Shown here piece after piece: positions 1-64,000 of a DNA stretch of 64,000 bases. Position 1 is the first letter of the stretch; each line of letters starts with the position of its first letter. This DNA is from Achromobacter sp. AONIH1 (GTDB lineage: Bacteria > Pseudomonadota > Gammaproteobacteria > Burkholderiales > Burkholderiaceae_B): positions 5,890,001 to 5,954,000 of the forward strand of contig NZ_CP026124.1 of NCBI RefSeq assembly GCF_002902905.1, written 5' to 3'. Under the pieces are notes generated by a model that ran no database searches, was not told the DNA's origin, and saw only the letters and a list, made by a program, of their open reading frames with translations. The translations under genes and the position numbers were made by a program.

Positions 1-1215
1 GCCCACGAACTGCGGCTGCGGCGTGGCGCCGGGGTTGGCCGGATTGGCCATGATGTCGCGCAGCAGGAACAGCGTGTTGCCCTTCTGCATGAAGGCCGGA
101 CGCGACCAGTCGGTGTCGCAGTTCTGGTCGCCGTTCCACGGCGAGCAGGGGCTGGAGCGCTTGCCCGCGATATTGTCGAAGTGGTAGTAGGCCAGCGAGC
201 CGCGCAGCGTGTTCCTGTTGTTGACCTTCCACTCGGCGCCGGCCTGGGCGGCCAGCAGCCATTTGTCCTCGCTCTTGCCTTCCTTGAAGGACGACGAGTT
301 CCAGCCGTTGGCGCTGTACTCGGTGGAGAAGGCGCCCAGCGTGCCGAACAGCGTCACGTCGCGGCCCTGCAGCGGGTGCTTGAAGATCGCGGCCACGCCG
401 TCGAAGTTCAGGTCGTTCGAGAACAGCATGTCGGTGGAATCGAACGGATTGCCGATGCGTCCGCCGGTGACGGTGGCCCACTTGGTCGGACGGTAGGTCA
501 GGTAGGCCTGGTCCAGCCAGATGTCCTTCTTGGACATGCCGCCGCCCAGCGTCTGCGAGGTCGACACCGGGCTGTCGTCGCTGCCCGTGGCCAGGCGGAT
601 GCCGGCGGTCCAGGACTCGGACAGCTCGGCGCGCACGCCCAGGCGGGCGCGCACGCGCAGCTGGTTGCGGCGGTCTTCGCGCGTGTTCAGCATCGGCGGG
701 TAGCTGTTGCCGCCTTGCGGATTGACGTCGTACGGCCCCTTGGCGTTCAAGCGCGCGAAATCGGTGATTTCGTTGCTGTTGCTGCCCGAGTACAGGCGCG
801 ACTCGTCGCGCACGCGCACATCGCCCTCGACCGTGATGCGCGAAACCCAGTCGGGGAAGGTGTTCGGCTGGGCCCAGTTCTCTTCCTTGGCCTGGGTCAT
901 CACTTCGGCCTTGACCTCGTCGCGGATCTGGTCGCGCACGGTCTGCGGGATGTACGGCACGCGCACGTCGCCAGCCTGCGCCACGGCGGCGCCACGGTCA
1001 TTGCCGGTCGCGCGCGCGCTCTTGGCCTCGGCCTCGGCCTGCGCCACCAGCGCGTCGGCCTGGTCCTGCTTGATCACGCCCTGCTGCACCAGCAGGCGGA
1101 TCAGGTTGACGGTCGCGTTCTCGGACGGGGCCGGCGCGGCCTGCGCCGGCAGCGCCACGGCGCCCGCGGCGGCCAGGGCCAGCGCGGCGGCCAGTCGGTT
1201 GAGTTGGAACTTCAT
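1..1215 (-). CDS. Putative outer-membrane porin (Porin_5-like), 3' end outside the window
   Basis: The first 405 residues are visible; the C-terminus lies beyond base 1. The protein opens with a signal peptide (MKFQLNRLAAALALAAAGAV, processed near AQA). A short helical stretch follows (IRLLVQQGVIKQDQADALVAQ), then a long alternating-polarity segment with YLTYRPTKWATVTGGRIGNPF and similar strands, as expected of a beta-barrel. The N-terminal helix plus barrel layout resembles the family annotated as putative porin. It is the last gene of the minus-strand tonB/exbBD/two-partner-secretion run, 37 bases after tonB, with a GGAG about 10 bases before the ATG. I infer that it serves the same surface system, perhaps as an accessory outer-membrane channel. 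The substrate is unknown. Confidence 0.75.
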   Translation of the reverse strand, partial: MKFQLNRLAAALALAAAGAVALPAQAAPAPSENATVNLIRLLVQQGVIKQDQADALVAQAEAEAKSARATGNDRGAAVAQAGDVRVPYIPQTVRDQIRDEVKAEVMTQAKEENWAQPNTFPDWVSRITVEGDVRVRDESRLYSGSNSNEITDFARLNAKGPYDVNPQGGNSYPPMLNTREDRRNQLRVRARLGVRAELSESWTAGIRLATGSDDSPVSTSQTLGGGMSKKDIWLDQAYLTYRPTKWATVTGGRIGNPFDSTDMLFSNDLNFDGVAAIFKHPLQGRDVTLFGTLGAFSTEYSANGWNSSSFKEGKSEDKWLLAAQAGAEWKVNNRNTLRGSLAYYHFDNIAGKRSSPCSPWNGDQNCDTDWSRPAFMQKGNTLFLLRDIMANPANPGATPQPQFVG

Positions 1216-1252
1216 TGTCTTGACACTCCAGGGATCTGTTCGGTTCGTGATT

Positions 1253-1966
1253 TCAGGAGGGACGGCGGCCGGTCAGCGAGGCGCGGATGGGCATGCTGAC
1301 CGAGGCCGGCGGACGTTCGTCCAGCGCAGGCACCGCGCGCAAGGCCGCCACCACGCGGGCGTCGACGTCCGCATCGCCGCTGGACTTGGTGAGCTCGACG
1401 CGCGTGACCTGCCCGCTCGCCGTCAGCCAGATGTTGGCCTGCAGGCGGAAGGTCAGGTTGCGGGTGCGCTCGTCCTCGCGCAGGATCTTCTGCAGCGCGT
1501 AGGCGAGGTACTGGCTGTACGTGGCGTTGCCGGCGCGGCCGCCGCCGCCGCCCGACATGCCCTTGCCCTGACCGGCGCCGATGTTGAAGGCGTCGTTGCC
1601 GGCCTGCGCGTCGCCATCGATCTGCATCGGGTTGGCGAGGTCGTCGGCCGGCCGAGGCGGCGCCTCGTCCTGCGGCTTGGGCGGCTCGGGCGTGGGCACG
1701 GGCTCAGGCTCGGGCACGGGCTGCTGCTCTTCCTTGGGCTGCTCGGGCTCCGGCGGTTTCTCGGGCTCGGGCGGCGGCGGAGGAGGCGGCGGCAGCGGAA
1801 TGATGGCCGACACCTTCGGCGGCTCGCGCCGCACGCCGGACATGTCATTGGCCCAGCGCCACAGCAGATAGGCCGCGGCGGCCAGCGCCACGGCCACCGC
1901 CGCCAGCTTCAGCCAGCGCAGCGCCGGACGCCGCGCGCGCGGGGAATCGGATTCAGGAAACGACAT
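1253..1966 (-). CDS. tonB: TonB-family energy transducer
   Basis: A 237-residue TonB. A cytoplasmic Arg-rich N-terminus is followed by one membrane anchor (about residues 20-38, LKLAAVAVALAAAAYLLWRW). Next come a Pro/Glu/Lys-rich periplasmic spacer (about 55-105, with a run of eight prolines and repeated PEP/PKP units), a Gly-rich linker, and a TonB C-terminal domain (about 150-235) containing IWLTASGQVTRVELTKSSGD. It would carry proton-motive energy from ExbB/ExbD to an outer-membrane partner. It directly follows exbD (17-base gap) and precedes the porin gene. No TonB-dependent receptor is encoded nearby, so the TpsB/TpsA pair or the STN-domain sensor is the probable partner; this is inference by analogy with the P. 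aeruginosa exbB2-exbD2-tonB4 genes beside pdtA/pdtB. Confidence 0.88.
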   Translation of the reverse strand: MSFPESDSPRARRPALRWLKLAAVAVALAAAAYLLWRWANDMSGVRREPPKVSAIIPLPPPPPPPPEPEKPPEPEQPKEEQQPVPEPEPVPTPEPPKPQDEAPPRPADDLANPMQIDGDAQAGNDAFNIGAGQGKGMSGGGGGRAGNATYSQYLAYALQKILREDERTRNLTFRLQANIWLTASGQVTRVELTKSSGDADVDARVVAALRAVPALDERPPASVSMPIRASLTGRRPS

Positions 1967-1983
1967 GACGTTTGCCTCGGCCC

Positions 1984-2403
1984 CTATTGCGGCTTGCCGG
2001 TGACCAGGCCGACCTGGGCGAGTTCCAGGCGGCGCAGCAGATCCAGCACTTCCACGACCTTCTGGTACTGCACGGCGGCGTCGCCGCGCACGATGACCGG
2101 GAAGTCGGGATTGAGCGCTTTCTCGGTGCGCAGCCTGTCCTCCAGCTCGGGCAGGGTGACGGGATAGGCGTCCAGGAAGACCTGGCCGGCATCGTTGACG
2201 GAGATCGCCTTGGTCTTGGGTTGCGACAGGGCCATCGAAGAGCTGGCCTTGGGCAGGTTGACCTTGATGCCGGCGATCTGCGCGGTGGCGGTCAGGATGA
2301 ACATGACCAGCACCACCATCAGCACGTCGACCAGCGGCGTGATGTTGATGCCGTCGACGGGCGCGTCGTCGTCATCATCCTGGGCGGCGGATACGGAGGC
2401 CAT
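1984..2403 (-). CDS. exbD: ExbD/TolR biopolymer transport protein
   Basis: At 139 residues it has the usual ExbD/TolR length. A short acidic cytoplasmic tail (DDDDDAPVDGINITPLVDV) leads into one transmembrane helix (about 25-45, VLMVVLVMFILTATAQIAG). The invariant Asp in the helix (PLVDVLMV) is the likely proton-pathway residue. A periplasmic ExbD fold follows (TEKALNPDFPVIVRGDAAVQYQKVVEVLDLLRR). It forms the proton-driven motor with ExbB and energises TonB. The gene starts 9 bases after the exbB stop and ends 17 bases before tonB, so the three are surely co-transcribed. Confidence 0.93.
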   Translation of the reverse strand: MASVSAAQDDDDDAPVDGINITPLVDVLMVVLVMFILTATAQIAGIKVNLPKASSSMALSQPKTKAISVNDAGQVFLDAYPVTLPELEDRLRTEKALNPDFPVIVRGDAAVQYQKVVEVLDLLRRLELAQVGLVTGKPQ

Positions 2404-2412
2404 GGGATCTCC

Positions 2413-4320
2413 TTATGCTTCGGCGGCGGCGGGCTGCGCGTCGCGGACCGCGGGGCGGCCGGCAGCGCGCGGCGCGGGATGGTGGGCGGCTTCCTGTTCC
2501 TGCGTCTCGCCATGCACTTCGGCCAGGCGCGTGACGAACTCGTCGACGAACACGCGCATATCGGCGCTGACTTCCTTGTTGCGCGAGACCAGGCGGTTGT
2601 AGCCAAACAGGGCCGGGATGGCGACGAACAGGCCCATGGCGGTGGCCAGCAGCGCGGCGGCCATGCCGGGCGCGATGGCGTTGATGTTCACGTCGCCGGC
2701 CATGGCCGTGCCCAGGAACACCACCATGATGCCCAGCACCGTGCCCAGCAGGCCGATGTACGGGCCGCCGGCGATGGCGTTGGACAGCGAGCCAAGCTTG
2801 GCGCCCAGCACCTGGTTTTCCTTGGTGCGCACGGCGTCCATCGAGGCGCGGATGGCTTCGATGGTGGCGGCCGAGATCGAGCTGGTGTCGGCGCCCTGCT
2901 CGCGGCGGGTGCGGATTTCATTGACCGCCACGCGGTACAGGCGCCACAGCGAGGCATGCTCCAGCGAGCGCGCCAGGTTGGCGTCGTCGGCCAGCAGTTC
3001 CAGGCGCTTGCCGACCTTGGCGAACGATTCGCGGAAGGCGTCGTTGGCACGGGCCACGCGGGCCACGTTGCGGCTCTTGCGAATCATGATGAACCAGGAC
3101 TGCACCATCATCACGACCAGGATGGCGATGATGACCCAGGCGTCGATCGGCACGGCCTTGAGCAGGAAGCCCAGGCCGCCGAAACCGAAGCCGGACTGCT
3201 CTTCGTCGGTGCCATAGGCCACCAGGCGCGATTCGGCGCCCTGCGCGGTGGCGTCGGCCAGGATCAGCGCGGCGGGGCGGGCGATCTTGGACAGGCGCAC
3301 TTCGTCGATGGCGCCCACGAACGGCGCATAGACCGGACGGGCGGGCGCGGCTTCGGCCGGCGCCTGACCGTCGGCGGCGGGCGCGGCGGAGGCAGCTGGG
3401 GCGGCGGCCGGAGCCGGCACGTCACCGCCCAGGGCGGCGACGGTGTTCAGCGGCGGCAGGCTGGCGGCCAGCGACGACGAGACGCGGCCATTGACGTACA
3501 GGTTTACCTTGCTGCCGTCGGCCGTCACGGCCACGTGCTGCCAGGCTGCCGGGGCCAGGGGCTGGCCGGGCTGGCTGCGCTGGCCGTTGACCTCGACGAA
3601 GGGCACGCCTTGATTGATACCGACCAGCAGCGAATTGCCGGCGTCGCGGCGGGCATAGATCAGCTGCTCGCCTGCGGGTTGGTCGGCGCGCACCCAGGCG
3701 CTGAACGTGAAGGAACCGGCGGCCGGGATGGCCAGCGAGGGGCTCGCGGGCAGCATCAGCGGCGCGCCGCCGGCGAACTGCGCGGCGCGGCCGATCACGC
3801 CGTCCACCGCGGCGGTGGTCGGGGTCTGGGCGTGGTTGCTGTAGGCGGTGGTGTCGCGCGGCGGCGCGCCGGCGGCGCCGTCGAAGTGGTAGACCAGCGT
3901 GTAGTTCGGGTCGAAGGTCAGCTGGCCGTTGGCCGAGGCCGGGGCCTTCTGGTTGCCGTAGTACATCCAGATGTCCTGGCGCTGGCCGTCGGCCAGCTCG
4001 GGCACGTCCACCCAGATCAGGGCGATGCCCAGCAGCGGATCGAAGGCTTCGAGCTGATGGTTCAGCACGGTCTGATCATCGGCCGCGACGAAACGGATGT
4101 CGGCGCCCTTCTCGCTGATGCCGTCGAAGGTGAAGTTGCCGGTGTGCAGGCGCACCAGCAGCGGCGAACGGCCGGCGGAGCCGCCCAGCGGCGCGCCTTG
4201 CGGCGTGGTGTCCACGGTGATCTGCTTGCGGTATTGCCAGTCGGCCTGCCACCAGGCGTTGGCGGCCGCCGGCGCTAGGCCGGCCAGCACGGTCAGTAGG
4301 AACATCAGTAAACGTTGCAT
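2413..4320 (-). CDS. exbB: ExbB/TolQ motor protein fused to a periplasmic DUF2341/LamG-like region
   Basis: At 635 residues it is more than twice the usual ExbB length. A signal peptide (residues 1-22, ending ANA) is followed by a DUF2341-like domain (about 23-145; WWQADWQYRKQITVDTTP start, later IWMYYGN). A concanavalin/LamG-like domain comes next (about 150-345; FTFSAWVRADQ, WQHVAVTADGSKVNLYVNGR, GAIDEVRLSK), with an Ala/Pro-rich insert. The C-terminal 250 residues are a normal MotA/TolQ/ExbB channel: helices near 390-410, 510-535 (GGPYIGLLGTVLGIMVVFLG) and 550-575. The large outward portion could bind glycans or peptidoglycan, or touch TpsA/TpsB; that is inference. It lies between tpsB (37-base gap) and exbD. 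A comparable extended ExbB is, as far as I recall, typical of Pdt-like loci. Confidence 0.9.
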   Translation of the reverse strand: MQRLLMFLLTVLAGLAPAAANAWWQADWQYRKQITVDTTPQGAPLGGSAGRSPLLVRLHTGNFTFDGISEKGADIRFVAADDQTVLNHQLEAFDPLLGIALIWVDVPELADGQRQDIWMYYGNQKAPASANGQLTFDPNYTLVYHFDGAAGAPPRDTTAYSNHAQTPTTAAVDGVIGRAAQFAGGAPLMLPASPSLAIPAAGSFTFSAWVRADQPAGEQLIYARRDAGNSLLVGINQGVPFVEVNGQRSQPGQPLAPAAWQHVAVTADGSKVNLYVNGRVSSSLAASLPPLNTVAALGGDVPAPAAAPAASAAPAADGQAPAEAAPARPVYAPFVGAIDEVRLSKIARPAALILADATAQGAESRLVAYGTDEEQSGFGFGGLGFLLKAVPIDAWVIIAILVVMMVQSWFIMIRKSRNVARVARANDAFRESFAKVGKRLELLADDANLARSLEHASLWRLYRVAVNEIRTRREQGADTSSISAATIEAIRASMDAVRTKENQVLGAKLGSLSNAIAGGPYIGLLGTVLGIMVVFLGTAMAGDVNINAIAPGMAAALLATAMGLFVAIPALFGYNRLVSRNKEVSADMRVFVDEFVTRLAEVHGETQEQEAAHHPAPRAAGRPAVRDAQPAAAEA

Positions 4321-4357
4321 GGTCAGGACTCCGGGAGGAATGCGGTTGCGTGCGCGC

Positions 4358-5977
4358 TCAGAAGCTGGCGCGCAAGTTGAAGTTCAGGCGGGGATCGTGT
4401 TTGCGGGTGTTGGGACCGTCCTTGAGCGGGTAGCCCCAGTCCAGCGAGCCGCTCAGCCAGTCCAGCACCTGCATGCGGGTGCCCAGGCCCACGCTGGCCA
4501 GCGAGTAGCTGGCGTCCTGCTCCGGCAGCGTTTCGCGCAGGCGCAGGGTGGCGGCGTCGGCGAAGGCGTAGAAGCGCCACTCGTTGACGTTGGGGCCCAG
4601 CCAGCGGGCCAGCGACGGCGTGCGCCACTCGACCGAGCCGAGCAAGCCGTCATCGCCGGTGCGCTCGGCGGCCAGGTAGCCGCGCACGCTGGTGGCGCCG
4701 CCGGCGGAGAACTGCTCGTTGGACACCAGGGCGCCGGACGAAATCTGGAAGGCGCCGCGCAGGCCCAGCTGCCAGTCGCCGAGCAGGTTGTGCGTGTGGG
4801 TGCCGTCGCCGCGCAGCAGCGCGAAGCTGGGGCTGGCGCGATAGCGTTTATCGTCGAATTCCTTCCAGCCGCTGCCGATGCCGAAGGACGAGCGCGTGGC
4901 GCCGACGATCGACAGGCCCACGCTGCTCTGCGAGGACTCGGAATAGCGGTAGCCGTTGTACGAGAACGTGAACGGCAGGTACTTCAGCGGGATGAGTTCT
5001 TCGTTGTTGCCGAAGCGCGTGGTTTCATCGAACTTCTTGTAGTCGATGCCCATCGTCAGCGAGTTGTACCACTCGCCCTGCGGCTCCATGCTGTAGGTCG
5101 CGCTGACGCCGAACGAGTGGCCCTTGCCCAGCACGTTGGTGCCGCCGATGGTGGCCACGTTGCTGTCGCTCTTGTAGCCGGAGAACTGCAGGCTCCAGCG
5201 GTTGGACAAAGGCATCGAGTACGAGCCGGACCAGACCTTGGCGTTGTCGGTCTGCTGCGGCGCGGTGAAGAAGGTCAGGCTGACGGAATGGCCCAGCTGC
5301 CACAGGTTGTCGTAGCCGATCGAGGCGGTGCTGCGCAGCTTCTTGGTGTCGGCGCTGTAGTCGTTGTTCAGGCCCACGCTGGCGTGCCAGGGGCTCTTGT
5401 CCTCGACCTTCAGGTCCACGTCCATGGTGCCCGGCATGCGGCCTTCCTTGACCAGCGGCACCACCTGGCGCGAGGCGCCCCGGTTCAGATTGGTCAGCTC
5501 GGCCTGGGCCTTGTTGAAGTTCGGCACCTCGCCTTCCTGCAGCGCGGGCACTTCGTCGCGGATGGTCAGCGGCGAATAGTGCTTGGCGCCGACCACGCGC
5601 ACGCGGCCCACCTTGGTTTCCGATACCTGCAGGAAGACGATGCCGTCGGCCACCTGCTGCTCGGGCAGGTCCACGTACACCGACTGATAGCCGCGCTCCT
5701 GGTAGATGGTCTGCAGGGCCTCGCGCGCGGCCTCGATGTCGGACAGCGTGCGGTCCGGCCCCAGGTACGGATAGACCGCCTTCTCGATATCGCGCGCCTC
5801 CAGCACGGTGTTGCCGCGCACGATGTACTCGTTGACGTTGACGCGGCGCTGGTCGGCTGCCGCGGCGGCGGCATCGGCGGGCGCGGCGGCCTGCGCCCAG
5901 GCGGCGCCGGCCGCCAGCGTCAGGACGATCGCTCCCGCTGCGCGCAAGGCGCTGCCCTTACTCTCGAAATCATGCAT
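4358..5977 (-). CDS. TpsB/FhaC-type two-partner-secretion outer-membrane translocator
   Basis: A 539-residue Omp85-superfamily transporter that would export the adjacent TpsA. A signal peptide ends near AWAQA (about 30). POTRA domains follow: the first starts at VNVNEYIVRGNTVLEARDIE (about 46) and the second near VGRVRVVGAKHYS (about 123). The C-terminal 16-strand barrel includes the conserved motif SVRGYL (about residue 410) and ends with LNFNLRASF, a terminal Phe as in a beta-signal. The length suits ShlB/FhaC proteins. It is downstream of tpsA, separated by about 300 bases that contain a strong palindrome, so expression may depend on read-through or its own promoter. The closest described counterpart by context is PdtB of P. 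aeruginosa. Confidence 0.9.
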   Translation of the reverse strand: MHDFESKGSALRAAGAIVLTLAAGAAWAQAAAPADAAAAAADQRRVNVNEYIVRGNTVLEARDIEKAVYPYLGPDRTLSDIEAAREALQTIYQERGYQSVYVDLPEQQVADGIVFLQVSETKVGRVRVVGAKHYSPLTIRDEVPALQEGEVPNFNKAQAELTNLNRGASRQVVPLVKEGRMPGTMDVDLKVEDKSPWHASVGLNNDYSADTKKLRSTASIGYDNLWQLGHSVSLTFFTAPQQTDNAKVWSGSYSMPLSNRWSLQFSGYKSDSNVATIGGTNVLGKGHSFGVSATYSMEPQGEWYNSLTMGIDYKKFDETTRFGNNEELIPLKYLPFTFSYNGYRYSESSQSSVGLSIVGATRSSFGIGSGWKEFDDKRYRASPSFALLRGDGTHTHNLLGDWQLGLRGAFQISSGALVSNEQFSAGGATSVRGYLAAERTGDDGLLGSVEWRTPSLARWLGPNVNEWRFYAFADAATLRLRETLPEQDASYSLASVGLGTRMQVLDWLSGSLDWGYPLKDGPNTRKHDPRLNFNLRASF

Positions 5978-6282
5978 AGCGATGCACTCAGTTCCTTTTA
6001 TGAAAACCGGTCAGTGGCCGGCCGCTACCGTGCAGTGCGCTTGACAATCTCGTGACGGATTTCTGCCCGCATGTCCTCGTCCGCAGCTTCTGCTTGTTAC
6101 TAGACGTACTGGCGAGCCCGGGACTGCGCGTTGTAAGAAAAATTTCACGTAACAGCGCCGGCGCCCCTGGGCAGGCCCGCCGGAACGGACCAGGGCCCGG
6201 AAATTTCCGGGCCCTGGTCCGTTTTTTGCTCCCCGCCGATGTGACACCGACATGACAGGCGACAAGGTTTCAACCGCCGCCA
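5978..6282. other. Intergenic gap between tpsA and tpsB
   Basis: About 305 bases with no convincing gene. The main content is the 40-base palindrome at 6184-6223. The part next to tpsB (6000-6150) could hold a promoter for tpsB on the minus strand, but I see no clear -35/-10 pair. Confidence 0.5.
6184..6227 (+). terminator. Perfect 20-bp palindrome plus T-run, intrinsic-terminator-like on the plus strand
   Basis: Left arm 6184-6203 and right arm 6204-6223 are exact reverse complements (centre GGAAATTTCC). On the plus strand a run of six T follows (6222-6227). The genes on both sides are minus strand, and on that strand the hairpin is followed by GTTCCGG with no U-tract. It therefore looks like a plus-strand terminator or an attenuating hairpin between tpsA and tpsB. 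Confidence 0.6.
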
Positions 6283-9200
6283 TCACCTCGACAGTCTGGC
6301 GCGCTCCTGTTCCGTCAGGCCGCGCATCTCGCCCGGCTCCAGCGCGCCGGCTCCCAATATCTGCACCGCGCTGGCCGAGTCGTAGCGCGAGCCGGCGGGC
6401 GCCGCCGCGCGCGGCGACGGCGGCGTCGCGCCGGCGGCCGGTTCGTCGCCATAGCCCAGGATCTGCACGCTGATGACAGACGGCAGGTTCTGGCGCGACT
6501 GCTGCTGGGCGCGCTGCACCGATTCCTGCGCCGCGCCGGCCGCCGCCGAGGACGCCGCGCTGGCCGACGCCAGCGCGCCGGTGTTGACCGTCGCCGCCGC
6601 CGGAATGCCGTTGCTCTCGCCCTTGACCTGGATGTTGGCCGCGTTCACCACGTGCAGCGCCGCGATGTTGATGTTGCCCGACACCCGGATCCCCGCCTCG
6701 CCCGCGTCGATCGTGCCCAGCGGCGCATACAGGTCCACGTCGCCGGCCGGCACCTCCGCGATCGGCGCCAGCGTGGCGATGCCCGCGCCAGAACTCGGCG
6801 CGTTCGGCGACAGCGCCACGTTGCCGAACGCGTCATAGACCCGCCTCGGCGGCGTGTACACCACCGTGGTCTTGGCGCCCCGGCCGGCGTTGATGTCGCC
6901 CTCGGCAGACCACGCCAGGATGCCGCCGCCGAACGTCGTCATGATCCGGCTCTGCCCCAGCAGGATGCTGTCGCGCGCGTAGAGCTGGATGTCGCCGCTG
7001 CCCTGGGTCACGACGCCGGCGCTGGACGGCGGCGCCAGGCCCTCGACGCCGAAGACCTGCGCGCCGCCGGGCGTCAGCGCCTGGATGTCCCCGCCGGCGC
7101 GGGTCTGCACGCCCGCGCCGCCGTAGAGCGTGATGCCGCCGTCATAACGCAGGGGCGCGCCCTGCGCATCATGGTCGGGGAACAAGGCGGCGATGGCCTG
7201 GCGTCCGCGCAGATAGCTGCCCTCGCGCGCGGCCAGCTTGCCGTTGTATTCACGGCCGCTATTGCGCAGCTCGGCGAAATAGACCTGCCGGGCAAAGGCG
7301 CGCTGCTGTTCCGCCGGCAGCGCTGCGAAGTAGGCGCGCGCCTCGGCCGCGTCGCCGGCGTAGCCGTAGCGCTGGATCAGCCACAGCAGCAGCTCGGCCT
7401 CGTAGGTCTTGAAGGGCAGGCCCTGATCGAGCAGCGGACGGGCCGGATCGGCGGTCTTGTCGCCGAGATAGCGCGCGAGGAAGCCCGCATAGTCCGCCCC
7501 ACGCGCGCCGGCGCCGGCCTGCAGCGCGACGGCGGCGCCGGCGCGCGTGTCGCCAGGCGCCGCGGGCCCCAGGCTGACCACGGTGGCCTTGTCTTCCATC
7601 AACAGGTTGCGGCCGGCCGATATTTCCATCACGCCCGGACCCGCGACCATGAAGCTGCTGTGGAGAATGTCGCGGCCGGCCTGCACCAGCGACACATCCG
7701 AAAGGCTCGCATGCAGGAACAGATTGCCGCTCGCCGTGCCCGCGTAGCCGCCGCCCGAGTTGCGGCTCAGATCGCCCGGCAAGGACATGTCCTGACCGGG
7801 AGCCGTGCCGCTGTTGACGATATCGCGTCCGGCCAGCATGCGGACCGGCGCGGCGCCCACATACCAGACCTGACTGTCGCGCGTGGTGGCCGTATAGCTG
7901 TAGACAGCGCCGCTGCGCACGCCGACCAGATCCTGCCCGGCATAGATGCGCACCGGCTCGCGCGACGCGGACTGCGCCGCCACGCTGTCGACGCCGAAGG
8001 AGAACAGCGGCAGGCGCCGCGTCGTCGCGACGATGCCATCCACGGACTGGTTGCTGGAACGGATCCCGTTGAGCGCGACCCCGGCAAAAGCAGGCCGCTG
8101 CGGCGTCGCCAGCGCGCTCTCGGACGCGCCGGACGGCGTGATCGAATAGCCGCCGGCGTAAATCGAGCCGGACGCCAGCAATTCCAGCTGCCCCCGGTCC
8201 GACGGCATCAGCACGATGCCGTAGAGCGATGCATCGTAGCGATGCGACATCCCGGCGCGGGCCGACTGGCCGTAGTACATGCTGCCGCCCGCCGCCACGG
8301 CGCGCAGGATGGGCGGATAGATATAGCGTCCGTCCGTGGGCGAGATGTCCAGCCCCGTCGCGATGCCGCTGCCGTCGATTTCGGTCGCCGCGCTGCCTGG
8401 CGTGAGATTGCCGCCCGCCGAGTGCAGGTCAATGGCGCTGCGGCCGGTCCAGAGCGTGAACCATGAGATGCCGCCGCCCCCCGCCAGCAGGCCCGTCGCA
8501 TCGAGATAGGGCCGGGTCGCCAACTGCACCACGCGGCCGGGATCCACCACCGCGCCCAGCACCAGATCGCCGCGCGTATTCAGGTTGACGGTGGCGTCGC
8601 CCGGCGCCAGCACCAGTCCGCCGGTGGCCGAGGCCATCGACGAAGACAGGGGATCCGGCGCGCGGGAATCGAGTGGATCGCGCGCCAGGGAAGTGGCGCC
8701 ATAGGACAGCGCGATGCCGCCGAGCGAGGCCGCGCTGAGCTGCACGTTGCCGCGCAGGTTCGCCAATACGCCGTCCAGCGCATGGCGGTTCATGGCGCGG
8801 CTCTTCTTGTCTATGTCGTTGTAGCCGCGCGCCTCCAGGTCGGCGTTGTAGCCGCCGCCCACCCGAAAATCGATGTCGCCGCCGCCCGTCAGCACCAGGC
8901 GGCCGTCCGCCGTCATGCGGCCGCTGCCGCCCACCGCCACGGTCAGCCCCTGGCTGCGGCGCGCGCTTTCGGCCGTGTCCGCCTGCGCTTGCAGCGTGCC
9001 GGCATCGCCGCCGACCGAGATGGCGACGTTGCCGCCGCCCAGCGTGCCGAAACCGGTGAAGCCCACCAGATGGGGCACATAGGCATTCACCGCCGACGAG
9101 CCATTATCGAAAGGCGGGCGCACATAGGTGCCGAAGTTGATGCCCCAGGCCACCGGCACCGCGGCGGGACCGGACGGCGCATCGCCGCCGCCCTGCCGCC

Positions 9201-12200
9201 ACAGCCAGTTGGCGATGCTGGCGCTGGACAGCGCCTCGCGATTCTGGCTGCTCCAGGCCGGGGCGATCGACACGCCGTTGAGATTGCCGCCGGCCGTCAC
9301 CGACAGATTGCCGCCGCGCTCCGGATACCAGACCCGCGCCAGGCTCGCGCCGCCGCCGTCGACGAATTTTTCGTAGTCACCGCCCTCGCTGCCCAGCACG
9401 CTGCCCTGGCCCGGCACCACGCCGCGCGCCTGCCGGTAGGCAGGCCCCATGTCCGCCGACTCGGTGCCCGCGGTGTAGACGCCGTAGGGCGACGCCAGCC
9501 GCACATCGCCCGCCGCGGCCACGTCCAGATCGCCCGTGCCCGTGCGCAGCACGCTGTAGTTCTGTCCCAGCACGCTCGCGGTCTTGGTGATCTCCAGCCG
9601 GATGTCGCAGAACGCCGGGTTGAGATCGCAGACGGCCAGCGCGCCCTTGGGCACGTCGGTCCCGGCAATGCGGTCCGGCTGGCTGTCCTGCGCGGCCTGC
9701 GACCACACCTTGACCTCGCGCTTGACCGCCACGGTCTCGCAGGCCTCCGGCAACCATTCGCACACGCCGAGAAAACCCTCGGGCACCTCGGTCCCTCGCG
9801 GGCCCATCCCCATCAACTCGCCCTCTTCCGTGATCATGATCTTGATGTTGTCCACGACGCGCGCGGCATAGTGCGTGTCGGCCAGCACCACATGACCGGC
9901 GCGCGGGTCGACGCCGACAGCGCGTGGATCCGCGGCCCCCAGGTCGGCGCCGCCGATCAGCCGCAAGCCCCACGATTGCGAGCCCGCGGGCAGCATCGCC
10001 GCCAGCGCCCAGTTGCGTCCCTGCGTGCCGGCCTTGTCCGCGCGCAGCTCGACCATGCTCGCGCCGTCGGGCAACTTGACGTCGGTGCCGGACGGCAGGT
10101 GCGCGCCGCGCGGCAGGTTCAGCTTGCCGGCCAACACCAGCGGGGACGGCTTGCCGTCGTCCGTCAACGCGCGCGGCAGCGCCACGCCGGCGGGCCAGCG
10201 CAGCGGCGCCAGCGTCGCCGTCGCCGCGAGCACGCTGCCCGCGCCCAGGCGCGCGTCGGCCGGCAGCGTGACGCCCTGCGCCAGCAGCGCGCCGGCCGGA
10301 TACAGCAGCGCGCCGTTGGCATCGTGCACGGCGGCTGCCAGGATGGTGCCAGCGGGCAGCGTCAGCGGCTGCGCCAGGGTGCCCGCCACCGGCAGCACGG
10401 TGCCCGCCGCGAACCGCGTCTGCGACAGGGGCAGTTCGAAGTTGAGCAAGGCCCCCGACGGGAAAGTCGTGCCTTGCGCCAGCGACACGCCGATATCGGG
10501 CACCACCAGGTCGCCGCGATATGGCTGCACGCCGGACAACAGCAGCCAGCCCGAGTCGTCGGGCGTGACGGGAGGCGGCGCGAAGCCGTCGTTGATGCTG
10601 CCGTTGATCTCCAGGTTGCCGCCGGCCCGGATCGCCAGGCTGCCCACTTCGCCGGATCCATAGATGCCGGTGAGCGGCGCGCGCGGATTCAGGCTCGCAT
10701 AGCGGTAGCGCGACAGGTCCAGATCCCCCTGCACCACCAGATCGCCGTCGGCCGAGGCGCTGCGGATCTCCACGCCGGGGCGCAGGTGCAGCGCGTCCGC
10801 GTAGGGCAGCAGGCCCGCCAGCTTGCCGCGCCTCAGGCCGGCATTGGCCAGCGCCGCGTCGACGAACTTGCGGCTGTCGTCGTGGATGCGGTCCAGGTAG
10901 TCCTGGTCGATGACCTGCCACTTGGCGCCATTCACCGGATCCGTCTCGGTGCGCGCATCGCGATAGATGGCCATGCCGTTGACGGCCACGCTTCGGGCGC
11001 CACGGATAGACAGGGCGCCGCTGGCATCGATATCGATGTCGCCCGCGATCAGGCCACCCAGGCGCGGCGCGTTCAGCTCCATGCTGCCCAGCCCCAGAGC
11101 GCCGCCAGGCGCCTCAACCCCCGCGCGCAGGTCGAAGCTGGCGCCCGCGTCCAACTGCAGGCGACCGGCGCCGGAATTGAGTTCGATGAGCGCCCGGTTC
11201 GGCGCGTCTATCGGCTGGCCGTAGCTGTCCAGGCGCGGCACGCTGCCGTGCGCGTCCAGCGCCGCGCCGGCGGCGATGCGCAAGCCCTGTGCCGCTGCCA
11301 GCCGGATGCTGCCCACGCCCTCGCCGCTGGCGTCGATGCGGCCGGCCATGGTCAGGCGGCCGCCGTCCAGCGAAATGCTCACCTGGCGCGCCCGCACTTC
11401 ATCGCCGACCGTCAGGTCGCCCTGCTTGATCTGGAAGCTGCGCGACCCGAAGACGCCACCCGCGTTCAGGCGCTGGTTCAGCGCCGCGAAGTCCAGACGC
11501 TGCGCGCGGATATCGACGCCTCCGGCGGCGTAGGGCACCAGGGTGCCGCCGGCATCGTAGCGCCCGGAAGCCTGGCCCTGGATGGCGCCCAGCAGATCCA
11601 CCCGGCCCGCCAGCGGATCCAGCGCGATCGCGGTCAGGCTACCGGCGCGGTTGTGGCTGGCGGACAGGTCGATGAGGCTGCCCGGCGCCTGCAGAATGTC
11701 GCCCTGCCGGCTTTCCAGGCGCAGCTCGCCGCCCCAGCCGTACTTGCTGACATCATGGAAATCGGTCTTGCGTCCAGCCAGGTCCAGGCGCGCGCCATCG
11801 CCCAGGACCAGGCCGCGCTGCGCCGCCAGCGTCAGCTTGCCGCTGGGCAAGGCCACGGCGGTATCGATGCGCACGCTGTCGCCATCCAGGACCCATTCCG
11901 CGCCGCCGGCGGCCATGGCCGCCTGGGCAGCCGTGGCGGCGCCTGCGGGCCGGCTCGCGACGATGGCGCCGCCGGCCTTGACGCGATTGACCGAACCGGC
12001 CTCGCCGGTGATCAGCGGCGTGTACAGATTGAGATTGCCGCCCTGGTAAGCGTAGCCGCTTCCTTCGACGTAGGCGCCTTGCGACTGGTACACCGACAGG
12101 CTGCCCCGGTGATTGGCGGTGATGCGCTGCGCCGCGTTCAGGTTGACGGTGGCGAAGCCAAGCGCCATGCGCTGCGGCGCGGCCGTGCCGTCCGGCTGGC

Positions 12201-15200
12201 CCGTGGGCCCGTAGCCGAACTCGATGCGGTCGGCGATGAGATCCAGCGTCCCCTGGCCCGTTCCCGCGCCCTGCGCGATCACGGCTGCCGGCGCGCCGCC
12301 GCCGCCCCAGATCAGGGTCTGCGCGCGCAGCGTGGCCCGGTCGCCCGCCGCGCCATAGCCATAGACCGCCGGCGCGTTCAGTTCAAGCCGGCCCAAGGGC
12401 TTGCCCGCAGGCGACGCCGAGGCGCTCAGGTCCACCGTTTCGTAGAAGTTGACCGAGTCCCTGACCGTCAGCGTCAGCACTTCCAGCGCCGGCGCGCCGA
12501 AATCCGCGTCGCCCATGAGCAGCCGATCCAGCAGCCCCTGGTTCAAGGTCATGCCCGCCGGCAGCGCGCCGCGCGCGGCAGCGGCGGCCAACGCCTGCGC
12601 GCTGCCCGCGTTGACGGCGCTCACCGACAGCGCCAGCTGACGCGCGCCGTAGCGGGCCTGCTCGCCCAGGATGAAGCGGCCGTCGGTGGCCGCGGCCAGC
12701 GTGCCCTCGGTGTAGAGCCGGGCGGGCCGGGCGCACAGGCCGGCGCAAGCGCCGATCTCGATCGCTCCCGGCGGATTGCTCTCGGGCCCTTGCGGCGCGT
12801 CCGGCGCCAGCATGGTGATCAGACCGTTGGACAGGGCCAGCACGGCGCTGCGGCCGGGGCTGTACAGGTAGCCTTCGGCGCTGTCGTAGTAGGCGCGACC
12901 CGCGCCGATGGTATCGATGGCGGCGCCCGCCTCCAGCGTGATGCCGCCCGCCGACACGAACACCTGCGGCGCGCGCAGCAGCGCGCCATCGCGCAACGTG
13001 ACGCTGCGAGCCTGCGACTCGAACGTCAGCACATTGGCGCCTCCGGTGGCGGAGCTGCGGGCCTGGCCGCCCACGCTGATGCGCGACGCGCCGAAGCCGT
13101 TGAGCGTGCTGGCGTAATAGCTGCTCATGCCAGGCGTGGCGGCCGCGCCATCGGCCAGCACCTCGATCGCGGCGCCGCGCAGCGCCAGCTCACCGCCGCG
13201 CCCGCCTTCGGCCGGCCGGAAATCGGCCCGGCCCTGGAAGTCGAGCCGGCCGTCCACGCCTACGTCGATGGACAGCAGCTTGGCGTCGCGCTCCAGCATC
13301 GCCCGTGGCATGCCGCGACGCTGCGCGTCCTCCAGCACGTAGCGCGCGTAGGACGTCTCGTTGTACTGGGAATAGCCGCGCAGCGTCTGCGCCGACGTGA
13401 CGATCACCTGCGACGGCAGCGCGTCGCGTATGGCCGTGCCGGCGACGGAGAAGCTCGCGGGCAGGCTCCAGGAGCCATTGCGCATGGCCAGCGCCGCTTG
13501 TCCCGGGACAACGCTGCCTGGCGCGACGCGGCCGTCGATCTCGACCCGGAATGCGCCCGGCAGCAAGGCATAGCTGGCCGGCATCAGCGTGTAAGTGCCC
13601 GCCGACAGGCCCGGCACGCCCGCCCCGATCTGGATCTGCCGGCCGATCAGCGGCGCACCCTCGCCGGCCTCGGCGGCCGTTGGCGCGACCGTCGCCTGCG
13701 CGCCCGGCACGACGGCGTAGACCGGATTGGTCGCCAAACCGGGCAGGCTGAACCCGCCGCCCGACGGCTCGATCCGCATCAGCGGCGTGTAGCGGGCATC
13801 GCTGGAACCGCCGCGACCGCTGACGAATGCCGCGCCCAGCAGCTCGCCTCCGCCCGACAGGTCGATGCGCGAACCGGGCGCCGCGTCCAGCTTGCCGGAC
13901 AGGGCGATCTTGCCGTATTCGCCCGGCCGGTTCGGGACCACCGGCTTGCCGCCATACGCATAGGCCACGCCATCCACGGTGCCGCCATAGGGCATCACCA
14001 GCCCGCGCGCGCTGACCGACGTCAGGCTGCCCGGCAACAGACTCAGTTGTTCGGCGTTGAGCGACAGATTGCCCAGCGGCGCCCACAGCGCCGCGCCGTG
14101 ATCGATGCGCGACGCGGTGAGGGACAGCTCGCCGAAGGCCGAATAGGGCGCCGACTCGTCCGCGCCCACGCGGGACAGCACAAGCGGCTGGCGCTTGCCG
14201 TAGTAGCCCGATTCCACCACGGCCCGTGCTTGCGCCGCGGGGTAGATCCGCGCGCCGGCCAGCGCCACGGATCCCGGCGTCGCCAATATCGTCATGCCAT
14301 CGGCCACGGCGCCGCGCAGGAAGCGCAAGTCACCGTCGGCGGCCAGGCTGACGCTGCCGTAGCCTTGGCCGTCCACGGTGCGCAGCACCCTGCCCTGCAA
14401 CAGGAAATAGCCATTGGCGCCGAAGCTGACCCGGTCGCGCACATCCACCGTGTTCCCGTGCACCGCGAACGCGCCGGTCGGTTCCTGCTTCGACAGGCCG
14501 CCATGCACGGTGGGCAGCACCAGGAAGTCCGCGTTGGGGCGGTCGGTCTGTGCCAGCAGCACATAGGGCGCGTTGACGCCGAACCGGGTATCCGGCGGCC
14601 CGCCCTCGGCCACCGTGAACGCGCCGGCGAACAGGCGGACGGCCTGGCTGGCCCGCAGATCGACGGCGCCGCTGGCGCTGATGAATCCATTGGACAGCAC
14701 ATTGAGGGTGCCAAAGCCGCTGTCCTGGTAGCGGTCCAGCGCCAGCTCGCCGTGGCCGTAGCGCAGCAAGGGCCGCGCCGCCCGCGGATCGGCCACGTCG
14801 GGCAGGCTGGCCGCCGCCTGCTGACGGATCAGCAGTTCGCGCTGCACCCGCACCAGATCGACGCTGGTGTTTTCATAGACGGGCGTCTCCAGCGCCACCG
14901 ACAGCACGCCGCCAGCCGCGCCGGCCCCGCCCGCGCGGGCGCGCAGCGTGCCGTCCAGGTACAGCCCGTCGTAGGAACTGAGCGAAATCGATCCCCCGGC
15001 GCTGGCGACGCCGACGCTGCCGCCCTGCGGCAGATCCAGGATCGCGAACGCGCCGGACGCTTCCAGCAGCGAGCCGGGGCGCAGCACCACGAAGGCATCC
15101 ACCGACGTGGCCGAGCCCTTGGCCGTATCGATCTCGCCGCCGATGACGATGGCGCCGCCCGGATCCACCCAGCCGTACCGCCGTCCCTGCGCATCCAGGG

Positions 15201-18200
15201 CCACGGCCGCGCGTCCGGCCACATCCAGCACCGCGCCATCGCCCACCCACAGCGAACGCTTGTGACCGCTACCGTCGCCGCGGTTATCCTTCAGGGCCAC
15301 CGGCGGCTGGTCGATGCGCAGCGTGCCGCCGGGCGCGCGCAAGGCGCCGTCTATGGTGATCTGGCCCGCGCCGCGCAAGGCGATGGCCTGGCGCGGATCC
15401 ACCTCGATCGATGCGCCGCGCGCCAGCGTCAGCTGCGCCGTGGCCCGGTCATCGTCGGGCGAATAGATGGCTCCGGTACGCAGCGTCAGGTCCGCGCCCA
15501 GGCGCTGCGTCAGCACGCGCTTGAGCGGATCGTCCTGGTACAGCGGCGGCGTCCAGGTTTCCAGCGCCGTATTCCGGTCCGACGCATTCGGCGCCTGCGC
15601 CGTATAGCGCAACACCGGCATGGTCACGCGCACGCGGGCGCCCTCGACGACCTCCAGGCCGCGCACGCCGGCCACTTCGTACTGCGAGAAGCCGCTGGCG
15701 AAGAAGCCTTCGTCCAGCACCGACACGCCCGGCGCGACGGCCTGGCGCCCACGGCCCACGCTGACCCGTTCGGCCTGCAGCAGCAGCTTGCCGCCGCCAT
15801 CCACCCCGTAGCCGGCGATCTCGCCCGCCACCGTCAGGACGCCGCCCGTCGCGTTGCCCAAGGCGTTGGCCGCCAGCGTGACGTCGCCGCCCTTGCCGCC
15901 GCGCAGGCTGCCTGCCCAGGACCTGGCCGCGCCGCTGGATACGTTGATCGATCCGGACTGCGTGAGCGACACGTCGCCGCTGCTGCGCAATGCGACCGAG
16001 CCACCGTGACGCCAGGCCATCAGCGCGGAGTCTTGCGGCGTCAGCGCCAGGTTGGTCCACAGGCCGCCGGCCTCCACCCGCGCGCCCACGCGCACGCCCG
16101 CCGGCTTGCCAGCGGCCGGATTGGCCACGCCCTCCTCGACGCGGCCGTTGGAGGCGCTCATCTGCTTGAGCACATTGCCGGCCTGGATGCGGCCGCCCGG
16201 CGCCGACAGGTCCGCGTCAATGGCGACCCAGGGCGCGTACAGCACGGCCTCGCCCCCGGGCGCCAGCCTCAGCGCCTGCTGCACGACCACCCGATCCGCG
16301 CCCGCCAGCTTCAGGGCGCCCAGTCCCGCCTGATTCAGCCAGGCGGCGTCCAGCACGATCTCGCCGTCCGCCGCGTCCGCCTGCCCGACCGTCACCTGCC
16401 GGCTTATGCCGGACAAGCCCCAGGCGAGACGGTTCGTCGCGGTATCGAAGCGCGGCAGATACTGGCCCACGACCAATTGTCCGCGTCGCGCCGCCGCGGT
16501 CTGCGATTGATAGAAGCCTTCCTGGTCGCGCTGCGGCGCGTCGGTCTGGCGCGGCCCCTGGTAGACCTCTCCCGTCAACGCGCCCTGCAGGGCCGCGCGC
16601 TCGGTGGACACCAGCAGTTGGCCCGCGTCGCGTCCCACGGTGTAGCCGCTCTCGAAACGCTGGCGCGGCGCGATCAGCGGGTTGTAGAAGGTGCGCGTGG
16701 CCCGCTCGCCCCAACGCTCATGCTTCTGCTCGAAGCCCTTGTACAGGCCGGTGTAGAGCAGATCGCCGGGCGCGCGCGACAGCTCGTACAGGCGGCCGTC
16801 CGCGCCGCGCAGCCAGCTCTGGCGGATATACCCGTCCCGCACGTCCAGCGTGCCGCCCGACAGGTTGATGTCCGAGCCGGCCCGCGTGACCAGCTCGCCG
16901 CCCGTGAACGTCGCCGTGCCGCCCTGCGCCAGCCACTCGCCGGCGCCGCGCCCGCTGGTCGCCAGATAGCCGCCCACCTCCAGCAGCCCCCCCGCCGTGT
17001 ACCAGCGTTCGTTCTGGTAGCCGTTCACGCCGGCGGCCACCTTCACCAGCGTGCGCCGGTCCACCCAGACTTCGCTGTTGTTCAGGTTCTTGCTGTCACG
17101 GTTCACCGGCGAGTCGCGCTGCTCATTGCCCTGCACGTCGATCCGGACGCTGTTGGACTCCATCGCCACCTTCACGCCGATCGCGCCCGCCACATCCAGC
17201 GCCGCACCAGACTGCAGCAGCGCCTGCCGGCCCGCCGACACCGCGATCTGCCCGCCGGTCGCCACGGTGGTCGAGCCTCCCTCGAACAGCGCCTGCCCAC
17301 CCGTCACCACCTCGATGCGCGACAGGTCGCGCCGGTCGGCGACCGTGCTCAGGTGATCGTATGCGCCGCCCGTCTTGTTGGTCGCCTGGCCGTCCAAGGC
17401 CTTCAGCGCCGCGTCCCGCTGCCCGTCCAGGCCGGTGAGCGCAGAGGACTCCAGCACCACGGCGGTAACGCTGCCCTCGCCCAGCGCCACACTGCCGCTC
17501 GCATCGCTGGCACGGTTCAACAGGTGGATGGCGCCGCGCGCGCCAATATCCGTGCTGGCGACCAGCACGCCGTCCTGCCGCACCTGGCGACCGGCCAGCG
17601 TGATGTCGCCGGTGGCGGCGCTGATCAGGCCGCTGTTGCGCACCAGGCCCGCCGCGCTGCCGGCCTTGATCGTCGTGCCGACCTCGTTGCCGGTGGTCGT
17701 CGACTTGACATTACCGTCGGTGCCATAGCCCTTGCGGATGTAGAAATCATCGCCCGCCGCCAGCGCGGCCTGACCGCGCGGCGTGGCGATCTGGCCGGCG
17801 TTGTGGACCTCGCTGCCCAGCAGCAGCACATAGCCGCCGCCGCGCGTAGCGCTGCCCGGCTCCTGCGTGGCGATGCTCGCGCCCGGCCGCAGCTCGATAT
17901 TGCCCAGCGCGTCCTTGAAGGTGGGCAGCGTGCCGTTGGCATCGGTGTAGATGCCCTTGTCGCGAAACTGCTCGTCGGTGATGGTGGCGGCGGCGACCAC
18001 CAGGTTGCGCGCGTTGACCTGGCTGGTGCCGGTGAAGATCACGCCGTTTTGGTTGACCACCAGCACGGTGCCGTCGGCCTTGATCGCGCCGTGGATCTCG
18101 CTGGGTTTCGCGGACGCGCCCACCACGCGGTTCAGCGCCGCGTCGGACGCGTTCTGCTTGAATTGCAGCGTGGTATTTCGGCCGACGTTGAAGCTGTCCC

Positions 18201-18765
18201 AGTTCAGGATGGCGCGCGACTGCGTCTGCTCGATGGTCACGACCTGGCGGCCATCGGCCGTGCTCTTCTGCGGCGCCTTGGCGCCTTCCCATTTGGCCTG
18301 CGCGCCCTCGGCCGCCCACAGGCCGCCCGGCGTCAGTCCGTCCGGCACGCCGGCGCCATTGGCGGCCGCCGCCGCGCGCGCGGCGGCCTGCGCCGCCTGC
18401 TGCGCGGCCACGGCCGCCACCGTGCGGTTCAGGTTGTCGAGCGAGCGCTGCAACTGCTGGCGCGACTGCGCCTGCTGCTGGCTGGCGTTGCCGACGCCTG
18501 CCAGGCTGCCGTCCGGCAGGCGGCCCGAGCGCTGCACGGCCGATTGCGCCGCGCCCTTGTCGGCGAACCAGCCGGGACTGAAGGCCCGTGATTGCGCCTG
18601 CGCCGCGCCCGCCGCGCCGCCGGCGATCAGCAGCGCCGCGATCGCCTGCGAGGCCGGAGTCAAGCGCCAACCCGCTGGCGCGGCCCCGCGCATGCGCGCC
18701 GCCGGCGCCCCTGCGCCCGCCGTCGGATTCGTCGTTGCCCTGCCCGTGTCCCGTGCCCGCATCAT
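6283..18765 (-). CDS. Giant filamentous-haemagglutinin-like exoprotein (TpsA, PdtA-like, DUF3739)
   Basis: About 4,160 residues in one intact frame. I start at the ATG at 18765 or 18762, just behind AAGGAAAGG, rather than at the TTG at 18783. A long basic N-region and hydrophobic core form the signal (about 1-52, ending GAAQA). The TPS secretion domain follows (about 60-300), with NWDSFNVGRNTTLQFKQ and VVNQNGVIFTG, a variant of the NPNG motif. The body is a long run of beta-helix repeats. A DUF3739 region occupies about 3870-4060 (GGGILAWSAEGDINAGRGAK, GEAGIRVSGNINIAALHVVN). No CdiA-type toxin module is visible at the C-terminus, so adhesion or biofilm is likelier than contact inhibition. Three short Cys pairs are unusual for this family. 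PdtA of P. aeruginosa is of nearly the same size and context. Confidence 0.9.
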   Translation of the reverse strand: MMRARDTGRATTNPTAGAGAPAARMRGAAPAGWRLTPASQAIAALLIAGGAAGAAQAQSRAFSPGWFADKGAAQSAVQRSGRLPDGSLAGVGNASQQQAQSRQQLQRSLDNLNRTVAAVAAQQAAQAAARAAAAANGAGVPDGLTPGGLWAAEGAQAKWEGAKAPQKSTADGRQVVTIEQTQSRAILNWDSFNVGRNTTLQFKQNASDAALNRVVGASAKPSEIHGAIKADGTVLVVNQNGVIFTGTSQVNARNLVVAAATITDEQFRDKGIYTDANGTLPTFKDALGNIELRPGASIATQEPGSATRGGGYVLLLGSEVHNAGQIATPRGQAALAAGDDFYIRKGYGTDGNVKSTTTGNEVGTTIKAGSAAGLVRNSGLISAATGDITLAGRQVRQDGVLVASTDIGARGAIHLLNRASDASGSVALGEGSVTAVVLESSALTGLDGQRDAALKALDGQATNKTGGAYDHLSTVADRRDLSRIEVVTGGQALFEGGSTTVATGGQIAVSAGRQALLQSGAALDVAGAIGVKVAMESNSVRIDVQGNEQRDSPVNRDSKNLNNSEVWVDRRTLVKVAAGVNGYQNERWYTAGGLLEVGGYLATSGRGAGEWLAQGGTATFTGGELVTRAGSDINLSGGTLDVRDGYIRQSWLRGADGRLYELSRAPGDLLYTGLYKGFEQKHERWGERATRTFYNPLIAPRQRFESGYTVGRDAGQLLVSTERAALQGALTGEVYQGPRQTDAPQRDQEGFYQSQTAAARRGQLVVGQYLPRFDTATNRLAWGLSGISRQVTVGQADAADGEIVLDAAWLNQAGLGALKLAGADRVVVQQALRLAPGGEAVLYAPWVAIDADLSAPGGRIQAGNVLKQMSASNGRVEEGVANPAAGKPAGVRVGARVEAGGLWTNLALTPQDSALMAWRHGGSVALRSSGDVSLTQSGSINVSSGAARSWAGSLRGGKGGDVTLAANALGNATGGVLTVAGEIAGYGVDGGGKLLLQAERVSVGRGRQAVAPGVSVLDEGFFASGFSQYEVAGVRGLEVVEGARVRVTMPVLRYTAQAPNASDRNTALETWTPPLYQDDPLKRVLTQRLGADLTLRTGAIYSPDDDRATAQLTLARGASIEVDPRQAIALRGAGQITIDGALRAPGGTLRIDQPPVALKDNRGDGSGHKRSLWVGDGAVLDVAGRAAVALDAQGRRYGWVDPGGAIVIGGEIDTAKGSATSVDAFVVLRPGSLLEASGAFAILDLPQGGSVGVASAGGSISLSSYDGLYLDGTLRARAGGAGAAGGVLSVALETPVYENTSVDLVRVQRELLIRQQAAASLPDVADPRAARPLLRYGHGELALDRYQDSGFGTLNVLSNGFISASGAVDLRASQAVRLFAGAFTVAEGGPPDTRFGVNAPYVLLAQTDRPNADFLVLPTVHGGLSKQEPTGAFAVHGNTVDVRDRVSFGANGYFLLQGRVLRTVDGQGYGSVSLAADGDLRFLRGAVADGMTILATPGSVALAGARIYPAAQARAVVESGYYGKRQPLVLSRVGADESAPYSAFGELSLTASRIDHGAALWAPLGNLSLNAEQLSLLPGSLTSVSARGLVMPYGGTVDGVAYAYGGKPVVPNRPGEYGKIALSGKLDAAPGSRIDLSGGGELLGAAFVSGRGGSSDARYTPLMRIEPSGGGFSLPGLATNPVYAVVPGAQATVAPTAAEAGEGAPLIGRQIQIGAGVPGLSAGTYTLMPASYALLPGAFRVEIDGRVAPGSVVPGQAALAMRNGSWSLPASFSVAGTAIRDALPSQVIVTSAQTLRGYSQYNETSYARYVLEDAQRRGMPRAMLERDAKLLSIDVGVDGRLDFQGRADFRPAEGGRGGELALRGAAIEVLADGAAATPGMSSYYASTLNGFGASRISVGGQARSSATGGANVLTFESQARSVTLRDGALLRAPQVFVSAGGITLEAGAAIDTIGAGRAYYDSAEGYLYSPGRSAVLALSNGLITMLAPDAPQGPESNPPGAIEIGACAGLCARPARLYTEGTLAAATDGRFILGEQARYGARQLALSVSAVNAGSAQALAAAAARGALPAGMTLNQGLLDRLLMGDADFGAPALEVLTLTVRDSVNFYETVDLSASASPAGKPLGRLELNAPAVYGYGAAGDRATLRAQTLIWGGGGAPAAVIAQGAGTGQGTLDLIADRIEFGYGPTGQPDGTAAPQRMALGFATVNLNAAQRITANHRGSLSVYQSQGAYVEGSGYAYQGGNLNLYTPLITGEAGSVNRVKAGGAIVASRPAGAATAAQAAMAAGGAEWVLDGDSVRIDTAVALPSGKLTLAAQRGLVLGDGARLDLAGRKTDFHDVSKYGWGGELRLESRQGDILQAPGSLIDLSASHNRAGSLTAIALDPLAGRVDLLGAIQGQASGRYDAGGTLVPYAAGGVDIRAQRLDFAALNQRLNAGGVFGSRSFQIKQGDLTVGDEVRARQVSISLDGGRLTMAGRIDASGEGVGSIRLAAAQGLRIAAGAALDAHGSVPRLDSYGQPIDAPNRALIELNSGAGRLQLDAGASFDLRAGVEAPGGALGLGSMELNAPRLGGLIAGDIDIDASGALSIRGARSVAVNGMAIYRDARTETDPVNGAKWQVIDQDYLDRIHDDSRKFVDAALANAGLRRGKLAGLLPYADALHLRPGVEIRSASADGDLVVQGDLDLSRYRYASLNPRAPLTGIYGSGEVGSLAIRAGGNLEINGSINDGFAPPPVTPDDSGWLLLSGVQPYRGDLVVPDIGVSLAQGTTFPSGALLNFELPLSQTRFAAGTVLPVAGTLAQPLTLPAGTILAAAVHDANGALLYPAGALLAQGVTLPADARLGAGSVLAATATLAPLRWPAGVALPRALTDDGKPSPLVLAGKLNLPRGAHLPSGTDVKLPDGASMVELRADKAGTQGRNWALAAMLPAGSQSWGLRLIGGADLGAADPRAVGVDPRAGHVVLADTHYAARVVDNIKIMITEEGELMGMGPRGTEVPEGFLGVCEWLPEACETVAVKREVKVWSQAAQDSQPDRIAGTDVPKGALAVCDLNPAFCDIRLEITKTASVLGQNYSVLRTGTGDLDVAAAGDVRLASPYGVYTAGTESADMGPAYRQARGVVPGQGSVLGSEGGDYEKFVDGGGASLARVWYPERGGNLSVTAGGNLNGVSIAPAWSSQNREALSSASIANWLWRQGGGDAPSGPAAVPVAWGINFGTYVRPPFDNGSSAVNAYVPHLVGFTGFGTLGGGNVAISVGGDAGTLQAQADTAESARRSQGLTVAVGGSGRMTADGRLVLTGGGDIDFRVGGGYNADLEARGYNDIDKKSRAMNRHALDGVLANLRGNVQLSAASLGGIALSYGATSLARDPLDSRAPDPLSSSMASATGGLVLAPGDATVNLNTRGDLVLGAVVDPGRVVQLATRPYLDATGLLAGGGGISWFTLWTGRSAIDLHSAGGNLTPGSAATEIDGSGIATGLDISPTDGRYIYPPILRAVAAGGSMYYGQSARAGMSHRYDASLYGIVLMPSDRGQLELLASGSIYAGGYSITPSGASESALATPQRPAFAGVALNGIRSSNQSVDGIVATTRRLPLFSFGVDSVAAQSASREPVRIYAGQDLVGVRSGAVYSYTATTRDSQVWYVGAAPVRMLAGRDIVNSGTAPGQDMSLPGDLSRNSGGGYAGTASGNLFLHASLSDVSLVQAGRDILHSSFMVAGPGVMEISAGRNLLMEDKATVVSLGPAAPGDTRAGAAVALQAGAGARGADYAGFLARYLGDKTADPARPLLDQGLPFKTYEAELLLWLIQRYGYAGDAAEARAYFAALPAEQQRAFARQVYFAELRNSGREYNGKLAAREGSYLRGRQAIAALFPDHDAQGAPLRYDGGITLYGGAGVQTRAGGDIQALTPGGAQVFGVEGLAPPSSAGVVTQGSGDIQLYARDSILLGQSRIMTTFGGGILAWSAEGDINAGRGAKTTVVYTPPRRVYDAFGNVALSPNAPSSGAGIATLAPIAEVPAGDVDLYAPLGTIDAGEAGIRVSGNINIAALHVVNAANIQVKGESNGIPAAATVNTGALASASAASSAAAGAAQESVQRAQQQSRQNLPSVISVQILGYGDEPAAGATPPSPRAAAPAGSRYDSASAVQILGAGALEPGEMRGLTEQERARLSR

Positions 18766-18783
18766 CGCCTTTCCTTGTTCCAA

Positions 18784-18859
18784 TCGCGCGTGTTCGCCAC
18801 CTAGAGCAAGACAGACGGATGGAAAAGCGCGGACCGGAACCCTGTCACAAATAATTCAC
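18784..18859 (-). promoter_or_regulatory. Candidate promoter region of tpsA with a weak Pho-box-like element
   Basis: The gap between fecR and tpsA is the expected target of the neighbouring ECF sigma factor. On the minus strand TGTGACAGG (about 18840) lies some 20 bases before CCGTCTG, and CGTC-type -10 elements are common for FecI-like sigma factors. The plus strand at 18842-18859 reads CTGTCAC-AAAT-AATTCAC: the first half is a perfect Pho-box half, the second matches only 4 of 7 positions. In P. aeruginosa PhoB is known to assist VreI at its target promoters, which is why the weak match is worth recording. Confidence 0.3.
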
Positions 18860-19824
18860 GACAGCAGCACGACCCCGGCTGGCAAGTGGGTCAGGCGCGC
18901 GCCATAGGCGTCGCGTATCAATTTCTCCGCGTCGGCGATCTGCGCCAGCGAGATGCGCGCCTGTACCAGGCGCTTGCCCAGTTGTTCGTTCATCAGCACC
19001 AGATGGCCACGGCGATAGCGGTTCAGCTCATCCACCACCTGGGACAAGGGCTGCTGGTCGAACACCAGCCAGCCCTGCCGCCAGGCAACGACGCGATCCG
19101 TATCCACCGGCGCCGGCGGCTGTACGCCCCGGCCGTCGTAGCGCAGCTCCCGCTGCGCGCCCAGGTCGAACACGCCCTGCGCATGCGTCAGGCGCACCGT
19201 TCCCGACAGGCAGCACAGCCGCGCCTCGCCGTCGACGTAGCGCAGGTTGAAACTGGCGTCGCGGGCCAGGATCCGGCCGGCGCCCGCGACCACCAGAGCG
19301 GGCTCGGCGCCGGCGCGCACCTCGGCCTCGCCGTCGGCCAGCTCGATAAGCTTGGCGCCGTCCGCGCCGACCGTCACATTGATGCGGGTCAGGGTGTTCA
19401 TCTGCACGTCCAGCGCATCGCCCAGCGTCAGGCGACGCTGCTCGCCGCGCGCGGTACGGTAGTCGGCGGCCAGCTCGCCGATGCCCGGCCACAGCCCCAG
19501 CGGCGGGCGCAGCGCCAGATAGGCGGCCGAGGCCGCCACGACGCTGCCCAGGAATGCGCGCCGTCCCATGGCCGGCCGTCGCTCGGGCGCCCTGGCGCGC
19601 GCCGCGCTTTCCTCCATCAGCGCAGGGCCCAGCGCGCGCCAGAGTCCCTGCTGTTCGGCAAAAGCGGCCTCATTCCCGGGATCCGCCCGCCGCCAGCGCT
19701 GGAAGTCCTCCGCGTCGGCCTCGGTGGCGCGCCCTGACGTCAGCAACAGCAGCCAGGCCTGCGCCTCGGCCCTCGGCCCGGCGCCCGCTTTTTTCCTCGC
19801 GCGCGGCATCATCATCACGGCCAT
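18856..19824 (-). CDS. FecR/VreR-type anti-sigma factor
   Basis: A 322-residue inner-membrane sigma regulator. A cytoplasmic DUF4880-like segment (about 15-65: AEAQAWLLLLTSGRATEADA, FQRWRRADPGNEAAFAEQ) binds the sigma factor. One transmembrane helix follows (about 88-110, RAFLGSVVAASAAYLALR), then a periplasmic FecR domain (about 120-215: YRTARGEQRRLTLGDALDVQ, MNTLTRINV) and a C-terminal STN-contacting domain (WLVFDQQPLSQVVDELNRYR). It overlaps the sigma gene by 10 bases. The start at 19824 has GGGGAG only two bases upstream, so the in-frame ATGs at 19815-19809 are possible. The C-terminal domain should read the state of the STN protein two genes upstream and release the sigma factor to transcribe tpsA. 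Confidence 0.88.
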   Translation of the reverse strand: MAVMMMPRARKKAGAGPRAEAQAWLLLLTSGRATEADAEDFQRWRRADPGNEAAFAEQQGLWRALGPALMEESAARARAPERRPAMGRRAFLGSVVAASAAYLALRPPLGLWPGIGELAADYRTARGEQRRLTLGDALDVQMNTLTRINVTVGADGAKLIELADGEAEVRAGAEPALVVAGAGRILARDASFNLRYVDGEARLCCLSGTVRLTHAQGVFDLGAQRELRYDGRGVQPPAPVDTDRVVAWRQGWLVFDQQPLSQVVDELNRYRRGHLVLMNEQLGKRLVQARISLAQIADAEKLIRDAYGARLTHLPAGVVLLS

Positions 19825-20351
19825 GGCTCCCCGCCCTGTTCATCGCCCGCGCGCAGCGCGCGGCCGCAGTGGTCCAGCGCGCGCTTGATTTCCTTGGAGA
19901 CGATGCGCTCCGACACGCCGTAGCGCCTGGCGATCTCGGCATGCGGCAATTCATGCACGCGCGCGGCCAGCAGCATCTGCTGGGTGCGCTCAGGCAATCC
20001 GCGCAACGCCCGGCGAAAGACTTCGATCTCGCTGCGGCCCTGCGCGATGCGCGCGGGGTCCGAGGCTTCGTCCGCCACATTGATCAGTTCGCCGATCTCC
20101 ACGCCCGTCAGCAGCCGTGAATCCCAACGCCTGTGATCCTCGGCGGCGTTCAGCGCCATCCGGAACAGATAGGCCGCCGGCTGCTGCACCGGCATGCCCG
20201 GCGGCAGCTCGTTGACTTTGAGGAACGCCTCCTGCATCGCGTCGTGCGCCAGGTCTTCCGATCCCAGCCGGCGCTTGAGCTGATTGCGAAAGTCGTTGTA
20301 GCGCTCGAGAAACAGCGCTTTCAGAAACCCCGGCGTCTTGCCCTCAGCCAC
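19815..20351 (-). CDS. ECF RNA polymerase sigma factor, FecI/VreI-like
   Basis: At 178 residues it has normal ECF size. Region 2 lies around residues 10-75 (LFLERYNDFRNQLKRRLGSE, DLAHDAMQEAFLKVNE, PAAYLFRMALNAAEDHRRW). Region 4 is around 110-165 with a clear helix-turn-helix (RTQQMLLAARVHELPHAEIA, RRYGVSERIVSKEIKRALDH). Translation starts at a GTG overlapping the stop of the STN gene by 8 bases, so the two are translationally coupled. It overlaps fecR downstream. Its direct target is probably the tpsA operon, which begins about 90 bases after fecR, and maybe its own operon. The arrangement sensor-sigma-anti-sigma equals VreA-VreI-VreR. Confidence 0.9.
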   Translation of the reverse strand: MAEGKTPGFLKALFLERYNDFRNQLKRRLGSEDLAHDAMQEAFLKVNELPPGMPVQQPAAYLFRMALNAAEDHRRWDSRLLTGVEIGELINVADEASDPARIAQGRSEIEVFRRALRGLPERTQQMLLAARVHELPHAEIARRYGVSERIVSKEIKRALDHCGRALRAGDEQGGEPWP

Positions 20352-21012
20352 CGGATGCGCCCTCGAGCATGTCGCACTGCCTTGCCGCGCGCGGCTCCAG
20401 CAGCACGGTCACGGGCTGCGGCAGATCCACCGGCAAGGGGCCCGCGCGCATGTCAGCCAAGGCATGCTCCAAGGCCTGGTCGCGCGCGGCCTGGCCGCTG
20501 CGAGTGATCCAGTTCATCTTGCTGACGCGCGCATCCCCGTCGAACCACAGTTGTACCAGCGCGCGATAGCCGCCGGGCGCGGTGCCGGCCGCCGCGCACA
20601 GGACGCGGCGCAACGCGGCCTGCAAGCGGGCGGCATGGGCGGTGTCGCGCAGGCGTGGCTGCCGAGGACGCGCCGGCCGCGGGTCCGCCACCAGGGTGAA
20701 CGAGTACTCGCTGGCATAGCGGATCGACAGGGGCGACCCGGCCAGCAGCCTGCGCAGCGCATCTCCCGCCGTATATCGGCCGTCCAGGGCGGGCGCCTGC
20801 CGACCCTCGGTCAGACCGCTGTCGACCAGCACGGTCATGCCGCTGGCCCGGCTATAGGCGACCAGCGCCTGACTCAGCGGCTGGGCCGGTATGGCAAACG
20901 GGATCAGGACGGACGGCGCTTCCGCCCGCGCCAGGATGGGCGGCCAGCACAGGGCCAGCGTCAGGCAGGCGCCGCCCGCGCGCAGGCACAGGCCGGCGAA
21001 ACGGACCGTCAT
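20344..21012 (-). CDS. STN-domain periplasmic signal sensor with TonB-like C-terminus (VreA-like)
   Basis: A 222-residue exported protein. A signal sequence (to about residue 28, ending ARA) precedes an STN domain (about 35-110: AQPLSQALVAYSRASGMTVL, AGDALRRLLAGSPLSIRYAS). There is no plug or 22-stranded barrel, unlike FecA-type receptors. Instead the C-terminus (about 125-190) resembles a TonB C-terminal domain (YRALVQLWFDGDARVSKMNW). That combination is what is described for P. aeruginosa VreA. It should relay a signal to the FecR protein. The ATG at 21012 gives the best signal peptide but lacks a good ribosome site; an in-frame GTG at 21081 would add 23 residues. A Pho-box-like sequence lies about 100 bases upstream. 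Confidence 0.8.
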   Translation of the reverse strand: MTVRFAGLCLRAGGACLTLALCWPPILARAEAPSVLIPFAIPAQPLSQALVAYSRASGMTVLVDSGLTEGRQAPALDGRYTAGDALRRLLAGSPLSIRYASEYSFTLVADPRPARPRQPRLRDTAHAARLQAALRRVLCAAAGTAPGGYRALVQLWFDGDARVSKMNWITRSGQAARDQALEHALADMRAGPLPVDLPQPVTVLLEPRAARQCDMLEGASGG

Positions 21013-21109
21013 CGCCACGAAAGGATAGAGGAATGGACAGGCATCGCCTCGGCGGCGCAGCCGCGCCGCCCGCTCCGACACACGAAAGCCGCCATGCTAG
21101 GGGCGGTGA

Positions 21110-21127
21110 GTGACGCAATCGTGACAA
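21110..21127 (-). promoter_or_regulatory. Candidate Pho box upstream of the STN-sigma-FecR operon
   Basis: Read on the minus strand: TTGTCAC-GATT-GCGTCAC. Against the PhoB consensus of two YTGTCAY halves spaced by four bases, the first half matches 7 of 7 and the second 5 of 7, with the right spacing. It is correctly oriented toward the sensor gene and about 100 bases from its ATG. A match of this quality can arise by chance, but it agrees with the known phosphate control of the homologous system. Confidence 0.55.
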
Positions 21128-21286
21128 GCCGGCATGAACGGCGCGGACCGCCGTCTTATACCCGTCACCCAAAGCGGCGAACCTGTCCCTATACTGGATT
21201 CACGCGCTCGTGGCGGGCATGAGTCCTGGCGACGGGCGCGGGCCGGTCCGGCACATGGCCGGCATGGAAGAATCTTAGGAGCGCAT

Positions 21287-21643
21287 ATGCGCCTGCACAC
21301 CCTGTTCCTGGCGACGGCCCTGGCCGCCGCCTCCTCGATGGCCGCCGAAACGCAGGGCCAGCCATCCGGCGCGGCAACGTCCGGCGCGACGACGCCCGAC
21401 ACCAAGACCGGCAAGGCGGCCACGGCCTGCATCGACACCGAGGTCAACGGCTACCGCGCCCTGTCCTATGAATGCCTGAACCAGAGGATGGCGCCGGACG
21501 CCGCGCCCAAGCCGCCGCCCACGCTGGAGTCCGAGGCCATCACCCACCGCCCGCCCAACCAGATGGGCCTGCCCACGCCGGCCACCATCGGCAACCGCAT
21601 GGGCAATACCTTCGGCACCTCGGCCTACCCGCAGCGGCCCTAG
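21287..21643 (+). CDS. Small exported protein of unknown function
   Basis: 118 residues; start at 21287 chosen for the AGGAG six bases upstream and the resulting signal peptide (MRLHTLFLATALAAASSMAA). The rest is Pro/Thr/Ala-rich and largely without predicted order. It has two cysteines (TACIDTEVNGYRALSYECLN), which could form one disulphide, and a conserved-looking tail (PTPATIGNRMGNTFGTSAYP). I do not recognise the family. It is transcribed divergently from the STN sensor operon and shares the roughly 270-base intergenic region holding the Pho-box-like sequence, so it could be an accessory of the surface system. That link is positional only. Confidence 0.7.
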   Translation: MRLHTLFLATALAAASSMAAETQGQPSGAATSGATTPDTKTGKAATACIDTEVNGYRALSYECLNQRMAPDAAPKPPPTLESEAITHRPPNQMGLPTPATIGNRMGNTFGTSAYPQRP

Positions 21644-21667
21644 CCCTGAGGCGCGCGCCGGCGGCGC

Positions 21668-22033
21668 TCAGCCCTGGCGCGAGATGAAATAGATCTTCTT
21701 GACGAACTGATCGACTTCCCAGCGGCCGGTATAGCCTTCGGGCATGACAAAGCTCGAGCCTGGCACCAGCTCGTGGACGGTGCCGTCCGGATCCACCAGG
21801 CGCGCCGCGCCCTCGACGATATGGCCGAACTCGACATAGCCGGTGGTGTTGGCCTGGAAGCTGCCGGCCGTGCTTTCCCAGACGCCGGCCTCGGCCTTGC
21901 CGGCCAGCCCTTCGAAGGCCGTTTCGGTGCGGAACGCGGCGTCGCCGGAAATGGGGCGCCGGGGCTTGCCCGGCACGGGATGCTTCAGGGGGCCGGGATC
22001 GATGCGGACCAGCCGCGATTGGTCATGTTTCAA
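21668..22033 (-). CDS. Cupin-domain protein (Cupin_3 type)
   Basis: 121 residues. I choose the TTG at 22033 because GGAG sits seven bases before it and no in-frame ATG exists near there. The single cupin barrel shows GYVEFGHIVEGAARLVDPDG, PGSSFVMPEGYTGRWEV and a C-terminal KKIYFISRQG, a pattern typical of the Cupin_3/EutQ-like family. Most of the usual metal-binding histidines are missing, so it may bind a small ligand without metal. It lies 79 bases downstream of an XRE-cupin regulator on the same strand and is probably co-transcribed with it. The substrate is unknown. Confidence 0.78.
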   Translation of the reverse strand: MKHDQSRLVRIDPGPLKHPVPGKPRRPISGDAAFRTETAFEGLAGKAEAGVWESTAGSFQANTTGYVEFGHIVEGAARLVDPDGTVHELVPGSSFVMPEGYTGRWEVDQFVKKIYFISRQG

Positions 22034-22112
22034 AGCGGATCTCCAGATGGGGTGGCCGGCGGGGCGCAATGCCGCCGAGGGCACCAGGAATAGACAGTGG
22101 AATCGCGCGACC

Positions 22113-22667
22113 TCAGTGGGCAGCCACCACCAGCACCTCGGCCTGCGTCCGTCCCACGGTACGCATGCGGTGTGGCAGTTCGGAATCGAAGTACAGCGAA
22201 TCGCCGGCGTCGAGCCGGAACTGGCGCTCGCCCACCTGGACCTCGATGGCGCCCTTGAGCACCAGCAGGAATTCCTCGCCCGGATGCGGGAACACCGCCG
22301 TCGCGTCGGGGAATTCGCGCGGCGGGTGCACCACGAAGGGTTCCATGGCCTTGACCTTGCGGCGACCGGCCAGCGATTCATAGCGGTATTCCGCGCCCAG
22401 CCCGCCGCGCTGCAAGGCCTCGCGATCGGCCACGCGCACCAGGCTGACGAGTTCGTCCTGCGCGTCCTGGTCGGAGCCGACCAGCTGCGACACGCCCACG
22501 CCGTAGGCTTCGGCCAGGCGCAGCACGGTGGAAATCGACGGCTCGCTCAGCCCTCTTTCCAGCTTGGAAAGATAGCTCTTGGTCAGGCCCGTGCGTTGCG
22601 CCAGCTGCTCCAGGGACAGGGCTTGCTGGCGGCGCAGGGTCCGCAATCGGTGAGGCAGGTCGATCAT
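22113..22667 (-). CDS. XRE-family regulator with C-terminal cupin domain
   Basis: 184 residues from the ATG at 22667; a TTG at 22691 would add eight. An N-terminal XRE helix-turn-helix occupies about 3-60 (LRTLRRQQALSLEQLAQRTG, LTKSYLSKLERGLSEPSIST). A small-molecule-sensing cupin follows (about 105-180: PHPGEEFLLVLKGAIEVQVG, DSLYFDSELPHRMR). This SutR/PuuR-like architecture usually controls neighbouring amino-acid or polyamine metabolism. The gene precedes the cupin gene on the same strand and may regulate that pair or the aldolase-GST-Bug operon upstream. Confidence 0.88.
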   Translation of the reverse strand: MIDLPHRLRTLRRQQALSLEQLAQRTGLTKSYLSKLERGLSEPSISTVLRLAEAYGVGVSQLVGSDQDAQDELVSLVRVADREALQRGGLGAEYRYESLAGRRKVKAMEPFVVHPPREFPDATAVFPHPGEEFLLVLKGAIEVQVGERQFRLDAGDSLYFDSELPHRMRTVGRTQAEVLVVAAH

Positions 22668-22821
22668 GGGCAGGCGTGGAGCGGAAAACAACAGATAAGC
22701 ATGCCCTAAACGCGCCTGTCCGTCGAGCGGCCCGCCCCGTCCGGGCCAACGGCCGCCGCCGGTCTGGAGCGCGGCGAGGCGGCCAGAGACACGCCCCGCC
22801 TCCCGTGAAGAGCGGCCAGCC

Positions 22822-23604
22822 TCAGCCCAACACGTCGCGATGCGTCCTGAGCGCCCGCCGCGCGTAGTAGGCGAAACCCGCCTGCGAGCGGCGCGGCGTC
22901 AGGATCCAGTCGTGCGCCTCGCGCCCCAGCGCCGGCGGGATCGGCTGGATCTTGCCGGCCGCCATCGCCAGCAGCTGCATGCGCGCGGCGCGCTCGAACT
23001 GCAGCGCCAGCACGCAGGCTTCCTCGACCGAGGCGGCCGCCACCAGCATGCCGTGGTGCGACAGCAGGATGGCGCGCTTGTCGCCCAGCGCCGCCGAGAT
23101 GATCTCGCCTTCCTCATTGCCGACCGGCACGCCGGGCCAGTCCTTCAGGAAGGCCACGTCGCCGTACAGCGGACAGTTGTCCATGTGCGAGATTTCCAGC
23201 GGCACCTCCAGCATCGACAAGGACGCCGCGTGCAGCGGATGCGTGTGGATGATGCAGTTCACGTCCGGCCGCGCGCGGTAAATCCAGGAGTGGAAGCGGT
23301 TGGCGGGGTTCGGCATGCCGCCGCCCTCCTGCACCCGCAGATCCTCGTCCACCACCAGCAGGTTATCCGCCGTGATCTCGTCAAAACCCAGTCCCAGCCG
23401 CTGCGTGTAGTAGCGCCCGGCCTCGGGCGCGCGCGCCGTGATCTGCCCGGCCAGCCCGGAATCATGCCCGCCGTCGAACAGGATGCGGCAGGTCAGCGCC
23501 AGCTTCTGGCGCAGCGTCCATTCCGGCGCGTCGAGCTTGCGCTCCATGTCGGCCTGCGCGCGCGCGATCAATTCCTCTTTCGACAAGTGCATGGTGTCGG
23601 CCAT
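22822..23604 (-). CDS. Class II aldolase/adducin-family protein
   Basis: A 260-residue protein with the class II aldolase fold. The zinc-site histidines are visible: IIHTHPLHAASLSMLE (HxH) and ILLSHHGMLVAAASVEEACV. The family includes fuculose-phosphate aldolase, ribulose-phosphate epimerase relatives and several decarboxylase-like enzymes, so the exact reaction cannot be read. A strong AAGGAG lies eight bases before the ATG, and the gene begins 12 bases after the GST gene. With the GST and the Bug binding protein it forms an operon likely dedicated to uptake and breakdown of one small organic acid. Confidence 0.88.
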   Translation of the reverse strand: MADTMHLSKEELIARAQADMERKLDAPEWTLRQKLALTCRILFDGGHDSGLAGQITARAPEAGRYYTQRLGLGFDEITADNLLVVDEDLRVQEGGGMPNPANRFHSWIYRARPDVNCIIHTHPLHAASLSMLEVPLEISHMDNCPLYGDVAFLKDWPGVPVGNEEGEIISAALGDKRAILLSHHGMLVAAASVEEACVLALQFERAARMQLLAMAAGKIQPIPPALGREAHDWILTPRRSQAGFAYYARRALRTHRDVLG

Positions 23605-23616
23605 TTCTATGCTCCT

Positions 23617-24258
23617 TCAAGCCGTTTCCAGCAACGGCGTAAAACCCGGCAAGGCCCGCATGCGGGCCAGCCAGGCATGGACATGGCGCAGGGCCGACAG
23701 GTCGTAGCCGCCCTCGTGCGCCATGCTCGTATAGGGATACAGCGCGATGTCCGCGATGGTCGGCGCGTCGCCGACCAGGAACTCGCGCCCCGCCAGGTGC
23801 GCATCCATCAGCGCCGCCGCCTTCATGCCCTGGCGCCGCCATTCCCGCATGGCCGGATCATCCACCCGGGCCGTGCCGCGCAGATGGATCAGCAGGCGCG
23901 GCTGTGCAAAGGCATGCATGTGCTGCGTCTGCTCGAAACTCAACCAGCTGCTCACCTGTGCCTGCGCCAGCCGCTCATCGGGTAGCCAGGACGTGCCCTG
24001 CCCCAGGTACCACAGGATCGCCTGCGACTCGGCCAGCCACAGCCCCTCGGGCGTCAACAGCGCCGGCACCTGACGCCACGGATTGATGGCGGCAAAGGCC
24101 TCCGTCTCCAGATCGCCCTGCACGATATCGAAGGTCCGGCGACGCAGCGCCAGCCCCATGTAGCCGCAGGCCAGTCGGATCTTCCAGGCATTGCCCGAAC
24201 GCAGCGTGTCGGCCAGCTCCAGCGGCTGCCCCGCGAGCGGATGTACAGGCATGTTCAT
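23617..24258 (-). CDS. Glutathione S-transferase family protein
   Basis: 213 residues from the ATG at 24258 (a second ATG is at 24252). An N-terminal thioredoxin fold (about 8-85: NAWKIRLACGYMGLALRRRT, PWRQVPALLTPEG, LAESQAILWYLGQG) contains the SQAI glutathione-contact motif. An all-helical C-terminal domain ends with the conserved N-cap region FLVGDAPTIADIALYPY. The catalytic residue is not a clear Tyr or Ser. It sits between the Bug binding-protein gene and the aldolase gene on the same strand. A role in modifying an electrophilic intermediate of that pathway is possible but unproved. Confidence 0.87.
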   Translation of the reverse strand: MNMPVHPLAGQPLELADTLRSGNAWKIRLACGYMGLALRRRTFDIVQGDLETEAFAAINPWRQVPALLTPEGLWLAESQAILWYLGQGTSWLPDERLAQAQVSSWLSFEQTQHMHAFAQPRLLIHLRGTARVDDPAMREWRRQGMKAAALMDAHLAGREFLVGDAPTIADIALYPYTSMAHEGGYDLSALRHVHAWLARMRALPGFTPLLETA

Positions 24259-24304
24259 TTCAGTCGTCCAGAAAACATGGCGCGCCACCAACGACGCAGA
24301 AAGC

Positions 24305-24338
24305 AGATATCGGCAAGAAGTAGATATCGGCATGAAGC
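24305..24338. repeat. Tandem 17-bp direct repeat
   Basis: Two adjacent 17-base units (24305-24321 and 24322-24338) share 15 of 17 bases, each beginning AGATATCGGCA. They lie in the untranslated gap before the GST gene and look like a local slippage duplication. Confidence 0.8.
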
Positions 24339-24352
24339 AGTCCTCCTCAAGC

Positions 24353-24395
24353 GGGGCTGCGCGGATCCGGCTCCGCCGGTCCGCAGCAGCGCCCC
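24353..24395 (-). terminator. GC-rich hairpin between the Bug gene and the GST gene
   Basis: GGGGCTGCGCGG at the left can pair with CCGCAGCAGCGCCCC at the right around a short centre. On the minus strand no U-run follows, so this is at best a processing or attenuating hairpin that may reduce read-through from the binding-protein gene into the GST and aldolase genes. Confidence 0.4.
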
Positions 24396-24429
24396 CTGGG
24401 GGGAGCGCGCCAGCGCTCGGGGGGGACAC

Positions 24430-25392
24430 TCACTCTATCTTGATGTCGGCGCGCTTGACGATCTCGGCCCACTTTGCCTTCTCGGCCGCGATGAAACGCT
24501 GGTATTCCTCGGGCGCGCCGCTATAGAGCTGCGTGCCCTGCGCCGCCAGCTTCTGCTGCAGCTCGGGCGAGGCCAGCGTCTGGCGCAGCGCGGCGTTCAG
24601 CTTCTGCGCCACCTCCGGCGGCGTGCCCGCCGGCGCGAAGAACGCGTTCCATGAGCTGATCTGCAGGCCCGCGTCGCCCGCCTGCGCGCTGGACGGCACG
24701 CCCGGCGCCGAGGGCAGCGGCCGGTCGCTGGCCACCGCCAGCGCGCGCAGCTTGCCCGCCGCGACGTGCGGCATGATGACCGGACTGGCATCCATCACCA
24801 CGTCCACCTGCCCGCCGATGGCCGCGTTCACCGCCTCGCTGCCGCTCTTGAACGGGACATGCACGATGTCCAGGCCCGCCGTCATCTTCAGCAGCTCCAA
24901 CCCCAGATGCGGCGAGCTTGCCTGCCCGGCCGAACCGAAATTGAGCTTGGCCGGGTTGGCCTTGGCATAGGCCGCGAACTGCGCGAAATCCTGGGTCGGC
25001 AGGCTCGCCCGCACCGCCAGCAGGTACGGCGACCCCGACACCAGGCCGAGCGGCACATAGCTGTCCGCGTCATAGGCCAGCTTGCGGTAGATCAGCGGGT
25101 TGACCACCTGCGTGCCCACCGTGCCCATGAAGATCGTGTAGCCGTCCGCCGGCGCGCTGGCCGCCAGTTGCGCCGCGATCACCCCGCCCGCGCCGGGCCG
25201 GTTCTCGACCACGACCGGCTGGCCCAGCGCGTCGCCCAGGCCCTTGCCGACCTGGCGCGCCACGATGTCCGTGATGCCTCCCGCGCCGAACGGCACCACC
25301 AGCCGCACGGGGCGGTCCGGATAGGCGGCCTGCGCCGCGACGCCCCAGGCGGCCGTCAGCGCCAGCATGGCGCTCATGGTCCATCGTTTCAT
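24430..25392 (-). CDS. Bug-family tripartite tricarboxylate transporter substrate-binding protein
   Basis: 320 residues, started at 25392 where AAGGGGACAGAG precedes the ATG. A signal peptide (MKRWTMSAMLALTAAWGVAA) is followed by the Bug hallmark start YPDRPVRLVVPFGAGGITD and the conserved VVENRPGAGG and FGSAGQASSPHLG segments. Family members bind carboxylates or amides in the periplasm. The TctAB membrane partners are absent, as is normal for the many orphan Bug proteins of Bordetella and Achromobacter. The gene leads an operon with a GST and a class II aldolase, and an AraC regulator is divergent. Confidence 0.93.
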   Translation of the reverse strand: MKRWTMSAMLALTAAWGVAAQAAYPDRPVRLVVPFGAGGITDIVARQVGKGLGDALGQPVVVENRPGAGGVIAAQLAASAPADGYTIFMGTVGTQVVNPLIYRKLAYDADSYVPLGLVSGSPYLLAVRASLPTQDFAQFAAYAKANPAKLNFGSAGQASSPHLGLELLKMTAGLDIVHVPFKSGSEAVNAAIGGQVDVVMDASPVIMPHVAAGKLRALAVASDRPLPSAPGVPSSAQAGDAGLQISSWNAFFAPAGTPPEVAQKLNAALRQTLASPELQQKLAAQGTQLYSGAPEEYQRFIAAEKAKWAEIVKRADIKIE

Positions 25393-25456
25393 CTCTGTCC
25401 CCTTGCTCTTGCGGTTCGTTCCGCTATCGAGCGTGCGCGCCATCGCGCCGCCAAAT

Positions 25457-25469
25457 GACACAAAGTGTC
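25457..25469. promoter_or_regulatory. Short inverted repeat GACAC-AAA-GTGTC
   Basis: A perfect 5-3-5 dyad about 65 bases before the Bug gene, within the divergent region shared with the AraC regulator, next to TATAG sequence that could be a minus-strand -10. A plausible operator, without a known cognate regulator. Confidence 0.35.
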
Positions 25470-25593
25470 CTATAGAGCATTGATTTTCCGCAAGAGGGAT
25501 CTTGTAGGGATAAACCCTGAGTGCAAGCGACATCACCGCTTTCCGGCGCAGCAGTGTGCCTGCGCCAGCAGTTCCCCACGCCGTGGCGGCCTG

Positions 25594-25623
25594 CCGCCTG
25601 AGCTACCACCGCCTGAGCTACCA
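25594..25623. repeat. Perfect 15-bp tandem duplication
   Basis: CCGCCTGAGCTACCA occurs twice without gap (25594-25608, 25609-25623), ending eight bases before the start codon of the AraC gene. It displaces any ribosome-binding site and could be a recent slippage event affecting expression. Confidence 0.9.
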
Positions 25624-25631
25624 TTGCGCCC

Positions 25632-26408
25632 ATGGGATTCTTCGCCCGCCGCCAATTCAAAGGCATCGAGGTTGTGCGCATCATCGATGACGCGCGCGGC
25701 TTCGCGCCGCACTTTCACGATGAGTTCGTGCTCAGCGTGAATGTGCAGGGACTGGAGCGGATCCGGCTGGACGGACGGAATTTCGATGCAGCCTCGGGCG
25801 ACGTGACGCTCTACAACCCGGCCCAGGTTCAAAGCTCCAGCGTCGTCAGCCAGCCCTGGCAGTTCGCGAGCATGCATGTCGATCCGGCCATCCTGTCCGG
25901 GCAGTGCGGCGTCAGCCGGGAAACCGTCTTCGACAAGCCCCTGTTGCGCGCGCCCGCGGTCGCATCCGGGATGCTCCGGGCCATCGCGTCCGCGCTGGAT
26001 CGCGACACGCCTGACAGCGTGGCCCAGGAAGGCCTGACGGCGATCCTGGACGCGCTGCTGAAAATCGCGGGTTCGCCCCAGCCCGAGGACACCGGGCTCA
26101 TCCCCCCAGCCATCTTCCGAGTGGCCGAGCGCCTGCGCGACGATCTCGCCTTGCCGTCGCTGGCGGAGCTGTCCGAAGAAGCGGAAATGACGCCGGTGCA
26201 ACTGGTGCGGGCGTTTGCAAGGGTCTATCGGATGCCGCCGCTGGCATGGGCCTGGAACCGGCGCGTGGTCCTGGCGCGCGAGCGCATCGCCCGGGGAGAA
26301 CGCATCGCCGCCGTGGCCGCCGATCTGGGCTTTGCGGACCAATCCCACCTGACGCGCAGATTCCGCGCCTGCTTCGGCGTCCCGCCCAGCCTGTGGCGTA
26401 AAGGGTGA
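25632..26408 (+). CDS. AraC-family transcriptional regulator
   Basis: 258 residues. The N-terminal half is an AraC-type cupin sensing domain (about 10-90: PHFHDEFVLSVNVQG, GDVTLYNPAQVQSSSVV). The C-terminal hundred residues hold two helix-turn-helix motifs (LAELSEEAEMTPVQLVRAFA and IAAVAADLGFADQSHLTRRF), followed by the conserved FRACFGVPPSLWRKG end. It diverges from the Bug-GST-aldolase operon and is the likely activator of it. The immediate upstream sequence is a perfect 15-bp tandem repeat and no ribosome site is recognisable. Confidence 0.92.
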   Translation: MGFFARRQFKGIEVVRIIDDARGFAPHFHDEFVLSVNVQGLERIRLDGRNFDAASGDVTLYNPAQVQSSSVVSQPWQFASMHVDPAILSGQCGVSRETVFDKPLLRAPAVASGMLRAIASALDRDTPDSVAQEGLTAILDALLKIAGSPQPEDTGLIPPAIFRVAERLRDDLALPSLAELSEEAEMTPVQLVRAFARVYRMPPLAWAWNRRVVLARERIARGERIAAVAADLGFADQSHLTRRFRACFGVPPSLWRKG

Positions 26409-26477
26409 AATGGGGTTCAAGACAACGCGCGACGCCTGCGGCAAGATTCCGGCGTCATCCCATCACGGAACATTCCC

Positions 26478-27080
26478 ATGCCTCCCTCCGTTGCCATCGG
26501 CTACAGCGACGTGCCCCGTGGCCATATCGCCAGTGTCGTGACCGATCTGGAAATGCTGTCCAGGCCGGCCACGGCGGACGTCCCCCTGCCCGACGGCGTC
26601 ACGCTGACCCCGGCGTCCTGCCTCGGTCTGGATGCCTACCGGGCCCTGTTCCGGCAAATCGGCGCGGACTGGCTGTGGTTCTCGCGGCTGTTCATGAGCG
26701 ACGAGGAGCTGGCCGCCACGCTTGGCGATCCCAATGTCGACGTCCGCATCGTCCGCAGCGCCGGGAAGGACGTGGGCATGCTGGAGCTGGACTTTCGCGT
26801 GGCGGGCCAGTGCGAACTGACCTTCCTCGGGCTGGCGGCGGAATGCACGGGCAAGGGCCTGGGCCGCGCGCTGATGAGCCGGGCCGTGACGCTGGCCTGG
26901 GCGCGTCCCATCACGCGCATGTGGCTGCATACCTGCACCTATGACCATCCCTCGGCCCTGGGTTTGTACATGCGGGCGGGCTTCAGGCCCTGCGCGATGC
27001 GGGTGGAGGTTCAGGTCGATCCGCGCCTGACCGGTCACCTGCCCAGGAGCGCGGCCCCGCAGGTGCCCATCATCGCGTGA
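26478..27080 (+). CDS. GNAT-family N-acetyltransferase
   Basis: 200 residues with a C-terminal GNAT fold. Core motifs are VGMLELDFRVAGQCELTFLG (strands 4-5), LAAECTGKGLGRALMSRAV (acetyl-CoA pyrophosphate loop, Q/RxxGxG variant GKGLGRA) and TYDHPSALGLYMRAGFRPC (motif B). The substrate cannot be deduced. It follows the AraC gene by 69 bases on the same strand and stands otherwise alone. Confidence 0.9.
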   Translation: MPPSVAIGYSDVPRGHIASVVTDLEMLSRPATADVPLPDGVTLTPASCLGLDAYRALFRQIGADWLWFSRLFMSDEELAATLGDPNVDVRIVRSAGKDVGMLELDFRVAGQCELTFLGLAAECTGKGLGRALMSRAVTLAWARPITRMWLHTCTYDHPSALGLYMRAGFRPCAMRVEVQVDPRLTGHLPRSAAPQVPIIA

Positions 27081-27450
27081 CCCGCTCGGCCGCCTCGCCA
27101 TCGCGGCCACGCCCTGGCGACGATGCGGGCCCGCCCGAGCGACGCGCTTGCGCATGAATACGCGCAATGGATCGCCCGCATGGTCGTCAAACGGGCTGCG
27201 ACGCTCAAGGCCCGCCGAAGCGATCGGGAAAAGCCTGGGTGGGAACGCGAAACTCCAGCGCCGGGAAAATGAATCTATTTAGAATCAAATAAATCTTGTG
27301 TAAATTATAAGAATCCAAATAGAATCTCACCACCTCCCACCGCGCATCCGCCTCATTGCACGAACCCGGCCGCATCGCCACGGCTCTTCTGGCCGCAGAC
27401 GGGCCTGGATGCGGGGTGGCTTTCATCGCGCCCAACGCCTTTCATTGACC
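27081..27450. other. Intergenic gap with an AT-rich patch before the TetR gene
   Basis: No gene is convincing here. Bases 27268-27330 are strongly AT-rich against the local background and contain TCTATTT (27273-27279) and its reverse complement AAATAGA near 27318, plus TTATAA-like sequence. I read it as the promoter and perhaps autoregulatory operator of the TetR gene at 27451. Confidence 0.4.
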
Positions 27451-28059
27451 ATGGCCCGTCCCAGAAGCAAAGACAAGGAAATGGCCTTGCTACGCTCGGC
27501 CGTCAAGATCATCGCGACGCAAGGACTGCGCGCGTCCACCATGATGATCGCCCGACTCGCCGGCGTCGCGGAAGGAACGCTGTTCCTTTATTTTCCGACC
27601 AAGGACGTCCTGCTGTCCGCGGTCTTCGAGCATCTGCTCCAGGACCTGGAGGCGGGCCTTGGCGCGCCCGCCGCCGGCGTGTCGTCGCGGCAGACCGCGC
27701 AATTCCTCTGGAACCGCTATATCGATTGGGGCGCGGCCAATCCCGATGCGTATTCCACGATGAATCAATTGCTGGCGTCGGACCGCCTGTCGGCCGGGCA
27801 GTTGCGCAGAGTGGAAACGCTGTATGCCTTCCCGGACCTCCAGGCCTGCCGGCGACGCTTTGCCGGCCTGACGGACCGGGAAGCATTGGCGCTTTCCGAC
27901 GCGACGGAGAAAGCCATCGCCGATACGACAGTGCGCCTGGCCATGACCCGGCCACAACACGCCGAGGCCTACAAGATGGCGGGATTCGACATGCTGTGGG
28001 CCGCGGTGACGCGGGGCGCGGAGCCCCCGGGACTCAACCCGCGCGCCCAGCGGCCTTGA
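27451..28059 (+). CDS. TetR-family transcriptional regulator
   Basis: 202 residues from the ATG at 27451, the start giving the normal basic N-terminus MARPRSKDKEM. The helix-turn-helix is at about 10-55 (SAVKIIATQGLRASTMMIAR, LAGVAEGTLFLYFPTKDVLL). The ligand-binding helical domain follows. Its last 10 codons lie within a 68-bp direct repeat whose other copy covers the 3' end of the GMC oxidoreductase gene at 32072. I infer that the TetR gene once directly abutted that oxidoreductase gene and probably regulated it. Confidence 0.9.
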   Translation: MARPRSKDKEMALLRSAVKIIATQGLRASTMMIARLAGVAEGTLFLYFPTKDVLLSAVFEHLLQDLEAGLGAPAAGVSSRQTAQFLWNRYIDWGAANPDAYSTMNQLLASDRLSAGQLRRVETLYAFPDLQACRRRFAGLTDREALALSDATEKAIADTTVRLAMTRPQHAEAYKMAGFDMLWAAVTRGAEPPGLNPRAQRP

Positions 28060-28095
28060 TCATATCGGCCGCCTTCCCGACGGACATGATGACGG
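28028..28095. repeat. Left copy of a 68-bp imperfect direct repeat flanking the phosphatase cassette
   Basis: About 87 percent identical, by eye and without gaps, to 32066-32133. On the minus strand this copy can encode a remnant of a GMC oxidoreductase C-terminus (GKAADMIKAAGRAG then stop), matching EKAADMIKAAARAG at the intact gene. Similarity stops abruptly on both sides. Confidence 0.85.
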
Positions 28096-28219
28096 TCCAG
28101 ACAGCCTGCGCGCCCGCCACGCGCCGGAAACCCGATATCGCATGGGAAGACGCGATGAAGCGTCAGGCTTCATAACGCCGGACCGGGCCGCCGGCCAATA
28201 TTTCACGCCGGGCGCCCGT

Positions 28220-28237
28220 CTTTCATCCACCTGAAAC
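28220..28237 (+). promoter_or_regulatory. Candidate Pho box upstream of the alkaline phosphatase genes
   Basis: CTTTCAT-CCAC-CTGAAAC: 6 of 7 and 5 of 7 matches to the PhoB half-site with correct four-base spacing, 44 bases before the first phosphatase start codon. Modest on sequence alone; supported by the type of genes downstream. Confidence 0.42.
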
Positions 28238-28281
28238 AGTTTTCCCTCAAAGTCGCGGCTGCCTACAGGGGAGAACCTTTC

Positions 28282-29724
28282 ATGATCCGCGCCAAGACAC
28301 TGATGTCCGCCTTGGCCGCGACCGCCCTGGTCGCGGCATGCTCCAGCGATGACGACAAGGCATCCACGCCAACGCCGCCTGTCGCGCAGGCGCCCAAGAA
28401 CATCCTGTTCTTCCTGGGAGACGGCATGGGCATCACGACGCTCACCGCCGCCCGCATCTACAAGGTCGGCGAAGATGGCGACCTGACCATCGACACGCTG
28501 CCGGAAACGGCGTTTGTCCATACGTACTCGAACGATGCCCAGGTGACGGACAGCGCGCCCTCCATGGCCGCCTACATGACCGGCGTGAAGATGAACAACG
28601 AAGTCATCTCCATGAGCGCGGACACCAAGGCCACCGACGCCAACGGCAAGCCCTACCACGCCAGCTATGACGCCACCTGCCCGGCCGGCAACGGCACGCC
28701 GGTGGAAACGCTGCTGGAAATCATGAAGGCCAAGGGCTACGGCACCGGAGTGGTCACGACCACCCGCATCACGCACGCGACGCCCGCCGCCACCTACTCG
28801 CACGTCTGCCACCGCGATGCCGAGAACACCATTGCCGCCGCGCTGGTGCCCGGCGGCGCCGGCTTCAACGCCAGGCTGAACGACGGCATCGACGTATTCT
28901 TCGGCGGCGGCACGGATTACTTCCTGCCCAAGGAAAACGGCGGCAAGCGCAACGACAAGCGCAATCTCATCGACGAGATCAAGACCAGGTACGGCTACGC
29001 CGCGAATCGCGCCGATTTCGACGCGCTGCCCACCGACGGCCGCAAGATCGCCGGCCTCTTCACCAAGAGCCACATGGCCTACGACCTGGACCGCGACCCG
29101 GCCAAGGAGCCCAGCCTGGCGGACATGACCGGCAAGGCGATCGACGCGCTGGCCGCCAGGAACAAGGGCTTCTTCCTGATGGTGGAAGGCGGCCGCATCG
29201 ACCACGCGCTGCACGCCACCAACGCGCGCCGCGCGCTGCAGGACACCGTGGCCTTCGACGATTCGATCAAGCTCGCGCTGGACAAGATGCGCAAGGTGGA
29301 TCCGGATCTGAAGAACACGCTCATCGTCGTCACCGCCGACCACGACCATACGCTGCAGCTGAACGGATACGCTGCCCGCACCGGCAAGACCGAGCCGGGC
29401 AAGCCTGGCGTGCTGGGCCTGGTCAAGAACTACGTCGGTCCGGCCGTGCCGACCAAGGACGTGGACGGCAACCCCTACACCATCATCGGTTTCGGCAACG
29501 GCCCCAAGCGCCTGGCGACGCGCGGCCCGATCGACGACACCGCGCTGGAAGACAAGAACTACCTGCAGGAAGCCGTGATCCCGATGGATCCGGCCAGCGA
29601 CTCGGAAACCCACGGCGGCGCCGATGTGTTCCTGGGCGCCATCGGCCTGAACGCCGACAAGTTCTCGGGCGTGATCACCAATACCGACGTATTCGGCCTG
29701 ATCCGCAAGGCAGTCAATCTGTGA
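28282..29724 (+). CDS. Alkaline phosphatase, predicted outer-membrane lipoprotein
   Basis: 480 residues. The N-terminus has a lipobox ending VAAC at Cys20 followed by Ser, predicting outer-membrane lipidation. The alkaline phosphatase superfamily core follows: NILFFLGDGMGITTLTAARI with the metal-binding Asp, VTDSAPSMAAYMTGVK with the nucleophilic Ser, GGRIDHALH, and TADHDHTL with metal-binding His/Asp residues. The length equals PhoA-type enzymes. It releases phosphate from organic monoesters at the cell surface. A second phosphatase begins 47 bases downstream. A GGGGAG ribosome site lies nine bases before the ATG. Confidence 0.93.
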   Translation: MIRAKTLMSALAATALVAACSSDDDKASTPTPPVAQAPKNILFFLGDGMGITTLTAARIYKVGEDGDLTIDTLPETAFVHTYSNDAQVTDSAPSMAAYMTGVKMNNEVISMSADTKATDANGKPYHASYDATCPAGNGTPVETLLEIMKAKGYGTGVVTTTRITHATPAATYSHVCHRDAENTIAAALVPGGAGFNARLNDGIDVFFGGGTDYFLPKENGGKRNDKRNLIDEIKTRYGYAANRADFDALPTDGRKIAGLFTKSHMAYDLDRDPAKEPSLADMTGKAIDALAARNKGFFLMVEGGRIDHALHATNARRALQDTVAFDDSIKLALDKMRKVDPDLKNTLIVVTADHDHTLQLNGYAARTGKTEPGKPGVLGLVKNYVGPAVPTKDVDGNPYTIIGFGNGPKRLATRGPIDDTALEDKNYLQEAVIPMDPASDSETHGGADVFLGAIGLNADKFSGVITNTDVFGLIRKAVNL

Positions 29725-29771
29725 TGAAGACGACCTCACGCCTCGAACCGAAAACGCCCAAGGACACGATC

Positions 29772-31295
29772 ATGAACCATTGCATTTCCCGTCTCAGCCG
29801 CGCCGTCCTGCTCGCCCTGCCCCTGGCGGCGGGCGCCCCGCTCGCCCACGCCGCGGGCGAAGCCAAGAACGTCATCTTCTTCCTGGGAGACGGCATGGGC
29901 CCCGTCACCGTGACCGCCGCCCGCATCTACAAGGGCGAGAAGCAGCTTGCCGCCCAGCCCGGCTCGCTGGTCAGCCCGGAGCGCGCCAACCTTTCCATGC
30001 AGCTGCTGCCTTACGCCGCCCGCATCAAGACCTTTTCGCTGGACGGCCAGACCACCGACAGCGCCCCGTCCATGGCCGCCTACATGACCGGCGTGAAAAT
30101 GCGCAACGAGGTCATTTCCATGTCGGCCGACACGGTGGCCGTGGACGGCGCGGGCAAGCAATACGTCTCGGGCGAAGACAGCACCTGCCCCCCGACCAAC
30201 GGCACGCCCGCCCAGACGCTGCTGGAACTGGCCAAGGCCAAGGGCCGCGCGGTCGGCGCCGTGTCGACCACGCGCGTCGGCCACGCCACGCCGGCCACGA
30301 CCTATGCCCACGTGTGCAACCGCAACGGCTACAACACCATCGCCGAACAATCGACGCCGGGCCATGCGAACTACAACACCCGGCTTGGCGACGGCATCGA
30401 CGTGCTGCTGGGCGGCGGACAGCGCAACTACCTGCCCAAGCCGCTCAACCCGGCCAGCAAGCGCACCGACGGCGTCAATCTGGTGACGGCCTTCCAGGCC
30501 AGGGGCTATACCTACGTCGATACGGGCACCGCGCTGCGCGCGCTGAATCCCGCGGCCACCGGCAAGCTGCTGGGCCTGTTCTCGCAAAGCGAGATGGCTT
30601 ATGAACTGGACCGCGTCAAGCCGGCCCTGGGCTATGACCAGCCCAGCCTGGCCGAGATGACGGACAAGGCGCTGGGCGTGCTGAGCAAGAACAGCAATGG
30701 GTTCTTCCTGATGGTGGAAGGCGGCCGCATCGACCATGCGCTGCACGGCACCAACGCCAAGCGCGCGCTGGAAGACACGCTGGCCTTCGACAGCGCGATC
30801 CAGACCGCGCTGGATTTCATGGAAAAGAAGGACCCCGGCCTGAAGAACACGCTGATCGTGGTCACCGCCGACCATGACCACGCCATCGCGTTCAACGGCT
30901 ATCCCAAGATCGGCAACCCCATCCTGGGCACGGTCAAGTCCTATGCGGATGGCAAGCCCGCGCTGGCCGCCGACGGCAAGCCCTACACCACGCTGGTGTT
31001 CGGCAACGGCGGTCGCCCGAACGCCGACGCCGACAGCAAGACCAACCCGGAAGACGGCAACAAGGCCTGGATCGCGCCGGCGCGCGGCGCCGCGCGCGAC
31101 GATCTGAGCAACGTCAATACCTTTGACGACAACTTCCTGCAGGAAGTCGGCGTCGTGCTGGGCAAGCCCGGCGCGGAAACCCACGGCGGCGGCGACGTCA
31201 TGCTGTTCGCGGGCGGCGCTGGCGCGAAGATCTTCAAGGGCACCATGGACAACACCAAGGTGTTCGGCAAGGTCCGCGAGGCGGCCGGCCTGTGA
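29772..31295 (+). CDS. Alkaline phosphatase, predicted periplasmic
   Basis: 507 residues from the ATG at 29772, which begins a normal signal peptide (MNHCISRLSRAVLLALPLAA, cleaved near AHA). Active-site segments are NVIFFLGDGMGPVTVTAARI, TTDSAPSMAAYMTGVK, GGRIDHALHGTNAK and TADHDHAIAF. It is a clear paralogue of the preceding gene but is not lipidated and has an extra loop (GNGGRPNADADSKTNPEDGN). Together the two look like an old tandem duplication with division between outer membrane and periplasm. Its stop codon overlaps the GTG of the next gene. Confidence 0.93.
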   Translation: MNHCISRLSRAVLLALPLAAGAPLAHAAGEAKNVIFFLGDGMGPVTVTAARIYKGEKQLAAQPGSLVSPERANLSMQLLPYAARIKTFSLDGQTTDSAPSMAAYMTGVKMRNEVISMSADTVAVDGAGKQYVSGEDSTCPPTNGTPAQTLLELAKAKGRAVGAVSTTRVGHATPATTYAHVCNRNGYNTIAEQSTPGHANYNTRLGDGIDVLLGGGQRNYLPKPLNPASKRTDGVNLVTAFQARGYTYVDTGTALRALNPAATGKLLGLFSQSEMAYELDRVKPALGYDQPSLAEMTDKALGVLSKNSNGFFLMVEGGRIDHALHGTNAKRALEDTLAFDSAIQTALDFMEKKDPGLKNTLIVVTADHDHAIAFNGYPKIGNPILGTVKSYADGKPALAADGKPYTTLVFGNGGRPNADADSKTNPEDGNKAWIAPARGAARDDLSNVNTFDDNFLQEVGVVLGKPGAETHGGGDVMLFAGGAGAKIFKGTMDNTKVFGKVREAAGL

Positions 31296-32053
31296 AACCC
31301 TTGAACGCAACCGTCAGGCGCGGCCTCGCCTGCCTGCTGCTGGCCTGCCTGCCGGCGGCGGCGGGCGCGGCGGACAATGCGCCCGAACCGGCCCCGGCCG
31401 CCCCGGCGCCCGCCCAGCCCGCCCCGCCCGATCTGAACCTGCGCATCGAACGCTATGCCTCGTCGATCGGCAGCGACGGCGTGCAGCGTGAAACCCGCTA
31501 CGCCGACCTGATGTACCGGCGCGCGGACATGGTGTGGATCGAGCGCGACTATCCGGCCGCGCTGCGCGCCAGCGCGGAACATGGACACGACGGACACGCG
31601 GGCCAGGATCCGCATGCCGGCCATTCCCATGCAAACACGACGGGCTCGCCCCTTTGGGTGCGGCGCGATGCCGCCGGCAAGGATCAGGTGCGCATGGTCC
31701 TGCGCAAGCAGCACAAGGTGCTGGACATCGACGAGGCCAACTACGGCAACGTCGGCTACAACGGCTCCTGGGCGGCCACCTATGGCATCGCGGACCCGAG
31801 ACAGTTGCAGCGCATGCAGCCCGACGGCGCGCCGGCCCAAGGCGTGCAGCGCTACCGCCAGGCGCGCGGCGAATCGCAGGTCCTCATCGACTGGGATATC
31901 CAGGGGCAGTACGCGCGCCGGATCGAGATCCAGGGTCCGCACGGCCTCTCGGTCAGCAAGGTCACGGTGACCGACGCGGCCGCGCCGTCCCCCGCGCCCT
32001 GGGTCCTGCTGAAAGACTACGAAACGGGCGACTACTCCGACCTGCTGGACTAG
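31292..32053 (+). CDS. Exported His-rich protein of unknown function
   Basis: 253 residues. It starts at a GTG that overlaps the phosphatase stop (GTGA), so it is translationally coupled. Signal peptide to about residue 27 (LPAAAGAA), then a Pro/Ala linker. A His/Asp/Gly cluster at about 92-112 (AEHGHDGHAGQDPHAGHSHA) looks like a metal-binding stretch. The remainder has LRKQHKVLDIDEANYGNVGY and SQVLIDWDIQGQYARRIEIQ. I do not recognise the family. Alkaline phosphatases need zinc and magnesium, so a role in metal supply to the two enzymes is an attractive inference. Confidence 0.82.
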   Translation: MKPLNATVRRGLACLLLACLPAAAGAADNAPEPAPAAPAPAQPAPPDLNLRIERYASSIGSDGVQRETRYADLMYRRADMVWIERDYPAALRASAEHGHDGHAGQDPHAGHSHANTTGSPLWVRRDAAGKDQVRMVLRKQHKVLDIDEANYGNVGYNGSWAATYGIADPRQLQRMQPDGAPAQGVQRYRQARGESQVLIDWDIQGQYARRIEIQGPHGLSVSKVTVTDAAAPSPAPWVLLKDYETGDYSDLLD

Positions 32054-32065
32054 CGTGCCCGCGCG

Positions 32066-32133
32066 CGGGCCTCAACCCGCGCGCGCGGCGGCCTTGATCA
32101 TGTCGGCCGCCTTCTCCGCGATCATGATGACGG
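32066..32133. repeat. Right copy of the 68-bp direct repeat
   Basis: Covers the stop codon and last 20 or so codons of the GMC oxidoreductase. The partner copy is at 28028-28095. The two copies bracket about 4.0 kb that holds both phosphatases and the His-rich protein. Confidence 0.85.
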
Positions 32134-33736
32134 GCGCATTGGTATTGCCCGAAGTGACCATGGGCATGATCGAAGCGTCGACCACCCGCACGCCCTTCAA
32201 GCCATGCACTTTGAGTTCATGATCCACCACGGCGGCGGGATCCCTGCCCATGGCGCAGGTGCCGACCTGATGATGATAGGAGACCACGGCGCTGCGCACA
32301 TAATCGGCCAGCTGCCTGTCGGTCTGCTTGTCCTCGCCCGGATAGATTTCGCGTCCGCGCCAGGGCTGCAAGGCGGGCTGGGCGGCGATCTGGCGCATCT
32401 GCCGGATCGAGGCGACCAGCACATCGACGTCATGCTGGGTGGCCAACACGTTGGGATCCAGCAGCAGGCGATCGTCCACGCCGGCGCCGGTCAAGCGTAG
32501 CTGGCCCCGGCTGGTCGGCATCACGCAGGCCGCGCACAGGGTGAAGGCATTGGCGGGGCCGGTCTGTTCAGGCGTGTAGTACGGCACGTTGAAGAACAGG
32601 GGCTGCATGTCCGGTCCGTCCAGCGCCGGGTCCGTCTTGGCGAACAGCTGCGCGTGCAGCACGGTCAGGCCAGGATCGTCCGGCGCGGGAATGGCCTGCC
32701 TGCCTTCGTAGATGACCGGCACCAGCATGTGATCGTGCAGGTTCTTGCCCACGCCGGACAGGTCATGCACCACCCTGATATTGTGCTGGCGCAATTGCGC
32801 CGCCTCCCCCACCCCGGACAGCATCAGCACGCGCGGCGACTCGATGGCGCCGCCCGACAGGATGGCTTCGCGCCGCACGCCAGCGCGATAGAACCCATTG
32901 CCCTGCTCATAGGCCACGCCGACGCAGCGCTTGCCCTCGAACGACAGCTGCTGCACGCGCGCATTGGTGATCAGCGACAGGTTGGGCCGCTCCAGCGCCG
33001 GACGCAGGAAGGCCACGGCGGTGCTGACGCGCTTGCCGTCCTTGATGGTGAGGTGATTGAAGCCCACGCCCAGGATGTCCGCGCCATTGTGGTCGCGGTT
33101 GAGCGGGTGGCCGGCCTGCACGGCGGCATCCACCATGGCCTGGGTCACGACATGGGGCTGGTACTGCGTCATCACATGCATGAGGCCGCCGGCCCCATGA
33201 TAGTCATCGGCGCCCCGGTCATAGTCTTCCGACTTCTTGAAATAGGGCAGCACGGACTGATAGCCCCAGCCGGGGTTGCCCTGCCTTTCCCAGGCGTCGT
33301 AGACCGAGGCATGGCCGCGCACATAGATCATGCCGTTGAGCGAACTGCTGCCGCCCAGGGTCTTGCCGCGCGGCCAGAACAGCTTGCGGTCATGAGCATG
33401 CACCTGCGGCACGGTGTCGTAGGCCCAGTCATAGGGGCTCTTCCACAGCTCGATCAGGCGCAGCGGCGTGGAGATCTTCTCGGAGTTGTCGGGGCCGCCG
33501 GCCTCGATCAGCAACACCTTCACGCCGGGATCCTCGGTCAGCCTGTTGGCCAGCACGCAGCCGGCCGATCCGGCGCCGACGATGACGTAGTCGAAACTGT
33601 CCGACCGGTCCTCCGCCGCGTTGACCCTCGCGCCCATCAGGCCGCCGGCCATCAGCGTGCCGCTGGCGACGCCCATGGCCTGCATGAAGCGGCGACGGGA
33701 GAACGCCGTTCGGGGAAACTGCTCATCGTTGCTCAC
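32072..33736 (-). CDS. GMC-family FAD oxidoreductase with Tat signal
   Basis: 554 residues, GTG start preceded by AGGAG. A twin-arginine signal (FSRRRFMQAMGVASGTLMAG) predicts folded export. The FAD-binding fingerprint is at about 48-75 (FDYVIVGAGSAGCVLANRLT). GMC signatures 1 and 2 are present (RGKTLGGSSSLNGMIYVRGH; ILSGGAIESPRVLMLSGVG). The catalytic His is in SYHHQVGTCAMG and the conserved Asn in SGNTNAPVIMIAEKAADMI. This is choline or alcohol dehydrogenase-like; most relatives are cytoplasmic, so the Tat signal is notable. It converges on the phosphatase cassette and, I infer, once neighboured the TetR gene. Confidence 0.92.
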   Translation of the reverse strand: MSNDEQFPRTAFSRRRFMQAMGVASGTLMAGGLMGARVNAAEDRSDSFDYVIVGAGSAGCVLANRLTEDPGVKVLLIEAGGPDNSEKISTPLRLIELWKSPYDWAYDTVPQVHAHDRKLFWPRGKTLGGSSSLNGMIYVRGHASVYDAWERQGNPGWGYQSVLPYFKKSEDYDRGADDYHGAGGLMHVMTQYQPHVVTQAMVDAAVQAGHPLNRDHNGADILGVGFNHLTIKDGKRVSTAVAFLRPALERPNLSLITNARVQQLSFEGKRCVGVAYEQGNGFYRAGVRREAILSGGAIESPRVLMLSGVGEAAQLRQHNIRVVHDLSGVGKNLHDHMLVPVIYEGRQAIPAPDDPGLTVLHAQLFAKTDPALDGPDMQPLFFNVPYYTPEQTGPANAFTLCAACVMPTSRGQLRLTGAGVDDRLLLDPNVLATQHDVDVLVASIRQMRQIAAQPALQPWRGREIYPGEDKQTDRQLADYVRSAVVSYHHQVGTCAMGRDPAAVVDHELKVHGLKGVRVVDASIMPMVTSGNTNAPVIMIAEKAADMIKAAARAG

Positions 33737-34031
33737 GGTGTCTCCTGGAAGGCAGGCCTCGCGCGCGTGGCCCGCTCATTGACTGCAATGGTTGCTCGTC
33801 GTTCCTGTGGGCAGATCGAGGCCAGCTTAGCGCCGGGTGTCGACGCCTGCTTGTCGGCGCGTGCATGAAGATTTGTCATGCCGTGCAGGCTTCCCCCTGG
33901 CGCCCGGGCTCGACGCGCGTCCATGCCGCCAAGATGGCGGGTCATCCGTCGCTCAGGCGCCGGACGATGATACGCGCCCAGCCGCGCTTGCCCAAGAGTG
34001 CGCGCAACCCATACGCTCGCGCGCGAGCACG

Positions 34032-35477
34032 CTACACGCCACCGCCCCCCGTCGCCTTGTTCACCGCCACGAACGCCAAGGCCCGTCCCTCCGACGCCTC
34101 GACCGCGGCCAGCTCCGCCTGGCGATGCCCGACCGACGCGTTCAGGCGTTCCAGCAGATTGATCATGCCGCGCCCGTACAACAGCCCCGCGTGCGCGTCC
34201 GCCCGCCGCGACGCCTGCAATTGCGCGTCGATCCGCTGCGCGCGCCGTTCTTGCGCCGCCCAGGCGCCCAGGGCGTTTTCGGTTTCCTCGACGGCCTCCA
34301 ACACGACCTGCCGATAGCCCAGGATGGCCGCGGCCAGTTCGGCCTCGCGCGCGCCGGCCACGGCCCGTCGCAAACCCCAGTCCAGCAGCGGCAGGGTCAA
34401 GGACAGCCCGCCCGACGCATGGGTGCTGCGGCCCGGCAAGGGCTTGCCGGTCAGGTTGCCGGTGATCTGGATATCACCGGACAGGGTCAGGCGCGGGTAT
34501 AGCTCGGCGATCGACACCCGTAGTTCGGCCGCGGCCTGCAGCACCTGCTGTTCCGCGCGACGGATGTCCGGCCGGACGCGCACGATATCGGCCGGCAGCG
34601 GCGCGGTCGGCTCGCCGCGCGGCCGGGGCTGGCCGGCGGACGGCAGCAGCCCGGGCGCGATCTGGCTCTCTCCGGTAAGCACCGCCAGACGCTGCGCGTG
34701 CTGCCGCGCCAGTTGCGCCGACAGCGGCAGCTGGGCGGCCGTTTCGGCTTCCAGCACGCTGGCGCGGTCCACATCGAAATCGCTGGCGATGCCGGCGCGC
34801 CTGCGCTCCTGCACCAGGGCGAGCAGATGACGCTGGTCGCCCAGCAGGCCGGACAGCACCTGATGGCGCCGCTGCGCGCCGCGAAGTTCGATATAGGCGC
34901 GCACGGCCTCGGCGGCCACCGATACCCTGGCCGCGCGCAAGTCGGCTTCGGCGGCGCCGGCGCTCGCGCGCGCCGCGTCCGTGGCGGCGGCGATGCGGCC
35001 GAACAGGTCGAGTTCCCAGCGGGCGTCGAAACCGGCCTGGTAATAGCCGATGGACCGTTCTTCCTGCGCCAGCGGCAATTCGCCCTGCCCGGCTTCGGCG
35101 CCGGACAGCTCGTTCGCGCCGTGCGGACCAGACAACCTGTGCTGGCGCTGGGCGGCGCCGTGCAGGCCGATCTGCGGCAAGGCCTGGGCCGCGCTGGAAC
35201 GCGACAGGGCGCGCGCCGCCTTGAGCCGTTGCGCCGCCTGGGCCAGCGTCAGGTTGCCCGCCAGCGCGCGTTCGGCCAGCGCATCCAGCTCCGCGTCCTC
35301 GAAGGCCGTCCACCAGCGCGGCGGCGCCTCCGTCCGCGCGGCCACCTCGCCCCGGTTGTACCAGTCCGCCGGCAAGGCCTGCCTGGGCTCCGGCCTCGGT
35401 CCCATCGACACGCAGCCGGGAAGCGCCAACGTCGCCGCCAGCAGCCCCAGCCACCGCCGCCTGCCCTCAAGTTCCAT
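34032..35477 (-). CDS. NodT-family outer-membrane factor of an RND efflux system
   Basis: 481 residues from the ATG at 35477; an ATG at 35495 is an alternative. A lipoprotein signal with lipobox LPGC is followed by two TolC-like repeats (DAELDALAERALAGNLTLAQ, GFDARWELDLFGRIAAATDA, VRPDIRRAEQQVLQAAAELR, IAELYPRLTLSGDIQI). It forms the outer-membrane exit duct for a tripartite pump. It is divergent from the MFS-adaptor-RND operon whose start is about 120 bases away, and a palindromic TetR-type operator lies between, so both units are probably co-regulated. Confidence 0.93.
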   Translation of the reverse strand: MELEGRRRWLGLLAATLALPGCVSMGPRPEPRQALPADWYNRGEVAARTEAPPRWWTAFEDAELDALAERALAGNLTLAQAAQRLKAARALSRSSAAQALPQIGLHGAAQRQHRLSGPHGANELSGAEAGQGELPLAQEERSIGYYQAGFDARWELDLFGRIAAATDAARASAGAAEADLRAARVSVAAEAVRAYIELRGAQRRHQVLSGLLGDQRHLLALVQERRRAGIASDFDVDRASVLEAETAAQLPLSAQLARQHAQRLAVLTGESQIAPGLLPSAGQPRPRGEPTAPLPADIVRVRPDIRRAEQQVLQAAAELRVSIAELYPRLTLSGDIQITGNLTGKPLPGRSTHASGGLSLTLPLLDWGLRRAVAGAREAELAAAILGYRQVVLEAVEETENALGAWAAQERRAQRIDAQLQASRRADAHAGLLYGRGMINLLERLNASVGHRQAELAAVEASEGRALAFVAVNKATGGGGV

Positions 35478-35544
35478 GTTCCCGCGCACCTTCATCGCTT
35501 GCCACCACCCGTCGCCATTTGACGATTCGTTGAGATGAAAACAT

Positions 35545-35568
35545 AATAGATCGACCAATCAGTCTATT
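35545..35568. promoter_or_regulatory. Palindromic TetR-type operator in the divergent efflux promoter region
   Basis: AATAGA-TCGACCAATCAG-TCTATT: the outer six bases are perfectly inverted and the core CGACCAATCAGTC resembles AcrR/TetR-family operators (GACC...GGTC type). It is placed centrally between the two start codons in an AT-rich stretch. No TetR gene is adjacent, so the repressor is probably elsewhere. Confidence 0.6.
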
Positions 35569-35600
35569 AATAATATCCCACTCCAGGCCCGGCTTCGAAC

Positions 35601-36848
35601 ATGAATCGTCATTCGCGCGTCCGCCGCGCGCCGGTGTACGGCGCCATCATCGCGGGCGGCATCACGCTGTTCGGCAATGCCGTGGCGGCGGTCGCGCTGC
35701 CGTGGCTGGTGCTCGGCATTACCGGCAGCGCGGCCTGGACCGGCGCGGCCGCCGCGGCCGGCATGGTGCCGCTGATCATCGGCGCCTTCTTCGGCGGCCA
35801 GATGCTGGAGCGCCATGGCGCCAGGCGCGTCGCGGTGGCTGCCGACCTGGTCAGCGCCGGCAGCCTGATCGCCATCGCGCTGCTCCATGAAAACGGCCAG
35901 CTCGGCATGACGGCGCTCATGGCCCTGATCGCGCTGGGCGCGCTGTTCGACGGGCCGGGCATGGCGGCGTCGGAATCGCGCTACCCCGAACTGGCCCGCT
36001 TGGCGCGAATGCCGTTGGAACGCGTCACGGCGATGGACGAGCTGGCCGACGGCGCCGCCACCATCGCGGGCCCCATCGCCGCCGGCCTGAGCATCGCCCT
36101 GGTCGGACCTGAACTGACCATGTGGCTCACGGCGCTGTGCTCGATCACGGCGGCGGCGCTGAACGCGATCTATCTGCCCGGCAGGCGGCGGGCCGCGCGC
36201 GGGAAGGTGGCGCGGCAAGGCGCGCTGATCGGCGTGCGTTTCCTGTGGTCCGAGCCGCCGCTGCGCGCGCTGGTGCTGACGGGCATGGCCGTGGTCAGCC
36301 TGTTCAGCGCCCTGGACGCCGTGGTCATGCCGGTCTTCCTGCGCGACAGCGGCCGGGACGCCGCCGACCTGGGCAGCTTCCTGGCCCTGGCCGGCGGCGG
36401 CGCCATCGTGTCCGCGCTGGCCTACGCCCGTCATGGGCAGCGCCTGGGGCCTCGGCGGATCCTGCTGGCCAGCCTGGCGCTGGAAACCCTGGCCTTCGCG
36501 CTGCTGGCGCTGCAGGACGGCGACGCGCTGATGCTGCTGTCCGGCGCGCTGGCCGGGCTGGGCGTGGGCCCGCTCAATCCGCTGATCAGCACGGCGCTGC
36601 TGCGCGGCACGCCCGCCGCGATACGCGGCAGAGTCCTGAGCGCCTTCAACGCGCTGGCGCTGGTCGCCACGCCGCTGGCCGTGCTGTTGGCCGGCGCCGC
36701 CATCGAACTGGCGGGCACGCGCGCCGTCATGATTTGCCTGGCCGCCATGTTCGCGCTGCTGGCCCTGCCCTACCTGCTTGCCCCCGCCCACGAGGCGGTT
36801 CGCGCCGCGCGCCCCGCCTCGCCCACCAACCGGGAATCCTCCCGATGA
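35601..36848 (+). CDS. MFS transporter (drug-efflux type)
   Basis: 415 residues with about twelve predicted membrane helices, starting at GAIIAGGITLFGNAVAAVAL. The loop 2-3 motif of the major facilitator family appears as FGGQMLERHGARRVAVAADL, repeated in degenerate form at RHGQRLGPRRILLASLALET. The protein resembles DHA3/EntS-like exporters. It is the first gene of an operon with an RND adaptor and RND pump, its stop overlapping the adaptor start (ATGA). An MFS pump in front of an RND pair is unusual; it may move substrate to the periplasm for the RND complex to expel. Confidence 0.9.
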   Translation: MNRHSRVRRAPVYGAIIAGGITLFGNAVAAVALPWLVLGITGSAAWTGAAAAAGMVPLIIGAFFGGQMLERHGARRVAVAADLVSAGSLIAIALLHENGQLGMTALMALIALGALFDGPGMAASESRYPELARLARMPLERVTAMDELADGAATIAGPIAAGLSIALVGPELTMWLTALCSITAAALNAIYLPGRRRAARGKVARQGALIGVRFLWSEPPLRALVLTGMAVVSLFSALDAVVMPVFLRDSGRDAADLGSFLALAGGGAIVSALAYARHGQRLGPRRILLASLALETLAFALLALQDGDALMLLSGALAGLGVGPLNPLISTALLRGTPAAIRGRVLSAFNALALVATPLAVLLAGAAIELAGTRAVMICLAAMFALLALPYLLAPAHEAVRAARPASPTNRESSR

Positions 36849-38053
36849 CCTCGACGTCCCCCATGAGCATGAACGCCGCTTCCCGGCGCAAGACCCTGCT
36901 TGCCCGCCACCGATACAGTCTCGCCGCCGCCTGCGCCCTGGCGATGGCCGCGCTTGCCGCGCTGGCGTTGCGCGCCGCGCCCGCCGCCGTGGCAGAGACG
37001 CCGCAGGCCGCGCCGGCCTTGCGCGTCACCACCGTCGTGGCCGGCCCGGGCACGGTCCCGATCCGCATCGCGGTGAGCGGATCCCTGGTTGGCAGGGACG
37101 AGATCGCCATCCGCACGCCGTTGCAGGACCAGCGCATCGCGGCGGTGCTGGTCGAGGAAGGCGATTGGGTGCGCGCCGGCCAGCCGCTGGCGACGCTGGA
37201 AACGGATACTCTGGACGCGCAGCTGCGCCAGGCGCAGGCGACGCTGGGCCGGGCGCGGGCGCAGGTGCAGCAGCAGGAAGCGCTGAACGCCGAGGCCCAG
37301 ACCCAGTTGCGGCGCATCGCGCCCCTGGTCCGCTCCGGCTCGGTCAGCGCGCAGCAGATCGACCAGCAGCAGGCGCAGGCGCGTTCCAGCGCCGCCGCGC
37401 TCGCCGCCGCCCGCGCCGAACAGGAACAGGCCCGCGCCGGGGTGGCGCAGGCACAGGCGCAACGCGACAAGGCCGCGCTGCTTGCGCCGGCCGACGGCAT
37501 CGTGTCCGAGCGCCACGCGCGGGCCGGCGCATTGGGCGGCGACGCGCCGCTGTTCAAGCTGATCCGCGACGGCCTGCTCGAACTGGACGGCGAGGTGCCC
37601 GAAAGCGCGCTGGCCGGCATCCTGCCCGGCATGCCCGCGCGGGTGCGAGTGCCCGGCGCGACGGATGCGGTGGCCGGCAGCGTTCGCCGCGTATCGCCCA
37701 AGGTGGACGAGGCGACGCGCATGGGCCGTGTCCGGATCGCGCTGGAGGCGGCGCCGGCGATCCGGGCGGGCAGCTTCGCCGCCACGACGCTGGAGACCGG
37801 CCAGGACGCGCTGCCGGTCGTGGTGCCGCAGCGCGCGGTGACATTCGGCGCGCAAGGCGCGGCCTCGGTCATGGTGCTGGACGCCGCCGGCCGCGTGGCC
37901 CGGCGCGCGGTCACGCTGGGCAGGCTCAATGGTTCGGTGGCCGAAGTCCGGTCGGGACTGGACGCGGGCGAACGCCTCGTGGCCACCGCGACCGCCTTCA
38001 TCAAGGAAGGCGACATCGTGACGTCCGCGCAGCCGGAGGCGCCGGCGCGATGA
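36845..38053 (+). CDS. RND efflux periplasmic adaptor (HlyD/AcrA family)
   Basis: 402 residues; the start at 36845 overlaps the MFS stop. An N-terminal membrane anchor (about 22-45) precedes the lipoyl halves (EIAIRTPLQDQRIAAVLVEE, LLAPADGIVSERHARAGALG). An Ala/Gln-rich alpha-hairpin lies between them (about 118-210), followed by beta-barrel and membrane-proximal domains (VPESALAGILPGMPARVRV, VPQRAVTFGAQGAASVMVLD). It bridges the RND pump at 38050 to an outer-membrane duct, most likely the divergent NodT protein. Its stop overlaps the pump start by four bases. Confidence 0.93.
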   Translation: MTSTSPMSMNAASRRKTLLARHRYSLAAACALAMAALAALALRAAPAAVAETPQAAPALRVTTVVAGPGTVPIRIAVSGSLVGRDEIAIRTPLQDQRIAAVLVEEGDWVRAGQPLATLETDTLDAQLRQAQATLGRARAQVQQQEALNAEAQTQLRRIAPLVRSGSVSAQQIDQQQAQARSSAAALAAARAEQEQARAGVAQAQAQRDKAALLAPADGIVSERHARAGALGGDAPLFKLIRDGLLELDGEVPESALAGILPGMPARVRVPGATDAVAGSVRRVSPKVDEATRMGRVRIALEAAPAIRAGSFAATTLETGQDALPVVVPQRAVTFGAQGAASVMVLDAAGRVARRAVTLGRLNGSVAEVRSGLDAGERLVATATAFIKEGDIVTSAQPEAPAR

Positions 38054-41000
38054 GCATGCAACTGTCTTCCTGGGCGATCCGTCGGCCCATCCCCACCATC
38101 GTGCTGTTCCTGGTGCTGGCGATCGCCGGCTGGACATCCTTTCTCGGCCTGCCGATCAACGCCAATCCGCGCGTGGATTTTCCCGTGGTGACGGTCGCGG
38201 TGCCCCAGGTCGGCGCTGCGCCCACCGAACTGGAACACGCCGTCACGCTGCGGGTGGAGCGCGCCGTCTCCGGCCTGGCCGGCATCCGCCACATCACGTC
38301 CACGGTGGCCGACGGCATTTCCATCACGACGGTGGAATTCCAGTTGGGCATAGACCCGGGCCGGGCCGCCAATGACATCCGCGATGCCATCGCGCAGATC
38401 CGCGCCGACCTGCCCCAGACGATCGAGGAACCCATCATCACCCGCGTCGATATCGAGGGCGGCGCCATCCTGAACTACGCGGTCAGCACCCAGGCCCTGG
38501 GCCTGGTCGACGTCTCGTGGTTCGTCGACGATGTGGTCAGCCGGGAACTGCTGTCCGTGCCCGGCGTGCAGAAGGTGCAGCGCCTGGGCGGGGTGGAGCG
38601 CGAAGTCCGGGTCGCCCTGCGCGCCGACCGGCTGGAGGCACTGGGGCTGGGCGCGGACCAGGTCAACGCGCAGCTGCTGCGCGCCAACGCCAACGTCCCC
38701 GGCGGCCGCGCCACGCTTGCCGGCGCCGAGCAATCGATACGCGCGCTCGGCAGCGCCGCCAGCGTGCAGGCGCTGGGCGCGACGCCCATCGCATTGCCCG
38801 ACGGCCGCTGGACGCGGCTCGACGATATCGCGGTCCTGCGCGATGGCGCCGGCGAGGCGCGCACGCGGGCCAGGCTGGACGGCCAGGAGGTGGTGGGCTT
38901 CGCCGTGTTCCGCGCCAAGGGGTCCAGCGATACACGCGTCGCGCAGGGCGTGGAGCACGCCCTGGAACAACTGCGCCGCCAGCACGCCGACGTCGACATC
39001 CAGCTGGTGTCCTCGTCCGTGGCCTATACGCTGGCCAGCTACGACGCGGCCATCATGACGCTGGTCGAAGGCGCCGCGCTGACCGTGCTGGTCGTCTTCC
39101 TGTTCCTGCGCAGCTGGCGGGCCACGCTGGTGGCGGCGATCGCGCTGCCGCTGTCCATCCTGCCCGCCTTCGCGGTCATGGCCTGGTTCGGCTACACGCT
39201 GAACAGCATCACGCTGCTGGCGCTGACCCTGGTGATCGGCATCCTGGTGGACGACGCCATCGTCGAGATCGAGAACATCGAGCGCCATCTCGACATGGGC
39301 AAGCGGCCCTACCGCGCCGCGCTGGATGCGTCCGACGCCATCGGCTTCGCGGTCGTGGCCATCACGGCCACCATTGTCGCGGTGTTCCTGCCGGTCAGCT
39401 TCATCGGCGGTTTCGTCGGCCAGTATTTCGCGCCCTTCGGCGTCACCGTGTCGGCGGCCGTGCTGGCCTCGCTGCTGGTGGCCCGGCTGGTGACCCCGCT
39501 CATGGCGGCGTACCTGCTCGCGCCCAAGCCGCCGGCCGGCCAGCGCCAGGAAGCCGGCCATGCCACCGGCCTGCTCGGGCGCTACCTGCGCATGCTGGAC
39601 TGGGCGCTGCGGCATCGCCGCAAGAGCCTGGCGCTGGCCGCCGCCTTCCTGGCCGCGTCGCTGGCGCTGGCGCCGCTGCTGCCGTCGGGCTTCATGCCCG
39701 TCAGCGATCTCAGCCTGAGCCGGGTCGACGTGTTCTTTCCGCCGGGCACGCCACTGTCCCAGACGGACGGCAAGCTCGACGAGATGGCGGCGCGGCTGCG
39801 CCAGCGGCCCGAAGTGCGCGCCGTCTTCACCACGGCGGGCGGCGAGGACGCGTCCGGCGCGACCGACGTCGCCAACGGGCAATTGCTGATCCGGCTGGTG
39901 CCGGCCGACCAGCGCGAACTCAGCCAGAAGGCGTTCGAGCATGCCGTGCGGCCGCTACTGGACGCGTTCCCCGACACGCGCTATGCCTTCCGCGGCGACA
40001 GCGCGGCGCGCGACGTGTCGATCATCCTGGCCGGCGCGGATGCCGACGCCCTGTCGCGGGCCGCGCATGCGCTGGAACGCGACATGCGCGCGCTGCCGGG
40101 CCTCGCCAACGTGCAGGTCAAGGAACCGCTGCCGCGCCCCGAACTGCTGATCCGCCCGCGCGCGGACGAAGCGGCGCGGGCGGGCGTCACCGCCGCGTCG
40201 ATCGGCACGGTGGCGCGCATCGCCACCGTGGGCGACACCAATGCCAATTCGGCGCGCTTCAACTTCGCGGACCGGCAGGTGCCCGTGCGCGTGCTGCTGC
40301 CCGCGCTCGAACAGGGCGACCTGCAGGCGCTGGGCAATCTGCGCGTCTCGACCGACAGCGGCGCGACGGTGGCGCTGCGCAGCGTCGCGGACATCGGATA
40401 CGGCAGCGGCCCGGCCCGCATCGAGCGGTCCGCGCGACTGCGCAGGATCTCGGTGGACGCGGACCTGTCCGGAACGACGCTGGGCACCGCGCTGGAAGCC
40501 ATCGACGCCTTGCCCGCCCTGCGCGAGCTGCCGGCCGGCGTGCGCCGGATCGAGTACGGCGACGCGGAGTACATGCGGGAAATGTTCGAGAAGTTCAGCG
40601 TCGCCATGACCTTCGGCGTGCTGATGGTGTATGCGGTGCTGATCCTGCTGTTCCGGGATTTCCTGCAGCCCCTGACCATCCTGACATCGCTGCCGCTGGC
40701 GATCGGCGGCGCCGTCGGCGGGCTGCTGCTCTATGGCGCGGCCATCGACCTGCCGGTGGTGATCGGCCTGCTCATGCTCATGGGGATCGTGACGAAGAAC
40801 TCCATCCTCATGGTGGAATTCGTGATCGAGAAGCGCCGCCATGGCATGGCGCGCCACGAGGCGCTGATGCAATCGGGCGCGGAACGCGCCCGACCCATCA
40901 TCATGACCACCATCGCCATGGTGGCCGGCATGGTGCCCGCGCTACTCAGCACCGGCGCCGACGCCGGCTTCCGCGCGCCGATGGCCGTGGCGGTCATCGG

Positions 41001-41145
41001 CGGGCTGATCACCTCCACCCTGCTGAGCCTGATCTTCGTCCCCGTGGTCTTCAGCTACATGGACGACCTGCGCAACTGGCTGGCGCCCAGGCTGGCGCGG
41101 CTGACATCCGTCACGCAGCGGGACCGCGACGAAGAGGAGGCATGA
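38050..41145 (+). CDS. RND-family multidrug efflux permease (HAE1 type)
   Basis: 1,031 residues, the usual length. Twelve transmembrane helices in two repeats are recognisable, with large periplasmic loops after helices 1 and 7. Proton-relay residues are in place: VIGILVDDAIVEIENIERHL (AspAsp in helix 4) and MGIVTKNSILMVEFVIEKRR (Lys in helix 10). The opening IRRPIPTIVLFLVLAIAG and NANPRVDFPVVTVAVPQVGA are typical of the MdtC/MexF-like group. It is the last gene of the MFS-adaptor-RND operon and has a GC-rich, apparently terminator-free 3' end facing a convergent gene. Confidence 0.95.
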   Translation: MSMQLSSWAIRRPIPTIVLFLVLAIAGWTSFLGLPINANPRVDFPVVTVAVPQVGAAPTELEHAVTLRVERAVSGLAGIRHITSTVADGISITTVEFQLGIDPGRAANDIRDAIAQIRADLPQTIEEPIITRVDIEGGAILNYAVSTQALGLVDVSWFVDDVVSRELLSVPGVQKVQRLGGVEREVRVALRADRLEALGLGADQVNAQLLRANANVPGGRATLAGAEQSIRALGSAASVQALGATPIALPDGRWTRLDDIAVLRDGAGEARTRARLDGQEVVGFAVFRAKGSSDTRVAQGVEHALEQLRRQHADVDIQLVSSSVAYTLASYDAAIMTLVEGAALTVLVVFLFLRSWRATLVAAIALPLSILPAFAVMAWFGYTLNSITLLALTLVIGILVDDAIVEIENIERHLDMGKRPYRAALDASDAIGFAVVAITATIVAVFLPVSFIGGFVGQYFAPFGVTVSAAVLASLLVARLVTPLMAAYLLAPKPPAGQRQEAGHATGLLGRYLRMLDWALRHRRKSLALAAAFLAASLALAPLLPSGFMPVSDLSLSRVDVFFPPGTPLSQTDGKLDEMAARLRQRPEVRAVFTTAGGEDASGATDVANGQLLIRLVPADQRELSQKAFEHAVRPLLDAFPDTRYAFRGDSAARDVSIILAGADADALSRAAHALERDMRALPGLANVQVKEPLPRPELLIRPRADEAARAGVTAASIGTVARIATVGDTNANSARFNFADRQVPVRVLLPALEQGDLQALGNLRVSTDSGATVALRSVADIGYGSGPARIERSARLRRISVDADLSGTTLGTALEAIDALPALRELPAGVRRIEYGDAEYMREMFEKFSVAMTFGVLMVYAVLILLFRDFLQPLTILTSLPLAIGGAVGGLLLYGAAIDLPVVIGLLMLMGIVTKNSILMVEFVIEKRRHGMARHEALMQSGAERARPIIMTTIAMVAGMVPALLSTGADAGFRAPMAVAVIGGLITSTLLSLIFVPVVFSYMDDLRNWLAPRLARLTSVTQRDRDEEEA

Positions 41146-41178
41146 ACAAGCGCCGCGAACCGGCGCGCGGCCGGCCCG

Positions 41179-41823
41179 CTACGGGTCGACCGAGCGCATG
41201 TCGCAACTGGTCTCCTCGGACCCGCAGATGCCACGGAACCACGCCCGCCCCCGCTTGCGGTCCTTCGGCGCCAGCGGCTCCAGCTTCTCGTCGTTGCGCA
41301 TCTCGTAGTCCAGCAGCAGCCACTCACCGTCGCAGGCGACGATGCCGCGCAGCGCGACCCGGTCGCGCAGCCAGTCGCCCTTCAGGTCGAGCAGCCGCTC
41401 GCTGCCGGCGTCGGGACGCGCATAACCGCGCGCCGACTGCACGCCGACCTGCATGTCCCCGGCCTCGATCCATCCCTCGCCTTGGTACACCGGCCGGGGC
41501 TTTTCGCTCATCTCGTCGCTGGCGCCCTTGATCTTGAGCCAGCCATCGCGCGCCTCGACCAGATCGAACGTGACGCTGTAGTAGTCCAGGGCCGGATCGA
41601 GACTCTCGCCGCGCGTCGTCGGCAGGCTGCCGACCACCTTGGCGGTCGCGGACGCCTCCGCGCGCACCACGATCGCGGGCTTGTCATTGACCGTCCAGCC
41701 GGAGAATCGGCAGACGGTCGGTCCCGGCGGCGTCCAGGCCGCCGTTCCGGCATTGGCCTGGGCATTGAGCGCGGGCGACAGGGTCAGCGCGACAAGCGCC
41801 AGCAGCATGCGTCGAACAGTCAT
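41179..41823 (-). CDS. Exported protein of unknown function, SH3-like
   Basis: 214 residues from the ATG at 41823, which gives a signal peptide (MTVRRMLLALVALTLSPALN). The region around 35-90 (NDKPAIVVRAEASATAKVVG, DGWLKIKGASDE) resembles a bacterial SH3 domain. Cysteines at about 28 (TVCRFSGW), then VACDGEW and CGSEETSCDM near the end could form disulphides. No close family comes to mind. It converges on the RND operon with a 33-base gap and appears monocistronic. Confidence 0.8.
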   Translation of the reverse strand: MTVRRMLLALVALTLSPALNAQANAGTAAWTPPGPTVCRFSGWTVNDKPAIVVRAEASATAKVVGSLPTTRGESLDPALDYYSVTFDLVEARDGWLKIKGASDEMSEKPRPVYQGEGWIEAGDMQVGVQSARGYARPDAGSERLLDLKGDWLRDRVALRGIVACDGEWLLLDYEMRNDEKLEPLAPKDRKRGRAWFRGICGSEETSCDMRSVDP

Positions 41824-41887
41824 GGGGGTGGTCACACCGTCTGTTTGAGCTGGCGCGATGCGGTTGTGCCAGCAAAGGTTGGCATAG

Positions 41888-41907
41888 GGCGGATCCCGGG
41901 ATCCGCC
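41888..41907. repeat. Perfect 20-bp palindrome
   Basis: GGCGGATCCCGGGATCCGCC is its own reverse complement; a second small GCGCGAAGCGCG inverted repeat follows at once. No T-run is present. It lies 65 bases upstream of the SH3-like gene and may be a degenerate repetitive element or protein-binding site. Confidence 0.6.
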
Positions 41908-42080
41908 TTGCGCGAAGCGCGGGTTGCCGCGCCAGAAAAAGCGTACCATGGCCGGCCCGGACTTCTGCCGGGCGATACAGATTGCCTTGGCGGCTTCGCG
42001 CCGTCCCTGTCTTTGCCCGCCAAGAGCACTCTCATGACGCGACGAGCAGCGGCCATGCCTTTCAGAGAAATCTATTCGCG

Positions 42081-42506
42081 ATGCACCCCGTATTAGCCAC
42101 TGCCCTGGCCAAGATCTGCCAAGAACGCGATGAAAAATCCTATTCAGCGTCGTTGGATGCCGTCTCAGCCATCGTTCGCCACTTCGGCGAAGTCAATTTG
42201 GCAGAGGTACTTTTCTCGGAAATACCCAGGACGGTGCCGTTCGAACTTGTTGCCGAGCTGTTCGACCTGCTCGCCTGGCAGACCAACGACAACGGCGCCA
42301 GCATGGCCAGAACAACTGAAGCATGGCTACGCGAGGGATCCGACAGTCGAAAACTCCTGATCGCCTTGCATCTTGAGGTTTACCCGTTCGTCGACGGCGG
42401 AGAAATGGAGCGTGTCCTGCTTCCACTCGCCAAAACCAATGCTCGCGTGTCCGCCCGGTGTATGGCTTTGATTCACGCGCGCCGTAGCGCGAGCCATGTA
42501 GGTTGA
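42081..42506 (+). CDS. Hypothetical soluble protein
   Basis: 141 residues, predicted all-helical and acidic, without signal peptide or membrane segment (MHPVLATALAKICQERDEKS; LAEVLFSEIPRTVPFELVAE; GGEMERVLLPLAKTNARVSA). I do not recognise it. GC content and codon use are visibly lower than in its neighbours (codons such as AAA, TTG, ATT, GAT), suggesting horizontal origin. There is no obvious ribosome-binding site, so the start is uncertain. It stands alone between two unrelated units. Confidence 0.6.
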   Translation: MHPVLATALAKICQERDEKSYSASLDAVSAIVRHFGEVNLAEVLFSEIPRTVPFELVAELFDLLAWQTNDNGASMARTTEAWLREGSDSRKLLIALHLEVYPFVDGGEMERVLLPLAKTNARVSARCMALIHARRSASHVG

Positions 42507-42584
42507 CGATTCGGCGAAGCGGACCTGTCAAGATCAATCGGACCGGCCCCATTGTTCCCGCTCATACACCCGGCTCTTGCCCCT

Positions 42585-43073
42585 TCACTTCCCCTCATCC
42601 GCCTCCACCCCCACCATCATCCGCAAACATCGCAGGAACACCGGCCGCAGTTCCTCCGGCAGCGGCGCCAGCACTTGCGCCTCGACCTGCGCGTCGCGCG
42701 GCAGCACGCGCATCAGCAGGTCCAGGCCGGCCTCGGTGATTTCAAGCGCGTAGGCGCGCGCATCCTCGGCCGAGCGCGTGCGCCGCACATAGCCCTTGGC
42801 CGTCATGCGGGCGATCATCTCGGCGAAGGAATTGCGGTCCAGCGCGATCAGTTCGGCGATGCGGCTCTGGGTGGCGCCGGGATGCTGGTGGACGGTGATC
42901 AGCAGGGCCTTCTGCCGGGGTGTCAGGTCCTCGTCGGGAAAGGCCTGCGCGAACAGCGCCTCGGCCCGGAAGTGGGCCCGCCGCAACAGGTGCGACGCCA
43001 CCTGGGTCAGATCGAAGTCCCGCAAGGCGCGGGACGAGGCCGGACGGCGGGCGGTCGGACGGGAGGCGGTCAT
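42585..43073 (-). CDS. MarR-family transcriptional regulator
   Basis: 162 residues from the ATG at 43073, which has GGAAAG four bases upstream; an ATG at 43085 lacks a ribosome site. The winged helix is at about 50-120 (LTPRQKALLITVHQHPGATQ, SRIAELIALDRNSFAEMIAR, AKGYVRRTRSAEDARAYALE). It is divergent from the 3-hydroxyanthranilate catabolic genes. A 12-base palindrome next to the predicted transcription start of that operon is a good operator candidate, so I infer repression relieved by a pathway aromatic such as 3-hydroxyanthranilate. Confidence 0.9.
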   Translation of the reverse strand: MTASRPTARRPASSRALRDFDLTQVASHLLRRAHFRAEALFAQAFPDEDLTPRQKALLITVHQHPGATQSRIAELIALDRNSFAEMIARMTAKGYVRRTRSAEDARAYALEITEAGLDLLMRVLPRDAQVEAQVLAPLPEELRPVFLRCLRMMVGVEADEGK

Positions 43074-43219
43074 CGGGCTTTCCATGAAATAGGCCAGGCG
43101 ATTGTAGGCACAGGCGGCCGACGCCGAAAGACGCTGGCTCCCGGGCCCGGCCCCCGGCCCGTCTCCGCGCGGCCAGGCGACGCCAACGCGGCAGCGCTCG
43201 CCTTGGGCAAAACCCGGCG

Positions 43220-43248
43220 TTGACTTCGCCGGACGCGCCGCCTAAGAT
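43220..43248 (+). promoter_or_regulatory. Sigma-70-type promoter for the aminomuconate operon
   Basis: TTGACT (43220-43225), a 17-base spacer and TAAGAT (43243-43248). Five of six bases match the -35 consensus and four of six the -10, with ideal spacing, and transcription would start about 70 bases before the dehydrogenase gene. Confidence 0.6.
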
Positions 43249-43259
43249 CGTCAATATAG

Positions 43260-43271
43260 TACGTATACGTA
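43260..43271. promoter_or_regulatory. Palindromic operator, probably for the divergent MarR regulator
   Basis: TACGTATACGTA is a perfect 12-base palindrome within an AT-rich stretch with outer AATA/TATT inverted bases. It lies just downstream of the predicted promoter, where bound repressor would block transcription. Confidence 0.6.
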
Positions 43272-43324
43272 TTTTATTGCCGGTACCCGCCACGCCGCGC
43301 GACCTGTTCCCAGGAATTCCGATC

Positions 43325-44782
43325 ATGACGATCCGCCAGCTACGCAATTACATCGACGGCCGTTTCGAAGACGGCGCCTCGACCTTCGACAAGCACAGCC
43401 CGGTCGATCACGCGCTGATCGCCCAGGTCCACGAGGCCAGCCGCGAGCAGGTCGACCGCGCCGTCGCCGCCGCAAGGCGCGCCTTGCCGGCCTGGGCCGC
43501 CCTGCCGGTGGCCGCGCGCACCGATCAGCTGCTGGCGCTGGCCGACGGCATCACCCGCCGCTTCGACGACTTCCTGCAGGCCGAGATCGGCGACACCGGC
43601 AAGCCGGTGTCCTGGGCCAGCCAGATCGACATCCCGCGCGGGGCCGCGAATTTCCGCGCCTTCGCCGAGCTGGCGCGCACGCTGGACATGGAAAGCTACA
43701 TGACCGACACGCCCGACGGCCGGCAGGCGCTGAACTACGCGTACCGCAAGCCGCTGGGCGCGGTCGGCGTGATCTCGCCGTGGAACCTGCCGCTGCTGCT
43801 GCTGACCTGGAAGGTGGCGCCGGCGCTGGCCTTCGGCAACACCGTCATCATGAAACCGTCGGAAGTGACGCCGTCCACCGCGACCCTGCTGGCCGAGGTC
43901 GCGCACGAGGTGGGCCTGCCGCCCGGCGTGCTCAACCTGACGCATGGCTTCGGCCCGGGTTCGGCGGGTGAATTCATCACCACGCATCCCGATATCGACG
44001 GCATCACCTTCACCGGCGAATCGGCCACCGGAGCGGCCATCATGCGCGCCGTGGCGCCGGGCGTGAAGCCCGTGTCCTTCGAGCTGGGCGGCAAGAACGC
44101 CGCGCTGGTGTTCGCCGACGCCGACTTCGAGGCCGCCGTCGACGGCACCGCGCGCTCGGTCTTCGCCAACTGCGGCCAGGTCTGCCTGTGCACCGAGCGG
44201 GTCTATGTCGAGCGCCCGATCTACGAGCGCTTCGTCGCCGCGCTGGCCGAGCGCGCGCGGGCGCTGCGCATCGGCTGGCCTGGCGATCCGCAGACCGGCA
44301 TGGGCCCGCTGGTGTCGCGCGAGCATCGCGACAAGGTGCTGGCGTATTTCGCGCTGGCGCGCGAGGAAGGCGCCACCGTCGTCACCGGCGGCGGCGTGCC
44401 CATGTTCGGCGACGCCCGCGACGCCGGCGCCTACGTGGAACCGACCATCTGGACCGGCCTGCCCGAGACCGCGCGCTGCATCAAGGAGGAAGTGTTCGGC
44501 CCGGTCTGCCACGTGGCGCCGTTCGACACCGAGGAAGAAGCCATCCGCCTGGCCAACGACAGCCGCTACGGCCTGGCCGCCGCCGTCTGGACCCAGAACC
44601 TGACGCGCGGCCACCGCGTGGCGCAGTCGATGAAGGCGGGACTGGCCTGGGTCAACTGCTGGTTCCTGCGCGACCTGCGCACGCCCTTCGGCGGCAGCGG
44701 CCTGTCCGGCATCGGCCGCGAAGGCGGCCGCCACTCGCTGCACTTCTACACCGAACCCACCAACGTCTGCATCAAGCTGTGA
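43325..44782 (+). CDS. nbaE: 2-aminomuconate 6-semialdehyde dehydrogenase
   Basis: 485 residues, aldehyde dehydrogenase superfamily. NAD-binding and active-site elements are [20 protein letters not shown] (Asn), [39 protein letters not shown] (general-base Glu) and [17 protein letters not shown] (nucleophilic Cys). It belongs to the 2-hydroxymuconic/2-aminomuconic semialdehyde group. It oxidises the product of ACMS decarboxylase to 2-aminomuconate. The next gene, a RidA-type deaminase, acts on that product and begins 25 bases downstream; the dioxygenase and decarboxylase lie 2-4 kb on. This context supports the amino rather than hydroxy substrate. Confidence 0.87.
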
Positions 44783-44807
44783 TGCCTCACTCCTCCAAGG
44801 ACCCCTC

Positions 44808-45239
44808 ATGATCCAGTCCCCCGTCAATGCCACCGTCGTCGCCGGCAAGGCCACGCCGCGCGGCAAGTATCCCCACATCAAGCGCGCCGGCGATTTCCTG
44901 TTCGTCTCCGGCACCAGCTCGCGCCTGCCCGACAACCGCATCGCCGGCGCCGAGGTCGACGCCATGGGCACCGCCACGCTCGACATCCGCGCGCAGACCC
45001 GCGCCGTGATCGAGAACATCCGCGACATCCTGGCCAGCGCCGGCGCCGGCCTGGCCGACGTGGTCGAGATCGGTACTTTCCTGGTCAACATGAACGACTT
45101 CGGTGGCTACAATCAGGTCTACGGCGAGTTCTTCGACGCCGATGGGCCGGCGCGCACAACAGTGGCGGTCCATCAGCTGCCGCACCCGCAATTGCTGATT
45201 GAAATCAAGGCGGTCGCCTACAAACCGCTGGCGCGCTAG
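44808..45239 (+). CDS. nbaF: RidA-family 2-aminomuconate deaminase
   Basis: 143 residues, RidA/YjgF/UK114 fold. Conserved segments are [38 protein letters not shown], and the family Arg in [20 protein letters not shown]. Within aminomuconate clusters such proteins hydrolyse 2-aminomuconate to 4-oxalocrotonate and ammonia. AAGGA lies six bases before the ATG. It directly follows the semialdehyde dehydrogenase. The later enzymes (oxalocrotonate decarboxylase, hydratase, aldolase) are not in this window. Confidence 0.85.
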
Positions 45240-45332
45240 CGGACAGGCGCGGCGATGGCGCCAGACCGTCTTCCGGCCCTTCCTTCGGAACAGGATCGCC
45301 GCCCCGGCCCGCAAGCCGGGACGGCCGCGCGC

Positions 45333-46307
45333 ATGTCGAACTTCCGCATCACGCCCAACGCGCTCAGCCACAAGCTGAAGCTGCACCAGCTGCAGATCTT
45401 CGAACGCGTGCTGGCGCGCCGCTCGCTGTCGCGCGCCGCCAGCGAGATGCACCTGACCCAGCCCACCGTCACCAAGGCCATCCACGATCTGGAGGCCTTC
45501 TTCGGCGCGACGCTGTTCGAGCGCTCCAACCGTGGCGTCACGCCGACCGAGCTGGCGCTGGTGCTGGGCCGGCGCGTGCACGCCATGATGGCCGAGATCC
45601 GCTACATGGCCGACGACATCGACGCGGTGCTCGGCGGCGCCAGCGGCCACGTGGTCGTGGGCACGCTGATCGCGGCCTCGGCCAAGCTGCTGCCCGAGGC
45701 CATCGCGCGGCTGATGACCGAGCATCCCGGCATCCAGGTCACGGTGCGCGAGGGCCCGTCGGCGCAGCTGCTGCCGGCGCTGGCCACGGGCGACGTCGAC
45801 ATCGTGGTCGGGCGGCTGCCGGGCGCCGACATGGCCTCGATCTCGGGCGTGGCCGTCGACCATCACAAGCTGTACCGCGAGGACCTTTGCCTGGTGGCCG
45901 GCGCCAGCCATCCGCTGGCCGGGGCCGCGCGGGTGTCGCTGGCCGAGCTGGCGGACCACATCTGGATCCTGCCCGCCCCCACCTCGCCGCTGCGCGCCTC
46001 GATCGAGCGCAGCTTCTTCGACGCCGGCGTGCGCCTGCCCACGCGTCACGTCGAATCGCTGTCGCTGCTGACCAATATCGGCATCCTGATGCACAGCGAC
46101 GCGCTGGCGCTGATGCCCTACGACGCCGCGGCCCAGTTCCTGGCCATGGGCGTCCTGGCGCGCCTGCCCACCGACGCCTTCGGCGCGTTCGGCGACGTCG
46201 GCTATTCGATCCGCGCCGACCGGCCCTTGACGCCGGCCTGCCTGCGGCTGGTGGACTACCTGAAGCGGGTCGCGGCGCAGCGCGACGCCAGTCCGGACCC
46301 CGCCTGA
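45333..46307 (+). CDS. LysR-family transcriptional regulator
   Basis: 324 residues from the ATG at 45333. The N-terminal winged helix-turn-helix is canonical (LQIFERVLARRSLSRAASEM, HLTQPTVTKAIHDLEAFFGA). A two-lobed effector-binding domain follows (GHVVVGTLIAASAKLLPEAI, GDVDIVVGRLPGADMASISG). It sits inside the aromatic-degradation cluster between the deaminase and the dioxygenase genes, on the same strand. It probably responds to a pathway metabolite and acts on the 150-base gap in front of the dioxygenase gene. Relatives control gallate, protocatechuate or nitrobenzoate genes. Confidence 0.9.
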   Translation: MSNFRITPNALSHKLKLHQLQIFERVLARRSLSRAASEMHLTQPTVTKAIHDLEAFFGATLFERSNRGVTPTELALVLGRRVHAMMAEIRYMADDIDAVLGGASGHVVVGTLIAASAKLLPEAIARLMTEHPGIQVTVREGPSAQLLPALATGDVDIVVGRLPGADMASISGVAVDHHKLYREDLCLVAGASHPLAGAARVSLAELADHIWILPAPTSPLRASIERSFFDAGVRLPTRHVESLSLLTNIGILMHSDALALMPYDAAAQFLAMGVLARLPTDAFGAFGDVGYSIRADRPLTPACLRLVDYLKRVAAQRDASPDPA

Positions 46308-46351
46308 TCCGCCGGGCCGTATCCGGGTAAGCCCGTTCAGGGAAACCCCGC

Positions 46352-46391
46352 GATAGATAAGCCGCATATCCAACCGCGCAATTTCTATTGC
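46352..46391 (+). promoter_or_regulatory. Candidate LysR-regulator site before the dioxygenase gene
   Basis: Two adjacent dyads: GATAAGCCGCATATC-like sequence (about 46356-46370) and the perfect GCAAT-TTCT-ATTGC (46378-46391). They lie 65-105 bases before the dioxygenase ATG, the usual place for LysR activator binding. Confidence 0.4.
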
Positions 46392-46415
46392 ACGGCAGCC
46401 GCCTTCCCCCCCTAG

Positions 46416-47009
<594 letters not shown>

Positions 47010-47033
47010 CGCCCCACTCTACCTGTCTTACCC

Positions 47034-48035
47034 ATGACCCTGAAAATCGATATGCACGCGCACTTCTTCCCGCCCATCACGCGGCAGGAAGCGGCGGCGC
47101 TGGACCCGGTCGACGCGCCCTGGCTGCGGCGCGACGGCGACGGCTCGACCGGCCAGATCATGGCCGGCGACCGCCCGTTCCGCCCGGTCGACGCCACGCT
47201 GTGGGACCCCGCGCTGCGCGTGGCGCAGATGGACCGCCACGGCGTCGACCTGCAGATCCTGTGCGCCACGCCGGTGATGTTCGGCTATGCCTATCCGGCC
47301 CGGGCCGCGGCGGACTGGGCCGCGCGCATGAACGACCTGGCGCTGGAGCACTGCGCCCATGCGCCCGACCGCCTGAAAGCGCTGGCCCAGGTGCCGCTGC
47401 AGGACCTGGACCTGGCCTGCCGGGAGGCTTCGCGCACCCGCGCCGCCGGCCACCTGGGCGTGCAGATCGGCAACCATGTCGGCCCGCGCGACCTGGACGA
47501 CGACACACTGGTGAACTTCCTGGTGCATTGCGCCGACGAGGGCATCCCGGTGCTGGTGCATCCCTGGGACATGATGACCGACGGCCGCATGAAGCGCTGG
47601 ATGCTGCCCTGGCTGGTGGCCATGCCCGCCGAGACCCAGCTCGGCATCCTGTCGCTGATCCTGTCCGGCGCCTTCGAGCGCATTCCGCGCAGCCTCAAGC
47701 TCTGCTTCGCCCATGGCGGCGGCAGCTTCGCCTTCCTGCTGGGCCGGGTCGACAACGCCTGGCGCCACCGCGACATCGTGCGCCAGGACTGCCCCCAGCT
47801 GCCTTCGTCCTACACCGACCGCTTCTATGTCGACAGCGCCGTGTTCGATCCGCGTTCGCTGCGCCTCCTGATCGACGTGATGGGCGAGGACCGCGTGCTG
47901 CTCGGCTCCGATTACCCCTATCCGCTGGGCGAGCAGGAAGTCGGCCGGCTGGTGTCCAACGCCGACCTGCTGCCCGCCGTGCAGCAGAAGATCCTGTCGG
48001 GCAATACGCAAACGTTCTTCGGACTGGACCGCTGA
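47034..48035 (+). CDS. nbaD: 2-amino-3-carboxymuconate-6-semialdehyde decarboxylase
   Basis: 333 residues, amidohydrolase superfamily, ACMSD type. The zinc motif [11 protein letters not shown] is at residues 3-13. Further ligands lie in [14 protein letters not shown] (His), [12 protein letters not shown] (His) and [17 protein letters not shown] (Asp). It removes CO2 from the unstable dioxygenase product, diverting it from spontaneous quinolinate formation to aminomuconate semialdehyde, the substrate of the dehydrogenase at 43325. It is followed after 51 bases by the ABC transporter genes, probably in one transcript. Confidence 0.95.
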
Positions 48036-48086
48036 CGTCCCGCCGCCAACCATGACCGTGAGACACGGCAACGCAAGGGGATACAC

Positions 48087-49262
48087 ATGAAACGCATCTA
48101 TCTGCTGGCCGCCGCCGCGGCCCTGGGACTGGCCCCCGGCGCCGCCGCCTGGGCCGAGGTCAAGATCGGCCTGCTGACCACGCTGACCGGCCCCGGCTCG
48201 GTGCTGGGGCAGGACCAGCTGGACGGCTTCATGCTGGCCGTCGAGCAGGGCGGCGGCAAGCTGGGCGGCGTGCCGGTGCAGGTCATCAAGGAAGACGACC
48301 AGTTCAAGCCCGAGGTAGGCGTGCAGGCCGCGCGCAAGCTGGTGCAGAGCGACAAGGTCGCCATCATCACGGGCGTGGTGTATTCCAACGTGATGCTGGC
48401 CGTGGCGCGGCCGGTGACCAGCGCGGGCGTGTTCCTGGTGGGCTCGAACGCCGGGCCCACCAACCTGGCCGGCAAGGACTGTACGCCGTTCTTCTTCTCG
48501 ACTTCGTGGAACAACACCCAGCGCCACGAAGGCAGCGGCGAGATGGCCAACCAGATGGGTTTCAAGAAGGTCTACCTGCTGGCGCCCAACTACCAGGCCG
48601 GCAAGGACGCCATGGCCGGCTTCAAGCGCTTCTTCAAGGGCGAGGTGGTCAACGAGGTGTTCACCCAGGTCAACCAGCCCGACTACTCGGTCGAGCTGGC
48701 CGCGCTGGCCGACGCCAGGCCCGACGCCGCCTATGTGTTCTTCCCCGGCGGCATGGGCGTGAACTTCGTCAAGCAGTATCGCCAGGCCGGCCTGTTCTAC
48801 AAGATCCCGCTGCTTTCGGTGGACACCATCGACGGCGCCACCCTGCCGGCCCTGCAGAAGGACGCGCTGGGCGCGGTCACCAACGTGCCGTATTCGCCCG
48901 ATCTGGACAACGCCGCCAACAAGGCCTTCGCCGCCGCCTTCCGCCAGAAGTACGGCCGCGAGCCGTCCAGCTACGCGGCCCAGTCCTGGGACGCGGCGCA
49001 GCTGATCGGCTCGGCGCTCAAGCGCACCGGCGGCAAGGTCGACGACAAGGACGCGCTGCGCAAGGCGCTGGAGGCGGCCGACTTCGCCTCGGTTCGCGGC
49101 GAATTCCGCTACCAGCCCAATCACTTCCCGGCGGCCGGCTTCTTCCGCGCCGACGTGGCGGCGGGCGCGGACGGCAAGGTCGGCTTCGTCAACAAGGGGC
49201 CGATCTTCGCCGACCTGTCCAAGGTCTCCGACCAGTACGCCGCGCAATGCGCGATGAAGTGA
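48087..49262 (+). CDS. Liv-type ABC transporter substrate-binding protein
   Basis: 391 residues with a signal peptide (MKRIYLLAAAAALGLAPGAA, cleaved near AWA). The two-lobed Leu/Ile/Val-binding-protein fold begins VKIGLLTTLTGPGSVLGQDQ and includes VVYSNVMLAVARPVTSAGVF and VYLLAPNYQAGKDAMAGFKR. Members of this subgroup often bind aromatic acids or amides rather than branched-chain amino acids. AAGGGG lies before the ATG. Position directly after the 3-hydroxyanthranilate genes suggests that the ligand is that compound or a precursor such as kynurenine or a nitrobenzoate; this is inference. Confidence 0.92.
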   Translation: MKRIYLLAAAAALGLAPGAAAWAEVKIGLLTTLTGPGSVLGQDQLDGFMLAVEQGGGKLGGVPVQVIKEDDQFKPEVGVQAARKLVQSDKVAIITGVVYSNVMLAVARPVTSAGVFLVGSNAGPTNLAGKDCTPFFFSTSWNNTQRHEGSGEMANQMGFKKVYLLAPNYQAGKDAMAGFKRFFKGEVVNEVFTQVNQPDYSVELAALADARPDAAYVFFPGGMGVNFVKQYRQAGLFYKIPLLSVDTIDGATLPALQKDALGAVTNVPYSPDLDNAANKAFAAAFRQKYGREPSSYAAQSWDAAQLIGSALKRTGGKVDDKDALRKALEAADFASVRGEFRYQPNHFPAAGFFRADVAAGADGKVGFVNKGPIFADLSKVSDQYAAQCAMK

Positions 49263-49296
49263 CGCCGCCCCACAGGCAAGAACGAGGTAAGGCGCC

Positions 49297-50217
49297 ATGT
49301 CCGCGACGCTGCTGCTGGTGCAGGCCCTGAACGGCCTGCAGCTGGGTATCCTGCTTTTCCTGCTGGCCGCCGGCCTGACGCTGGTGTTCGGCATCATGAA
49401 CTTCATCAACCTGGCGCACGGCTCGCTGTACATGATGGGCGCCTTCATCGCGGCCACCGTGTTCCGCCACAGCGGCTCCTTCCTGCTGGCCGCGGCGGCG
49501 GTGGTGGCCGGCATGGCGCTGCTCGGGCTGCTGCTGGACCGAGTCGCGCTGGCGCGGCTCTATCCGCGCCAGCACCTGGACCAGGTGCTGGCCACCTTCG
49601 GCTTCATCCTGTTCTTCAACGAGCTGACGCGCATCATCTGGGGCCCGGCGCCCATCAGCATGGGGCTGCCGTCCTGGCTGTCCGGCACCATCGACCTGCT
49701 CGGCGTGACCTATCCGCTATACCGCTTCCTCATCATCGTGGCGGGACTGGCGGTGGCGGCCGGCTGCTACGCGCTGATCCACCGCACGCGGCTCGGCATG
49801 CTGATCCGCGCCGGCTCAACCGACCGCATGATGGTGGGCGCGCTGGGCGTGAACATCGCGCGGCTGAACACGCTGCTGTTCGTGCTGGGCGCGGTGCTGG
49901 CCGGCGTGGCGGGGCTGATGGCGGGCCCGATCCTGTCGGCGCAGACCGGCATGGGCGAGCCGATCCTGATCCTGACGCTGGTGGTGATCGTCATCGGCGG
50001 CATCGGCTCGGTGCGCGGCGCCTTCCTGGCGGCGCTGATGGTGGGCCTGGTCGACACGCTGGGCCGCGCGCTGCTGCCGGCCCTGCTGCGCGCGGCGCTG
50101 CCGCCGGCGGCGGCCAACGCGGCCGGCCCGGCGATCGCCTCGATGCTGATCTATGTCGTCATGGCGCTGGTGCTGGCGCTGCGGCCGCAGGGCCTGTTCC
50201 CCGTGCGGCACGGATAG
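49297..50217 (+). CDS. livH: Liv-type ABC transporter permease (LivH family)
   Basis: 306 residues, about eight membrane helices. Typical segments are GLQLGILLFLLAAGLTLVFG, NFINLAHGSLYMMGAFIAAT and the cytoplasmic coupling region RAGSTDRMMVGALGVNIARL. It pairs with the LivM-type permease 11 bases downstream. It starts 34 bases after the binding-protein stop. Confidence 0.93.
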   Translation: MSATLLLVQALNGLQLGILLFLLAAGLTLVFGIMNFINLAHGSLYMMGAFIAATVFRHSGSFLLAAAAVVAGMALLGLLLDRVALARLYPRQHLDQVLATFGFILFFNELTRIIWGPAPISMGLPSWLSGTIDLLGVTYPLYRFLIIVAGLAVAAGCYALIHRTRLGMLIRAGSTDRMMVGALGVNIARLNTLLFVLGAVLAGVAGLMAGPILSAQTGMGEPILILTLVVIVIGGIGSVRGAFLAALMVGLVDTLGRALLPALLRAALPPAAANAAGPAIASMLIYVVMALVLALRPQGLFPVRHG

Positions 50218-50228
50218 GAGACCTCGGC

Positions 50229-51215
50229 ATGCTTCGATTCTCTCCCCGCGCGCTGGCCGCCGGTTCGCTGCTGCTGGCGCTGGCGCTGGTGCCGCTGTAT
50301 GCGCAGTGGCAGGGCGAACCCTTCCTGCTGGCGCTGTTCGGCCGGGTGCTGGTGTACGGCATCGCCGCGCTGGCGCTGAACCTGCTGCTCGGTTACGGCG
50401 GCATGGTCAGTTTCGGCCATGCGCTGTACCTGGGCCTGGGCGCCTACGCCGTGGGCGTGCTGAGCCACCACGGCATCGAGAACGGCTGGCTGCACCTGGC
50501 GGCCGCGCTCGGCGCCTGCGCCCTGGTCGGCCTGGTCAGCGGCTACGTGGCGCTGCGCACCTCCGGCATCGCCTTCATCATGATCACGCTGGCCTTCGCG
50601 CAGATGTTCTATTTCCTGGCCACCGGGCTGGAAGGCTACGGCGGCGACGACGGCATGTCGCTGTTCGCCGGCAGCGACTTCAGCCTGTTCCGGCTCGACA
50701 CGCCGCTGGCGCTGTACTACGCGGCGTTCGGCGTGCTGCTGCTGGCGCTGGCCGCGCTGCACCGGCTGATCCACGCCCCCTTCGGCATGGCGCTGCGCGG
50801 CTGCCAGGCCAATGAGCGGCGCATGCGCGCGCTGGGCTACGCCACGCTGCGCTACCGGCTGGCGGCCTATGTGCTGTCGGCGATGCTGTGCGGCGTGGCG
50901 GGCGTGCTGCTGGCCAATCTGACGCTGTATGTCTCGCCCTCGTACCTGGCCTGGACCACCTCCGGCGAACTGATCGTGATGGTGGCGCTGGGCGGCATGG
51001 GCACGCTGTTCGGCCCTGTCGCCGGCGCCCTGGCCTTCCTGCTGCTGGAGGAAGGGCTCAAGCTGCTGACCGACCACTGGATGCTGCCGATGGGCCTGCT
51101 GATCGTGGGCGTGGTGCTGCTGTCGCGGCGCGGCCTGTACGGCGCCTTGCCGGAAACGCCCTGGCGTCCGGCCGCCGCGCGCGCCCTGCCCTGCCCCACC
51201 GGAGAACCGCGATGA
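50229..51215 (+). CDS. livM: Liv-type ABC transporter permease (LivM family)
   Basis: 328 residues, about nine membrane helices. Recognisable signatures are LALNLLLGYGGMVSFGHALY, the coupling loop CQANERRMRALGYATLRYRL and GELIVMVALGGMGTLFGPVA. It overlaps the ATPase gene by four bases (ATGA), indicating translational coupling. Confidence 0.93.
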   Translation: MLRFSPRALAAGSLLLALALVPLYAQWQGEPFLLALFGRVLVYGIAALALNLLLGYGGMVSFGHALYLGLGAYAVGVLSHHGIENGWLHLAAALGACALVGLVSGYVALRTSGIAFIMITLAFAQMFYFLATGLEGYGGDDGMSLFAGSDFSLFRLDTPLALYYAAFGVLLLALAALHRLIHAPFGMALRGCQANERRMRALGYATLRYRLAAYVLSAMLCGVAGVLLANLTLYVSPSYLAWTTSGELIVMVALGGMGTLFGPVAGALAFLLLEEGLKLLTDHWMLPMGLLIVGVVLLSRRGLYGALPETPWRPAAARALPCPTGEPR

Positions 51216-51987
51216 GCGCGCTGCGCGTCGAACACCTGCTCAAGCGCTACGGCGGCCTGACCGTCACGGACGATCTGTCGCTGGAGGTGCGGCCGGGCGA
51301 GCTGCACGCCGTGATCGGCCCCAACGGCGCGGGCAAGACCACGCTGATCGGCCAGCTCAGCGGCGAGCTGCGGCCGGACGGCGGCCGGGTGCTGCTGGAC
51401 GGCGTGGACGTGACCCGCATGCCCATCGAACGGCGCGTGCGGCGCGGGCTGGCGCGCTCGTACCAGATCACCTCGGTGTTCAAGCCCTTCACCGCGCTGG
51501 AGAACGTGGCCATGGCGGTGCAGGCGCGGTGCGGCCACAGCTTCCGCTTCTGGCGGCCGGCGCGCGCGACGCCGGCGCTGCGGGAACCTGCCCGCGCGGC
51601 GCTGGAACTGGCCGGCCTGGGCCGCCGCGCCGATGTGCCGGCCGGCGCGCTGGCGCATGGCGAGCTGCGCCAGCTGGAGCTGGCCATGGTGCTGGCCTGC
51701 CGCCCCACCCTGCTGCTGCTGGATGAACCCATGGCGGGCATGAGCCAGCACGAATCCGAGGCCATGACCGCGCTGCTGCACGGGCTGCGCCGGCAATACA
51801 GCATCCTGCTGGTGGAGCACGACATGCAGGCGGTGTTCGCCCTGTCCGACCGCGTCACCGTGCTGGTGTACGGCCGCGTCCTGGCCTGCGGCAGCGCGGA
51901 CGAGATCCGCAACGATCCCCAGGTGCGCGAATGCTATCTGGGCAGCGAACGCCGGCACGCGGACCGCCGCCCGCAGGGAGTCGCGGC

Positions 51988-51991
<4 letters not shown>
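51212..51991 (+). CDS. livG: Liv-type ABC transporter ATP-binding protein (LivG family)
   Basis: 259 residues. Walker A is GPNGAGKTTL (about 37-46), the signature loop is a variant, AHGELRQLELAMVLACRP, in place of the usual SGGQ sequence, Walker B is LLLLDEPMAG and the switch His is in LLVEHDMQAVF. The variant signature (HGELRQLE) is common in LivG proteins. It overlaps livM upstream and livF downstream by ATGA. Confidence 0.94.
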
Positions 51992-52698
<707 letters not shown>

Positions 52699-52791
52699 CG
52701 GCGCGGCGCCGCACGAGCTATTGACTCTCAGGCACGCCGCCGGACAGGCCGGGACGGCCCGCGCGCCATCGAGCGTCGACCGGGCCAAATA

Positions 52792-52817
52792 ATTCAATAA
52801 TCGTTGTATGATTGAAT
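52792..52817. promoter_or_regulatory. ArsR operator overlapping the arsR leader
   Basis: ATTCAAT and ATTGAAT form an inverted repeat (52792-52798 and 52811-52817) with partly symmetric AT-rich centre, ending one base before the arsR ATG. SmtB/ArsR proteins bind this kind of imperfect 12-2-12 palindrome, so autoregulation is expected. Confidence 0.7.
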
Positions 52818-52818
52818 A

Positions 52819-53196
52819 ATGAACGAAGACCAGACCGTCGCCGCCCTCGGCGCCCTCGCCCATGCCCAGCGCCTGCGCGTGTTCCGCGCCCTGGTGGTCG
52901 CCGGCCCGGACGGCCTCACGCCCAGCGTCATGGCCGGGCAACTCGACGTCGCCCGCAATGCGCTGTCCTTCCACCTGAAGGAGCTGTCGCATGCCGGACT
53001 GGTCAGCGTCGAACAGCAGGGCCGCAACCTGATCTACCGCGCCGACTTCGCGCGCATGAGCGGCCTGCTGGGCTATCTGACCGAGCACTGCTGCGAGGGC
53101 GCGGTCTGCGAGGTCGCCAGCGTCCCGCCGCCCGGCCCCGCCAAGACGGCGAAACATCCGCTATCGACGGCGCGCAAGTCGCAAGCAAGAAATTGA
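52819..53196 (+). CDS. arsR: ArsR-family metalloregulator, As(III)-responsive type
   Basis: 125 residues. Winged helix at about 10-75 (LAHAQRLRVFRALVVAGPDG, ARNALSFHLKELSHAGLVSV). The classical ELCVCDL arsenic site of plasmid ArsR is absent. Instead a C-terminal triple-Cys site is visible: Cys91, Cys92 and Cys97 in EHCCEGAVCEV, like the arrangement reported for the Acidithiobacillus ArsR. It is a repressor released by arsenite. It precedes arsH by 20 bases, with a palindromic operator just upstream of its start. Confidence 0.9.
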   Translation: MNEDQTVAALGALAHAQRLRVFRALVVAGPDGLTPSVMAGQLDVARNALSFHLKELSHAGLVSVEQQGRNLIYRADFARMSGLLGYLTEHCCEGAVCEVASVPPPGPAKTAKHPLSTARKSQARN

Positions 53197-53216
53197 GCAA
53201 TAAGTGAGCAAAAAGC

Positions 53217-53939
53217 ATGTCTGAGATCCCCGCCGATCTGCCCAACCTCGATTCCACGCTGTTCCAGCGGCCGGATCCGGCCGCGCTGTTCGCCCCCGCG
53301 CGGGCCACGCATCCGCCGCGCTTCCTGCTGCTGTACGGCTCCCTGCGCGAGCGCTCGTACAGCCGCCTGGCCGCCGAGGAAGCCGCGCGCCTGATCCAGG
53401 CGCTGGGCGGCGAAACCCGCCTGTACAATCCGTCCGGCCTGCCGCTGGTCGATGACGCTGGCGAGGACCACCCCAAGGTGCGCGAGCTGCACGCGCTGGT
53501 GCAATGGGCGGAAGGCATGGTCTGGAGCTCGCCGGAACGCCATGGCGCGATGACCGGCCTGATGAAGACGCAGATCGACTGGATTCCGCTCTCGGTGGGC
53601 GCCGTGCGCCCGACGCAGGGCAAGACGCTGGCCGTCATGCAGGTGTCGGGAGGCTCGCAGTCCTTCAACGCCGTCAACCAGATGCGGGTGCTGGGGCGCT
53701 GGATGCGCATGCTGACGATCCCCAACCAGTCCTCGGTGGCCAAGGCTTACCAGGAGTTCGACGAGGACGGGCGCATGAAGCCCTCGCCGTACTACGACCG
53801 GATCGTCGACGTGGTCGAGGAACTGGTCAAGTTCACCCTGCTCACGCGCGACGCGGCCCCCTATCTGGTGGACCGCTACAGCGAGCGCAAGGAAACCGCC
53901 GCCGCCCTGTCGCGGCGGATGCGGCAGGCGGCCCTCTGA
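53217..53939 (+). CDS. arsH: ArsH NADPH-dependent FMN reductase / organoarsenical oxidase
   Basis: 240 residues, flavodoxin-like. The FMN-phosphate loop is [20 protein letters not shown]. The ArsH signatures [20 protein letters not shown] and [20 protein letters not shown] are complete. ArsH oxidises trivalent methyl- and aryl-arsenicals and reduces quinones or dyes. No arsB/acr3 efflux gene or arsC reductase accompanies it in this window, so arsR-arsH forms a minimal two-gene unit, which suggests detoxification of organoarsenicals rather than inorganic arsenate. Confidence 0.93.
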
Positions 53940-54030
53940 ATCGCCCGGAACCCCTGCCGGGCGGCCGGAGGGTACGCGTTTCCGGCCCGATCCACCCGTA
54001 TATCCCTACAAATGCACGGGTCTTGATAAA

Positions 54031-54046
54031 GCACAAGATCTAGTCA
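54031..54046 (+). promoter_or_regulatory. NrdR box 1 (weaker)
   Basis: GCACAAGATCTAGTCA matches about 11-12 of 16 positions of the NrdR consensus (ACACWATATATWGTGT). It starts 31 bases before box 2, the three-helical-turn spacing expected for paired NrdR sites. Confidence 0.6.
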
Positions 54047-54061
54047 ACCCAAACCAGTGAT

Positions 54062-54077
54062 ACACTACCTATAGTGT
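54062..54077 (+). promoter_or_regulatory. NrdR box 2 (strong)
   Basis: ACACTACCTATAGTGT, a nearly perfect NrdR palindrome, about 160 bases before nrdA. With box 1 it predicts repression of nrdAB by the ATP/dATP-sensing repressor NrdR, whose gene is not in this window. Confidence 0.8.
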
Positions 54078-54235
54078 TGTCACTCCAGCCGCCTCGATAG
54101 CCCCGCCGCCGTCCGGCACGGGCTTCCGAGCGACGGCACATGCCCCGCCAGCCCTGGCGGTCGGCCCCAATCTCGAACCCGAACATTCCGATCACTCGGA
54201 AGGACGTCGCTCGTCCTTTCCCAGCCGCAGGAGCT

Positions 54236-56527
54236 ATGCAGTCCGCCATGGAAAAACAAGCAGCAATGATGGTCACCAAGCGTGATGGGCGTATGGAGCC
54301 CATCGATCTGGACAAGATCCACCGCGTCATCGACTGGGCCGCCAACGGCCTGGAGAACGTCTCGGTGTCGCAGGTGGAAATGCGTTCGCATATCCAGTTC
54401 TACGACGGCATCCGCACCGACGCCATCCACGAGACCATCATCAAGTCCGCCGCGGACCTGATTTCCGAGGAAACGCCCAACTACCAGTACCTGGCCGCGC
54501 GCCTGGCGATCTTCCACCTGCGCAAGATCGCCTACGGCCAGTTCGAGCCGCCGCACCTGTACGACCACGTGCGCAACCTGACCGAACAGGGCAAGTACGA
54601 CGCGCACCTGCTGGCCGACTACAGCCGCGAGGAATTCGACGAGCTGAACGGCTACATCAACCACTGGCGCGACATGAACTTCGCCTACGCCGCGGTCAAG
54701 CAGATGGAGGGCAAGTACCTGATCCAGAACCGCGTCACCAAGCGCATCTACGAAAGCCCGCAGTTCCTGTACCTGCTGGTGGCGATGTGCCTGTTCGCGA
54801 AGTACCCCGCGCAGACGCGCCTGGGCTACGTCAAGCGCTTCTACGACGCGGTGTCGCGCTTCAAGATCTCGCTGCCCACGCCCATCATGGCGGGCGTGCG
54901 CACGCCGATGCGCCAGTTCAGCTCCTGCGTGCTGATCGAATGCGACGACGATCTGGACAGCGTCAACGCCACCACCAGCGCCATCGTCAAGTACGTGTCG
55001 CAGCGCGCCGGCATCGGCATCAACGGCGGCCGCATCCGCGCCCTGGGCAGCGAGATCCGTGGCGGCGAAGCGCTGCACACCGGCTGCCTGCCCTTCTTCA
55101 AGATGTTCCAGGCGGCGGTCAAGTCGTGCTCGCAAGGCGGCGTGCGCGGCGGCGCGGCCACCCTGTTCTACCCGCTGTGGCACCTGGAAGTCGAATCGCT
55201 GCTGGTGCTCAAGAACAACCGCGGCGTCGAGGAAAACCGCATCCGTCACCTGGACTACGGCGTGCAGGTCAACCGCCTGCTGTACCAGCGCCTGATCAAG
55301 TCGCAGGACATCACGCTGTTCTCGCCGCACGACACCCCGGGCCTGTACGAAGCCTTCTTCGCCGACCAGGACGAGTTCGAGCGCCTGTACCTGCAATACG
55401 AGCAGAATCCCGCCATCCGCAAGCGCAGCCTGCCGGCCGTGGAACTGTTCTCGCTGATGATGCAGGAGCGCGCCAGCACCGGCCGCATCTACATCCAGAA
55501 CGTCGACCACTGCAACACGCACAGCCCGTTCGATCCCCAGGTCGCGCCGGTGCGCCAGTCGAACCTGTGCATGGAAATCGCGCTGCCGACCAAGGCGCTG
55601 AGCGATGTCAACGGCCCGGACGGCGAAATCGCGCTGTGCACGCTGTCGGCCTTCAACCTGGGCGCGCTGGAAACGCTGGACGAACTGGAAGGCCTGGCCG
55701 ACCTGGCCGTGCGCGCGCTCGACGCGCTGCTCGACTACCAGGGCTACCCGATCCCGGCGGCGCGCGCCGCCACCATGAAGCGCCGCCCGCTGGGCGTGGG
55801 CGTGATCAACTACGCCTACTACCTGGCCAAGCACGGCACGCGCTATTCCGAACCGGCCGCGCTGGGCCTGACGCACCGCACCTTCGAAGCCATCCAGTAC
55901 TACCTGCTGAAGGCCTCGTCGCAGCTGGCGCGCGAGTTCGGCCCCTGCTCGGGTTTCAACGAAACCACCTACAGCGCCGGCGTGCTGCCGATCGACAGCT
56001 ACAAGAAGGACGTGGACGGCATCTGCGCCGAACCGCTGCGCCTGGACTGGGAAGCGCTGCGCGCCGACATCCGCGAGCACGGCCTGCGCAACTCCACGCT
56101 GACGGCGCTGATGCCCTCGGAAACGTCCAGCCAGATCGCCAACGCCACCAACGGCATCGAACCGCCGCGCGGCCTGGTGTCGGTCAAGCAGTCCAAGGAC
56201 GGCATCCTGCGCCAGGTGGTGCCGGAATTCGAGCGCCTGAAGGACAAGTACGAACTGCTGTGGCAGATGTCCGGCAATGAGTCCTACCTGAAGCTGGTCG
56301 GCATCATGCAGAAGTTCGTCGACCAGTCGATCTCGGCCAACACCAACTACGACCCGCAGCGCTACGAAGGCGGCCGCGTGCCGATGAAGCAGCTGCTCAA
56401 GGACCTGCTGCTGGCCTACAAGTACGGCCTGAAGACCCTGTACTACCACAACACCCGCGACGGCGCCGACGATGCGCACGGCGAAGTGCAGGACGACGGC
56501 TGCGCCGGCGGCGCCTGCAAGATCTGA
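54236..56527 (+). CDS. nrdA: Class Ia ribonucleotide reductase, large subunit
   Basis: 763 residues from the ATG at 54236; 54248 is possible. An N-terminal ATP-cone (about 10-100: [20 protein letters not shown]) gives dATP inhibition. Catalytic residues are all there: the redox Cys in QFSSCVLIE, Asn-x-Cys-x-Glu in [12 protein letters not shown], the second redox Cys in [13 protein letters not shown], and the C-terminal shuttle pair [10 protein letters not shown]. It reduces ribonucleoside diphosphates to deoxy forms. nrdB follows after 16 bases. Two NrdR boxes lie upstream. Confidence 0.97.
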
Positions 56528-56543
56528 CGAAAACATCCGCATC

Positions 56544-57677
56544 ATGGCTTACAGCATTTTTTCCCAGACCAGCAACAACCCGTTGACCGAACCGATGTTC
56601 TTCGGCCAGCCGGTCAACGTCGCGCGCTACGACCAGCAGAAATACGCGATCTTCGAGAAGCTGATCGAAAAGCAGCTGTCGTTCTTCTGGCGGCCCGAAG
56701 AGGTCGACATCTCGCAGGACCGCCTGGACTACCAGGGTCTGCCCGAGCATGAGAAGCACATCTTCATCAGCAACCTGAAGTACCAGACGCTGCTGGATTC
56801 GATCCAGGGCCGCAGCCCCAACGTCGCCTTCCTGCCGCTGGTGTCGCTGCCCGAGCTGGAGACCTGGATCGAGACCTGGGCGTTCTCGGAGACGATCCAC
56901 TCGCGCTCGTACACGCACATCATCCGCAACATCGTCCCCGATCCCTCGGTGATCTTCGACGACATCGTCAGCAACGAGAACATCCGGCTGCGCGCGGCCG
57001 ACATCGCCTCGTACTACGACGACCTGATCGGCCCGTCCATGCTGTACGCGCAGCTGGGCGTGGGCGAGCACGTCATCAACGGCAAGACGCATCGCATCTC
57101 GGAATACGAGCTGAAGAAGAAGACGTATCTGTGCCTGATGAGCGTGAACATCCTGGAAGCCATCCGCTTCTACGTCAGCTTCGCCTGCTCGTTCGCCTTC
57201 GCGGAACGCAAGCTGATGGAAGGCAACGCCAAGATCATCCGCCTGATCGCCCGCGACGAGGCGCTGCACCTGACCGGCACGCAGCACCTGCTGAACATCA
57301 TGCGCTCGGGCCAGGACGACCCGGACTTCGCCAAGATCGCGCGCGAGACCGAGCAGGAATGCTTCGAGATGTTCAAGCGCGCCGCCACCCAGGAAAAGCT
57401 CTGGGCCGAGTACCTGTTCCGCGACGGCTCCATGATCGGCCTGAACAAGGACATCCTGAGCCAGTACGTCGAGTACATCACCAACCTGCGCATGACGGCC
57501 GTGGGCCTGGCGCCGGCCTTCGCCCAGGTCAAGCACAACCCGATCCCGTGGATCAACACCTGGCTGTCCTCGGACACCGTGCAGGTCGCGCCGCAGGAAG
57601 TGGAACTGAGCTCCTACCTGGTCGGCCAGATCGACGCCCAGGTATCGCCCGACGACCTGAGCGACATCGAGCTGTGA
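56544..57677 (+). CDS. nrdB: Class Ia ribonucleotide reductase, radical-generating small subunit
   Basis: 377 residues. The diiron and tyrosyl-radical site is complete: [14 protein letters not shown] (Glu, His and the radical Tyr) and [14 protein letters not shown] (Glu, His). The mixed helical ferritin-like fold covers the middle of the protein, and the C-terminal tail ends DLSDIEL. It supplies the radical to NrdA. Its stop codon overlaps the GTG start of the ferredoxin gene. Confidence 0.97.
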
Positions 57678-57964
57678 CGACCGTCTCCACGTCCGACGCC
57701 ACGTTCCGCCTGCAAGAGGGCGAGACGCTGCTGGAGGGCCTGGAGCGCACCGGGCACGATGTCGAGTACCAGTGCCGCAGCGGCTACTGCGGCACGTGCC
57801 GGCTGAAGCTGGAGGCCGGCAAAGTGTCGTACACGACGGCACCGCTGGCCTTCGTCGCGCCGGGCGAGGTGCTGCCCTGCTGCTGCCGGCCCGACGGCCC
57901 CGTCGCCGTCGCGTGCTGGCTGCGGCAGGCGGACGAGGTCTTGGATCTCGACCTGTCCTGCTAG
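57674..57964 (+). CDS. yfaE: 2Fe-2S ferredoxin for NrdB cofactor maintenance (YfaE-like)
   Basis: 96 residues, GTG start overlapping the nrdB stop (GTGA). The plant-type 2Fe-2S cluster motif is clear: CRSGYCGTC plus the fourth Cys in EVLPCCCRP. YfaE-type ferredoxins reduce the diferric centre of NrdB so that the tyrosyl radical can be regenerated. Its TAG stop (57962-57964) directly touches the terminal inverted repeat of a small mobile-like element, so the insertion may have trimmed or replaced the original 3' flank. Confidence 0.92.
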
Positions 57965-58122
57965 TGTGCTGTCCCGTAAGTACGTCCTCATGACGAAATT
58001 CATCCATGGATGTCATGGTTAGGCGCAAACCGCAGTGATACCCGCAGGGTCCACGAGGATTTGCAACGACGCCATGGCGGCTAGGTGTGGATTTCGTGCG
58101 GGCGCATTTGCGGGACAGCACA
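57965..58122. mobile_element. 158-bp MITE-like element or decayed insertion sequence
   Basis: The ends are perfect 12-base inverted repeats, TGTGCTGTCCCG (57965-57976) and CGGGACAGCACA (58111-58122), with partial symmetry over about 20 bases. The interior has no intact transposase. The flanks are TAG on the left and ATAG on the right, so a three-base target duplication is possible but not certain. I do not recognise the family. It marks the border between the housekeeping nrd operon and the accessory biosynthetic cluster. Confidence 0.7.
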
Positions 58123-58378
58123 ATAGGCGCGCGCCAGCGCGCCCCAATCCTCTCAAAGTCCACAATATAGACCAACAAAAATAAATTGTTGACTTTGAGA
58201 TTAATTGAGCCAGAATTAAGACAAATAGAACAAAAGAATGGTCCACTTAATGGACCTTGATTTCCAACGCGCTACCCGGGACGATCTGCACGACTGGCGG
58301 CAGAAGCCGTATGGTGTCAATGCGTGCGGGCCTCCGTTCCTCCTTAATCCGGCTTCAATTAAGAGGAGAGTGGGCACA
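58123..58378 (+). promoter_or_regulatory. AT-rich promoter and operator region of the biosynthetic cluster
   Basis: Bases 58140-58260 are much more AT-rich than anything nearby. A 16-base inverted repeat with one mismatch spans 58151-58166 and 58185-58200 (TCTCAAAGTC...GACTTTGAGA), a likely operator. A promoter candidate is TTGACT (58189-58194), 17 bases, AGAATT (58212-58217), which overlaps the right arm. A second dyad, GGTCCA-CTTAA-TGGACC, lies at 58240-58256. The upstream reading frame from 58238 stays open into the dioxygenase gene but lacks a ribosome site. Confidence 0.55.
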
Positions 58379-59350
58379 ATGGCTAGTCAAGCTCTGACCT
58401 GCAACGGGCATCCGGTGGATGCCCAGGCCAGCTACTTTGGCGAACTGCAGGCATCCAACGATCTCTTGCGCGACCCGATCGCGCTGAAACGGCGGGCCGA
58501 GGAAAACGGCTACCTGTTCATCCGGCGACTCATACCGCCTTCCACGGTCCTGGAGGCGCGGCGGGAGATCCTGCTGAAATACGCCACCGTCGGCGAAATC
58601 GACAACACCCGCCACGACGTCATGGACGGCGTGCTGCGCGGCTCCAGCTACATCACCCAGATCAACTTGGATGCCTTCGTCACCTCGCTGCGCACCGGCG
58701 CGTGCTATGAACGCGTGGTACTCCACCCCAACCTGCTGGCGCTGTATGCCGACCTGATGGGCGGCCCCGTCGTGCCTTTCGACTTCCGCTGGCCCCGCAT
58801 GATGCGAACCGGTGAAGGCTGTGGCATACATGCCGACATCCCATACATCGGCCGCGGCACGCGGCGCGTCTGGACCTCGTGGATTCCGCTGGGCGACGTG
58901 CCGCTGGAGAACGGCCCCCTGATCATCCTGGAAAACAGCCATCGCCATGCGGCGCTGGATGGATACTTCGCCACCGACGCGGCGAAGCAACGCCTGGGCT
59001 GGCTGGAACGCGACCCCGTCGCGCTCCAGGCGCGGCTGGGCGGACGCTGGCTCTCGACCCATTTCGAGCCAGGCGACGTCCTGTGCTTCAGCGGCCACAT
59101 GGTGCATGGCGCGCTGGACAACAACCACCCCGGCGGCCGTTGCCGCCTGAGTTCCGACACCCGCTATCAGCTGCGGGACGACCAGCGCGACGAACGCTGG
59201 TTCGGCAGCGTCGCCAATCCCTACGGCGGCGACTACGAACGCGGCAAGCGGGTGTTCTACCCCGGACTCATCTCCTGCGCCGATGGCAATACCGAGCTCA
59301 AGGAAGAGTGGAAGCCGGTGGATGAAGACGGCCGCCTGCTCTTGAACTGA
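58379..59350 (+). CDS. Phytanoyl-CoA dioxygenase (PhyH)-family Fe(II)/2-oxoglutarate oxygenase
   Basis: 323 residues; 58379 is chosen because GAGGAGAG lies nine bases upstream, although an in-frame ATG at 58238 exists. The iron triad is visible: His151-x-Asp153 in GCGIHADIPYI and distal His243 in GHMVHGALDN. A 2-oxoglutarate-binding Arg follows in GGRCRLSSDTRYQ. The family hydroxylates unactivated carbons in secondary metabolism, including free amino acids. As first gene of a cluster with arginine-type enzymes it probably hydroxylates an arginine, methylarginine or ornithine-like molecule; the substrate is inferred only. Confidence 0.87.
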   Translation: MASQALTCNGHPVDAQASYFGELQASNDLLRDPIALKRRAEENGYLFIRRLIPPSTVLEARREILLKYATVGEIDNTRHDVMDGVLRGSSYITQINLDAFVTSLRTGACYERVVLHPNLLALYADLMGGPVVPFDFRWPRMMRTGEGCGIHADIPYIGRGTRRVWTSWIPLGDVPLENGPLIILENSHRHAALDGYFATDAAKQRLGWLERDPVALQARLGGRWLSTHFEPGDVLCFSGHMVHGALDNNHPGGRCRLSSDTRYQLRDDQRDERWFGSVANPYGGDYERGKRVFYPGLISCADGNTELKEEWKPVDEDGRLLLN

Positions 59351-59436
59351 CCGCGCCGCGCCCTCGGCGCGGCATGCCTGGCACAACGGCGCCTGCGGCG
59401 CCTATCCCATCACGTCCCTACCTATCAAGGACCTCC

Positions 59437-60459
59437 ATGATGAACATCGAGCAAGATCTTGTTGCCGCGCTGGAACCCATCCGCCAGATGACGCTGGCCA
59501 TCTGCGTCAACCACTTCTTCGAGACCGGCGTCTACCGAAAGCTGGAAGCGGGAGAATGCGATCTGGACACGCTGTCGCGCAGCCTGGACCTCGAGCGCGC
59601 CCGACTCGGCGGCCTGCTGGGCTACCTGCGCAACGAGAACATCGTCTCGCACGACAAGGGCGTGTATGCCCTGACCGACAAGGCGCGCCTGCTGGGCCGA
59701 TATTCGGCCTGGTACACCATGCTGGTCGGCGGCTACACCGAGACCTTCGTCCAGGTGGGCGAGTGCCTGAAAGGCCAAGGCAAGTGGGCCACGCGGGACG
59801 TCGGCAAGGTCGGCATCGGCAGCTGCGGCATCAGCCATTACGACGCGATTCCACTTACCCAGCGCCTGATGGCCAAGATGGACACGCCAGCCAGGACGCT
59901 GCTGGACCTGGGCTGCGGCAACGCCATGTACCTGGTCGAATTCTGCAAGACCATGCCGCAACTGCGCGCCTATGGCGTTGAGCCCAGCCGCGATGCCTGT
60001 CTCTCGGCGGAACGCATCATCGCCGCGGAAGGACTGTCCGACCGCATCAAGGTCATCAACAAGAGCGTGCGCGACTTCCTGGAAGGCAAGGAAGACCTGA
60101 AGCCGGACGTCATGGTGCTGGGTTTCGTGCTGCATGAGATCCTGGGCCAGGAAGGCAAGGCCGGCGTCATCGACTTCCTGAAGACCGTGACCGCCCGCTA
60201 TCCGGCGATAAACCTGATCGTCATCGAGGTGGACAACCAGGCCGCCAATCCGACCATCATGGAACACGGGCTGGCCAAGGCCTACTACAACCCGTACTAC
60301 CTGATCCACGAATTCACCGAGCAGCGGCTCATGACCGATGCCTGGTGGCAAAGCCTGTACGAGGAAGCCGGTCTGAAGATCGTCAACCATGACTATCCGG
60401 ACGAAGCAGTGGACTCCACCCGGCTCGAGATCGGCTACCTGCTCAAGAGAAGGGGCTGA
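59437..60459 (+). CDS. SAM-dependent C-methyltransferase, 2-ketoarginine methyltransferase-like
   Basis: 340 residues. The N-terminal winged-helix dimerisation domain (about 10-85: LTLAICVNHFFETGVYRKLE, LGGLLGYLRNENIVSHDKGV) and C-terminal Rossmann domain match the plant-O-methyltransferase-like group. SAM motif I is TLLDLGCGNAMYLVEF (about 150). This group contains 2-oxo-acid C-methyltransferases such as MrsA, which methylates 2-ketoarginine in the 3-methylarginine pathway of Pseudomonas syringae, and enzymes for 3-methylglutamate and 3-methylphenylalanine. Arginase and aminotransferase neighbours favour 2-ketoarginine. AAGGA precedes the ATG; the next gene begins two bases after its stop. 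Confidence 0.75.
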   Translation: MMNIEQDLVAALEPIRQMTLAICVNHFFETGVYRKLEAGECDLDTLSRSLDLERARLGGLLGYLRNENIVSHDKGVYALTDKARLLGRYSAWYTMLVGGYTETFVQVGECLKGQGKWATRDVGKVGIGSCGISHYDAIPLTQRLMAKMDTPARTLLDLGCGNAMYLVEFCKTMPQLRAYGVEPSRDACLSAERIIAAEGLSDRIKVINKSVRDFLEGKEDLKPDVMVLGFVLHEILGQEGKAGVIDFLKTVTARYPAINLIVIEVDNQAANPTIMEHGLAKAYYNPYYLIHEFTEQRLMTDAWWQSLYEEAGLKIVNHDYPDEAVDSTRLEIGYLLKRRG

Positions 60460-60460
60460 C

Positions 60461-61612
60461 ATGCGGATCACCAGCGAACACTCGCCGCTGTCGTTCCTGT
60501 CGCAGCGCCTGGCCTACGCCAGCCGGAACCGGATACGGGCCATCAACCTGGTCGAGAATGTGCCGGTCTGGCCGGCGCGCTTCCGGCCCGAGCTGCACGA
60601 ACGCGCGCAGCCGGACATCTTCCACTACGCCCCGGCCGAGGGCGACGAAACGCTGCTGCGGCTTCTGCTAGAGCGCGAGAACGCGCGGGCGGGCGAGGAG
60701 GACGGCACGCTGACGACCCGGAACATCCTCGTCACCAACGGCGCCACGCAAGGCCTGTCCCTGCTGCTGGGTCTGCTGGATCCTCGGCGGCCAACGATCC
60801 TTTGCCAATCGCCGGCCTTCATCGGCATAACCGCCCTGATGCAGGCGCGCGGCTACATCGTCAGGCACTGCCCCGTCGGCACCGACCTGGTCGACTGGAT
60901 GAGCAGCACGCTGTCGGACGACGTGGCCGCCATCTACGTGAACACCCCTCATAATCCCACCGGCTCGGTCCTGCCGGCCGCCTCCCTGCAGGCGCTCATC
61001 GACCGCGCCGGCATGCACGGCGCACGCGTCATCGTCGACGCGGTGTATGAGGATTTCGTCTTTGACGGCCAGTGCTGCCACCTGCCGCGCCAGCCCGACT
61101 GCGAGCATGTCGCCGTTCTCAATTCGGTCAGCAAGAATTTCGGCGCCCCCGGCTTGCGGATCGGCTGGATCGTCGCGGCCGCCAAGGACGTCGCCCAGCT
61201 GACCGGGGACCTCGAACGCGAATGCGTCGCCGTCTGCTCCGACGCCCAGGTGCGCGCCGCCGAGATCGTATCCCGCAGCAACGGACCGCTAGTCGCCCAT
61301 GTGGACGCAGCGCGCGGCGCCGTGTTCGACATGCTGCGCGCGATTCCAGGGCTGGAGTTCGAGACCTGCTCGGCCGGCACGCAGGTGATGGCCCACAGCG
61401 ATGTCGATGACGTCGAGGCCTTCGCCGATTTCGCGCTGGCGCGCTACGGGCTGATCCTGGCCACCTCCCGGAACTACTCCGGCATGCGCTCGCAATCCAT
61501 CCGCATCCCGCTCGGACAGGAGCGCGACAGGATCGCCCAGGGCCTGGACATGCTGGACAGCAGCATCCGCAGCTACCGCGAGACGGTCCACGCCGTCCGC
61601 AGGAGCGCTTGA
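60461..61612 (+). CDS. Class I/II PLP-dependent aminotransferase
   Basis: 383 residues, aspartate-aminotransferase fold. Signatures are VTNGATQGLSLLLGLL (phosphate-binding loop), YVNTPHNPTGSVLPAASLQA (Asn stacking region), VIVDAVYEDFVFDG (Asp) and LNSVSKNFGAPGLRIGW with the PLP Lys. The substrate-carboxylate Arg is likely in SQSIRIPLG. In the 3-methylarginine pathway an aminotransferase makes 2-ketoarginine and reaminates the methylated keto acid, and this enzyme could do both here. A PLP arginine oxidase like MppP is an alternative that sequence reading cannot exclude. Confidence 0.88.
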   Translation: MRITSEHSPLSFLSQRLAYASRNRIRAINLVENVPVWPARFRPELHERAQPDIFHYAPAEGDETLLRLLLERENARAGEEDGTLTTRNILVTNGATQGLSLLLGLLDPRRPTILCQSPAFIGITALMQARGYIVRHCPVGTDLVDWMSSTLSDDVAAIYVNTPHNPTGSVLPAASLQALIDRAGMHGARVIVDAVYEDFVFDGQCCHLPRQPDCEHVAVLNSVSKNFGAPGLRIGWIVAAAKDVAQLTGDLERECVAVCSDAQVRAAEIVSRSNGPLVAHVDAARGAVFDMLRAIPGLEFETCSAGTQVMAHSDVDDVEAFADFALARYGLILATSRNYSGMRSQSIRIPLGQERDRIAQGLDMLDSSIRSYRETVHAVRRSA

Positions 61613-61613
61613 C

Positions 61614-62819
61614 GTGCGCCGCGCCGATCAATGCATCGCCCAGGAAAAGCGCTGGAGCGCGGACAACTACGCCAGCCTGCCCGTCGTCCTGTCCAGGGGC
61701 CTGGGCGCCGAAGCCTGGGACATTGAAGGCAAGCGTTACCTGGACTTCATGGGCGCCTACTCGGCCGCCAATCTCGGGCACTGCCATCCCCGTATCGTGC
61801 GAGCCCTGACCGAGCAGGCCTGCACGCTTGGCGTCGTCTCGCGGGCATTCCATAACGACAAGCTCGGGGCGTTCCTGCAGAAGGCCTGCGAAACCACCGG
61901 CATGGATCGCGCCCTGCCCATGAACTCCGGCGCCGAAGCGGTGGAAACCGCGTTGAAGGCCGCGCGGAAATGGGCCTACGAGGTCAAGGGCGTGCCCGAC
62001 GGCAAGGCCGAGATCATCTGCTGCGCGCGCAATTTCCACGGCAGGACCACGGGCGTCATTTCCATGTCCTCTTCCGACCGGGCGCGCGCGGGCTACGGAC
62101 CGTACCTGGGCGGATTCAGGAACATCCCGTTCGGCGACGCCGATGCGCTGGCGGCGGCCATCGGGCCACACACCGCGGCATTCCTGGTCGAGCCCATCCA
62201 GGGCGAGGCCGGCATCATCGTGCCGCCGCCGGGCTATCTGCGGGCATGCGCGGACCTGTGCCGCCGCCACAACGTGCTCTTCATCGCCGACGAGATACAG
62301 ACCGGACTGGGACGCGCCGGCCACGTGCTCGCGTGCCAGGAGGACGATGCGCGTCCCGACGGCGTTGTGCTTGGCAAGGCGCTGGGCGGCGGCATGGTCC
62401 CGGTTTCCCTGTTCCTGGCGCGGCGCGACGTGATGGACGTGTTCCGCCCGGGAGACCACGGCAGCACGTTCGGCGGCTATCCTCTGGCGGCTGCGGTGGG
62501 CCACGAAGCGCTCTGTGTGATGGAAGACGAACAGCTTTGCCAACGGTCCCGGGAAACCGGCGGCGCGCTGAAGGCCGGCTTGCAGGCCGTCGCTGGCGAC
62601 GCGCTGCGCGACGTGCGCGGCCGCGGCCTGATGATCGGCGTGGAGCTGGCCGGCGCCGACGCCCCCGCCGGGCGCCTGGCCCATGCGCTGCTCGAGCGCG
62701 GCGTGCTGTGCAAAAACGTGGATGAGCACACCATCCGCCTGGCCCCGCCCCTCAACATCCCCCCTGCCCTGGTCGAGGAATTTCTGCATGTCTTTGCCCA
62801 TGAACTCACCCGTCTTTGA
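61614..62819 (+). CDS. Class III aminotransferase, ornithine aminotransferase-like
   Basis: 401 residues, GTG start with AGGAG eight bases upstream. Class III landmarks are MNSGAEAVETALKAARKWAY, ARNFHGRTTGVISMSS, VEPIQGEAGIIVPPPGYL, FIADEIQTGLGRAG and the PLP Lys in PDGVVLGKALGGGMVPVSLF. The sequence follows ornithine delta-aminotransferases (opening QCIAQEKRWSADNYASLPVV). With an arginase next door it can convert ornithine, or a methylated or hydroxylated ornithine, to the semialdehyde, which would cyclise to a pyrroline. Its 3' end overlaps the arginase start by 32 bases. Confidence 0.9.
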   Translation: MRRADQCIAQEKRWSADNYASLPVVLSRGLGAEAWDIEGKRYLDFMGAYSAANLGHCHPRIVRALTEQACTLGVVSRAFHNDKLGAFLQKACETTGMDRALPMNSGAEAVETALKAARKWAYEVKGVPDGKAEIICCARNFHGRTTGVISMSSSDRARAGYGPYLGGFRNIPFGDADALAAAIGPHTAAFLVEPIQGEAGIIVPPPGYLRACADLCRRHNVLFIADEIQTGLGRAGHVLACQEDDARPDGVVLGKALGGGMVPVSLFLARRDVMDVFRPGDHGSTFGGYPLAAAVGHEALCVMEDEQLCQRSRETGGALKAGLQAVAGDALRDVRGRGLMIGVELAGADAPAGRLAHALLERGVLCKNVDEHTIRLAPPLNIPPALVEEFLHVFAHELTRL

Positions 62820-63720
62820 CGCGCCCGCGCTGCGGATGCTGGCCTACGCCTGTGGCATCGCGGGCCAGTTCGCCGGCAGCCGCGATGGCCCATCGGTCTT
62901 CCGCGAGGCGCTGTCGACACTGCCGGCGCTCGCCCGCGACATCAGCTGGGACAGCTGGATCGAAGACAGCCGCCCCTTTTCCCAGATCGGCCCCCAGGAG
63001 GCCCTACGGGCCGTCACCGGCCTGGCCGCGGGCCTCGCGGCCGATGCTCGCGCCGCAGCCCTGCGCGGAGGCTTTCCAGTGCTGATCGGCGGCGACCACT
63101 CAGCCGCGGCCGGCTACTGGTCAGGCATCGCGCAGGCGCATCAGCCGCGCGGCGATATCGGACTGGTGTGGATAGACGCGCACATGGACAGCCACACGCC
63201 CTTCACCAGCCCCAATGGCTATGTACACGGCATGCCCCTGGCGGCATTGCTCGGCCATGGCGATCCGGGCCTGACGGGCCTGCTGTCGCCGCGTGCCAAG
63301 CTGCGCCCGGATCGCGTCTGCCTGATCGGGACCCGCGATTTCGAGCCGGAGGAAGCGGCCCTGCTGCGCACGCTGGACGTGCGCGTCTTCTATATGGATG
63401 AGGTCCGGTCCCGAGGGCTGGAACGCGTTCTGGACGACGCGCTGGAGATCGTCGGACGCGCGCCCGCCGGCTTCGGCGTCACACTGGACCTGGACGGCAT
63501 CGAACCCGGCGATGCCCCCGGGGTCAGCACGCCTTCCCCGAACGGGCTGCGCAGCGACGCGCTGCTTCCCGGCCTTCGCCGCCTGCTGCGCGACCGCCGC
63601 TGCGTGGGCCTGGAAATTTCGGAGTTCAATCCTTCCGAGGACAAGGATGGACGCACGCTGGACTTCATGCTGGCCGTGGTAGCGAACCTTGTGCGCGACA
63701 GAGCGGCGGGCGCGTCATGA
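62788..63720 (+). CDS. Arginase/agmatinase-family ureohydrolase
   Basis: 310 residues from the ATG at 62788 (GAGGAA eight bases upstream; ATG at 62800 possible). Dimanganese ligands are recognisable: VLIGGDHSAAAGYW (His), VWIDAHMDSHTP (Asp-x-His-x-x-Asp type) and VTLDLDGIEPGDAPG (Asp-x-Asp). The usual SPNGYVHGMPLA substrate loop is present. It has arginase rather than agmatinase flavour and releases urea from arginine or a modified arginine. It overlaps the aminotransferase gene and is itself overlapped by the exporter gene (ATGA), so the cluster is one tight operon. Confidence 0.85.
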   Translation: MSLPMNSPVFDAPALRMLAYACGIAGQFAGSRDGPSVFREALSTLPALARDISWDSWIEDSRPFSQIGPQEALRAVTGLAAGLAADARAAALRGGFPVLIGGDHSAAAGYWSGIAQAHQPRGDIGLVWIDAHMDSHTPFTSPNGYVHGMPLAALLGHGDPGLTGLLSPRAKLRPDRVCLIGTRDFEPEEAALLRTLDVRVFYMDEVRSRGLERVLDDALEIVGRAPAGFGVTLDLDGIEPGDAPGVSTPSPNGLRSDALLPGLRRLLRDRRCVGLEISEFNPSEDKDGRTLDFMLAVVANLVRDRAAGAS

Positions 63721-64000
63721 AGATCTCGCTTCCGCTGGGCATCGCCCTGGTGATGATGGGCACGCACGGCTATGGCCTGTTTCTGTTCGGCGCCATCTTG
63801 CCCACGCTGCAGGCCCGCCATGGTTTTGACTACACCTTTGCCGGCATGGCCTCGGCCACGCTCAATACTGCCTACATGACGGGCGCGTTGCTGCTCGGCG
63901 CCTTCGGCCGCCGCCTGCCGGCGAAACGCTGGTTCGTGCTGTCGGTATCGTGCTGCGCGCTGCTGCTGGCGCTGCTGCCGCTGGCTCCCGGTCCGTATGC
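63717..64000 (+). CDS. MFS transporter, N-terminal part (cut by the window end)
   Basis: 94 residues are visible. Three hydrophobic helices (LPLGIALVMMGTHGYGLFLF, AGMASATLNTAYMTGALLLG, WFVLSVSCCALLLALLPLAP) and the short loop GAFGRRLPAKRW between helices 2 and 3 suggest the major facilitator superfamily. It overlaps the arginase stop by four bases, so it belongs to the biosynthetic operon and is the natural candidate for export of, or self-protection from, the product. Confidence 0.8.
   Translation, partial: MKISLPLGIALVMMGTHGYGLFLFGAILPTLQARHGFDYTFAGMASATLNTAYMTGALLLGAFGRRLPAKRWFVLSVSCCALLLALLPLAPGPY

Follow-up and report, generated by a model that had tools for sequence, protein, structure and literature searches.

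In Achromobacter sp. AONIH1, nine genes that begin in the 64,000-nucleotide stretch of DNA analysed here (the window) and run past its end form an operon that appears, from its gene content, to be an extension of the known 3-methylarginine toxin pathway. The reading that we favour, which we give about an even chance of being right, is that arginine is turned by the operon into a C-methylated amino or imino acid of the 3-methylproline type, which is not a peptide and is exported in free form. In the proposed pathway, MrsB would deaminate arginine to 2-ketoarginine, MrsA would methylate this at C3 with SAM, and MrsB would restore the amino group to give 3-methylarginine. A dedicated arginase of what we call the GY type would then take off urea, leaving 3-methylornithine, and a dedicated ornithine aminotransferase (OAT) would oxidise the delta carbon to 3-methylglutamate-5-semialdehyde, which would close on itself to 3-methyl-1-pyrroline-5-carboxylate and be reduced by a ProC-like enzyme to a 3-methylproline-type imino acid. 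A PhyH oxygenase might hydroxylate the skeleton, a second methyltransferase (MT2) methylate a nitrogen and an FAD oxidase oxidise an amine, at some position and in some order, and the MFS protein would export the product, probably an antimetabolite.

More tentatively, the operon might represent a new way of making amino acids of the 3-methylproline type: arginine would be C-methylated at the level of the keto acid, a dedicated 3-methylarginine amidinohydrolase (the GY arginase clade) and a dedicated OAT would bring the methyl group into a ring, and the oxygenase, N-methyltransferase and FAD oxidase would yield a free antimetabolite that mimics proline and is exported, the whole being known so far from a handful of scattered bacteria. 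If true, chiral 3-methylornithine and 3-methylproline could be made from arginine by a genetically compact pathway that needs no NRPS, a subfamily of arginases would have a substrate specificity new to the family, and Achromobacter and Hydrogenophaga would probably produce a free amino acid that is a new antimetabolite.

Layout and recurrence of the operon

The six genes that can be named from the window are all present on the plus strand in the order phyH-mrsA-mrsB-OAT-arginase-MFS, and the genes for MT2, the FAD amine oxidase and the ProC-like reductase follow past 64 kb, so that the whole operon spans 58379-67794 (Table 1). The initial annotation had placed the six in one overlapping operon, and this is borne out: after a phyH-mrsA gap of 89 bases, the genes from mrsA on are separated by single bases (mrsA-mrsB and mrsB-OAT, +1 each) or overlap (OAT-arginase, −20 with the arginase start at 62800; arginase-MFS, −4; MFS-MT2, −17; MT2-FAD amine oxidase, −4; FAD amine oxidase-ProC-like, −11). 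The genes beyond 64 kb, where it had allowed that another product class might be defined, carry no pointer to one, and its impression that the exact gene set is undescribed agrees with the literature searched, none of the open-licence PMC papers listed describing the nine-gene set.

Table 1. Coordinates of the operon genes and the upstream region, with family matches
Feature	Position	Strand	Assignment	Family match
Upstream region	58160-58378	+	AT-rich, possible operon promoter	
phyH	58379-59350	+	PhyH-type Fe(II)/2-oxoglutarate oxygenase, 323 aa	PF05721, 46.3 bits
mrsA	59437/59440-60459	+	Predicted 2-ketoarginine (C3) methyltransferase, 339-340 aa	TIGR04543, 449.9 bits (cut-off 425)
mrsB-like	60461-61612	+	Class I/II aminotransferase, 383 aa	TIGR04544, 346.4 bits (cut-off 350)
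oat	61614-62819	+	Ornithine delta-aminotransferase, GTG start	TIGR01885, 490.4 bits (cut-off 378.4)
arginase	62788/62800-63720	+	Arginase-family ureohydrolase, 'GY' clade, 306-310 aa	PF00491, 173.2 bits (cut-off 22)
mfs	63717-64916	+	MFS transporter, window edge at 64000	PF07690, 76.2 bits
MT2	64900-65628	+	Second methyltransferase, putatively TylM1-like N-methyltransferase by kinship	Methyltransf_23/25, 46.2/45.6 bits
FAD amine oxidase	65625-66965	+		PF01266, 112.9 bits
ProC-like reductase	66955-67794	+		PF14748, 49 bits (cut-off 25)

Upstream of phyH, a weak sigma-70-like match (TTGACT-16-CAGAAT) lies at 58189-58216; promoter-like matches number two in 11 kb, one per strand, against 0.9 expected (sd 1.1), which is not significant. 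At the other end, a VOC/glyoxalase gene (67880-68320) begins 85 bases after the ProC-like gene, and sequence matching it is absent from the corresponding locus of Achromobacter sp. UMC71.

All nine genes recur in the same order at another site in UMC71, with identities of 53–78% that range from the ProC-like protein (53.3%, the least conserved of the nine) to PhyH (78% to its orthologue in that locus). Between window and UMC71, similarity at the DNA level is limited to the operon and a single detached block that lies 12 kb upstream. Since this order is kept in a second genome and all nine products exceed at least one Pfam cut-off each (MrsA narrowly, 30.5 vs 30), the operon is more than a run of chance frames. 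MrsA over the family cut-off occurs in 2 of 268 family genomes, and the single hits among 399 order genomes (E≤1e-20) and 398 phylum genomes (E≤1e-40) are both the window's own genome.

The observation that no peptide synthetase lies in the window holds genome-wide for NRPS condensation domains, a search for which found none in either of the two operon-bearing genomes. This bears on the view that the operon feeds an unusual building block to genes at another site in the genome, which would assemble a peptide or some other conjugate from it. One might cite for this view the NRPS genes adjoining mrsA in Paenibacillus oleatilyticus, the ATP-grasp L-amino-acid ligase next to MrsA in Paraburkholderia and an ATP-grasp match near MrsA in Nannocystis that is too weak to reach the Pfam cut-off. 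Against it, besides the missing condensation domains, the operon encodes no ligase and has its own transporter, and we regard such a role as quite improbable. If the favoured reading is right, MrsA would be an entry enzyme to several different pathways, beyond 3-methylarginine alone.

The proposed methylarginine steps and the GY-type arginase

The methyltransferase was rightly taken as of the 2-ketoarginine type in the initial annotation: it passes the curated NCBIfam equivalog TIGR04543 (2-ketoarginine methyltransferase) and matches PDB 8r4z/8rvs/8rwm ('2-ketoarginine methyltransferase') with 355.6 bits. Of the 74 residues invariant in 18 MrsAs from outside its clade, 66 are kept by every one of the six tested proteins from within the clade (68 of 76 when Nannocystis is left out). 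Methylation of 2-ketoarginine at C3 is thus a well-supported prediction from sequence. The aminotransferase expected beside it is indeed present between mrsA and OAT but falls just under the cut-off of TIGR04544 (3-methylarginine aminotransferase), as does its UMC71 orthologue (338.5 bits). Because this family leads by far (the next scores 118.5 bits) and yet its cut-off is missed, the protein is called MrsB-like and not filed as MrsB; it would interconvert arginine and 2-ketoarginine on one hand and 3-methyl-2-ketoarginine and 3-methylarginine on the other.

The 3-methylarginine (mrs) cluster is reportedly that of Pseudomonas syringae pv. syringae 22d/93, described by Braun and colleagues in 2010; a locus of Pseudomonas sp. 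KUIN-1 (L052) was used as its relative. There, a 2-ketoarginine methyltransferase relative adjoins a 3-methylarginine aminotransferase (564.8 bits on TIGR04544), followed by a LysE exporter. The Achromobacter operon shares with it mrsA and an adjacent aminotransferase gene (mrsB-like and below the cut-off), the identities being about 50% for MrsA and about 38% for MrsB, but has an MFS transporter in place of LysE and six further genes (PhyH, OAT, arginase, MT2, FAD oxidase and ProC-like), whose products would take 3-methylarginine further. Arginomycin is said, in work by Feng and colleagues from 2014, to obtain its beta-methylarginine by the same C-methylation of 2-ketoarginine and subsequent transamination; there, however, the product is a peptidyl nucleoside and the guanidine is kept. 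The arginase and OAT argue that 3-methylarginine is here an intermediate and not the end product.

The arginase belongs to the fold family PF00491 and carries, in the alignment, GGDHS, DAHxD and DxD, which we take to be its metal-ligand positions. The earlier assignment holds at this level only, as the protein lies under the cut-off of the arginase equivalog TIGR01229 (152.2 vs 227.6 bits; UMC71 copy, 165.7). Its substrate loop reads DSHTPFTSPNGYVHG against DVNTAETSPSGNIHG in 1cev, with a Tyr, as in the GY clade, where classical arginases have Asn. Among the 120 homologue matches listed, the loop motif is readable in 95; His occurs in all 95 and is not special, and the loop varies widely across this arginase family. 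Tyr occurs in 14 of the 95, a number that includes several near copies of the protein in the window. In the tree, the GY arginases of MrsA-linked loci, Nannocystis included, fall in one clade of 13 sequences (support 100/96), five of which have no known MrsA link. One protein with the Tyr, P0296, is placed elsewhere, and two members of the clade have Asn (P0298) and Trp (P0253).

MrsA and a GY arginase are neighbours in Nannocystis and linked in UMC71, and four further sources are added by a longest contig of identical size. By that measure, a GY arginase pairs with five of six other full-length MrsAs of 58–74% identity, one of the five being a near copy of UMC71 and the sixth MrsA sitting on a contig of 1,684 bases. 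In the MrsA tree, seven of the eight arginase-linked MrsAs, with one sequence on a too-short contig, form a single clade (100/99), outside which the Nannocystis MrsA falls. Tailoring genes beside MrsA are unsupported in three of the five size-paired contigs, since no FAD oxidase appears among the 120 matches listed. The GY arginase is proposed to act as a 3-methylarginine amidinohydrolase.

As arginine catabolism normally runs through arginase and OAT together, and genes for the two also lie near mrsAB in P. oleatilyticus, one might instead see a catabolic or detoxifying operon that degrades 3-methylarginine or arginine imported by the MFS protein. The two reaction types are those of rocF-rocD, and the operon OAT passes the OAT equivalog model. 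However, the operon lacks an arginine permease or regulator, spends SAM on making a compound (MrsA, MT2) and includes an oxygenase; its arginase, with an altered loop and coupled to MrsA, stands in the tree apart from the Paenibacillus arginase and from L075, the one with a classical loop among four other arginase-family genes in the genome. Degradation is on these grounds very improbable.

Proposed ring closure and tailoring, and precedents

The operon OAT is the only one of 14 TIGR01885 matches in the genome to exceed the cut-off, though it stays under that of the narrower NF003145 model (496.9 vs 656 bits). It matches 3ruy with 422 bits and keeps NY, AYSA, HGRT and EPIQGEAG, presumably the ornithine-contacting residues, the HP beside NY being AS here; in the pathway favoured, it would act on 3-methylornithine. 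The products of OATs cyclise spontaneously. The ProC-like protein passes the dimerisation domain model PF14748 but not TIGR00112 (pyrroline-5-carboxylate reductase; 104.3 vs 196.75 bits) and reads APGSYT at the place of the SPGGTT or SPGGAT of P5C reductases. It may therefore act on something other than a P5C, and the reduction is predicted from family membership. Methylornithine, a methyl-pyrroline and methylproline had all been considered possible from the window, and because a ProC-like reductase, lying past 64 kb, ends the operon, the methyl-pyrroline/methylproline branch gains support. A C-methylated amino acid remains the predicted product class, with the proline type likelier than the arginine or ornithine type first named.

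An acyclic product, such as 3-methylornithine (or 3-methylarginine) bearing a hydroxyl and/or an N-methyl group, with OAT, ProC-like enzyme and FAD oxidase acting on a side product or on stereochemistry, would suit the non-canonical motif and low conservation of the ProC-like protein and the resemblance of the FAD oxidase not only to proline dehydrogenases but also to those of amino acids and of D-arginine. We consider it unlikely, given that the genome's one OAT over the curated cut-off sits in the operon, that its products would cyclise unaided and that the nine genes are kept together in a second genome.

The tailoring steps of the proline-type pathway—hydroxylation, N-methylation and amine oxidation—are predicted from family. 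PhyH is weakly related to PtlH (2rdn, 45.6 bits), and HxD and a distal H, which we take to be the usual metal site, are present by eye (IHADIPYIG; HMVHG). The nearest solved relatives of MT2 are N,N-dimethyltransferases (6m82, 137.6 bits), and kinship to the TylM1 type makes it a putative amine methyltransferase. The FAD amine oxidase model (pLDDT 92) has a glycine/sarcosine/proline oxidase fold, and among the fold matches listed are NikD, L-proline dehydrogenase and structures of sarcosine oxidase in which proline and thioproline are bound. These matches, together with the presence of both an oxygenase and an amine oxidase, might suggest that PhyH and the FAD enzyme aromatise a methylpyrrolidine to a methylpyrrole-carboxylate or related unsaturated product. 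Such ring oxidation is nevertheless improbable, as the matches are superfamily-wide and fix no substrate, and a reductase in the same operon works in the opposite direction. The MFS protein is proposed to be an exporter.

For the closing steps of the favoured route, a precedent is the 4-methylproline of griselimycin and mycoplanecin, where a methylated glutamate-5-semialdehyde cyclises and is then reduced by ProC or the cluster enzyme GriH (PMC10817943). The skeleton in that GriE/GriF/GriH route comes from 5-hydroxylated leucine and goes into peptides, whereas the present operon would C-methylate an arginine skeleton, give a 3-methyl compound and stands in a genome with no condensation domain. 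The 3-methylproline of polyoxypeptin resembles the proposed product in being hydroxylated, but it is made from L-isoleucine (PMC3943440), with no MrsA, arginase or OAT route described there.

Operon layout and proposed pathway

The window lies on a genome of 6.65 Mb in a single contig, at bases 5890001-5954000, and past 64 kb, where the initial annotation had called for reading on, the operon does continue, with genes for a second methyltransferase (MT2), an FAD amine oxidase and a ProC-like protein. All nine genes point in one direction, six inside the window and three past its edge (stretch L006; window coordinate = L006 coordinate + 55999).

Genes of the operon in window coordinates
Gene	Position	Strand	Remark
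phyH	58379-59350	+	
mrsA	59440-60459	+	
mrsB-like	60461-61612	+	
OAT	61614-62819	+	
arginase	62788-63720	+	start taken as 62800 for gap figures
MFS	63717-64916	+	crosses window edge
MT2	64900-65628	+	outside window
FAD amine oxidase	65625-66965	+	outside window
ProC-like	66955-67794	+	outside window

From mrsA onward the intergenic spacings are +1, +1, -20, -4, -17, -4 and -11, with an 89-base gap between phyH and mrsA; such tight or overlapping junctions suggest a single transcript with coupled translation.

The predicted reaction types follow those of the enzyme families, and the substrates after 2-ketoarginine are those that we infer. The MrsB-like class I/II aminotransferase would turn arginine into 2-ketoarginine, MrsA would methylate this to 3-methyl-2-ketoarginine, and the MrsB-like enzyme would convert the latter to 3-methylarginine. 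The arginase would then yield 3-methylornithine and urea, the ornithine aminotransferase (OAT) 3-methylglutamate-5-semialdehyde/3-methyl-P5C, and the ProC-like enzyme a product of the 3-methylproline type, with PhyH catalyzing hydroxylation, MT2 N-methylation, the FAD enzyme amine oxidation and the MFS protein export. The earlier proposal of a methylated and/or hydroxylated amino acid holds overall, with its arginine or ornithine type giving way to a likely proline type because of the genes added past the window. As the ProC-like protein has APGSYT at the site of SPGGTT or SPGGAT in P5C reductases, its substrate may not be P5C itself.

The front end of the operon is similar to the known 3-methylarginine system; in a Pseudomonas relative, mrsA and mrsB are followed by the gene of a LysE exporter. 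The 4-methylproline pathway (GriE/GriF/GriH) is analogous, its last step being carried out by a cluster-coded or housekeeping ProC (PMC10817943); a known 3-methylproline derives from isoleucine (PMC3943440). No description of the arginase-OAT-ProC extension with an oxygenase, an N-methyltransferase and an FAD oxidase was found among the open-licence papers listed; the extension therefore appears to be new. The product may plausibly be an exported antimetabolite, since 3-methylarginine itself inhibits a P. syringae pathovar in its growth (PMC3662646). The absence of condensation domains from a genome search of both the window's genome and Achromobacter sp. UMC71, the second genome with the operon, speaks against a peptide made by a condensation-domain synthetase; the same search was positive in 4 of 14 control genomes, three above the cut-off.

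The MrsA-linked arginase

The window arginase retains intact metal-binding motifs in the alignment. In the alpha-carboxylate-binding loop of classical arginases (Asn130, Ser137 and Asn139 in human arginase 1), it aligns as DSHTPFTSPNGYVHG versus DVNTAETSPSGNIHG in the B. caldovelox-type arginase 1cev. Loop sequence varies widely in the family, and the loop His is uninformative, being present in all 95 homologues with a readable motif (of 120 listed). Tyr at the Asn139 place occurs in 14 of these 95, some of which are nearly identical to the window protein. The arginases of this type (GY arginases) from all loci discussed below, Nannocystis included, fall within one 13-row clade (100/96) having Tyr in 11 rows, Trp in one and Asn in one; the classical arginases of the window's genome (L075) and of Paenibacillus (L048) lie outside it, as does one Tyr protein, P0296. 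The GY arginase may be a ureohydrolase adapted to a substrate altered beside the alpha carbon, as in 3-methylarginine.

Six other full-length MrsAs (P0002, a near copy of that of UMC71, P0003 and P0005-P0008), 58-74% identical to the window's, are among the best 120 of 371. For five, the listing also has a GY arginase that closely resembles the window arginase and whose longest contig is of exactly equal length (10887, 654509, 92722, 32964 and 22368 bases), which is strong but indirect evidence that both genes share a contig; the contig of the sixth has just 1,684 bases. An FAD oxidase relative is also listed at 654509 and 92722, with none at the other three sizes among the 120 oxidases listed. 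In Nannocystis (Myxococcota), mrsA and an arginase of the GY clade lie at most 5 kb apart. The locus of Nannocystis sp. RBIL2 (L053 7513-21006) has a UbiE-type methyltransferase, a haem-oxygenase-like protein, mrsA, the GY-type arginase, an aminotransferase and an RND pump, with weaker matches to a second haem-oxygenase-like protein and an ATP-grasp protein.

In the MrsA tree, 7 of 8 arginase-linked rows group with one unscored row (P0005) in a clade (100/99), and Nannocystis is placed apart from it. Six clade members were compared with 18 non-clade MrsAs, including that of Nannocystis: 66 of the 74 residues invariant across the 18 are kept, eight being changed in at least one of the six (68 of 76 kept without Nannocystis), in favour of MrsA catalyzing the same reaction in the clade. 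Seven positions (e.g., Met17, Trp302) are fixed in the six and missing from all 18 outsiders.

Distribution and possible transfer

The MrsA operon is rare: of 268 genomes of the family, two have an MrsA above the cut-off, and in the order (n=399) and phylum (n=398) samples MrsA is confined to the window's own genome. A scan of the species-genome collection with the MrsA alignment, not exhaustive as it requires one of two short peptide patterns, gave 34 MrsA loci, of which only that of UMC71 (L040, NZ_LZZT01000053) preserves the complete nine-gene order, with identities, beginning at phyH and ending at proC, of 77.6, 73.6, 66.0, 70.6, 59.9, 60.1, 63.2, 63.5 and 53.3%. phyH, mfs, mt2, dao and proC have no match at E<=1e-8 in the other 33, some of which are ended by contig ends. 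Counting alignments above 200 bases, the window's surroundings are similar to the UMC71 locus at 58399-67473 (72-74%) and in a separate block at 42603-46283 (86.6%), and nowhere else; the operon directly follows this block in UMC71 and lies 12 kb further on in the window. This confined similarity at a differing site, and an MrsA whose sister is the Hydrogenophaga sp. 5NK40-0174 protein (96/95; rather long end branch) and not the UMC71 one, suggest that the operon was transferred as a unit.

Upstream, window 54140-57963 holds nrdA-nrdB (named by eye) and then a ferredoxin-like frame; this flank may itself be strain-specific, as the NrdB match in UMC71 is just 28% identical. The tRNA-Ser(gct) called by ARAGORN on the minus strand at 56141-56222, within the long nrdA frame, is probably a false positive. 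On the downstream side, about 12 kb from the operon and unlinked to it, a class III aminotransferase gene precedes uncharacterised ORFs (L007 6179-9524). In UMC71 (L040 18430-20999), the operon is followed by a ketol-acid reductoisomerase gene (KARI domains), two small ORFs and, by eye, an SDR-like ORF.

Among other MrsA loci, that of Paenibacillus oleatilyticus (L048 9974-21006) has NRPS genes directly after mrsA-mrsB, together with genes for an ABC transporter and a class III aminotransferase. In Paraburkholderia sp. Ac-20340 (L054 9956-14418), the genes after mrsA-mrsB encode an ATP-grasp L-amino-acid ligase and an EamA transporter, so that this cluster might make a dipeptide of 3-methylarginine.
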